Assembly (NCBI GenBank): GCA_030432595.1
Contig: JAUIGU010000039.1
Coordinates: forward strand, 1-36,674
DNA: 36,674 nucleotides
Direction: 5' to 3'
Origin: Phycisphaerae bacterium
GTDB taxonomy: Bacteria; Planctomycetota; Phycisphaerae; Phycisphaerales; Phycisphaeraceae
Shown here: piece by piece, positions 1-36,674 of the stretch
Layout of the letters: each line of letters starts with the position of its first letter
Position numbering within the stretch: position 1 is the stretch's first letter
Program-made: the position numbers and the translations under genes
Notes under the pieces: generated by a model
The model's input: the letters and a program-made list of their open reading frames with translations, nothing else
Database searches by the model: none
Told to the model about the DNA's origin: nothing

Positions 1-76
1 GGTTCCGGCGGGAGACGGCGTGCAATCGAGGTCCGTCTCGATTCACCCGCGTCCAAGGCCACACGGCATTTCGTGA

Positions 77-316
77 TTAAGGAACTCAAGCCCTCACCCA
101 CCTGGCACCCACGCGGAGGCCACGCCCTTCGTCTGCACCTACATTTTACCCGCGGGTCAAGAAGCCGCGGCGAAGTACCTGACCAAGCGTGCGCAGGAAA
201 CCGACGTCAAACTCAACGCATGCTCTGTCAGAGCCAGGAGCGTCAGCGACCGGTATACCCCAGCCGCCAAGCCGGACCGGTCGCTGACGCTCCCGGCTCT
301 GAACGTGCGAACCTAA
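77..316 (+). pseudogene. Possible decayed coding remnant ending in a palindrome
   Basis: One plus-strand frame stays open from the TGA at 74-76 to the TAA at 314-316. Between about 116 and 220 it reads like real protein (TPFVCTYILPAG, then QEAAAKYLTKRAQETD). No ATG, GTG or TTG in a plausible place opens it. Its last third is simply the translated palindrome at 228-302. It could be the tail of a gene broken by the repeat, or a chance open frame. I recognise no family. Apart from this and the palindrome I see nothing in 1-480. Confidence 0.2.
228..302. repeat. Palindromic repeat, 26-bp arms
   Basis: Arms 228-253 and 277-302 are reverse complements with one mismatch and a 23-nt loop. The core reads GAGCGTCAGCGACCGG. 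The arms could form a long RNA stem or cruciform. I recall similar GTCAGCGACCGG palindromes from other planctomycete genomes, but that is memory and was not searched. No copy was noticed elsewhere in this window. Confidence 0.75.
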
Positions 317-480
317 AAAATGGTTGCTCTCGGGAGGCACGCCTCGCCGAAGGCGAGACGTGGCAGTGAGACTTTTCCCGTCGCCAACCGACATAATCGA
401 TCGCACTTGTTGCCGTCGGCGATGAAACCGATGTGTATTTGTTGACGCGGACCCGGCACGGAGTGGGGCACGGGCAAAGA

Positions 481-969
481 TCACGAATCTCCCAGGTCCG
501 CGGCGTCGACCACTACCGCGGCATCCAGCATGGTTGAATAGAAGTCTGGGCTGAACTTCAGTTGTTTGCGATGCCCCGTAATCCCGATCTTTAACACCGC
601 GGCGCGACATTCATCGTGGCTGTCGGAAACGATCGCCACATGCCATACCGGCGCGCCGTACTCGACCAAGAACAAGAACGCTTCGTCCCCTCGCCCATCG
701 TTGTCAAAGTCATCAAAACGCCAATCAGTGACCTGAATCCCGCCCCCGAGGTCAGCAAGAACGCGCGCGACTTTTCCATTCGTAATGACCCATTGATAGG
801 TGTCGTTGCCGATGAATCTCAATGCAGATTTTTCCGGAACCGTCACCTCCGCATCGACCACTGCGGTGGTGGAAGGTCCCGCAGACGGCTGGTCGCCGCA
901 ACCACCAGTCATCACAAACATCGCCGCCGTGAAGAGCGAAGCAACGATTCGTGGAGTTGAACCGGTCAT
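481..969 (-). CDS. Putative small lipoprotein with an Asp-rich calcium-type loop
   Basis: 162 residues. The N-terminus has a short hydrophobic segment (residues 9-20) followed by TGGC, with Cys24 as the likely lipidation site; Thr at the -3 position is not ideal for a lipobox. The mature part contains DFDNDGRGDE at about 87-96, a DxDxDGxxD loop as in FG-GAP, thrombospondin type 3 or dockerin calcium sites. No catalytic motif is visible. ATG at 967-969 is the natural start because the signal follows directly. It lies just downstream of the DUF481 gene on the same strand (42 nt gap) and could be cotranscribed with it. Function unknown; a membrane-anchored periplasmic protein is the inference. 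Confidence 0.7.
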   Translation of the reverse strand: MTGSTPRIVASLFTAAMFVMTGGCGDQPSAGPSTTAVVDAEVTVPEKSALRFIGNDTYQWVITNGKVARVLADLGGGIQVTDWRFDDFDNDGRGDEAFLFLVEYGAPVWHVAIVSDSHDECRAAVLKIGITGHRKQLKFSPDFYSTMLDAAVVVDAADLGDS

Positions 970-1011
970 CTTGGAATACTTCGTTGACGCACCGGGCCAA
1001 CCATGCCCGGG

Positions 1012-2265
1012 TCAGAACGAGAACTCGACGGCGGCGAAGTAGCGCAGGTCGTTGAGGTCATCGACGTCTTCGTACGCCTCGTACTCGTGACGGAGGCCGA
1101 ACTTCAGGACGGTGTCGGTCTGGGCGTCGAGCTTGAGTCGCCATTCGAGCTCGTTTTCGAGGCGGACGTCGCCGAAGAACTCGAGGTTGGGGTAGACGCG
1201 GGCGGTCCACTCGATGCGTTCGCGGGGGTTGATCTTCCAGGCGAAGGCGCTGGCGCCGAAGACGGCCTCGGGCGAGAACTCGTCGACGGACCCGAAGCGG
1301 TAGTCGCCGCCGAGCCCCATCTCCACCGAAAGGGTGAGCACCTCGCCCTTGAGGATCGGCCGGCCGACGCCGGCGTACGCGTTCACGCGCTCTTCCCAGT
1401 CCGCGAGGCGGTTGTAGCGGTACGACCCGGTGGCGAAGACGAACCAGTCGTCGGCGACGTGTTTCCATCGGCGCGTCAGTTCGAGCTTGCCCTCGTTGCG
1501 GGCGCGGCCGTTGGGCGTGTCGGCGACGAAGGCCTCGGCCTTGAGTTGGGTCATGCCGTCGCCGTCTTCCTGCTTGGCGGAGAGGCGGGTGTAGAGGTCG
1601 ACGCGGTCCTTGACGCCGGTGAACCCGTTGAGGCCCAGGGACCAGGCGGACTTCCAGTCTTCGAGGATGCCGGTGCCGAAGAACCCGCCGCGCGGCTCGC
1701 GCGTGACGTCCAGCACCGGGGCCGGCTCGGGCGGCGCGGCGGGCGGGAGCGGGGCTGCGCGTGGAGCCGGCGTTGGGTCGGTCTGGGCTTTGGCGTCGGC
1801 GTCGGGTTGCGCGGCCGGTGCCGGCAGGTCGGCGGCGTCCACCGCGTCCGCGCCCACGGGCGGCGTCAGGCCCGGCTCCGCCGGCGACGGTTCGGGTGAG
1901 GGCGATTCGGGCGGCGACGATTCAGACGTCGAGGACTCGGACGATGTCGCGCCGGTCGCGGCTTCGTTGGCGTCGGTGTTCGTGTTTGCGCTTGCGTCGG
2001 CTTTGGTGACGGTGTTCGCGTCGGCGTCGCCGTTGTCCAGCGTCAAGAACGCGACGGATGCGGACTCGAGCACCAACTCGCCCAGCACCGGGTGGATCAG
2101 CACGACACGGTCGGCGGTCTTTTCGACGACCCGGCCCGCGAGCGTCTCGCCGGTGGTGAGTTGCACAGTGTCGGACAGCGCGGGCGCGGCAAACGCGCCG
2201 ACCAACACGCCGACCCCGCCGAGCCGACCGATCCATCCCGACGACCCGCGTCCCGACTCTGTCAT
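1012..2265 (-). CDS. DUF481-family outer-membrane beta-barrel protein
   Basis: About 417 residues from the ATG at 2263-2265, chosen because GGGAG lies about 8 nt upstream and a signal peptide follows; an in-frame start 36 nt further up exists. After the signal (cut near APALSD) comes a short beta-rich domain with LTTGETLAGRVVEK and a hydrophobic strand pattern. Next is a disordered linker of about 100 residues rich in Ala, Pro, Ser, Glu and Asp. The C-terminal 230 residues alternate aromatic and polar residues (YRYNRLADWEERVNAYAGVG, GLRHEYEAYEDV) and end in Phe, typical of an outer-membrane barrel. DUF481 proteins (E. coli YdiY is one) have no firmly known role. The long linker is the unusual part. 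The family call rests on pattern, without a search. Confidence 0.75.
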   Translation of the reverse strand: MTESGRGSSGWIGRLGGVGVLVGAFAAPALSDTVQLTTGETLAGRVVEKTADRVVLIHPVLGELVLESASVAFLTLDNGDADANTVTKADASANTNTDANEAATGATSSESSTSESSPPESPSPEPSPAEPGLTPPVGADAVDAADLPAPAAQPDADAKAQTDPTPAPRAAPLPPAAPPEPAPVLDVTREPRGGFFGTGILEDWKSAWSLGLNGFTGVKDRVDLYTRLSAKQEDGDGMTQLKAEAFVADTPNGRARNEGKLELTRRWKHVADDWFVFATGSYRYNRLADWEERVNAYAGVGRPILKGEVLTLSVEMGLGGDYRFGSVDEFSPEAVFGASAFAWKINPRERIEWTARVYPNLEFFGDVRLENELEWRLKLDAQTDTVLKFGLRHEYEAYEDVDDLNDLRYFAAVEFSF

Positions 2266-2436
2266 GCGCTTCACTCCCGTGCCGACGCGGCGACGATGCA
2301 CCGCCCCGCCAGCGCCCCAACCTTAGCCCCGCCCGGGGTGGACATCAAGGGTTGGGTTTGCCCGCACGCGCGAAGGGCACCGCCGACCCACACGGTGAAC
2401 ACGCGTCACGCGATGTTTGGGCGCTTGGAAGCGTTT

Positions 2437-3048
2437 TCACCAACCTGCGCTGCGCCCGCGTGCCTTGGCGCGGACGCACTTTGTGAGCTCGAACAGGCAC
2501 CAGCCGTACGCAAGGTTGTAGAGGGACATCGCAATCGAGGCGATCAGCCAGCCGAATAAGCACACCGCCACCGGCGACACGAAGGCGATGAACAACAGGT
2601 AGCGCAGCACCCGCGCCAGGTCGTCGGCCCGGCCGCACTGGATCGCTTCCGCCAGCCAATGCACCAGCGCGTACTGTGCGACCGTGCCGAGGATGGTCAG
2701 CAGGCTCGCGATCACGACAGCAAGCCACAGTTCTCCCTCGTCGCGCGTAAACAGCGGGATGGCGAAGAACACCAGTTGCAACGCAACCACGAGCAGGCCG
2801 ATCCACGTCGCGAGGCGCGTGCCCGCGTCCTTGGGGATCGCGAAAGTCAACGCCAGCCCGGTCATTTCGAGCGCGACAAACGTCAGCCAACCGGCCACCA
2901 CGACCACGAGGTACTCGTCCAGCCGCCCCGCCGCCACGTCGCCCAGCACCATGTCCGCCACACTCAGCGACAGGTGCAGCAGCACGTGCGCGACGAACAT
3001 CAGCCACAGGCCGACAAAGACGAGGTTCCACCGGAAGCGATCGGTCAT
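2437..3048 (-). CDS. Hypothetical polytopic membrane protein
   Basis: 203 residues with about six hydrophobic segments: near 8-28, 45-67, 80-99, 106-128, 145-167 and 168-188. Short charged loops separate them and the tail is basic (KCVRAKARGRSAGW). No known motif or cofactor ligand pattern is seen, so no function is proposed. ATG at 3046-3048 begins directly before the first helix. The gene is upstream of DUF481 with a gap of about 170 nt, so cotranscription is possible but not shown. The upstream side holds repeat-like intergenic DNA and then the AT-rich gene at 3284. Confidence 0.7.
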   Translation of the reverse strand: MTDRFRWNLVFVGLWLMFVAHVLLHLSLSVADMVLGDVAAGRLDEYLVVVVAGWLTFVALEMTGLALTFAIPKDAGTRLATWIGLLVVALQLVFFAIPLFTRDEGELWLAVVIASLLTILGTVAQYALVHWLAEAIQCGRADDLARVLRYLLFIAFVSPVAVCLFGWLIASIAMSLYNLAYGWCLFELTKCVRAKARGRSAGW

Positions 3049-3283
3049 GCGCGGGTTCTCACAAACGATTGATGGAGAAGACCACCGTTACCAAAACAAA
3101 AATCGTAGGGTGGGTCAAACCTGGCGAGATCGGGATTGAGTCGTCTGAGTTGCACACCTCGGCGTAGGCGATGTTTGGGGTGAGTCTTCCATTATCCGGC
3201 ACACATCACCCTTCGCATGAGGGTGTGGCACCCGGCAGTATGGAATGCCTTAGGGAAAAACTTTTCAGTAGTATATCGATGCT
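3049..3283. other. Intergenic region with small hairpins bordering the AT-rich gene
   Basis: No gene is seen. It holds nested short hairpins: CACCCT at 3207-3212 pairs with AGGGTG at 3220-3225, and GGGTG at 3221-3225 pairs with CACCC at 3229-3233, so the two compete. Base composition falls sharply after about 3240. A weak -10-like TATATC at 3272-3277 lies only 6 nt before the ATG at 3284, which would give a nearly leaderless transcript; this is speculative. Confidence 0.4.
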
Positions 3284-4003
3284 ATGATTCCTCACGCATT
3301 TGACGACTTGGCTCAAGGCTTTCGAATGTTTGCGGAAGCTACTTTTAATTTCCATCGACTGATCACGGTGGACCGCCCGGAAGCGTGCGGCAACCTTGAT
3401 ACCGCCTTTACGGCAATTCTAAACAGCTTTCACAGTCTCTACGATTCGATACAAGTGCAACTTGGAACAAACATTGTTGATTGGTATGCAACTCCAGAAC
3501 TCTGCACAATTCTCGCACTTCGAAACGCGCGGCATCACAACATGGCTAACAGAGTCAGGAGTTTATTTACCTATCACGGACGTCATGATGATGGCCCAAC
3601 AACTGCACGAAACTATCTGCTTATCGATTTCGAAAAGCAGGAAGAAGACGCGCGTGTAATCGAGTATTTCATATCTTGGGCTGATATTCAGACCCTTTTG
3701 AATCTCCCAAGAAATGTTTTCCGCCTAAGGGAAGCTTCAAGGGTGCTGATAAAAAAGTATCTTAATACTGATGCAATTGAGCACGAGCGAATTAAACGTG
3801 AGTTTCATGGCGAACACGTTTTTTTGAACGCTGTCCCATTAATTGTAAATGCTGGAATCTCAATTCTCCCATATATCAAATCTCACATAAATCGAAAGCT
3901 TTCTACTGAAAGTGATGCGTTTGCAAATCATTTTGAGATTGTGTTGCCATGCATTCCCTCGCGACACGAATACTCTGAACTTGAGATATTTCTACCCGAA
4001 TAA
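3284..4003 (+). CDS. AT-rich protein of unknown family with an RNxxxH (HEPN-like) motif
   Basis: 239 residues. I recognise no family by full length. At residues 80-85 the sequence RNARHH fits the RNxxxH active-site motif of HEPN-fold ribonucleases, and the setting (ILALRNARHHN) recalls AbiD/AbiF-type abortive infection proteins (LRNxxxHH). The rest looks mainly helical, without signal peptide or membrane helix. G+C is about 40-45% by eye against about 65-70% in the neighbours, and codon use differs (many AAA, AAT, TTT, ATT), so transfer from outside is likely. No Shine-Dalgarno is seen before the ATG. It converges on the ABC operon, the stop codons being 15 nt apart. A partner antitoxin is not evident. 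A nuclease or defence role is inferred from one motif and the composition. Confidence 0.6.
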   Translation: MIPHAFDDLAQGFRMFAEATFNFHRLITVDRPEACGNLDTAFTAILNSFHSLYDSIQVQLGTNIVDWYATPELCTILALRNARHHNMANRVRSLFTYHGRHDDGPTTARNYLLIDFEKQEEDARVIEYFISWADIQTLLNLPRNVFRLREASRVLIKKYLNTDAIEHERIKREFHGEHVFLNAVPLIVNAGISILPYIKSHINRKLSTESDAFANHFEIVLPCIPSRHEYSELEIFLPE

Positions 4004-4017
4004 AATCATATTTGGTG

Positions 4018-5298
4018 TCACCGATAAAACGCCAGCTCCGGCACCGCGCCCTTCGTGTTCGCGTCGTCGCCTTCTTTTTCGCAGAGCAGCCAGTGGTGGG
4101 GTTGGACTTCGTGGAGTTTGGCGTTCGGGCCGCCGTAGCCGCCGACGGGGTTCAAGGTCGGGTCGTGGGGTTGAACGGTGTAGCCGGGCGGCAGGTCTTC
4201 GGGGATGGTGGCGCCGTCCATGACGTTGGGGAGCCGGCCCTGGTGTTTGCCGAGCACGGGCATGGAGGCGAGCAGGCCGCGGGTGTAGGGGTGCAGGGGG
4301 TGGGTGAAGAGGGTGTGGACGTCGGCGCACTCGACGACGCGGCCGGCGAACATGACGGCGACGACGTCGGCGTTCTCGGCAACGACGCCCAGGTCGTGGG
4401 TGATGAGCATGACGGCCATGCCCTGCTCGTGCTGGAGGTGGCGGAGCAGCTCGAGGATCTGGGCCTGGATGGTGACGTCGAGCGCGGTGGTGGGTTCGTC
4501 GGCGAGCAGGAGGCGCGGCTCGCACGCGAGGGCCATGGCGATCATGAAGCGCTGGCGCATGCCGCCGGAGGCCTGGTGCGGGTAGGACTTCAATCGTGAC
4601 AACGGGTCGGCGATGCCGACGTCTTTGAGGGCCTGGGCGGCGATGTCGGTGGCGGCGCTGGTGTTGACCTTGCGGTGGAGCATGATGGCTTCGCGGATCT
4701 GGTCGCCGACGGTGTAGACCGGGTTGAGCGAGGTCATCGGCTCCTGAAAGATCATGGCGATCTGGTTGCCGCGCACGGCCCGCATGTCCTTCTCGCGGAA
4801 ATTGCGGAGGTTGACGTAATGCGGACCCCCGGAAGCGGAAGCAGATTTGGCGGAAGCAGAGGGTGGTCGATCCGGGGCTTCGCTGCGCTCAGCGTCCGGC
4901 TTGGATGTTTTTGATTCACTTCCGGGGTCCCATTTCCAGAGGATGTTGCCGCCGTCGTACTTACCCGGCGGGGTGGGGATGAGTTGGAGGCAGGAGAGCG
5001 CGGAGACGGACTTGCCCGAGCCGGACTCGCCGACGACGGCGAGGGTCTGCTGCGGGAAGACGGTGAGGGAGACGCCGTCGGCGGCCTGGACGCGTCGGCC
5101 GCCGTTGGGCGAGGGGAAGGAGACGCGGAGGTGCTCGACGCGGAGGATCGGGTGTCGGGGTCGGCGCGGTTTGGTGGCGTTGGCGGAGGCGGCGTCGTGG
5201 GGCGCGGCGTCGGCGTGCTCGAAGGTGAAGGCGGGCGCGCCGGTGAGGGTGGTGTCGCCGGAGCCGGTGGAGGGGTTGGGGTCGTTCGGCGGGGTCAT
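4018..5298 (-). CDS. Oligopeptide/dipeptide ABC transporter ATP-binding protein (OppD/DppD-like)
   Basis: About 426 residues from the ATG at 5296-5298, which overlaps the stop of the upstream permease as ATGA. It energises peptide-type solute import from the cytoplasmic face. Motifs in order: Walker A GESGSGKS (90-97), Q-loop [10 protein letters not shown] (about 184-193), signature ASGGMRQR (Ala where Leu is usual), Walker [14 protein letters not shown]-loop LITHD, then the C-terminal oligopeptide region ([15 protein letters not shown]). It has an N-terminal extension of about 50 residues. Between Walker A and the Q-loop, residues 127-160 are a low-complexity insert containing ERSE (137-140), encoded by the repeat at 4872-4899. 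The usual Cys-rich C-terminal motif is missing. No OppF partner lies beside it, so it may act as a homodimer or with a distant ATPase. Confidence 0.9.
4872..4899 (-). repeat. ERSE-type palindromic repeat inside the ABC ATPase gene, copy 1
   Basis: Read on the minus strand it runs from CCGG to CCGG with core GAGCGCAGCGAAG and is translated as [10 protein letters not shown]. The plus-strand gene at 25157-25183 carries the same core in the same frame. It lies in a low-complexity insert between Walker A and the Q-loop, a surface-exposed part of the ABC fold. Confidence 0.65.
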
Positions 5299-6527
5299 GC
5301 CGGGCTGGCCTTTTGCTTCTGGGTGCGGGGGTCGATGGCGTCGCGGAGGGCCTCGCCGATGAGGTTGTAGGCGAAGACGGTGAGGAAGATGGCCAAACCC
5401 GGGGGCCAGGCGAGCCACCAGTAGAACCCGCCGCCCATGTCGCGGGCCTGGTTGAGCAGTTGCCCCCAGGAGGGCTCTTCGACGAGGCCGAGGCCCAGGA
5501 AGGAGAGGGTGGACTCGGTGAGGATGGCGCCGGCGATGCCGAAGCTGGCGGTGACGACGACGGGGGTGAGGCCGTTGGGCAGCATGTGGCGGAAGAGGAC
5601 GGAGCGCAGGGGCACGCCCAGGGCGATGGCGGCCTGGACGAAGTCGAGCCGGCGGAGCTTGAGGAACTCGGCGCGGGTGAACTCGGCGTAGCCGACCCAG
5701 CCGAAGAGCCCGATGACGACCATGATGAGGTAGAGGTTGCGCCCGTAGAAGGCGACGATCATGATGAGGATGAAGATGACGGGGATGGCGGCGAAGATTT
5801 CGACGAGGCGCATGCCGATGAGGTCGACGACGCCGGAGAAGTAGCCCATGAGCCCGCCGACGACGACGCCGATGACGACGGCGATGCCGGTGGCGATGAA
5901 CCCGATGGCCAGGGCGATGCGGCAGGCGTGGATCATGCGGGAGGCCATGTCCTCGCCGAACTGCGTGGTGCCCAGGCGGTGCGTCGCGTCGGGCTCGGCC
6001 AGTCGGCGGTCGGGCAGGTCGCGCAGGCGGTCGGTGGGCGAGAAGGGGATGAGCGTGTGGACGGCGCGGGCGTCGGGGTTCTCGGCGAGCGCTTCGCGGT
6101 ACTGCGAGAAGACGACGGCCTCGGGCGGGTGGACGCCGGGGAAGACGTACACCGCCAGCGCGGTGACAACGATGAGTCCGAGCCAGATGCGGCGGCGCGC
6201 CTTCGCCGAGAGCATGTGCAGCGGCCAGAGCACCAGCGCCGCGAGCGACACGACCAGCAGCAGCACGTCGGTCGGCGTGAGGTGGCGCAGCATGGGGCTG
6301 GTCCACACGTCGCCGTCGAAGAACGCGATGGGGTGGCTGTTGGCCAGCAGCGGCGCCGCGACCGCGAGCAGTGCAACCAGCCCGATCCACACCGCGGCGA
6401 CGCGCGCCCCCCACCGGCCCAGCAGGGTGTAGAGCACGCGGCCCGAGAAGCTGCGCGAACGGCGAGGCACGGCCGACGCGCCGGCGGCGTCGGGCGTCAC
6501 GGGTTCGGGGGCGGCGGCGTCAGTCAT
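5295..6527 (-). CDS. Peptide-type ABC transporter permease, OppC/DppC-like (second copy)
   Basis: 410 residues. It is an inner-membrane permease with the OppC C-terminal half: helices from about 190, the ATPase-contacting EAA loop (LDFVQAAIALGVPLRSVLF) and the terminal block LIGEALRDAIDPRT that marks OppC. The N-terminus is longer than usual, with several extra hydrophobic segments between 40 and 150 (VAAVWIGLVALLAVAAPLL, DVLLLVVSLAALVLWPL, WLGLIVVTALAVYVFPG). ATG at 6525-6527 overlaps the OppB stop by 8 nt, and the ATPase start overlaps its own stop, so the three are translationally coupled. A second OppC-type gene stands at 9978-10940, an unusual duplication. Confidence 0.9.
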   Translation of the reverse strand: MTDAAAPEPVTPDAAGASAVPRRSRSFSGRVLYTLLGRWGARVAAVWIGLVALLAVAAPLLANSHPIAFFDGDVWTSPMLRHLTPTDVLLLVVSLAALVLWPLHMLSAKARRRIWLGLIVVTALAVYVFPGVHPPEAVVFSQYREALAENPDARAVHTLIPFSPTDRLRDLPDRRLAEPDATHRLGTTQFGEDMASRMIHACRIALAIGFIATGIAVVIGVVVGGLMGYFSGVVDLIGMRLVEIFAAIPVIFILIMIVAFYGRNLYLIMVVIGLFGWVGYAEFTRAEFLKLRRLDFVQAAIALGVPLRSVLFRHMLPNGLTPVVVTASFGIAGAILTESTLSFLGLGLVEEPSWGQLLNQARDMGGGFYWWLAWPPGLAIFLTVFAYNLIGEALRDAIDPRTQKQKASPA

Positions 6528-7926
6528 AGCTCACCCGCGGGTCGGCGACGGCGTACAGCAGGTCGCGCAGCAGCAGCGCCACCAGCGTCAGCAGCGACGC
6601 GATCAGCGTCGTGCCCATGATCACCTCGCGGTCTTTCTGGAACGCGGCCTCGACGCCGAGCTTGCCCATGCCCGGCAGCGAGAAGATCGTCTCGACGATC
6701 ACCGACCCCGCGATCATCGCCGGCAGCACGCCGACGAACACCGTGATCAGCGGCAGCAGCGAGTTGCGCATCACGTGGAACCACAGCACGTCGGACTCGG
6801 GCACGCCCTTGGCCCGCGCGGTGCGGGCGTAGTCCTGCGACAGGTTGTCCAGCACCGAGCCGCGCGTCAGCTTCGACAGCACCGCGAACCCGCCGTACAT
6901 CATGCACACCACCGGCAGCACCAGGTGCCACACCGTGTCCAGCAGCCACCCGCGCGTCCACGTCCCGCCCGGCAGCGTCGTCGGCAGGAACGGCATGCGG
7001 TCGGCCCGCAGGTCGTGCAGCCCGCCCGTGGGGAACCACCGCAGAAACTGCACATTCGCCAGGTACCCGATCAAGAGCACCCCCGCGAACATCACCGGGA
7101 ACGACCACAGCGCGATGAACAGCACGCCCGACCCGGTGTCGAACCAACCGCCCCGCCGGCTCGCCGCGAGCAGCCCCGTCGGCACGGCGACCAGGTAGAT
7201 CAACGGGAAGCTGATCACGTTGAGCAGCAGCGTCACCGGCAACGCCTCGGCGATCAGGTCCAGCACCGGCCGGCCGCGCCGCGAGTCGCCCAGCGACGGC
7301 CACTTCAGCGTCGGCCGGCTCAGCAGCACGCGGTCGCGCCCCGTTACCTCGAACGCGACGCGTTCGAGCATCAGCGACCGCGCCGCCTCCGGGTCGTCCA
7401 CCGACCACGCCGCCAGCTTCGCCGACCACGTTGCGTCCTCCGACGCGTCGAGCTCCTCGAGGAACCACGCGGCCGCGGCCTCGGGCGGCTCGGTCAGCAG
7501 GCGGTCCAGCACGTCGGCCGGCGGCAGGCCCAGGTAGTACGCGGCGTCGAGCGCGGTGTCGGCGACGCGCCGGCGCTGGCGCTCGTTGAGCGCGGCGGCG
7601 GCGGGGAACCCGGCCACGCCCTGCTCGGCCTCCGCGAGCCGGGCCGGGTCGTTCTTCATCTCCGACGCCATCTTGAACCCCACCGGGCTGACCAGGTTGA
7701 GCCAGCGCCCGAACTGCACGTACGCGGGCTGGTCGTACCCGTACCGCCGAGCGAAATACTGCTGGATGCGGCGGGCCTCTTCGCCCTGGGTCTGCGCGCC
7801 CTCGGCGTTGAGCTGCGAGCCGCTGAACCCGCCGGGCGCCATCGCCATCGTGAAGAACACGACCGCCAGCACGCCCAGCAGGGTCGGCACCATGAGCAGC
7901 AGTCGGCGGACGGTGTAGGTGAGCAT
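6520..7926 (-). CDS. Peptide-type ABC transporter permease, OppB/DppB-like, with enlarged loop
   Basis: 468 residues; family members are usually near 310-340. Residues 1-35 (MLTYTVRRLLLMVPTLLGV) are the standard OppB first helix, and the C-terminal half (about 235-468) has the remaining five helices and the EAA loop (DYARTARAKGVPESDVLWF). Between them the first periplasmic loop is expanded by about 150 residues (40-225) that look helical and acidic/Ala-rich (DPARLAEAEQGVAGFPAA, EPPEAAAAWFLEELDASED). The expansion may contact the binding protein or the envelope; this is inference. It lies between the binding protein gene (separated by the inverted repeat at 7929-8042) and the second OppC gene. 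Confidence 0.9.
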   Translation of the reverse strand: MLTYTVRRLLLMVPTLLGVLAVVFFTMAMAPGGFSGSQLNAEGAQTQGEEARRIQQYFARRYGYDQPAYVQFGRWLNLVSPVGFKMASEMKNDPARLAEAEQGVAGFPAAAALNERQRRRVADTALDAAYYLGLPPADVLDRLLTEPPEAAAAWFLEELDASEDATWSAKLAAWSVDDPEAARSLMLERVAFEVTGRDRVLLSRPTLKWPSLGDSRRGRPVLDLIAEALPVTLLLNVISFPLIYLVAVPTGLLAASRRGGWFDTGSGVLFIALWSFPVMFAGVLLIGYLANVQFLRWFPTGGLHDLRADRMPFLPTTLPGGTWTRGWLLDTVWHLVLPVVCMMYGGFAVLSKLTRGSVLDNLSQDYARTARAKGVPESDVLWFHVMRNSLLPLITVFVGVLPAMIAGSVIVETIFSLPGMGKLGVEAAFQKDREVIMGTTLIASLLTLVALLLRDLLYAVADPRVSYD

Positions 7927-7928
7927 TT

Positions 7929-8042
7929 AGAAAACTCAGAAAATCCAGAAGATCAGGAAAATCAAGAAAATCGAAGTGCGTTGGTCGTGACGCCTTCTCT
8001 GGTTTTCCGGATGTTCTTGATCTTCTTCATTTTCCGCATTTC
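7929..8042. repeat. Composite hairpin A: 9-nt-period inverted arms
   Basis: The left arm (7929-7975) is a degenerate tandem of 9-nt units (AAAACTCAG, AAAATCCAG, AAGATCAGG, AAAATCAAG). The right arm (about 7994-8042) is the same motif inverted (TTTCCGGAT, GTTCTTGAT, CTTCTTCAT). About 27 of 34 aligned positions are complementary. It fills the gap between the binding protein stop (8046) and the OppB start (7926) almost exactly; without it the gap would be about 5 nt. As RNA it would form a long AU-rich hairpin inside the operon message. Confidence 0.7.
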
Positions 8043-8045
8043 AAG

Positions 8046-9878
8046 TCAGTCCCGATACCGCTGCAGATCGCCGGGGACGAACCACTCTTCGGCGCGGTTG
8101 AGCCCGGTCTTGGTGACCTGCACATTGCTGAACCGCTGATCGACGAACACGACCGCCTTGCGGTTGAAGAGGAACGTGTACGGCTGGTCGTCGTGCAGCA
8201 CGCGGTGCAGCTTCTGCCACAAGGCCATGCGGGCTTGCTCGTCGACGGTGACGCGGGCCTCGGTGATGAGCCGGTCCGCCTCGTCGCTGCGGTAGGAGAC
8301 GTAGTTGTCGCCGCCCCCTTCGATGGAGTCGGAGTGGAAGATCTGCATCGGGTCGGACTCGATGGTGCCGCCCCAGCCAAGCGTGATCGCGTCGAAGTCT
8401 CGGCTGTCGATGCGCTGGAGCATGATCGTCCACTCCAGCGGGTCGGGGTCCATGACGATGCCGGCGCGGGCGTAGGCGTCCTTCAGATAGAACACCATCT
8501 GCTGGTAGGTGTTGCTGCTGGCGGGGTAGACGAGCTTGAACTTCATCTCCCGGCCGTCGGCGTCTTCGATGACGCCGTTGCCGTCGCGGTCTTCCCAGCC
8601 GGCTTCTTTGAGCAGCGCGTTGGCCGCGTCGGGGTCGTAGGGCCAGGGCTCGATGGACGGGTCCGCCTGATCACCCAGCGGGTGGAACGGGCCGCTGGCC
8701 ACGGTCGCGAGCCCGGCCTCGAGGCGCTCGGCCATCTCCTGCCGGTCCGCGAGCATCGTCAACGCGCGGCGCACGCGCACGTCGGCGAAGATGGACGGCT
8801 CGCCGTCGCGCACCTGGTTCCAGCCGATGTAGCGGTAGCCGCCGGTGAGCGACTCGTACTCGTAGAGGTTGGACTGGTCGAGCAGTTGCTCGTCGTCCTT
8901 GAGCGTGAGGTACTGCGCGGCTTCGACGCCGAAGCGGTCGATCTCCTGGTTGCGGAACGCGGCGAGCCGGGCGGTGCCGTCGCTGATCTCACGGAAGACC
9001 ACGCGGTCCAGCGCCGGGGCGGGGCCCCAGAAGTTGTCGTTGCGGACGAGTTCGATCTTGCCGGTGCCGGGCGTCCAGCTCGCGGGGTCGCCGTCGAGGC
9101 GGTAGGGCCCGCTGCCCATCAGCAGGCCGGGCGTTTCGTTGAACTCCGACTCGCTGAACTGCTCGTAATAATGCTTGGGCAGGATCTCGAGCCCGGCGCA
9201 GATGTTGAAGCCCAGGAAGTACGGCTCGCTGAGGGTGAACACCACCGCGTGGTCGCCGTCGGCCACGACGGAGGCGACCTTGCTGTAGTAAACGCGGATG
9301 CGCGGCGCGTCGATCTTGGGGTTCATCAGCAGCTCGTAGCTGTAGACCACGTCGGCGGCGGTGACGGGCGTGCCGTCGGAGAACCGCGCCGCCGGGTTGA
9401 GCTCGAAGCGGATGGTCAGGCCGTCGTCGCTGATCGTCCACGACTCGGCCAGCGACGGTGCCCACTCGAGCGTGTCGGGGTCGCGGTCGGCGAGGGTCTC
9501 GACGACGTAGCTGGCGACGACGTTCTGGTACACGTCGGTCGAGACGTGCGGCGTGAGCTTGCCCACCGTCTGCGCGAAGACGTCGATGAACCAGTCGCCC
9601 TCGGCGAAGTCCGGGAAGGCGTGGGCGGCGTCGATGCGCGGGTGCGATGCGGTGGCGGCGGCGGTCCCGTTCGTGGCCGCCGCGACGGGGCGGACGCCGC
9701 TGCTGAGCGTGCGGTTGAGCTGGGTGAGGGTGCGGTTGTTTTCGGCGAGGCGGTCGTCGATGGACTGGAGCAGCGTCCACTGCCGATCGCGGGCCTTGAC
9801 GCCCAGCCAGACGCTGACGAGGACGGCTAGGAGCAGCGCGAAAACGAAGAAGTCTTTGACGCCGAAGCGAGCGTTCAT
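8046..9878 (-). CDS. Peptide/nickel-type ABC transporter substrate-binding protein (SBP family 5)
   Basis: About 610 residues from the ATG at 9876-9878, preceded by AGGGA at 7-8 nt; the open frame extends further up but without support. An N-terminal hydrophobic segment (FFVFALLLAVLVSVWLGVKA) is followed by a short helical stretch (RLAENNRTLTQLNRTL) and no lipobox, so it seems anchored by one helix. The family 5 pattern follows: LAESWTISDDGLTIRFEL, FSDGTPVTAADVVYSY, SGPYRLDG, DVRVRRALTMLADRQEM, then KEAGWEDRDGNGVIED, a common insertion in these proteins. It presents oligopeptides or similar solutes to OppB/OppC. It lies between two permease genes on the same strand. The substrate cannot be told from sequence. 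Confidence 0.9.
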   Translation of the reverse strand: MNARFGVKDFFVFALLLAVLVSVWLGVKARDRQWTLLQSIDDRLAENNRTLTQLNRTLSSGVRPVAAATNGTAAATASHPRIDAAHAFPDFAEGDWFIDVFAQTVGKLTPHVSTDVYQNVVASYVVETLADRDPDTLEWAPSLAESWTISDDGLTIRFELNPAARFSDGTPVTAADVVYSYELLMNPKIDAPRIRVYYSKVASVVADGDHAVVFTLSEPYFLGFNICAGLEILPKHYYEQFSESEFNETPGLLMGSGPYRLDGDPASWTPGTGKIELVRNDNFWGPAPALDRVVFREISDGTARLAAFRNQEIDRFGVEAAQYLTLKDDEQLLDQSNLYEYESLTGGYRYIGWNQVRDGEPSIFADVRVRRALTMLADRQEMAERLEAGLATVASGPFHPLGDQADPSIEPWPYDPDAANALLKEAGWEDRDGNGVIEDADGREMKFKLVYPASSNTYQQMVFYLKDAYARAGIVMDPDPLEWTIMLQRIDSRDFDAITLGWGGTIESDPMQIFHSDSIEGGGDNYVSYRSDEADRLITEARVTVDEQARMALWQKLHRVLHDDQPYTFLFNRKAVVFVDQRFSNVQVTKTGLNRAEEWFVPGDLQRYRD

Positions 9879-9977
9879 GCGGGTTCCCTGACCGGTTCGT
9901 GCGGGTCGTCCGTGAGGCTTGGAGTGTAAGGGGTGCGGCGGCGCGGGGGAAGCGGGGCCGCGCACCGGTTGCCTCCT

Positions 9978-10940
9978 CTACTTCTTGATCGTCCGCGGGT
10001 CGAAGTACGCCCGCAGCGCGTCGCCCAGGAAGTTCAGGCCCAGCAGCGTCACGCCCAGCAGGACGCACGGCCAGACCAGCAGCCACCAGTACATCTCCAG
10101 CGCCGGCACGGCCAGCGCCATCTGCTCCTTCACGCCCTCGGCGGCGAGGTTGCCCCAGCTCGGCAGCGGCGGCCGGACGCCGATCCCCAGGAAGCTGAGA
10201 AAACTCTCCTGCAAAATCGCCTGCGGCACGGCGAGCGTCGCATAGACCACGATCGGGCCGACCAGGTTGGGCAGCAGGTGACGCACCAGCACGCGCGGCG
10301 TGCCCATGCCCATCGCCGCCGTCGCCTCGATGAACGGCTGGGACCGCAGCGACAACACCTGCCCGCGGATCACCCGCGCCATGGTCAGCCACGACACGCC
10401 GCCGATGGCGACCAGCAGCGTGACCACGTCCGCGACCTGCGCGGCCGTCGCGTCGGACATCATCTTCGCGAACAGCCACTCGAACACCGGCGACAGCGCG
10501 AGGTCCAGCAGCACCACCATGAGTATGTACGGCAGGCCATAAATGATATCGACGATGCGCATCATGACGCTGTCGATGCGCCCGCCGAGGTAACCCGCGA
10601 GCGCGCCCCAGGTCACGCCGATGCACAGCGCCAGCGTCGCCGCCGCCACGCCGATGGAAAGCGACAACGCCCCGCCCAGCAGACACCGCCAAAGCAGCGA
10701 CCGGCCCAGGTCGTCGGTGCCCATCGGCATGCCCCACGTCGGCGACTCGTACACCCGCGACAGGTCCTGCGCCTCGTACGCCGACAACGCGACCGGCAGC
10801 GTCAAGAAACACGGCAGCGCGACCAACGCCAGCATCACCCCGCCGACCCACCCGGCCGAGAGGCGCGGCGTCCACCAGCGCGTGCGCGACACGGGGTGGA
10901 CGGCGGCTTCCAGCTCGGGCGTGGTCGCGGCTTGCGACAT
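9978..10940 (-). CDS. Peptide-type ABC transporter permease, OppC/DppC-like (first copy)
   Basis: About 320 residues from the ATG at 10938-10940 (MSQAATTP); a GTG 45 nt further up would add 15 basic residues, so the start is not certain. It has the normal OppC layout: one helix (about 30-50), a periplasmic loop with YESPTWGMPMGTDDLGRSLLW, then five helices, the EAA loop (FIEATAAMGMGTPRVLVRH) and the C-terminal LGDALRAYFDPRTIKK. No Shine-Dalgarno is visible before the ATG. It heads the transporter cluster, about 100 nt before the binding protein. With the copy at 5295-6527 the cluster has two OppC-type subunits but only one OppB and one ATPase. Confidence 0.9.
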   Translation of the reverse strand: MSQAATTPELEAAVHPVSRTRWWTPRLSAGWVGGVMLALVALPCFLTLPVALSAYEAQDLSRVYESPTWGMPMGTDDLGRSLLWRCLLGGALSLSIGVAAATLALCIGVTWGALAGYLGGRIDSVMMRIVDIIYGLPYILMVVLLDLALSPVFEWLFAKMMSDATAAQVADVVTLLVAIGGVSWLTMARVIRGQVLSLRSQPFIEATAAMGMGTPRVLVRHLLPNLVGPIVVYATLAVPQAILQESFLSFLGIGVRPPLPSWGNLAAEGVKEQMALAVPALEMYWWLLVWPCVLLGVTLLGLNFLGDALRAYFDPRTIKK

Positions 10941-11009
10941 GCGGAGGAGTGTAACGAACGTAAAAACACGTCGGCGAAAAACCACAACCGCAGCACGTTC
11001 GATTCCCGC

Positions 11010-11086
11010 GTTTAGCGGGAGACACGAAGCGTCCCGCGTCTTCAGATGTGCATAAAGCGCGGGACCCTGCGGGTCTCCCGCTAAAC
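11010..11086. repeat. GC-rich inverted repeat, 29-bp arms
   Basis: Arms 11010-11038 and 11058-11086 are complementary at 26 of 29 positions, beginning GTTTAGCGGGAGAC. Each arm contains shorter self-complementary pieces (GCGGGAGACCCGC in the right arm read inverted). It ends 11 nt from the C39-like lipoprotein stop on the minus strand and could terminate that transcript, though there is no U run. It differs from the short-period hairpins because no tandem unit is seen. Confidence 0.7.
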
Positions 11087-11097
11087 ACCGTGATGGC

Positions 11098-12312
11098 TCA
11101 CGGCGTCCGGATCACATACCCCACGCCGCCCTTGGCCAGCCAGGCGCGGGCGAGTTCTTCCTTGACGTAGATCACGCCCTCGCCGCCTTCCCCGTACGCG
11201 GGGTCGTTGACGATGGCGTCGCCGTCTTCGGTCAGGCCGCGCACGACGATGAGGTGGCCGTTGGTGCGGCGCATCTGGTTGCTGGGGAACTCGCCTTCTC
11301 GGAAGCGGATGGACGCGATGACGGGCACGCCCTGTTCGAGCACGGCCCGGACATCGTCCCAGGTGCGGAAGCGTTGCAGTTCGGCGTCGAGGCCGAGCGT
11401 CGAGGCGTAGGCGACGGCACGGGCCCAGTTGCCGAAGATGCCGTAGCGGCGGTCGTAGATCGCTTCGGAGACGTCGGCGGGGTCGAGTTCGTGGCCGTGC
11501 ATGCCCAGCACCATGGTGACGCTGGTGGGCGAGCACGTCTGCGGGCCCAGGGCCGGGCCGTTGTCGCGTTGGCGGAAGTACGGCATCGACGTGTCGAGGC
11601 GCGGCCCGGGCGTGAAAGCATCGCCGCGCTCGCGTTGGCTTGTCTGCCCAGTGGCGTCGGCGGTTTGCACCGGCCCGGAATACACCGCGACCGCCTTGCG
11701 CACCGCGGGGCTCATCCGGCCGGGGTGCAACGTGTCGAAGCTCACGAGTTCGAGCTTCATCTGAAGCGCGTCAGCGGGCCGGTCCAGATCGACCCAGTCG
11801 ATGTCGACCTTGCCGTGCTCGAACTCGGTGACGCTGTCGCGCCCGGTGCGACGCAGCTCGCCCCAGCCGTCCAAGTCCAGCCAGGGCGACCACGTTCCGG
11901 CGACCTGCACCCGGATGAGCTGCCGCACACCGGTGTGCTCGGGCGCGTCGAGGTTCATCGACGGCAGCACCTGCGTCAGCGGGAACGCCGCATCGACCAC
12001 CGGCGAAGTCCACGACCCGCGGGCGGGGTACTCGCGGTCGGGTGCATCGAGGATGAGCCGGCCGGCGTCGTCGATCTTCGTGTCCTCGTGCGTGCCCTGC
12101 GCCCACGCTTCGGTGCCGGCGTAGCGCACGGTCGCGTCGGTCATGTTCAGCGGGTTGTGCAGCCAGCGTGTCGGGTCCTGAACTTCCGAGGGATCGGGCA
12201 TGGTCGGACGCTCCGCGTTCTGAACGGAAGAATCGACGGATGTTTTGCACGCGCTCAACCCGAGCACGAGCGAGAGCAACACCAAAGGCGGGAACCAGGC
12301 TGAACCGTGCAT
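11098..12312 (-). CDS. C39-like cysteine peptidase domain lipoprotein
   Basis: About 404 residues. The start is the ATG at 12310-12312: GGGAGG lies 5-6 nt upstream and a lipoprotein signal follows (LVLGLSAC, Cys22). Residues 70-225 form a beta-rich region of unknown kind (SWTSPVVDAAFP, QVAGTWSPWLDLDGWGE). From about 245 a C39-like papain-fold domain follows: catalytic Cys260 (PQTCSPTSVTMVL), His353 (TNGHLIVVRG) and Asp370 (IVNDPAYG). Such C39_2-type domains lie outside the cell, but most members lack a known substrate. No ABC partner is nearby, so a bacteriocin exporter role is unlikely; envelope peptide or crosslink hydrolysis is a guess. It is 65 nt downstream of the SDR gene on the same strand. 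Confidence 0.8.
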   Translation of the reverse strand: MHGSAWFPPLVLLSLVLGLSACKTSVDSSVQNAERPTMPDPSEVQDPTRWLHNPLNMTDATVRYAGTEAWAQGTHEDTKIDDAGRLILDAPDREYPARGSWTSPVVDAAFPLTQVLPSMNLDAPEHTGVRQLIRVQVAGTWSPWLDLDGWGELRRTGRDSVTEFEHGKVDIDWVDLDRPADALQMKLELVSFDTLHPGRMSPAVRKAVAVYSGPVQTADATGQTSQRERGDAFTPGPRLDTSMPYFRQRDNGPALGPQTCSPTSVTMVLGMHGHELDPADVSEAIYDRRYGIFGNWARAVAYASTLGLDAELQRFRTWDDVRAVLEQGVPVIASIRFREGEFPSNQMRRTNGHLIVVRGLTEDGDAIVNDPAYGEGGEGVIYVKEELARAWLAKGGVGYVIRTP

Positions 12313-12377
12313 CGGTGCCTCCCAAATGCGAGCGCGGCGGCGTGCAGGAACGCTGAGCCACACATCGAAACCAAACG

Positions 12378-13265
12378 TTACCCGTCCCGCAAACTCGCCG
12401 GCGCGTCTTCTTCGAACCGGCTGCCGGCCGGGAACACGTCCCGCGGATCGTACCCCAGCGCGCTGCGGCCGGGCTCGAGGTCGAAGCGCGTGCGGACCAC
12501 GCCGTCGTCTTCCGCCGCGCCGGGCCCGATGCACCAGTACGCCCCGTAGCCGGGGTGGTCGGCCTCGACGGCGGCGACGAAGAACCGCCCCGCGTCGTCA
12601 TGGCTGACGTAGCAGCGCGGCCCGCCGGGGTGTTGCGCGATGTGGTCCCGCCCGCGCTCGTCGCGCACGAACCAGCCGATGCGGGCCGCGATGACCGACA
12701 ACTCGTGCTGCCGTGAATACATCCGCGCGAGCTCTTCGGCCCACGCCTTGGTCAGCGCGTAGTGGTTCGTGGGGTATACCTCGTCGGGGCTGATCTTGTC
12801 GTCGGCCTTGCTCTCCGGGCCCCACGCGCGCCGGCCGGAGATGACCTGGATCGTGCTGGCGAACACGACCCGCCGGAGTTTGTGCGCCGCGGCGGCCTCG
12901 AACGCGCGATAGATGCCCACCACGTTGGGCCCCAGCAGCTTGTCGATGAAGTCCGCGCGGTCGGGATACGCCGCGAGGTGGACGAGCGTGTCCACCCCGG
13001 CGAGCGCTTCGTCCCACGCCGCGGGGTCTTGGATGTCGCCGACGACGTGGTCTTCGAGTTCGTCGTTGGCGTTCAGGTCCAAACCGCGCACCGCGTGCCC
13101 GGCTTCGCGCAAGGCGCGCGACACGACCCGCCCCACCGCGCCGGCGGCCCCGGTCACCAGAACGCGGTGCGCCCTGCCGGCCGCATCTCCGGCGTGAGTG
13201 TTACCGCGGCTGCGACTTCCGGGGCGGTGACTTCCAGGGCTATGACTTCCGGGGGTTGCGTTCAC
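12378..13265 (-). CDS. NAD(P)-dependent SDR, uronate dehydrogenase-like
   Basis: About 295 residues from a GTG at 13263-13265, which overlaps the deaminase stop as GTGA. It is an extended short-chain dehydrogenase: nucleotide motif TGAAGAVG (38-45), acidic residue after the second strand (GLDLN), HLAAYPD, FASTIQV, and the catalytic pair Tyr169 and Lys173 (YALTK). Overall it resembles uronate dehydrogenases (VVFAST, then SDEVYP-like and YxxxKAWAEELARMY), but the substrate is not fixed by sequence. The first 30 residues are low complexity with three PGSxx repeats (residues 5-19); the true start could lie just before RAHRVLVTG. It is coupled to the deaminase gene. Confidence 0.8.
   Translation of the reverse strand: MNATPGSHSPGSHRPGSRSRGNTHAGDAAGRAHRVLVTGAAGAVGRVVSRALREAGHAVRGLDLNANDELEDHVVGDIQDPAAWDEALAGVDTLVHLAAYPDRADFIDKLLGPNVVGIYRAFEAAAAHKLRRVVFASTIQVISGRRAWGPESKADDKISPDEVYPTNHYALTKAWAEELARMYSRQHELSVIAARIGWFVRDERGRDHIAQHPGGPRCYVSHDDAGRFFVAAVEADHPGYGAYWCIGPGAAEDDGVVRTRFDLEPGRSALGYDPRDVFPAGSRFEEDAPASLRDG
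13209..13253 (-). repeat. 15-nt minisatellite encoding PGSxx
   Basis: Three 15-nt units (plus strand core GACTTCC) at the 5' end of the SDR gene encode PGSHS, PGSHR and PGSRS. They lie ahead of the Rossmann fold, so copy number changes would keep the frame and spare the enzyme core. Confidence 0.6.
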
Positions 13266-13714
13266 AGCCCGATGTCCTCGTTCCAAAGGTCGGGTTTTTG
13301 CTCGATGAACTTTTTCATCAGCGCGATGCAGCCCGCGTGCTGGAGGTTCACCAACTCGACGCCCTCGTTCGTGAACAGCTTCTCGGCGCCCATGAAGTTT
13401 TCGTTCTCGCCGATGACGACGCGCGGGATGCGGAACAGCAGGGACGTGCCGGTACACATCACGCACGGGCTGAGCGTGGAATACAGCGTCAGCTCCGGCC
13501 AGTCCCGGCGCCGGCCCGCGTTGCGGATGCAGACGACCTCGGCGTGCGCGGTGGGGTCGCCGTCCTGCACCCGGCGGTTGTGGCCCTGCGCGACGATCTC
13601 CCCGGCCGCGCTGACCAGCACCGACCCGATGGGCAGGCCGCCCTCGTCGTAGCTCTTCTGCGCCTGGGCGAGCGCGGCTTCCATGAAGGTCTGGTCGGTC
13701 TGGGTGGTGGTCAT
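13262..13714 (-). CDS. Fcy1-type cytosine/nucleoside deaminase
   Basis: 150 residues. It is a zinc-dependent deaminase of the CDA fold with ligands His57 and Cys84/Cys87 and proton shuttle Glu59 (HAEV ... LSPCVMC). Beyond these, GHNRRVQ, CTGTSLLFRIPRVVIGENENF and the C-terminal FIEQKP-W-EDIG closely match yeast cytosine deaminase Fcy1 as I remember it, and fit less well with TadA or guanine deaminase. It would deaminate cytosine or a related base in the cytoplasm for pyrimidine salvage. ATG at 13712-13714. It faces the alpha/beta hydrolase gene across 81 nt, which must hold both promoters, and its stop overlaps the SDR start. Confidence 0.85.
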   Translation of the reverse strand: MTTTQTDQTFMEAALAQAQKSYDEGGLPIGSVLVSAAGEIVAQGHNRRVQDGDPTAHAEVVCIRNAGRRRDWPELTLYSTLSPCVMCTGTSLLFRIPRVVIGENENFMGAEKLFTNEGVELVNLQHAGCIALMKKFIEQKPDLWNEDIGL

Positions 13715-13795
13715 TGGGCGTCCATGTCGATCGGCGGGCCGGCTTGACCCGACCCGGGGCGTCGGCGGGCAAGTGCGGCCCTATCCTAGCCCGCC

Positions 13796-14797
13796 ATGCT
13801 CGGCCTGATCCCCCTGTTTGTGCTCGCGGCGGCGGTCCTCACGCTGCTGGGCACCGCCGCCATGGTGCGCGCGGCGACCCGGCCCGACAGCCGGGGCTAC
13901 GCGTGGTGCCTCGCCCGCGGCCTGCCCACCGAGCCGGCCGAGATCGATGCCGAGGGAAACCACATCACGCTTGAACTCACGCGCGGCGACACCACGCAGG
14001 CGTTCGACCTGGTCGGCCAAGACCCGCAGGGACCGTGTGTCGTTGCCGTCCACGGGCACTCCGCGTCACGTTACCTCATGCTCAACAGCGCACCGCCGCT
14101 GCTCGAACACGCGAGCCGGGTCGTGCTCTTCGACCTGCCGGGCCACGGCGACTGCTCGGCCAAACGTTGCACCATGGGCGTCCGCGAGCCGGGCGACATC
14201 GTCCATGTCCTCGAACAACTCGACGACGGCCGGACCCCGCTGGTCTTGTTCGGTTCGTCGATGGGGGCCCAGTGCGCGATCGCGGCCGCCGCAAACCTCG
14301 CCGAGCGCCATGAAGGCAAAGAAAACCATGGAGACGACCAAAGCGCGACGAGCCCACGCCTCGCCGGCCTGATCCTGTTGGGCGTCTACCGCTTCTACGC
14401 CGAGGCGATCCCCGGCCACCTCCGCCGCCAACGCCTGCCGCGCTACCCGTTCTTCCCGTTGGGTCAGCTCTGGCTGCACCTGATCCACGGCCGGGCCAGC
14501 CGGTTCGACCGCGCCGAAGACGCAAAACGTTTGCGCTGCCCGGTCCTGCTGCTGCACGGCGAGCACGACGACCTGTGCCCGCTCGCCTCGGCCGAGGCGA
14601 TCCGCGACGCGGTGCAGAACGCGGGCGGCGACGCGGAACTGGTCGTCTTCGAGGGCGGCGGGCACACGGTGCTGGCTCAGACGCACCCGGCGTTGTTCGA
14701 GGCGTCGGTTTCGCGGTTTCTTTCGCGCTTCCAAACGAGCACCGCGACGCCCGCCCCGACCATGTCGAGCCCGGCCGCCCCCGCAAACTCCGCTTAG
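13796..14797 (+). CDS. Alpha/beta hydrolase with N-terminal membrane anchor
   Basis: 333 residues. A hydrophobic helix at 4-25 probably anchors or exports the protein. The hydrolase fold follows: oxyanion HGHSA (86-90), FDLPGHGD, nucleophile elbow GSSMG with Ser155, acid near Asp258/259 (HGEHDDLCP) and His290 (GGGHTVL). Residues 170-187 (RHEGKENHGDDQSATSP) are a charged insert. The tail after 313 is Ala/Pro/Thr-rich. The substrate is unknown; lysophospholipase-like or esterase activity would fit. It starts the rightward cluster, 69 nt before deoC. Confidence 0.75.
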   Translation: MLGLIPLFVLAAAVLTLLGTAAMVRAATRPDSRGYAWCLARGLPTEPAEIDAEGNHITLELTRGDTTQAFDLVGQDPQGPCVVAVHGHSASRYLMLNSAPPLLEHASRVVLFDLPGHGDCSAKRCTMGVREPGDIVHVLEQLDDGRTPLVLFGSSMGAQCAIAAAANLAERHEGKENHGDDQSATSPRLAGLILLGVYRFYAEAIPGHLRRQRLPRYPFFPLGQLWLHLIHGRASRFDRAEDAKRLRCPVLLLHGEHDDLCPLASAEAIRDAVQNAGGDAELVVFEGGGHTVLAQTHPALFEASVSRFLSRFQTSTATPAPTMSSPAAPANSA

Positions 14798-14866
14798 GCC
14801 CGGGCACGGCATCGACTACTATGGTCGTTTGTGCCCGGTTCTTATGTGAGACCGCCCGACGTGGCC

Positions 14867-15787
14867 ATGCCCATGCCCGAAACCGTGTCCATCCCGCCGT
14901 CGCCCCCGGTCGACCAGGTCGGCATCCACGAGCGTGCCGCGCGCTTCGCCTCCCGCAGCATTAAGAAGGAAGCGAAGGTCCAGGCCCTCAAGCTCACGCT
15001 GAGCATGATCGACCTGACCACGCTCACCGGCGCCGACTCCCCCGGCAAAGTCAAGCAACTCTGCACCAAGGCGAAGCACCTCGCCGACCCGGACCTGCCC
15101 GGCTGCGACGACCTGCCGCACGTCGCGGCGGTGTGCGTGTATCCGACGATGGTGCCGGTGGCGAAGAAGGAACTCGACGGCACGGGCATCCACCTCGCGG
15201 CCGTGGCGACCGGGTTCCCGACCGGGCAGTACCCCTTGCCCGTGCGGTTGGAGGACACGCGTCGCGCGGTCGAAGCCGGGGCCGACGAGATCGACATGGT
15301 GATCAGCCGCGGGCGCTTCCTGGCCGGCGACCTGAACTACGTCTTCGACGAGATCGCACAGACCAAAGAAGCCTGCGGCGAAGCGCACCTGAAAGTGATC
15401 CTCGAAACGGGCGAGTTGTCCACTTACGACAACGTCCGACGCGCGAGCGACCTGGCGATGCACGCCGGGGCGGACTTCATCAAGACCAGCACCGGCACCG
15501 TCTCGCCCGCCGCGACCCCGGAAGTCACGTTGGTCATGCTGCAAGCGATCGCAGACTTCCACCGCGCCACCGGCAAGGTCATCGGCATGAAGCCCGCCGG
15601 CGGCATCAAGACCAGCAAGCAAGCCATCCACTACCTCGTCATGCTCCGCGAAACGCTCGGCCAGCAGTGGCTGCACCCCGACCGCTTCCGCTTCGGCGCC
15701 TCGTCGCTGGCGAACGATGTGTTGATGCAGATCGTCAAACAGGCGAGCGGCAACTATCAGAGCGGGGATTACTTCTCGCTGGATTGA
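14867..15787 (+). CDS. deoC: Deoxyribose-phosphate aldolase
   Basis: About 306 residues from the ATG at 14867; a GTG at 14831 would add 12 residues and cannot be excluded. It cleaves 2-deoxyribose 5-phosphate to glyceraldehyde 3-phosphate and acetaldehyde through a Schiff base. Seen: MIDLTTLTG, AVCVYPTMV, ATGFPTGQ, DEIDMVISRG, the Schiff-base lysine in FIKTSTGT (Lys206) and the second lysine in GMKPAGGIKT (Lys242). It is longer than the E. coli enzyme (about 260) mainly by an N-terminal extension, as in the eukaryote-like branch. Two aldehyde dehydrogenase genes follow, which could dispose of the acetaldehyde. Hairpin B separates it from the next gene. Confidence 0.93.
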   Translation: MPMPETVSIPPSPPVDQVGIHERAARFASRSIKKEAKVQALKLTLSMIDLTTLTGADSPGKVKQLCTKAKHLADPDLPGCDDLPHVAAVCVYPTMVPVAKKELDGTGIHLAAVATGFPTGQYPLPVRLEDTRRAVEAGADEIDMVISRGRFLAGDLNYVFDEIAQTKEACGEAHLKVILETGELSTYDNVRRASDLAMHAGADFIKTSTGTVSPAATPEVTLVMLQAIADFHRATGKVIGMKPAGGIKTSKQAIHYLVMLRETLGQQWLHPDRFRFGASSLANDVLMQIVKQASGNYQSGDYFSLD

Positions 15788-15805
15788 GCCTTGTTTCCCA
15801 GCAAT

Positions 15806-16041
15806 ATCACAGACGACACAGAGGCACGGAGACACAGAGACAGAAAGAAAGGAACCGCAAATTTTGCAGATGACGCAGATTGGAAAACAGAAAGAAGAGA
15901 CAGGATGGGCATGACAATCTGGATTCTTCATCGTTCTGTTCTGGCTTAATCCTGATCATCCTGTTCCTGCTCGAATCTGCGTCATCTGCGCAATCTGCGG
16001 CAAAAAACTCTGTGCCTCTGCGTCTCCGTGCCCTCTGTGAT
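15806..16041. repeat. Composite hairpin B: three nested short-period inverted repeats
   Basis: Outermost arms 15806-15843 and 16008-16041 carry 8-9-nt CACAGAGx units. Inside them, 15855-15882 and 15974-16000 carry 9-nt GCAGATxAC units. Innermost, about 15901-15925 and 15947-15962 carry CAGGAT-type units. Each level pairs with its own partner, giving a nested 236-bp foldback without a credible gene. An open frame runs through it into the dehydrogenase, but the protein similarity starts only after 16063. Without it deoC and the next gene would be about 39 nt apart. Confidence 0.75.
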
Positions 16042-16062
16042 CCTGACGCGGCCAAACCGACC

Positions 16063-17529
16063 ATGACCACCTCTCCCACCCTCAACTTCGACACCGACTG
16101 GTCGTACGCCCCCGCGCCCGAGACCGCGCCGGTGGAGCTTGCCGACGCGTACGGCCTGTTCATCAACGGCGAGTTCACCGACGCCAAGGCCGGCAAGACC
16201 TTCGGCACCGTCAACCCCGCGACCGAGAAGCGGCTCGCCACCGTCGCCGAGGCCGGGGACGCCGACGTGGACGCCGCGGTCACCGCTGCGCAGACCGCCT
16301 ACGACAAGGTCTGGTCGAAGATGCCCGCGGCCGACCGCGGCAAGTACCTCTTCCGCATCGCCCGGCTAATCCAGGAACGCGCCCGCGAGTTTGCCGTGCT
16401 CGAATCCATGGACGGCGGCAAGCCCATCCGCGAGTCGCGCGACGTGGACATCCCGCTGGTCGCGGCGCACTTCTTCTACTACGCCGGCTGGGCGGACAAA
16501 CTCGACTACGCTTTCCCCGGCCCCCGGAAGCCTTCGCCGGTCGGCGTGTGCGGACAGGTCATCCCGTGGAACTTCCCGCTGCTCATGGCCGCGTGGAAGC
16601 TCGCCCCGGCGCTCGCCTGCGGCAACACGGTGGTGCTCAAGCCCGCAGAGACCACGCCGCTGACCGCGCTCAAGCTCGCCGAGCTGCTGCGCGACGCGGA
16701 ACTGCCGCCGGGCGTGGTGAACATTTTGCCGGGAGCAGGCGCGACCGGCGCGGCCATCGTCAATCACCCCGGCGTCAAGAAGGTTGCCTTCACCGGCTCG
16801 ACCGACGTCGGCAAGGCTATCGCCCGCTCGCTCGCCAAGACCGACAAACGGTTCACGCTCGAACTGGGCGGCAAGGCCGCGAACCTCGTCTTCGCCGACG
16901 CCGCGATCGACCAGGCGGTCGAGGGCATCGTCAACGGCATCTTCTTCAACCAGGGGCACGTCTGCTGTGCCGGCTCGCGCCTGTTCGTCGAGGAATCGAT
17001 CCACGACGAGCTCATCGCCAAGCTGCAGGACCGCATGAAGACGCTCATTGTCGGCGACCCGCTGGACAAAAACACCGACATCGGCGCCATCAACTCCCGG
17101 CCGCAGCTCGAAAAAATCGAGCACTACCTCAAGCTCGGTCAGGAAGAGGGCGCGGAGATGTGGCAGCCCGAGACCCCGGTCCCCGCACGCGGCTTCTTCT
17201 GCAAGCCGACGCTGTTCCTCAACTGCGCCCAGTCGTCGTCGGTCGTGCAGGACGAGATCTTCGGCCCCGTGCTCGCGGTGCAGACCTTCCGCACCTTCGG
17301 CGAGGCGATGACCAAGGCGAACAACACCCCGTACGGCCTATCGGGCGGCGTGTGGACCGACAAGGGCGCGAAGGTGTTCAAGGCCACGTCGAAAGTCAGG
17401 GCCGGCGTCGTGTGGGCCAACACGTTCAACAAGTTCGACCCGTCGTCACCCTTCGGCGGCTACAAAGAATCCGGTGTCGGCCGCGAGGGCGGACTACACG
17501 GGTTGAAAGAGTATTGCTCGCTGAACTGA
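16063..17529 (+). CDS. Aldehyde dehydrogenase, NAD(P)-dependent
   Basis: About 488 residues from the ATG at 16063, chosen because the upstream frame is only repeat DNA. It oxidises an aldehyde to its acid through a cysteine thioester. Seen: GLFINGEF, VIPWNFPLLMAAWKLAPALACGN, KPAETTPLTAL, the FTGSTDVGK loop, general base Glu267 in ELGGK, catalytic Cys301 in NQGHVCCAGSR (His replaces the usual Gln before it), EIFGPVLAVQTF and PFGGYKESGVGREGG. Full length for the family. Following deoC, acetaldehyde is a plausible substrate, though the family is broad. Confidence 0.92.
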   Translation: MTTSPTLNFDTDWSYAPAPETAPVELADAYGLFINGEFTDAKAGKTFGTVNPATEKRLATVAEAGDADVDAAVTAAQTAYDKVWSKMPAADRGKYLFRIARLIQERAREFAVLESMDGGKPIRESRDVDIPLVAAHFFYYAGWADKLDYAFPGPRKPSPVGVCGQVIPWNFPLLMAAWKLAPALACGNTVVLKPAETTPLTALKLAELLRDAELPPGVVNILPGAGATGAAIVNHPGVKKVAFTGSTDVGKAIARSLAKTDKRFTLELGGKAANLVFADAAIDQAVEGIVNGIFFNQGHVCCAGSRLFVEESIHDELIAKLQDRMKTLIVGDPLDKNTDIGAINSRPQLEKIEHYLKLGQEEGAEMWQPETPVPARGFFCKPTLFLNCAQSSSVVQDEIFGPVLAVQTFRTFGEAMTKANNTPYGLSGGVWTDKGAKVFKATSKVRAGVVWANTFNKFDPSSPFGGYKESGVGREGGLHGLKEYCSLN

Positions 17530-17541
17530 AAACGAGAAAGG

Positions 17542-17697
17542 AACCACCGATGAACTCGGATGAACACTGATGACTCAATTGCCACAAAAAAGCACATAAG
17601 GCACAAGACAAAGCTTTGAGACCTTTTTGTTTTTTGTGCAACTTGGTGGCCAATCTGCTCCAGCTCTATCTGAGTTCATCCGTGTTCATCGGTGGTT
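17542..17697. repeat. Composite hairpin C: two nested short-period inverted repeats
   Basis: Outer arms 17542-17568 and 17671-17697 are complementary at 24 of 27 positions and use a 10-nt GATGAACxCG unit. Inner arms (about 17579-17615 and 17625-17650) use a GGCACAA-type unit and pair more loosely around a central AAAGCTTT. The inner type also occurs alone in hairpin D. It lies between the two dehydrogenase genes; without it they would be 19 nt apart. Confidence 0.75.
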
Positions 17698-17704
17698 ACA
17701 AACC

Positions 17705-18625
17705 ATGAAACCCGACACCGACACCATCGTGGACACCTCGACCGACACACACGCGTCGCCGCGCCTGGCCGTCGCCAAGACGTACAAGCTGTACCTCGGC
17801 GGCAAGTTCCCGCGCACCGAGTCGGGGCGGTACTACAAGCTGTTTTCCGGCGGCGGCGATTCGGGGGAAGTGCTGGCCAACGTCTGTCTCGGCTCGCGCA
17901 AGGACTTCCGTAACGCGGTGGTGGCGGCGCGGGCGGCGCAGCCGGGCTGGGCGTCGGCGTCGGCTTTTTTAAAGTCGCAGATCCTGTACCGCGTGGCCGA
18001 GATGCTCGAGGGCCGGGCGTCGCAGTTCGCGGCCGAGCTGGTGAGCATGGGGCTGGAGCCCGAAGCGGCGCGGGCGGAAGTCACGACCGCGATCGACCGG
18101 CTGGTCCACTTCGCGGGCTGGGCGGACAAGTACCAGCAGGTGTTCTCGGCGGTGAACCCCGTCGCGTCGTCGCACTTCAACTTTACGATCCTCGAACCGA
18201 CCGGCGTGGTGGCCGTCATCGCGCCGGAGGCGTCGCCGCTGGCGGGGCTGGTGTCGGCGTTGGTGCCGGTGATTGTGGGCGGCAACACGGCGGTGGTAAT
18301 CGCGTCGCACGCCAGGCCGCTGTCGGCGATCACGCTGGCCGAGGTGCTGCACACGTCGGACGTGCCCGGCGGCGTGGTCAACCTCATCACGGGCGACAAG
18401 GCCGAGCTGCTCCCGCACGTCGGCACGCACATGGACGTCAACGCGGTGGTCTACGCCGACGACGATCGGGACCAACTCGCGGCGCTGCGTGAGGCGGCGG
18501 CGGACAACCTCAAGCGCGTCGTCCAGCGCGGTGGCGTGGACTGGCTCGGCGACGACGCGAACGACCCGTACACGATCCTCGCCACGCAGGAAGTCAAGAC
18601 CACGTGGCACCCGATCGGGGTTTGA
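17705..18625 (+). CDS. Short aldehyde dehydrogenase-like protein lacking the catalytic domain
   Basis: About 306 residues from the ATG at 17705. The N-terminal half of the aldehyde dehydrogenase fold is clear: YKLYLGGKFPRTESGRYY, FRNAVVAARAAQPGW, AIDRLVHFAGWADKYQQV, PTGVVAVIAPEASPLAGL, GGNTAVVIAS, DVPGGVVNLITGD. It then diverges and stops. No ELGGK glutamate, catalytic Cys block or C-terminal GGYKESG block is present, and 18626-18720 does not encode them. It is therefore either a truncated gene or a natural non-catalytic partner of the enzyme at 16063. The clean ending (TTWHPIGV) and intact frame favour a maintained protein. Coupled role with deoC is inferred from position. Confidence 0.75.
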   Translation: MKPDTDTIVDTSTDTHASPRLAVAKTYKLYLGGKFPRTESGRYYKLFSGGGDSGEVLANVCLGSRKDFRNAVVAARAAQPGWASASAFLKSQILYRVAEMLEGRASQFAAELVSMGLEPEAARAEVTTAIDRLVHFAGWADKYQQVFSAVNPVASSHFNFTILEPTGVVAVIAPEASPLAGLVSALVPVIVGGNTAVVIASHARPLSAITLAEVLHTSDVPGGVVNLITGDKAELLPHVGTHMDVNAVVYADDDRDQLAALREAAADNLKRVVQRGGVDWLGDDANDPYTILATQEVKTTWHPIGV

Positions 18626-18639
18626 AGTCCGGGGCGGTT

Positions 18640-18715
18640 GGCCACAAGAGGCACAAAGGACACAAGTTGAAGTCAAATTGATTTCGTTTTTTGTGATGTT
18701 TGTGCGCTTTGTGGC
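18640..18715. repeat. Composite hairpin D between convergent genes
   Basis: Arms 18640-18665 and 18690-18715 share GGCCACAA, GCACAAA and CACAA in inverted order (about 20 of 26 complementary) with 8-10-nt spacing. The loop is AT-rich with a T run. It lies between two converging stop codons (18625 and 18721), so it may act as a two-way terminator. Its unit matches the inner arms of hairpin C. Confidence 0.7.
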
Positions 18716-18720
18716 CGGTT

Positions 18721-19527
18721 TCAGACATTGAACAAATCGCGGCGGCGGTGTGCCAACGCGGGGACGGTGTCGCGGAAGGTTTTGATGGCGTCCGCATCGA
18801 TCTCGCCGACCACGAGTTCCGCGCGTTCGGCGCCGGCCTCAACCACGACTTCGCCCATGGGGTTGACGATGCGGCTGCGCCCGTTGAGTTGGATGCCTTC
18901 GTCGGTGCCGGCGCGGGCGACGCCGAGGAACCAGGCCTGGTTCTCGATCGCGCGGGCGCGGGTGAGGTGGTCCCAGTGGGTCGGCCGGGCGCTGGGCCAG
19001 GCGGTGGCGTTGACCAGCACGTCCGCGCCTTTTGTGGACAGTGCACGGTAGAGCTCGGGGAAGCGCAGGTCGTAGCAGACGGACAGGCCGTGCGTGAAGC
19101 CGGCAATGTCAGTGACGACGGTTTCGTGCCCGGGCACAAAACACGCGCCCTCGTCGGCGAACCCGGCGCAGAACAGGTGCGTCTTGCGGTAGCGCGCGGC
19201 GAGCGTGCCGTCGGGGGCGAAGACGGCGAGGCTGTTGAAGATGCAGCCAGTGTCCCCACCTTCGGCGGTTTCGCGTTCACTGAGGCCCGCGCCGACCGTG
19301 ATGCGGTGCTGTTTCGCCGCGGCCGCCAACGCGTCGTACGCCAAGCCCGGCCAGGCCCCGGCGACGTCGCGCATGACCGACAAGCCGTAGCCCGTGTCCG
19401 CCAGTTCGGGGAACCAGACGGCCGCGCAGCCATGGCCTGCCGCGTCGCGGATCATATCGACCATGCTCGCAACGTTGCGCGGCACGTCGCCAACGACGCA
19501 CTCGAGCTGGCCCAGGGCAACCTTCAT
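18721..19527 (-). CDS. Carbon-nitrogen hydrolase (nitrilase superfamily amidase)
   Basis: 268 residues. The catalytic triad of the superfamily is complete: Glu41 (FPELADTGYG), Lys115 (RKTHLF) and Cys151 (SVCYDLRFPELY). The last block fits the omega-amidase/Nit branch, which hydrolyses small amides such as deaminated glutathione or alpha-ketoglutaramate; the exact substrate is uncertain. It is cytoplasmic, without signal peptide. ATG at 19525-19527 (MKVALGQLE) begins at the normal first strand. It diverges from kdsA, with a perfect 25-bp inverted repeat between them. Confidence 0.88.
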   Translation of the reverse strand: MKVALGQLECVVGDVPRNVASMVDMIRDAAGHGCAAVWFPELADTGYGLSVMRDVAGAWPGLAYDALAAAAKQHRITVGAGLSERETAEGGDTGCIFNSLAVFAPDGTLAARYRKTHLFCAGFADEGACFVPGHETVVTDIAGFTHGLSVCYDLRFPELYRALSTKGADVLVNATAWPSARPTHWDHLTRARAIENQAWFLGVARAGTDEGIQLNGRSRIVNPMGEVVVEAGAERAELVVGEIDADAIKTFRDTVPALAHRRRDLFNV

Positions 19528-19574
19528 CGGAACAGCCTAGCCGGTGGTTGCGTGCGGCTCGGGTTCTTGTTCTT

Positions 19575-19637
19575 CAGCCGCAGGCCAACGGCCTGCGCGT
19601 CTCGGCGTCGGGCGCGCAGGCCGTTGGCCTGCGGCTG
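19575..19637. repeat. Perfect 25-bp inverted repeat with tandem tail
   Basis: Arms 19575-19599 and 19613-19637 are exact reverse complements (starting CAGCCGCAGGCC) with a 13-nt loop. Each arm is itself nearly palindromic (CAGGCCAACGGCCTG). The right arm runs into three 7-nt GCTGGCG units. It lies in the divergent region between the amidase and kdsA, where both promoters must be. Confidence 0.85.
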
Positions 19638-19715
19638 GCGGCTGGCGGCTGGCGACGAGGTTGACGGTTCTGCTCGTGCAAACGCGCGAGACACGGAGTT
19701 CTTTATCCTGTCCAT

Positions 19716-20588
19716 ATGAGCCAGACCACGGACGTTGCGGGTGTGAAGATCGGTGGCCCCGGGCAAGACACGCCGCTCGCCGTCATCGCCGGACCTTGCC
19801 AGGCCGAGTCGTACGACCTCTGCGTGAAAGTCGGCGAGTCGATGCGCGACCGCTGCGCCGCGTTGGGGCTGGGCTACATCTTCAAGGCTTCGTTCGACAA
19901 AGCGAACCGCAGCTCAATCCACTCGCAGCGCGGCCCGGGGCTGGACGAGGGGCTCTCGCTGCTGGCAAAAGTGAAAGACACGTTGGGCGTGCCACTAACA
20001 ACCGACATCCACGAGCCGACGCAGGCCAAACCCTCCGCGGACGCCGGGGTCGATCTGTTGCAGGTGCCCGCGTTTCTGTGTCGGCAGACCGACCTGCTCG
20101 TCGCTTGTGCAAAAGCCGGCAAGGCGGTGAACGTGAAGAAGGGCCAGTTCCTCTCGCCGGCGGAGATGAAGAACGTGGTCACGAAACTCGACGAGGCCAA
20201 CGCCGCGGGCGTGGTGCTCACCGAGCGCGGCACGTTCTTTGGCTACCACCGTCTGGTCAACGACTTCGCGGGCCTGGGCGACCTGATGGAACTGGACGTG
20301 CCGGGGCGCGAAAAAACCGGCGGCCCGCCGGTGTGCTTCGACGTCACGCACTCGACGCAGCAGCCCGGCGGCGAGGGCACGGCCACGGGCGGTCGCCGCG
20401 AACGCGCCCCCCTGCTCGCGCGGTGCGCGGTGGCGGCGGGCGTCGACGCCGTGTTCCTCGAGACCCACCCCGATCCCGACCGCGCGTTGTCGGACGCGGC
20501 GACGATGCTGCCGATCGAGACGGCCACGGCCCTGCTGGACGACCTTGCGCGGCTGCGCGAAGCGTGTGCGGGGCTGAACCTGCGGTAG
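19716..20588 (+). CDS. kdsA: 3-deoxy-8-phosphooctulonate (Kdo-8-P) synthase
   Basis: 290 residues. It condenses phosphoenolpyruvate with arabinose 5-phosphate to make Kdo-8-P for lipopolysaccharide. Seen: VIAGPCQAES, FKASFDKANRSS, TDIHEP, LLQVPAFLCRQTDL, VNVKKGQFLSP, ERGTFFGY, DVTHSTQQPGG and ETHPDPDRALSD. Cys28 in AGPC marks the metal-dependent class, with the usual His, Glu and Asp ligands in the later motifs; the E. coli enzyme has Asn at this position. ATG at 19716. It implies an outer membrane with Kdo-type LPS. The next gene is 176 nt away and unrelated. Confidence 0.95.
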   Translation: MSQTTDVAGVKIGGPGQDTPLAVIAGPCQAESYDLCVKVGESMRDRCAALGLGYIFKASFDKANRSSIHSQRGPGLDEGLSLLAKVKDTLGVPLTTDIHEPTQAKPSADAGVDLLQVPAFLCRQTDLLVACAKAGKAVNVKKGQFLSPAEMKNVVTKLDEANAAGVVLTERGTFFGYHRLVNDFAGLGDLMELDVPGREKTGGPPVCFDVTHSTQQPGGEGTATGGRRERAPLLARCAVAAGVDAVFLETHPDPDRALSDAATMLPIETATALLDDLARLREACAGLNLR

Positions 20589-20764
20589 TCGGACTGCGTC
20601 CGCGGTGGCCCGGCCGCCCGGGATCACCGATGAAACCGAGAGCAGCGGGCGAACCGCGGCCCGCGGGAAACGTCTGTATCCATGAAACCCCGTCGTGGGG
20701 CCGGGCGCGGGCCGTATCATGCGGTGTCCGGCCCGAGCCGCCGATCCTGCTTTGGGAGCCCGTC

Positions 20765-22531
20765 ATGCAGCACACCCGCCGAGTCATCACCCGGGCGCGT
20801 CGCCGCCGCCGTGTCGGCCGAGCGCTGCACGCGTTGGGCTGGGCGTGGCTGATCGCGGCGGTGGCTGCAGTGCTGGGCGCGTTCGGGGCGGCGGCGCTGG
20901 GGTATGTGTTGCTGTGGTGGGTCTATCCCGTGGGCTTCGGCGTCGCGCTGGTGGCGGCCGTCGCGTGGGCGTGGACCCGGCCCGACCCCGACCGCGACCT
21001 GGCCGGGCTGCTCGATGAAGAGCTCGGCTTGAAAGACCGCCTCGGCACCGCGCTGTACGCCGCCGACCAGTCGGACCACCCGTTCGCGCAGAGCGTGATC
21101 GATGAAGCCGAGAACGCGGCCCGCGGTGCCCCGGTCGCCGAGGCCGTGCCCGTGGTGTTGCCGGACGTGTGGCGGTGGACGGTGGCGGCGGGCGCGGTGG
21201 CACTGGTGTTGATCGTGTTTTTGCCGGGGACGTTCGACCCGTTCGGATTGAACGAGAAGCAGCAGCAGGCCGAGGCCCAGCGTGAAGCGGAACTCGCCGC
21301 GCAGCAGCACATCGAAGAAGCGTTGAACCTGATCGAGCTCGACGAGCCGGACGAAGTCGATCCGGCGGCCCAGGACCCCGAAGACCTGATGGAGCGCCTG
21401 GAGACCGTGCTGTCCAAACGCGATTTGAACACGCCCGAAGCGCGGCAGGACGCCGAGGCCGAGCTGTCGCAACTTCGCGACCACCTTAAAGAACTCGCCG
21501 AGGCGCAGAAGGCGCAGGACCAGGCGATGCAGCAGTCGCTTTCCGGTTTGGAGACCTCGGGGCGTGGTCCGGCCGACCGGTTCATCGAGGCGCTGCGGCG
21601 CGGCGACTACGACCAGGCCCGGCAGGCGCTCGAAGAGTTCGCCAACCAACTCGACAACGGCGACCTCAGCGAGACACAGAAGGAGCAACTCGAGCAACAG
21701 CTCGACGAACTCGCCGAGCAACTCGAAGCCGCGGCCGAGCAGCAGCAGCAAGCCGCCCAGGCGGCGCAACAACAGATCCAACAACAACTGCAAAACGCCG
21801 GCATGAGCCAGCAGCAGGCCCAGCAGCTCGCGCAGCAGATGACCCAGCAGGGCGTGACGTCGCAGCAGGTGCAGCAGCAGTTGCAGAACGCGGGCATGAG
21901 CCAGCAGCAGGCCCAGCAGCTCGCGAACCAGACGCAGCAGGCCCGCCAGCAGGCGCAGCAGTGCCAGGGCAACGGCAACGCGTCGCAGAACCTCTCCAAC
22001 GCGCTGGGGCAGATGTCGCAGGCGATGAAGCAGGGCCAGTCGGCGTCGTCCGGGTCGCAGTCGGCCCAGCAGCAACTCGGGCAGATGGCCGAGCAGATGG
22101 CGCAGAGCCAGCAGATGGCCCACGCCCAGCGGAAGCTCCAGCAGGCCCAGCAGCAGCTCGGACAGAACGCGGGCATGCCGGGCGGGACGCGGAGCGGCGT
22201 CGGCGGGCGCGAGGCCGGCAACGCCGAGGGCGGGCACCCGATCGGTGCCGAACGCAGCGGCGCGGGCTACAACGCCGTCGCCGTCATCGACGCGCAGGAA
22301 GGAAACGGCAAGGTGATCTCGTCGTGGCAGCGCGGCGGCGAGGTGGCGCCCGGCGAGGCGACCGTCCAGTTCCAGTCCGCCATCACCGAGGCCCAGGCCG
22401 CCGCCGAACGCGCCGTCACCGACGACCGCGCCCCCCGCCGGTACCACAAAGCCATCGAACGCTACTTCAACCGGATGCCGGCGACGCCGCAAGGCGGCGA
22501 GGAGTCAGCGTCAGAAGGGAACGGGGAATAG
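20765..22531 (+). CDS. Gln-rich coiled-coil membrane protein of the MoxR/VWA operon
   Basis: About 588 residues from the ATG at 20765 (GGGAG 6 nt upstream). The open frame reaches back through kdsA, but that part is shadow. Three hydrophobic segments (about 24-45, 46-68, 137-154) are followed by a long helical, heptad-like region (165-335). A Gln/Ala tract at about 310-480 contains two copies of QQLQNAGMSQQQAQQLA. The tail (from about 490) is less biased. Proteins with this layout commonly precede VWA/MoxR genes in planctomycetes and alphaproteobacteria (DUF4175-like), with no known function. A scaffold in the periplasm or at the membrane is likely. It is followed by hairpin E. Confidence 0.75.
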   Translation: MQHTRRVITRARRRRRVGRALHALGWAWLIAAVAAVLGAFGAAALGYVLLWWVYPVGFGVALVAAVAWAWTRPDPDRDLAGLLDEELGLKDRLGTALYAADQSDHPFAQSVIDEAENAARGAPVAEAVPVVLPDVWRWTVAAGAVALVLIVFLPGTFDPFGLNEKQQQAEAQREAELAAQQHIEEALNLIELDEPDEVDPAAQDPEDLMERLETVLSKRDLNTPEARQDAEAELSQLRDHLKELAEAQKAQDQAMQQSLSGLETSGRGPADRFIEALRRGDYDQARQALEEFANQLDNGDLSETQKEQLEQQLDELAEQLEAAAEQQQQAAQAAQQQIQQQLQNAGMSQQQAQQLAQQMTQQGVTSQQVQQQLQNAGMSQQQAQQLANQTQQARQQAQQCQGNGNASQNLSNALGQMSQAMKQGQSASSGSQSAQQQLGQMAEQMAQSQQMAHAQRKLQQAQQQLGQNAGMPGGTRSGVGGREAGNAEGGHPIGAERSGAGYNAVAVIDAQEGNGKVISSWQRGGEVAPGEATVQFQSAITEAQAAAERAVTDDRAPRRYHKAIERYFNRMPATPQGGEESASEGNGE

Positions 22532-22533
22532 GC

Positions 22534-22776
22534 AGTCGGGAGTCGGGAGTCGGGAGTCGGGAGTCGGGAGTCGGGAGTCGGGAGTCGGGAGTCGGGAGTC
22601 GGGAGTCGGTAAACGATACACGGGCAAAATCGGAGCAATCTTGAATGAACCTCCGTAGAAAATACAGGACTGTGCCCGGATCTCGATCAACGTGTTGAAA
22701 TGATGTCGCCGCGTGGAGCAGACGATTTGAATAGTTCCCTACGCCCGACTGCCTACTCCCGACTGCCCACTCCCGA
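22534..22776. repeat. Composite hairpin E with 11-copy heptanucleotide tandem array
   Basis: The left part (22534-22610) is AGTCGGG repeated ten times plus AGTCGGT, with no other variation. The right part (22743-22776) is the inverted form with alternating units (CCCGACT, GCCTACT, CCCGACT, GCCCACT). A unique stretch of about 130 bp, less GC-rich, lies between. Pure copies suggest recent slippage. The element runs to 6 nt before the TTG start of the next gene; without it the genes would be about 8 nt apart. Confidence 0.85.
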
Positions 22777-22782
22777 TCCCCC

Positions 22783-25700
22783 TTGCCCTTCACCTTCGAC
22801 CATCCCGCGCTGCTGAGCCTGCTGCTGCTGGCGGTGCCGATCGTCTGGCTGGGCGTGCGTGAACTGACGGTGCTCGAAAAGCCGCGGCGGTGGGTCGCGC
22901 TCGTGTTGCGTTGCGCCGTGCTGACGCTGCTGGTGCTGATGCTCGCCGGGCTGCGGACCCAGCGCACGCACGACGACCTGACCGTGATCGCCGTCGTCGA
23001 CCGCTCGGCGTCAATCCGCACATTCGGGCGCATGCCCTCGGCCCAACCGGGCAACGGATCGGACACCCAGAGCACCGACACCGCTTTGCTGAGCTTCCTA
23101 CGCAGCGCCGCCGGCGACCGGCGCCCCGAAGACCGCCTGGGCCTGGTGACGTACGACGGCCGGCCGTCCGTGCGCCTGCGGCCCGCGTCGCGCGACAGCC
23201 TCGACGCCGCCACCATCGACGACCCGCGCGACGGCACCGACACCGCCGCGGCGATCAACCACGCCCTCGCCGCGCAGGCCGACGGCGACACGGCCCTGCG
23301 CATCACGCTCGCCACCGACGGCAACGACACCGCGGGCGACCTGCTGGCCGCGGCCCGCGCCGCCGCCGCCGCGGGCGTCGAGATCGACGTGTTGCCCGTG
23401 CCCTACGACGTCGGCCGCGAGGTCATGGTCGAGGGCGTCTACGCCCCGGCCGAGGCCCGCGAGGGCCAGACCATCGCGGTGCGCGTCGTGCTGCGCGCCA
23501 CGTCGCCCGCGGCCGGCACCGTCGAACTGATGCGCGACGACGCGCTGCTGGACCTCGACCCCGCGCCCGACCGCACCGGCATCGCGGTCACCCGCTCCCA
23601 GTGGACCCGCACCCGCAACGACGCGCCGCCGCCCGGCGACAACACGGATGCCGACACGGCCGCCCCACCCACCGCCGCTTCTTCGGCCACCGACTACATC
23701 CTCGCGCTCACGCTGGACGTGCCGATGACCGACGCCGGGCCGTCCTCGTTCACGGCCGTGTTCGAACCCGACGGCATCGACACACGCGCCGCGCGTCAGG
23801 CCGGCCGCACCGGCGACCTGGCCGTCAACAACCGCGCCCAAGGCTTTACGCAGGTCGCCGGCAAGGGCAAGTTCCTTTTTGTTGACCAACTCGGCGGGGC
23901 GCCCGGGCGCATTTTGCCCGACACGCTGCGCAGCCGCGGGCTCGAGCTCGAAATCATTGCGCCCGACCGATTCCCCACGTCGCTCACCGCGCTGCAGCGC
24001 TACGACGGCGTGATCTTCCAGAACGTCCCCGCCGACGACATCCGCCCGTTCCAGCAGCGCCAGCTCGTGCGCTACGTCAAAGAACTCGGCGGCGGGTTTG
24101 TCATGATCGGCGGGCCCGATTCGTTCGGCGCCGGCGGATGGACCGGCAGCGACATCGACAACGAACTGCTCCCCGTCGACTGCGAGATCCCTTCGCAAAC
24201 CATCCTGCCCACCGGCGCGCTCGTGCTGGTGCTCGACCGCTCGGGCTCGATGGCGTCGCCCGTCGGCAACACCGGCGCGTCGCAGATGGAGCTCGCCGCC
24301 GAGGCCGCGGCGCTGGCGGTGCAGACACTCTACCCGCAGGACATGATCGGCGTCGTCGCGTTCGACCACTCCGCCAAGTGGGTCGTGCCCCTTCAACCCA
24401 ACGCCGACCCCGGCGAGGTCCAACGCCTGCTGCGTTCGGTCGAGCCCGACGGCGGCACCGACATCTACGCCGGCCTGCTCGCCGCGTTCCAGTCGCTCTC
24501 CGACCCCCGCGCCCAGGTGCAGGACCAGGCGATCCGTCACGTCATCCTGCTCACCGACGGCCAGTCCGAGGGGCCGTTCGAAGCCCTGGTCAACGACATG
24601 CGCCGCCAGGGCATCACGCTCTCGACCATCGGCGTCGGCGATGGGCACGAGCAGCAACGCCTGCAACAGCTCGCCTACCTCGGCGACGGCGAATACCACG
24701 AGATCATCGACCCGCAACAACTCCCGCAGGTGTTCATCAAAGAAGCGCGGAACATCCGCAAGAACCTGATCAAGGAGGCGACCTTCGCGCCCCAGCCGGT
24801 CAACACCGGCTCGCCGATCACGTCCGGCATCACCTTCAACGAACCGCTGCGCGGCCTCGTGCTCACCGGGCCGCGCTACGACCGCCGCGTCGACATGCCG
24901 CTGCTGGGGCCCGAGGGCGAGCCGCTGTTTGCGCACGGCCCGGTCGGGCTGGGGCGCGTCGCGGCGTTCACCTCCGACGCGACCAACCGCTGGGCCGTGC
25001 CCTGGCTCACCTGGGACGGCTACGTCGACTTCTGGACCCGCACCGCCCGCACCATCGGACGGCCCACCGCCTCGCGCAACGCCGACCTGCTCACCACCTT
25101 CGACGGCGACTCGCTCAAGCTCACGCTCAACACCTACGCCGAAGACGCGGCCCAAGCCGGACCCGAGCGCAGTGAAGGTCCGGGTCCACCGAATCAAACC
25201 GGGGGCGTCCGCGGCGGCGTGCTCATGCCCGACGGCACCATCGCTCAAGTCACGCTCGAGCAGACCGGCCCCGGGCGGTACGAAGCCACGCTTCCCGCGA
25301 CCGACGACGGCAACTACATCGCCTCGCTCTACCTCACCGACGAAGCCGGCGAACAATCCGCGGTCTTCGGCGGCGCGTCCCGCCCGCCCGGCGAAGAGCT
25401 CCGCCGCTTCACGCCCAACCACGACCTGCTGAAACAGGTCGCGCAGATCACCGGCGGCCGTGTGCTCAACCCCACCGACCCCACCGCGGCGCCGCTGTTC
25501 GAACGCACCAAACCGTTCACGACCGTGTCGTCGCGCCCGCTGCGCTGGTTGCTGATGCCGTGGCTGTTGGCATTGGTGATGCTTGACGTCGCGAACCGCC
25601 GCATCGCGTGGGACGCCGCCGCCATCGCCGGCTGGGTCAAGTCGCACGTCAAGCCCACCCGGCAGGACGCGCAGCAACGCGAAACCCTCGCCGCGCTCAA

Positions 25701-26009
25701 GTCCCGCAAGGCCCGCACGACCCACGGCCAACCCGCCACCACACAAACCACCGCTCAAGCCGTGGCCGAGGAGCCACGCGACGAAGCCTCGGAACAACCC
25801 ACGCAACCCCGACCCGACCCCCAACGCAAGTTCGTCGCCTCTCCCCAGGCCCGCGCCAGCAGCGACTTCGCCGAAGCCGTCGGCGGCGCCACCCTGCACG
25901 ACAAAGACACCGCCGCCCGTGCGTCTTCCAAGGACGACGACGACGGCTCCACCACCTCCCGCCTCCTGGCCGCCCGACGACGCACTCAACGTGACGAAGG
26001 AAACGAATC

Positions 26010-26013
<4 letters not shown>
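22783..26013 (+). CDS. Large membrane protein with two VWA domains and a GATase-like domain
   Basis: 1076 residues. Layout: two N-terminal helices (8-25, 38-56) as in BatA; first VWA domain with MIDAS DRSAS (73-77); beta-rich segment; glutamine amidotransferase-like domain without obvious catalytic Cys (about 360-450, KFLFVDQLGG, GGGFVMIGGPDSFG); second VWA domain with full MIDAS (DRSGS 485-489, Thr559, Asp592); a C-terminal beta region; one helix (about 920-937) and a charged tail. The start is a TTG at 22783, forced by a stop at 22732-22734 and by the first helix; no Shine-Dalgarno is seen since hairpin E abuts it. Residues 795-798 are ERSE from the repeat at 25157. Its stop overlaps the moxR start (ATGA). 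MoxR ATPases are thought to act on such VWA proteins. Confidence 0.85.
25157..25183 (+). repeat. ERSE-type palindromic repeat inside the VWA gene, copy 2
   Basis: CCGGACC at 25157-25163 pairs perfectly with GGTCCGG at 25177-25183 around the loop core GAGCGCAGTGAA. It is translated GPERSEGPG in the same frame as copy 1 in the ABC ATPase. It lies in a loop between two beta segments of the VWA protein. Confidence 0.7.
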
Positions 26014-27020
<1,007 letters not shown>

Positions 27021-27026
27021 AGACAT

Positions 27027-27476
27027 TTGAACCGCGGAGGCGCGGAGAACGCGGAGCAACGTCATGAAAGACATGAATCCCGAAATCAACCATCTCACCG
27101 ACCAGATTATTGGTGCGGCGATCGAGGTGCATCGGACACTCGGCCCTGGTTTCCTGGAGTCCACGTACGAGAAAGCCTTATCGATCGAGTTGAACCTCCG
27201 CAATGTCGCACACGTTTGCGAGGCGCCCGTCTCACTCACTTACAAGAACCGTCCGGTCGGTGAAGGGCGACTCGACATGCTGGTGTCGGGACAAGTCATT
27301 GTCGAGCTTAAAGCCATTGACAAACTTGCACCGATTCATCACGCCCAGGTCATCAGCTACCTGAAAGCAACCGGCCACCCCATTGGCTTGCTCATCAATT
27401 TCAACGCCGAAGTTTTGAAGGATGGTTTGAAACGGATCGTGCTTTCCTCCGCGAACTCCGCGCCTCCGCGGTTCAA
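27027..27476. mobile_element. Cassette F: 450-bp inverted-repeat element carrying a GxxExxY gene
   Basis: Terminal arms 27027-27056 and 27447-27476 are complementary at 28 of 30 positions, starting TTGAACCGCGGAGG, and are built of 8-9-nt GCGGAGxx units. The element lies between moxR and the DUF58 gene. The right arm forms the 3' coding end of the GxxExxY gene. No transposase and no clear target duplication is seen (flanks AGACAT and CCCCG). Precise removal leaves 11 nt between the operon genes. It resembles 23S rRNA intervening sequences in plan: complementary ends and a small gene in the loop. Confidence 0.7.
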
Positions 27477-27489
27477 CCCCGATGCCTGA
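27064..27489 (+). CDS. GxxExxY protein, putative PD-(D/E)xK nuclease
   Basis: 141 residues. The signature GFLESTY (29-35) defines the GxxExxY family (TIGR04256; Pfam places it in the PD-(D/E)xK nuclease superfamily). Fitting this, Asp71 (GRLDMLV) and Glu81-x-Lys83 (IVELKAI) form the D...ExK site, followed by HAQVISYLKATGHPIGLLINF. The function of the family is not established. The last 10-14 residues are encoded by the right arm of cassette F and by 13 nt beyond it, so the natural C-terminus is about residue 129. The stop overlaps the DUF58 start by 8 nt. ATG at 27064; a second ATG at 27073 is possible. Confidence 0.88.
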   Translation: MKDMNPEINHLTDQIIGAAIEVHRTLGPGFLESTYEKALSIELNLRNVAHVCEAPVSLTYKNRPVGEGRLDMLVSGQVIVELKAIDKLAPIHHAQVISYLKATGHPIGLLINFNAEVLKDGLKRIVLSSANSAPPRFNPDA

Positions 27490-28384
27490 CCTGCTCACCC
27501 CCGAGTTCATGCACCGCCTCGACCGGCTCGACGTCGTGTCGCGGAAGCTGCTGCGCGGGTCGATGCAGGGGGAGCGGCGCTCCAAACAAAAAGGCCAGAG
27601 CGTCGAGTTCGCCGACTACCGCAACTACGTCGTCGGCGACGACCTGCGCCGCATCGACTGGAATCTGTACGCCCGGCTCGACAAGCTGTTTCTCCGGCTT
27701 TTCCTGGAAGAGCAGGACTTGAGCGTCACCGTCGTCTTCGACACCACGCGCTCGATGGACTACGGCCAGCCCAACAAGCTGCACTACGCCAAGCAGCTCG
27801 CCGCGGCGCTGGGGTACATCGCGCTGACGCACCACAACCGGCTGAGCGTGTTCACGTTCGCCGACCGGTTCGTCGGCCAACTCGACGGGTTGCGCGGACG
27901 GCGGCCCGTGCCGCGGCTGCTGGAGTTCCTGGACGCCGTGCCGACCAGCGACGCACCGGGGGACCTCGCGGCGGCGCTGCGGCAGGTCGCGCTGGTGCAG
28001 CGGCGGCCGGGCGTGGTGATCCTGGTGAGCGATTTCATGGACAAGGGCGGCGGCGATTCGGGCGTGGGCGATGCGATGCGTTTCCTGGCCGGGCCGCGGT
28101 TCGACGTGTACGCCGTGCAGGTGCTCAGCCCGCAGGAGGTCGCCCCCGGCCGCGGCGGGATCGCGGGCGATTTGCGGCTCACCGACGTGGAAGACGGCGA
28201 CGTGGCCGAGGTCTCCGCGACGTCGGTGTTGGTCAAGAAATACCGCGCGACGTTGGAGACCTACTGCCGGTTCGTTCGCGAGCAGTGCGTCCGCCGCGGC
28301 ATCGCGTACTTCAACACGACGACGGACGTGCCGGTGGAGACGGTGGTGATGAAGTACTTCCGGGAGAGGGGGTTGTTGGGGTGA
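27482..28384 (+). CDS. DUF58 domain protein with degenerate VWA-like site
   Basis: 300 residues. It carries the DUF58 hallmark FADYRNYVVGDDLRRIDWNLYAR (about 43-65, cited in two parts: FADYRNYVVGDD and LRRIDWNLYAR) and a VWA-like fold with DTTRS (87-91) in place of DxSxS. No membrane helix is seen, so it is cytoplasmic. DUF58 proteins almost always follow moxR and are taken as partners of it. ATG at 27482 overlaps the GxxExxY stop; its stop overlaps the next start as GTGA. Its translation may now depend on ribosomes coming from the inserted gene. Confidence 0.92.
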   Translation: MPDLLTPEFMHRLDRLDVVSRKLLRGSMQGERRSKQKGQSVEFADYRNYVVGDDLRRIDWNLYARLDKLFLRLFLEEQDLSVTVVFDTTRSMDYGQPNKLHYAKQLAAALGYIALTHHNRLSVFTFADRFVGQLDGLRGRRPVPRLLEFLDAVPTSDAPGDLAAALRQVALVQRRPGVVILVSDFMDKGGGDSGVGDAMRFLAGPRFDVYAVQVLSPQEVAPGRGGIAGDLRLTDVEDGDVAEVSATSVLVKKYRATLETYCRFVREQCVRRGIAYFNTTTDVPVETVVMKYFRERGLLG

Positions 28385-30363
28385 GTTTTCTGTCCCCCCT
28401 ATCCGCGTTAATCGCCGCGGGCATCACGATCCCGCTGCTCGTCGCGCTGTACTTCTTGAAGTTGCGGCGTCGGCCGATGGTGGTGCCGTCGACCTTGCTC
28501 TGGCGCAAGGCGGTGCAGGACCTGCAGGTCAACGCGCCGTTTCAGAAGCTGCGGAACTCGCTGTTGCTGTGGTTGCAGTTGTTGCTGCTGGCGTTGCTGC
28601 TGCTGGCGATGGCGCGGCCGGCGGACGACGCGGCGGCGGTGACCGGGGACCGCGTCGCGATCCTGATCGACCATTCGGCGTCGATGTCGGCGACCGACGC
28701 CCCCGGGAACGCGTCGCGTCTGGAAGAAGCGAAACGCCGGGCGCGCGACGTCGTCGCGAACCTGGACGGCGGCGCGGCGGCGATGGTCGTCTCCTTCGCC
28801 GAGGCGTCGCGGGTGCGGCAGCAGTTCACGACCGACCGCGCGGCGCTGCGGCGCGCGATCGACGCCATCGAGCCGACCGACCAGCCCGGTCGGCTGGGCC
28901 CGGCGCTGCGCGTGCTCGAGCCGCACGCGGCCACGGCCGACACGGGGGCGTTGTCCGTGGTCGTGATCGGTGACGGCAAGGTCAGCGACGGCGCGGGCGT
29001 GCTGCCGGGCGTGCCGGGCGCCGAGGTGCGGTTCCTGGCCATCGGGTCGGCGACGCCGGACAACCTCGCGATCGTCGCGGCGGACGCGCGGCGGGGCGTC
29101 GACGACCCGGCGGCGGTCGAGGTGTTCGTCCGGCTGATCAACACCGGGCCCGACACGTTGACCACGGCGGTGACGCTCCAGCGCGACGGCGAGCCGATCA
29201 CGGTGCGGAAGGTCGCGGTGCCGGGGGCCACGGACCGCACGGACACCACCGGAGATGAGGGTGTCGAACCCGCGTCCACCGTGGTACCCGGCGAACGCGT
29301 CGTGACCTTCCCGCTGCGCATCGCCGGCGGCGCGGCGCTCGAGGTGTCACACGATCACGACGACGCACTTTCGGCCGACAACACCGCGCGGATGGTGCTC
29401 ACCGCGGCCAAGCGCCTGCGGGCGCTGATCGTCAGCCCCGACGCCCAGCCGTTTGCGCTGGTCGAGGCCGTCGGCGCGACCGGCGTGGACGTGATGGACC
29501 GGGTCACGCCGGCGCAGTTCGACGAACAGGACATGACCGGCGAGAACTACGACGTGGTCGTCTTCGACCGCTGGACGCCGGACGCGCCGCCGGTCACGAA
29601 CACCTTGTGCTTCGGCGTGGTCCCCGCGATCCCGGGGCTGGCGCTGCGTGAAGCGCAGGAAGACGACCCGCCGCTGCAGCGGCCGCTGACGTGGGCGACG
29701 GACGAGCCGGTGATGCGGTACGTGTCGCTGGACGAGCTGGTGGTGCGTCGCCCGGGCCGGCTGGTGTTGCCGACGGGCGGGCGGTCGCTGGCGATGGGGC
29801 TGACCGGGCCGATGATCGCGCAGGTGCCGTATCAGGCGGAGGACGGCCGGCGGACCGAGCACGTGATCGTGTCGTTCCCGGTGAACGAGAGCCGGTGGCC
29901 GCTGAGCTGGAGCTACCAGGTGTTCATGGTCAACGCGCTGGAGGTGCTGGGGCTGGACACACCCGGCGACTCGGCGACGCTGAAGTTCGCGCCCGGCGAA
30001 GCGGTGTCGGTGCCGGTTGAATCCGACGCGGGGGCCGTCGTTTTCTCCGGCCCGGTCGAGCTGCGCGGCAACGTGCGCGGCGGTCAGGCGACGCTGCCGA
30101 CGCTGTCACGCGTCGGGTGGTACGAAGCCGGCGACGGCGTCGAGCCGCCCTTCACGCAGCTCGCGGTGAACCTGCTGGACGTCAACGAGAGCGACCTGCG
30201 CCCGGCGGCCACGCTGCGCGTCGCGTCGTCGTCCGGCACCGCGGCGAGCGCGGCCGAGGGTGAGGAGCGGGTGCGCCGCGAGTGGTGGCCGTGGGTATTG
30301 AGTGCGGCGCTGGGGATGTTGTGCGTGGAGTGGTTTGTGTATGTGCGGCGCATGCGGGTGTGA
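28381..30363 (+). CDS. BatA-like membrane protein with VWA domain
   Basis: About 660 residues from a GTG at 28381, coupled to the DUF58 stop. Two N-terminal helices (about 6-26 and 60-78) flank a basic loop (KLRRRPMVVPSTLLWRKAV), the BatA N-terminal pattern. A VWA domain follows with MIDAS DHSAS (97-101). Then come beta-sandwich-like regions (VEVFVRLINTGPDTLTTAVT) and a region around 350-470 of uncertain fold (LRALIVSPDAQPFALVEAVG). One C-terminal helix (WPWVLSAALGMLCVEWFVYV) ends the protein. It is probably exposed to the periplasm and works with the other MoxR-operon proteins. Cassette G starts 2 nt after its stop. Confidence 0.88.
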   Translation: MSFLSPLSALIAAGITIPLLVALYFLKLRRRPMVVPSTLLWRKAVQDLQVNAPFQKLRNSLLLWLQLLLLALLLLAMARPADDAAAVTGDRVAILIDHSASMSATDAPGNASRLEEAKRRARDVVANLDGGAAAMVVSFAEASRVRQQFTTDRAALRRAIDAIEPTDQPGRLGPALRVLEPHAATADTGALSVVVIGDGKVSDGAGVLPGVPGAEVRFLAIGSATPDNLAIVAADARRGVDDPAAVEVFVRLINTGPDTLTTAVTLQRDGEPITVRKVAVPGATDRTDTTGDEGVEPASTVVPGERVVTFPLRIAGGAALEVSHDHDDALSADNTARMVLTAAKRLRALIVSPDAQPFALVEAVGATGVDVMDRVTPAQFDEQDMTGENYDVVVFDRWTPDAPPVTNTLCFGVVPAIPGLALREAQEDDPPLQRPLTWATDEPVMRYVSLDELVVRRPGRLVLPTGGRSLAMGLTGPMIAQVPYQAEDGRRTEHVIVSFPVNESRWPLSWSYQVFMVNALEVLGLDTPGDSATLKFAPGEAVSVPVESDAGAVVFSGPVELRGNVRGGQATLPTLSRVGWYEAGDGVEPPFTQLAVNLLDVNESDLRPAATLRVASSSGTAASAAEGEERVRREWWPWVLSAALGMLCVEWFVYVRRMRV

Positions 30364-30364
30364 G

Positions 30365-30815
30365 GTAGAGCAATAGAACAGGAAAGCAGTAGAGCAGTAA
30401 ATCAGGCAGAAGATCGCTTTGAGCGGGCAATGATGGTCTTGACGATCTTGAGTAATTCCGTTGCTTCCTGCTTGAGCGGTTCGATACGGTCCGCTTCGAG
30501 CCATCCGGCCTTCACCACCTGATCGAGCCAGTAACAGGTCTCGCTCAGTTCTTTGGCGGACCAGCCGAGACACTTGATGAAGTCACGGCGACTCACTGCC
30601 TCCGCGGCTTCGTACACCTGAGCGCCGGCGGAAGTCCCACTCCCACAAAGCTGATCGACCACCCGACGGTGCCGTTTCTGCTCTTCGAGCACATCGACAA
30701 GCCGCAACACCCGACCCCCGAAATCCGAGAACCGTTCGAGAATCGCATCATCAAGACGCCCGCGTCGCATGCCTCCAATTTACTGCTTTCCTGCTTTACT
30801 GATCTACTGTTCTAC
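30365..30815. mobile_element. Cassette G: 451-bp inverted-repeat element carrying a four-helix-bundle gene
   Basis: Terminal arms 30365-30402 and 30778-30815 are 38 nt each with about 32 complementary positions. They are an exact 8-nt periodic series (GTAGAGCA, ATAGAACA, GGAAAGCA, GTAGAGCA, GTAAATCA). The enclosed gene is on the minus strand; its stop codon touches the left arm and its start is 7 nt from the right arm. Removal leaves 21 nt between the BatA-like gene and purM. No transposase or target duplication is seen. Confidence 0.75.
30402..30770 (-). CDS. Four-helix-bundle protein (23S rRNA intervening-sequence protein family)
   Basis: 122 residues, all helical by pattern. The family core is clear: LCGSGTSAGAQVYEAAEA (41-58), SRRDFIKCLGWSAKEL and ETCYWL, then a last helix (IEPLKQEATELLKIVKTIIA). 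It matches TIGR02436/PF05635, first found in intervening sequences of 23S rRNA genes of Leptospira and Coxiella and known to form oligomers of four-helix bundles; its biological role is unknown. It runs against the surrounding plus-strand genes and fills cassette G. ATG at 30768-30770, no clear Shine-Dalgarno. Confidence 0.9.
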   Translation of the reverse strand: MRRGRLDDAILERFSDFGGRVLRLVDVLEEQKRHRRVVDQLCGSGTSAGAQVYEAAEAVSRRDFIKCLGWSAKELSETCYWLDQVVKAGWLEADRIEPLKQEATELLKIVKTIIARSKRSSA

Positions 30816-30835
30816 GGCCGGTACCATGCGGCCCC

Positions 30836-31936
30836 ATGCCCAACACCAAGTCCAAACCCCCCCTCACCTACGCCACCTCCGGCGTCGATATCGACGCCGG
30901 CGACCGTGCGGTGGAGTTGATCAAGTCTCATTTGCGCCGCACCCACGGGCCGCGCGTCTTGGGGAAGCACGGGGCGTTCGCGGGGATGTTTCGGCTGGAC
31001 TACAACGAGAAGCTCTTCCAGCGCAACTACAAGGACCCGGTGCTCGTCGCGTGCACGGACGGCGTGGGCACCAAGGTCAAGCTCGCGATCCAGCTCGGGG
31101 TGCACGACACCATCGGGCAGGACTGCGTGGCGATGAACGTCAACGACATGATCGTGCAGGGCGCCGAGCCGCTGTTTTTTCTCGACTACGTCGGGCTGCA
31201 CAAGGTCGTTCCCGAAGACATGGAACAAATCGTCAAAGGCGTGGCCGACGGCTGCGCGATCGCGGGCTGCGCGTTGCTCGGCGGGGAGACGGCGGAGATG
31301 CCGGACGTTTATGCGAAAGACGACTACGACCTGGCGGGTTTTGCCGTGGGCGTCGTCGAGCTGCGTCGGGTGATCGAGGGGCAGGAGCGCGTCGAGCCCG
31401 GTGACGTCATCCTCGGCCTCGCGTCTTCGGGTGTCCACAGCAACGGGTACTCGCTGGTCCGTGCGGTCGTGAAGCAGGCCAAGCTCAAGCTGGAGAAGGT
31501 CTACGACGACTACGCCGACGACCCTATGCACGGCGGGCGCACGCTGGGCGAGGCGTTGCTCGAACCGACGCGGATCTACGTCAAGCCGATCGTGTCGTTG
31601 CTGCGTGGGTACAAGCGCAAGCGGCCGATCTCGGGCATGGCCCACATCACCGGCGGCGGGCTGCCTGGCAACCTCAACCGGGCGCTGCCGGAGGACGTGG
31701 ACGCGAAGATCGACCGCAAGAGCTGGGACGTGCCGCCGCTGTTCCGGTTTCTTCAGAGCGCCGGCAACGTGGGCGAGGACGAGATGTTCCGCGTGTTCAA
31801 CATGGGGATCGGGTACGCGCTGATCGTCCGGCCACACTTCGCCGACGCGGTCGCGGACAAGCTCCGCAAATCGGGCCAGACCGTGTATGTGCTCGGGAAA
31901 GCGGTACGCGGCAAAGGTCGGGTGAGGTTGGGGTGA
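30836..31936 (+). CDS. purM: Phosphoribosylformylglycinamidine cyclo-ligase (AIR synthase)
   Basis: 366 residues. It closes the imidazole ring in purine synthesis using ATP (fifth step). Seen: YATSGVDIDAGDRAVELI, the ATP-site block CTDGVGTKVKLA, GQDCVAMNVNDMIVQGAEPLFFLDY, LLGGETAEMP, GLASSGVHSNGYSLVR, HITGGGLPGNLNRALP and FNMGIGYALIV. Full length for the family. ATG at 30836, separated from the BatA-like gene by cassette G and followed by inverted repeat H. Purine synthesis is unrelated to its neighbours. Confidence 0.95.
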   Translation: MPNTKSKPPLTYATSGVDIDAGDRAVELIKSHLRRTHGPRVLGKHGAFAGMFRLDYNEKLFQRNYKDPVLVACTDGVGTKVKLAIQLGVHDTIGQDCVAMNVNDMIVQGAEPLFFLDYVGLHKVVPEDMEQIVKGVADGCAIAGCALLGGETAEMPDVYAKDDYDLAGFAVGVVELRRVIEGQERVEPGDVILGLASSGVHSNGYSLVRAVVKQAKLKLEKVYDDYADDPMHGGRTLGEALLEPTRIYVKPIVSLLRGYKRKRPISGMAHITGGGLPGNLNRALPEDVDAKIDRKSWDVPPLFRFLQSAGNVGEDEMFRVFNMGIGYALIVRPHFADAVADKLRKSGQTVYVLGKAVRGKGRVRLG

Positions 31937-31945
31937 CGCGCAGCG

Positions 31946-32014
31946 GGGTCTGGGGCTTGGGGTCTGGGGTTTAGCCGCATCAGGCTTCGGACCCGAACCC
32001 CAAGCCCCAGACCC
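31946..32014. repeat. Hairpin H: 7-nt-period inverted repeat after purM
   Basis: Arms 31946-31963 and 31997-32014 are perfect 18-nt reverse complements (GGGTCTGGGGCTTGGGGT) with a 33-nt loop. The left side continues as 7-nt units (GGGTCTG, GGGCTTG, GGGTCTG, GGGTTTA). It starts 9 nt after the purM stop and may serve as a terminator, but no U run follows. The htrA gene begins 131 nt further on. Confidence 0.8.
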
Positions 32015-32145
32015 GCGCTCGGACCACCCTCGCACTCAAGCACCCCCGCCGCGAACCGCCCCCAAACCGCCTGCGTATAGTCGGCTACCGCCCCGCCGGA
32101 TGTGGGCGGGCTGTCCATTCGAGGCTTTTCGTAAGGAGACCTTCC

Positions 32146-33816
32146 ATGTCCCGTTTCCGCTGGTACGGCCCGACGCTCGTGTTGCTGGTCACCACTTTGG
32201 GCCTGATGTTCGCGACCCCGGCCCTGATCCGCAGCGTCACCTGGGCGGGCACCAACGCCACCATCACCACCATCCGCAACGACCTCGACTCCAACCCCTC
32301 GCTGGTCGACCTGTCCGACGCGTTCAAACAGGTCGCCCGGGCGGTCGAGCCCAGCGTAGTGCACGTCGAGATCCAGTCGCGCCGGTCGCAGCGCCGGACG
32401 ATGGACTGGACGCCCCGATCCGAACTGGACCCGCGTATCCCGGACGAGTTCCGGGAGTTCTTCGACCGCTTCGGCGACCCGCGTGCACCCAACCCCGAAG
32501 ACGACCTGACGCCGACTCACCCCGAACCCCAGGACTACTCGGAATACGACAGCTACCGCCCGGTCGGCAACGGCTCGGGCTGGGTGTACCGGCACGACGG
32601 GGACGACCACGCCGGCAACTACGTCATCACCAACGCCCACGTCGTCCGTGAGGTCGAAGACACCGAGCGCATCAAGCTGACGTTTGAGGACCGTCGGGAG
32701 GTTTACGCGACCGTGGTCGGGCTGGACGAGCAGACCGACGTGGCCGTGCTTGAAGTCGACGACGCCGACTACCTGCACCCCGCCGCCCTGGCGAGCGACA
32801 TGGTCGAGCAGGGCGAGATCGTGTTCGCGTTTGGTTCGCCGTTCGGGGCGTCGTTCTCGTTCTCGATGAGCCAGGGCATCGTCTCGGCGGTCGGACGGCG
32901 GGTCGGGATCATCGGTGACGGGCAGGGCTACGAGAACTTCATCCAGACCGACGCGGCGATCAACCCCGGCAACTCCGGCGGGCCGCTGGTCAACACCCGC
33001 GGCCAGGTCGTGGGCATGAACACCGCCATCGCCTCACGCACCGGCACCTACAACGGCATCGGGTTCGCCATCCCCGTCTCGCTGGCCGCCAACATCGCCG
33101 ACCGCATCATCACCGACGGCGAAGTCAAGCGCGGGTTCCTCGGCGTCGAAATCACCGAGATCGACCCCGACACCGCGGCCGCCTTCGGGTTCGAGGGCGA
33201 CGGCGGCGTGCTGATACAGGACCTGATCCCCGGCGGCGCGGCCGCGGACGCCGGGGTCGAGCCGGGCGACATCATTACCGGCGTGGACGGCGAGCCGGTC
33301 GCCTCGGTCCGCGAGCTGCGTTTCCGTGTGGCTGACCTGCCCCCGGGCCGGGACGTGACCCTCAAGCTGTTCCGCGACGGCAAGACGGTCGAGCGGGACG
33401 TGAAGCTCGGCAACCAGAGCGAACTGCTCGCCGACGGCTCGCAGCGGCTTCGACCGCGCCGCGACCGCGACGGTCAGACCCTCCAGGACGAGGACCGCCT
33501 GCTGCGGATAGGCATCACCGGGGCCGAGGCGTTTTCCGAGTCGCTGGCCCGCCGGATCGGGGTCGAGCACGTGCCCGGCGTCCTGATCACCGACGTGCGG
33601 GAACGCTCCGCCGCCGCCGGCCCCACCGCCCGCCTGAACCGGGCCCGCGTGGTGGTGGTCACCCACGTCTTCGACCAGCCCGTCACGAGCGTCAGCGAGT
33701 TCGTCGAGGCGGTCAACGCGTCCGACCCCGACCAGCCGCTTCGGCTCACGGTCAAATATTGGGACGGCCGGGCCGAGCGGTTCCGCCAGTTCTTCGCGGT
33801 CATCAGCCTGAACTGA
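32146..33816 (+). CDS. HtrA/DegP-type serine protease with two PDZ domains
   Basis: 556 residues. An N-terminal helix (9-29) serves as anchor or signal. The trypsin-like domain has the triad His165 (TNAHVV), Asp198 (TDVAVLEV) and Ser277 (NPGNSGGP). A charged insert (about 82-135) lies ahead of GNGSGWVY. PDZ1 spans about 310-400 (GFLGVEITEI, GGAAADAGVEPGDIITGVDGEPV). PDZ2 (about 440-550) is divergent. It degrades or refolds damaged envelope proteins. AAGGAG 8 nt before the ATG is one of the best ribosome binding sites in the window. A terminator follows at 33843. Confidence 0.93.
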   Translation: MSRFRWYGPTLVLLVTTLGLMFATPALIRSVTWAGTNATITTIRNDLDSNPSLVDLSDAFKQVARAVEPSVVHVEIQSRRSQRRTMDWTPRSELDPRIPDEFREFFDRFGDPRAPNPEDDLTPTHPEPQDYSEYDSYRPVGNGSGWVYRHDGDDHAGNYVITNAHVVREVEDTERIKLTFEDRREVYATVVGLDEQTDVAVLEVDDADYLHPAALASDMVEQGEIVFAFGSPFGASFSFSMSQGIVSAVGRRVGIIGDGQGYENFIQTDAAINPGNSGGPLVNTRGQVVGMNTAIASRTGTYNGIGFAIPVSLAANIADRIITDGEVKRGFLGVEITEIDPDTAAAFGFEGDGGVLIQDLIPGGAAADAGVEPGDIITGVDGEPVASVRELRFRVADLPPGRDVTLKLFRDGKTVERDVKLGNQSELLADGSQRLRPRRDRDGQTLQDEDRLLRIGITGAEAFSESLARRIGVEHVPGVLITDVRERSAAAGPTARLNRARVVVVTHVFDQPVTSVSEFVEAVNASDPDQPLRLTVKYWDGRAERFRQFFAVISLN

Positions 33817-33842
33817 CAAACCCCGAATCACGAATACCCAAC

Positions 33843-33879
33843 GACAAGCGGTCGGATGCAACCGGCCGCTTTGTCTTTT
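33843..33879 (+). terminator. Rho-independent-type terminator after the HtrA gene
   Basis: GACAAGCGGTCGG (33843-33855) pairs with CCGGCCGCTTTGTC (33862-33875), one G-T pair and one bulged base, 6-nt loop, followed by TTTT. It lies 27 nt after the stop codon. Confidence 0.65.
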
Positions 33880-34232
33880 GCGCAACCCGGATCTACCGAC
33901 CAGTGCAAATCCCAAATTCTCTCGCATTCCTACCCAAATCCCCAGCGAATTCGACCCACAAATACAATCAAAAACCTAATATTGTCCACGAGATATTCCA
34001 TAATCCAAATGTCATTCCTATTGCATGGGCTTAATTCGCCTTGGTTCGCGATTTAATCCTGCCTATGATCTATGCAGACGCATCAGGGTTCCTGGACCAC
34101 CACCACCGCACCCCGCCACCCCGGCTCCAGTTGCCTGACGTCTAAGCAAGATTGATCGAATGACTTGACTTGGACACTTGGTTTTTGACGACTCGTTGAT
34201 GCCCCCTCCACCCGCTCACGAGGCCCGGACCC
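33880..34232. other. AT-rich intergenic region upstream of the PilB/GspE gene
   Basis: No gene is credible here. From about 33900 to 34080 the DNA is clearly poorer in G+C than its surroundings (runs such as ATACAATCAAAAACC and AATATT). It probably holds the promoter of the secretion ATPase operon. A TTGACT at 34165-34170 resembles a -35 box but no good -10 box follows at the right distance, so no promoter is assigned. Confidence 0.35.
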
Positions 34233-35984
34233 ATGGCTGAATCCAAAGGACTCTCCCGAAAAGACAACGACCTCAAGGGCCGGCGGATCGGGCGGGTGCT
34301 GACCAAGCTGGGCATGGTCACCCGCGACCAAGTCCAGGAAGGCCTGGCCCTCCAGGAGAAACGGCGGGCCCCGATCGGGCAGTTGCTCATCGAGCTGGGC
34401 TACATCAACGCCGACCAGCTCAACGAGGCCCTGGCCGCCCAGCAGGGCATGGAGATGGTGGACCTGGGGGACTACGACATCCCCGACGAGGTGCTGCGGC
34501 TGATCCCCGGGGAGATGGCCAACACCTACAACGTTCTGCCCCTGGCCTACGACCAGGGCAGCAAGAAGCTCACCGTCGCGGTCAAGTCGGCGGACAACTA
34601 TCAGGCTCTGGACACCCTGCAGATGATGATGGGGTTCAGCGTCGAGTCCGTCGTCGCCCCGGCCGAGCAGCTCGACAAAAAGATCAACCAGTACTACGGC
34701 GAGGACGAGGAGTCCCTCGCGTCCCTGGTTGCCGAGCTCTCCGAGGACGCCGACGAGGACGAGGAGTTCGACGCCAGCAAGTCGGTCGACCTCGAAGCCC
34801 AGGTCGAGATGGCCAACGACAACCGGGTCATCCGGCTGCTCAACCTCGTCCTGCTCCAGGCCATCAAGGACAAGGCGTCGGACATCCACTTCGAGCCGTT
34901 CGAGGACGAGTTCAAGATGCGGTACCGCATCGACGGCGTCCTGTACGAGATGATCCCGCCGCCGCGGCACCTGGCCCTGCCGATCGTGTCCCGCATCAAG
35001 GTCATGGCCAACCTCGACATCGCCGAGCGCCGCCTGCCGCAGGACGGCCGCATCGAGCTGACCGTGGGCGAGTCGCCGGTCGACCTCCGCGTCGCGGTGC
35101 TGCCCACCATGTTCGGCGAGTCGGTGGTCATGCGTATCCTCGACCGCAGCAATACGTCGCTGTCGCTCGAGTCCGTCGGCATGCGCTCCGACGACCTGGA
35201 CACGTTCCGCCAGCTCATCCACAAGCCCAACGGCATCGTCATCGTCACCGGGCCCACCGGCTCGGGCAAGACGACCACGCTCTACTCCGCGCTCAACGAG
35301 CTCAACGAGATCAGCGAAAAGATCCTCACCGCCGAGGACCCCGTCGAATACGACATCGACGGGCTGTGCCAAGTGCAGGTCAACCCGGACGTCGGGCTCA
35401 CTTTCGCCGCGGCGCTGCGTTCCTTCCTGCGTCAAGACCCGGACATCATCCTCGTCGGCGAGACGCGTGACCTCGAGACCGCGCAGATCGCCGTACAGGC
35501 GTCGCTCACGGGCCACCTCGTGTTCACCACGCTGCACACCAACGATGCTCCGTCGTCGGTTGCGCGTCTTTTGGACCTGGGCCTCGAGTCCTTCCTGATC
35601 ACCGCGACGATCGAAGGCATCGTCGCGCAACGGCTGGTCCGCAAGGTCTGCCCGAGGTGCAAGGAAGCCTACGACCCGGGTGAAGAAGAACTGTTCCAGC
35701 TGAACCTGACGCTCGAAGACCTGGAAGGCCGGAAGCTGTACCGCGGGCGCGGCTGCGACTTCTGCAACCAGTCGGGCTACAAGGGGCGGATGGGCCTGTT
35801 CGAGATCATGGTGCTCGATGATGAGCTGCGTGACCTGATCATGAAGCAGGCATCGACGCAGCTTTTGCGTTCCGAGGCGCGCAAGCGCGGGATGCGGACG
35901 CTGCGGCAGACGGGCCTGACCGCGTTGTACGACGGCCTGACGTCGATCGACGAGGTGGTGCGGGAGACGATGATCGAAGACTAA
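34233..35984 (+). CDS. Type IV pilus / type II secretion assembly ATPase (PilB/GspE family)
   Basis: 583 residues. N-terminal MshEN/GspE-N domain (about 17-155, IGQLLIELGYINADQLNEAL), acidic linker (155-182), then the motor: IKDKASDIHFEPF, Walker A GPTGSGKT (340-347), Asp box LTAEDPVEY, Walker B DIILVGE (404-410), His box GHLVFTTLHTNDAPSSV. Tetracysteine zinc site CPRC (473, 476) and CDFC (508, 511), typical of PilB/GspE and absent from PilT. It powers assembly of pilin fibres at the inner membrane. GAGG 9 nt before the ATG is the likely ribosome site. PilC/GspF follows after repeat J, so type IV pilus or type II secretion remains open. Confidence 0.93.
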   Translation: MAESKGLSRKDNDLKGRRIGRVLTKLGMVTRDQVQEGLALQEKRRAPIGQLLIELGYINADQLNEALAAQQGMEMVDLGDYDIPDEVLRLIPGEMANTYNVLPLAYDQGSKKLTVAVKSADNYQALDTLQMMMGFSVESVVAPAEQLDKKINQYYGEDEESLASLVAELSEDADEDEEFDASKSVDLEAQVEMANDNRVIRLLNLVLLQAIKDKASDIHFEPFEDEFKMRYRIDGVLYEMIPPPRHLALPIVSRIKVMANLDIAERRLPQDGRIELTVGESPVDLRVAVLPTMFGESVVMRILDRSNTSLSLESVGMRSDDLDTFRQLIHKPNGIVIVTGPTGSGKTTTLYSALNELNEISEKILTAEDPVEYDIDGLCQVQVNPDVGLTFAAALRSFLRQDPDIILVGETRDLETAQIAVQASLTGHLVFTTLHTNDAPSSVARLLDLGLESFLITATIEGIVAQRLVRKVCPRCKEAYDPGEEELFQLNLTLEDLEGRKLYRGRGCDFCNQSGYKGRMGLFEIMVLDDELRDLIMKQASTQLLRSEARKRGMRTLRQTGLTALYDGLTSIDEVVRETMIED

Positions 35985-35997
35985 TTTGAAGAGGGAA

Positions 35998-36097
35998 GGT
36001 CGAATGCGGAGTGCCGATTGCCGATCGCCGCACTCCCGGGCAACGGCATCATCCCACGCCTCGCCGCCATTCGACACTCGGCAATCCTCATTCGGCC
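35998..36097. repeat. Hairpin J: 7-nt-period inverted arms between PilB and PilC genes
   Basis: Left arm about 35998-36031 (units GAATGCG, GAGTGCC, GATTGCC, GATCGCC); right arm about 36063-36097 (units CATTCGA, CACTCGG, CAATCCT, CATTCGG). The outer 27 positions are complementary at 22. It fills the gap between the two secretion genes, which would otherwise be 31 nt apart, and stops 6 nt before the AGGAG of the next gene. Confidence 0.7.
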
Positions 36098-36115
36098 TTT
36101 TGCAGGAGTACCGCC

Positions 36116-36674
36116 ATGCCGACCTACTCGTTCGAAGCGCTCAACGACGCGGGCAAGCCCGAGAAGGGCACGATCAACGCCGCGAACCCCGAGGAGGCGG
36201 CCGCGCGCATCAAGAGCCAGGGCTTCTTCCCCACGAGCATCCGCGAGCAGAAGGCCAAGAAAGGCGGCGGTGGTGGTGGTGCCGCCGCGGCCGGCAAGGG
36301 CGGGGGCAAGAAAAAAGGCGGCGAGATCACCATCTCGTTCGGCGGCGTCAGCAACAAGCAGCTCACGACCTTCACCCGTCAGATGTCCACGCTGCAGGAC
36401 GCGGGCCTGCCCATCCTCCGCTCGCTGGCGATCCTCGAACAACAACAAAAGCCCGGGCCGCTCAAGAAGGCGCTGACCGAGATCCACGAAGACGTCTCTT
36501 CCGGCGCCGCGCTGTCGGACGCGATGGCCAAACACCCCAAGGCCTTCAACAAGCTCTACACCAAGATGATCGCGGCCGGCGAGGTCGGCGGCGTGCTCGA
36601 CCTGATCCTCCAGCGCCTCGCCGAGTTCCTCGAAAAGGCCCAGAAGCTCAAGAAGCGGATCATCTCCGCGATGA
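36116..36674 (+). CDS. PilC/GspF inner-membrane platform protein (3' part beyond window)
   Basis: The first 186 codons are seen; the frame is open at the window end. ATG at 36116 with AGGAG at 36104-36108. It begins MPTYSFEALNDAGKPEKGTI, the normal GspF/PilC start, then has a Gly/Ala/Lys linker (about 47-70, GGGGGGAAAAGKGGGKKKGG) that is longer than I expect. The first T2SSF domain follows: TTFTRQMSTLQDAGLPILRSL, SSGAALSDAMAKHPKAFN, MIAAGEVGGVLDLILQRLAEF. It is the membrane partner of the ATPase just upstream. Confidence 0.93.
   Translation, partial: MPTYSFEALNDAGKPEKGTINAANPEEAAARIKSQGFFPTSIREQKAKKGGGGGGAAAAGKGGGKKKGGEITISFGGVSNKQLTTFTRQMSTLQDAGLPILRSLAILEQQQKPGPLKKALTEIHEDVSSGAALSDAMAKHPKAFNKLYTKMIAAGEVGGVLDLILQRLAEFLEKAQKLKKRIISAM

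Follow-up and report, generated by a model that had tools for sequence, protein, structure and literature searches.

A four-helix-bundle gene between inverted arms of tandem short units in a Phycisphaerae genome: a possible REPIN-like mobile element

Results

The cassette and its setting

The window, by which we mean the whole 36,674-nt stretch of a Phycisphaerae bacterium contig that was analysed (JAUIGU010000039.1, assembly GCA_030432595.1; contig C63 of genome G000 in our numbering), carries a compact cassette between two protein-coding genes. Its left arm (30365..30402, plus strand) consists of the 8-nt units GTAGAGCA ATAGAACA GGAAAGCA GTAGAGCA followed by GTAAAT, and its right arm (30778..30815, minus strand) is the reverse complement of the left at 84%; each arm is 38 nt long and the two are spaced by 375 nt. 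Enclosed by them on the minus strand is a gene (30402..30770) for a 122-aa four-helix-bundle (4HB) protein, which scores 63.2 bits against TIGR02436 (cut-off 24) and 49.5 bits against PF05635 (cut-off 33.8). A 692-aa plus-strand ORF with BatA/VWA domains ends at 30363, a single base before the left arm, and a plus-strand AIRS (purM-type) ORF starts at 30836, so that the 4HB gene is antisense to both neighbours. The first-pass annotation of this DNA had described 38-nt inverted ends with a strict 8-nt period around a gene of the 23S rRNA intervening-sequence protein family, lying antisense between a BatA-like gene and purM. The ends, the protein family and the placement are borne out; the 8-nt period is evident though not strict, with a lag-8 self-match of 0.67 for the left arm and 0.80 for the right. 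The RNA fold of the cassette region has a z score of -3.89, with none of 100 shuffles equally stable, and a search of the whole window against Rfam gave no match. Inverted repeats with a score of at least 16 number 13 in the window, against none in three dinucleotide shuffles.

A second cassette of like plan has a left arm (27027..27059, plus strand) of CGCGGAGG-type 8-9-nt units, 91% complementary to a right arm (27444..27476, minus strand) that lies within the 3' end of the enclosed ORF. This ORF (27064..27489, plus strand) encodes a 141-aa GxxExxY protein of the PD-(D/E)XK nuclease superfamily (TIGR04256, PF13366), in which, judged by eye, the GxxExxY motif and a D..ExK pattern are kept; the cassette is preceded by a plus-strand ORF that, by eye, appears MoxR/AAA-like. 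Six further arm pairs in the window enclose no such gene: 7939..8034 (lag 9, with a unit resembling that of the 4HB cassette at C32:9567 of the same genome), 15806..16041 (CACAGAGR units), 15855..16000 (GCAGATTT-type units), 17542..17697 (lag 10), 22514..22791 (7-nt GGGAGTC units) and, right behind the purM stop, 31946..32014 (7-nt GGGTCTG/GGGCTTG units, like the 4HB cassette of contig C1). The 15855-16000 pair is nested within 15806-16041, concentric with it and built of unlike units, and a triple nest occurs at G000:C17:102325-102670 (L220). Three arms in the window begin shortly after a stop codon (stop/arm start 27020/27027, 30363/30365 and 31936/31946).

The encoded protein and candidate enzymes

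The AF2 model of the 122-aa protein has four helices and a pLDDT of 95.6. Its fold neighbours are 2rld (Z 19.1, rmsd 1.6 over 112 residues), 2gsc (Z 16.2) and the DGR RNP/Avd at Z of about 13, a value at the edge, as helical bundles easily reach middling Z scores. Both 2RLD and 2GSC are five-chain crystal entries, and by analogy with them and with the DGR accessory protein Avd the 4HB protein may be pentameric. To our knowledge no catalysis has been ascribed to 4HB proteins. Within the cassette no gene for a transposase, a reverse transcriptase or a ligase was seen, and the cargo of the cassettes is PF05635 or PF13366, not Y1 transposase. Among 41 related genomes, reverse transcriptases are present in only 16 and Y1 transposases in 33, and no link of either to the cassettes was seen by eye. 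The single reverse transcriptase match of G000 lies on C19 at 102115 and its Y1 matches lie on C17 and C32; the window's contig has neither.

Armed cassettes in related genomes and in named records

The 41 genomes form the survey sample, in which all 85 PF05635 matches and 50 of 55 TIGR04256 matches were read. The flanks of each locus were compared with flanks cross-paired between genomes, and inverted arms at p<=0.05 were found at 66/85 PF05635 loci and 42/50 GxxExxY loci; 19 4HB loci and eight GxxExxY loci, two of the latter in G000, have no significant arms by this test. A profile search of G000 gave 10 PF05635 and 7 TIGR04256 matches, with inverted arms at nine and six of them by inspection, which makes 15 cassettes, and at 9/10 and 5/7 by the test. 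The first-pass annotation had proposed that other family members be examined for inverted flanks; as these stand around nine of ten members in G000 and 66 of 85 in the sample, the cassette plan is general. Units vary between the cassettes of G000. For further comparison the cassettes were filtered by score and distance to a set of 108 (65 4HB and 43 GxxExxY) from 23 genomes, with score thresholds, 13.5 and 14.5, that were chosen after the flank-test results. The GxxExxY threshold lets in a single locus with p above 0.05, namely L016 of G000 (p = 0.0755), and L123, which passes p<=0.05 and is counted in the 66/85, is excluded from the 65 since its repeat is non-tandem and 231 nt off the domain. 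The length of the 4HB cassettes is 407-552 nt (median 456). In 1.24 Mb of planctomycete sequence, a scan for tandem-armed pairs with loops of at least 250 nt returned 4HB and GxxExxY cargo and some chance pairs in coding DNA, in stretches mostly picked for these two families and with ORFs judged by eye.

In named records, 21 of 24 4HB loci (L235, on the contig of L140, is omitted) have arms scoring at least 13.5, the armless ones being L237, L252 and L253; at 15 of the 24, the locus's own arm pairing is unmatched by any cross-pair. Antisense placement of the 4HB gene is not a rule: on several named plasmids the gene is co-oriented with both neighbours, and on others it is opposed. 4HB genes also lie within CRISPR loci of cyanobacterial plasmids, in settings such as cas6-cas4, cas10-cmr3 and cas2-cas1 (L238, L251, L240, L243, L256), and Monoglobus has, between the HsdS and HsdR genes, a 4HB relic (L259:801-1148) that is unannotated, contains in-frame stops and is flanked by 7-nt arms. 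Two strains of Flavobacterium columnare are described with a 4HB gene about 35 nt 3' of guanylate kinase and ahead of nadD (PMC5524665). Gene-border positions are taken solely from the window and the annotated plasmids; our home-made gene caller mixed up strands in the GC-rich G000, and its gene-border statistics for the 15 cassettes, together with the neighbour types of arms-only elements, were set aside.

Unit length and covariation of unit and protein

How does the arm unit relate to the protein that it encloses? In the 65 4HB cassettes of the filtered set, arm self-match is 0.637 at lag 7 and 0.625 at lag 14 over a base of about 0.24, and in the 43 GxxExxY cassettes it is 0.386 at lag 8 and 0.387 at lag 9 over a base of about 0.26. 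Lag 7 beats lag 8 in 53 of the 65 4HB cassettes; lag 8 is better in 12, and the window cassette belongs to this 8-nt minority alongside L140/L235 and L236 (Phycisphaeraceae bacterium). The L140/L235 cassette of genome G024 has the same kind of unit as the window cassette (AGAACAGT/CAGAACAG) and a protein 57% identical over the aligned part, and purM of G024 is on another contig. Unit similarity and protein similarity are correlated between genomes in both families (r = 0.417 for 4HB, n=65; r = 0.391 for GxxExxY, n=43), with 0/500 permutations as high in each, the permutations ignoring relatedness. From the lowest to the highest class of protein similarity (1034 and 39 pairs), arm likeness rises from 4.4 to 10.9. 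The rise is from 5.4 to 6.8 for the 30-nt inner spacer between arm and gene and from 5.4 to 6.1 for the 30 nt on the outer side of the arm; because these adjoining stretches follow protein similarity much more weakly, the constraint lies on the arms themselves.

The pairing of clade and unit can be read off the clustering by eye: units are mostly AGTNNNN in the SNIAEGFDR-type 4HB clade, GGGTNNN in the IAEGYGRxHR clade, GATNNNN in the ANYRAACRARS clade and AATGNCC in the EADEAxSKK clade. Cassettes of Nostoc, Trichormus and Aulosira have CAGAAGT/CAGGAGT arms, and the nearest protein is one of G000 with CAGTAGT arms; AGCTTTT-like arms occur in Calothrix PCC 7716 and Pseudanabaena, and the arms of the nearest protein are AGCTTTC. 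When 21 named loci (20 from outside the planctomycetes) are set against the 65 planctomycete cassettes, the unit-protein correlation is r = 0.219 (0/1000 permutations as high). The correlation in named records is modest, and part of the loci disagree, several having units unlike those of the nearest planctomycete proteins. The covariation may reflect co-inheritance under some constraint other than direct binding.

Arms-only relatives and turnover

In 400 kb of one G000 contig there are 50 inverted repeats with a score of at least 16, against 7 in one shuffle, and 19 of the 50 have tandem-like arms. The arms-only elements of this sample and of the window make up a test set of 27, three of which resemble ordinary palindromes that passed the filter. 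For 20 of the 27, the match to a cassette unit of their own genome is equalled by no more than 1 of 50 shuffles; the mean score against own-genome cassettes is 15.89, against 11.54 for random other-genome sets (0/2000 sets as good), and the own-genome match is individually better for 15 of the 27. GGGTGCCACGGTCGCTTGCGACCGTG, with its close variants, is an ordinary palindrome that recurs on contig C17 of G000; it is non-tandem and REP- or terminator-like, with copies for example at 41687-41778, 158107-158200, 232297-232388 and 288377-288469.

All 14 other cassettes of G000 are missing at the aligned sites of a genome of the same genus, G001, where the aligned flanks stop 0-15 nt and 0-22 nt short of the arms; for L012, a 1337-nt stretch of G001 takes the place of the cassette. 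In G001 the PF05635 profile gives one match, which falls short of the cut-off, and the GxxExxY profile gives none. Its purM stands next to a different gene, so the batA-purM site of the window is not comparable there. Another genome, G010, does have batA paired with purM, together with a short arms-like sequence but without any 4HB match; this sequence resembles the G000 arms, its ungapped pairing is weak (9/300 shuffles as good) and its fold z is -2.98 (2/200). By eye no target-site duplication is evident at the compared G000/G001 junctions, some of which have extra bases. Four of eight tested G001 spacers have another arms-only hairpin, with an unlike unit, at the same junction, and therefore junctions may gain hairpins by another route.

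Cassettes within genes

Two cassettes, L060 and L064, from genomes of two families, occupy the same position of a dnaE-type polymerase gene: each falls between the part that matches the NTPase domain and the part that matches the finger domain. In both, the host gene can be read across the cassette without a stop, in a frame other than that of the 4HB gene. Across the 108 cassettes, a frame open to 120 nt past both arms is found at three; L051, which is without a coding signal on one side, is not counted. At L006:1444-2355 the 4HB frame runs on into an IspF-type (YgbB) domain in a 303-aa ORF that starts in the left arm. L060, L064 and L006 fit translation through the element, and in the first two the open host frame fits read-through better than excision. 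The window cassette itself lies outside rRNA genes, between the BatA-like and purM genes. The only 23S gene found in G000, on C48, matches positions 1-2925 of the model as a single 2,748-nt piece, and none of the 10 PF05635 members of G000 is on its contig.

Discussion

What might explain a small gene held between inverted arms whose tandem units tend to vary according to the type of protein inside? This tendency points to a mobile element that recognises itself rather than to a segment cut out of mRNA, and on balance we think it probable that the cassette is a small mobile REPIN-like element whose arm units are the recognition sites of its own 4HB protein. The ends of such an element would be the inverted arms, each of a few tandem 7- or 8-nt units. 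The 4HB protein, perhaps as a pentamer, would bind both arms and pair or hold the ends, either as DNA or as a folded strand, and the complex would help the element to be copied or inserted into short spacers at gene borders. The element would spread alone or with a borrowed enzyme for cutting and joining. Arms-only copies with the same unit would be non-autonomous relatives spread in trans, and the GxxExxY nuclease-like genes, with their 8-9-nt units, would represent a parallel family. The sequences themselves show the arms and their tandem units, the covariation of unit and protein, the arms-only relatives within the genome and the absence of the cassettes from the same-genus genome; recognition of the unit by the protein, the oligomeric state, the movement and the cutting and joining enzyme are inferred.

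The first-pass annotation had read the cassette as an mRNA intervening sequence, in which the transcript would fold on the arms and RNase III would remove the cassette as in 23S rRNA. In its favour are the strong RNA fold of the cassette and the likeness in protein family, size and plan to the intervening sequence of Coxiella 23S rRNA, as that is described (PMC4990558). Yet the dnaE-type host frames are open through both insertions and the 23S rRNA of G000 is without an insert, its contig lacking any 4HB gene, and for these reasons mRNA excision is not supported. Removal by RNase III does not predict that unit and protein covary, and many copies consist of arms only, so that we hold this explanation to be quite improbable. 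It is very improbable that the arms are terminators or mRNA-stabilising hairpins at gene ends that received a gene in the loop by chance. Three arms in the window do stand shortly behind stop codons, and Xanthomonas transcripts are reported to start or stop more often at quadruplex-forming heptamer repeats than at control repeats (PMC4692102), but a 375-nt loop is unlike an intrinsic terminator and some cassettes stand within CRISPR operons among co-directional genes.

An autoregulatory site, where the 4HB protein would attach to the arms of its cassette in DNA or RNA form merely to control expression of itself or its neighbours, with movement incidental, would account for the covariation and for placement within operons. 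It leaves unexplained both the dispersed arms-only copies with the same unit and the presence of inverted arms on both sides of the gene, and we regard it as unlikely. Fairly improbable, in our judgement, is a neutral origin, in which slippage and template switching during replication grow repeats and palindromes at gene borders and small genes are caught by chance. Such errors would produce tandem units, nested hairpins like those at C17:102325-102670 and the differing hairpins at the same junction in G001. They would not make unit length and sequence depend on protein family and clade, partly across phyla, and only two cargo families were noticed, in a set mostly picked for both; the neutral reading is weakened by the correlation among named loci and by the comparison of arms with their flanks.

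REPIN/RAYT systems consist of short dispersed palindromic elements at gene borders, many of them without a gene, and a protein that putatively acts on them; RAYT is a Y1 transposase that acts on REP sequences. The cassettes resemble these systems in their short palindromic form, in their position at gene borders, in the many gene-less copies and in having a protein thought to act on them, but their cargo is a 4HB or GxxExxY protein and their arms are of tandem units that differ between elements. The Coxiella 23S intervening sequence is described as a 428-nt selfish element with an S23p ORF and a 28-bp terminal stem, excised by RNase III (PMC4990558), and other 23S inserts as having transposases or no ORF (PMC2672173). 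Intervening sequences with an S23 ORF share with the cassettes the protein family, a length of about 430-450 nt and complementary ends; unlike them, the cassettes described here lie in protein-gene spacers and not in rRNA. The arms of the window cassette are of tandem 8-nt units, and the cassettes have arms-only copies and a unit matched to the protein clade. By the features tested, the cassettes belong to neither REPIN/RAYT nor the 23S intervening sequences. Rickettsia palindromic elements insert into the reading frame of protein genes and are translated along with them, which is reminiscent of the cassettes L060 and L064 within a protein gene with an open host frame; we know of no 4HB gene or tandem units in them. 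The DGR accessory protein Avd (PDB 4dwl, 8ub7) has a similar fold at Z of about 13 and acts in a nucleoprotein complex with a reverse transcriptase, whereas the window's contig is without one.

Cyanobacterial STRR repeats have 7-nt tandem units and are grouped with the heptameric repeats. In Xanthomonas, Rehm and co-workers describe 70-75 inverted pairs of GGGAATC heptamers per genome, near stop codons and under-represented between divergent genes (PMC4692102). The same account gives 83% of the repeats as kept in place between two species, which speaks against frequent movement, and its authors did not tie the repeats to mobile elements (PMC4692102). The GGGGA(C/T)T repeats of Nostoc PCC 7120 are reported to occur rarely in pairs, with none found on its plasmids (PMC4692102). 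Both sets resemble the cassette arms in their 7-nt tandem units and the Xanthomonas repeats also in their inverted pairs and proximity to stop codons; they differ in that no protein partner is proposed for them in what we saw of that account (PMC4692102), and the Nostoc repeats in their few inverted pairs. The P6b stem of the Nostoc trnL intron is built of 7-nt repeats (TDNGATT / NNTGAGT) of an origin stated to be unknown (PMC4476775). Some 4HB units read similarly (GATTTGT, AGTGATG), a likeness noted by reading and not by a statistic, but the stem lies within a group I intron and has no gene. No 4HB or GxxExxY gene joined to tandem-unit arms was found in the open-access literature, seen largely at abstract level.

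Could these repeats and the cassettes have a common source? 4HB proteins of the S23/Avd fold might read a repeat code with a clade-specific 7- or 8-nt unit, and the cyanobacterial and Xanthomonas heptamers, the Nostoc trnL stems and the 23S intervening sequences might all be traces of one cross-phylum class of self-recognising, hairpin-armed elements, with the GxxExxY nucleases in parallel; we put this forward tentatively and would sooner doubt than believe it. Many bacterial genes carry no annotation beyond 'four helix bundle protein' or 'GxxExxY protein'; the cyanobacterial and Xanthomonas heptamers are so far unexplained. If the protein reads the repeats, the puzzle of the genes and that of the heptamers would merge into one testable question, the reading of clade-specific DNA or RNA units by an Avd-fold protein would amount to a new mode of sequence recognition, and the rRNA intervening sequences would fall within a larger family of elements. 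A link of the published Xanthomonas and Nostoc heptamers with 4HB proteins may exist, and Xcc0516 of Xanthomonas campestris (PDB 2gsc) is itself a 4HB protein. In a blind test of Xcc0516 against 86 cassettes, the proteins ranked 4 to 6 carry units unlike GGGAATC; the units of the three nearest proteins rank 1, 3 and 3 (tied) in likeness to GGGAATC, and the overall correlation is 0.35, with 1/2000 permutations as high.
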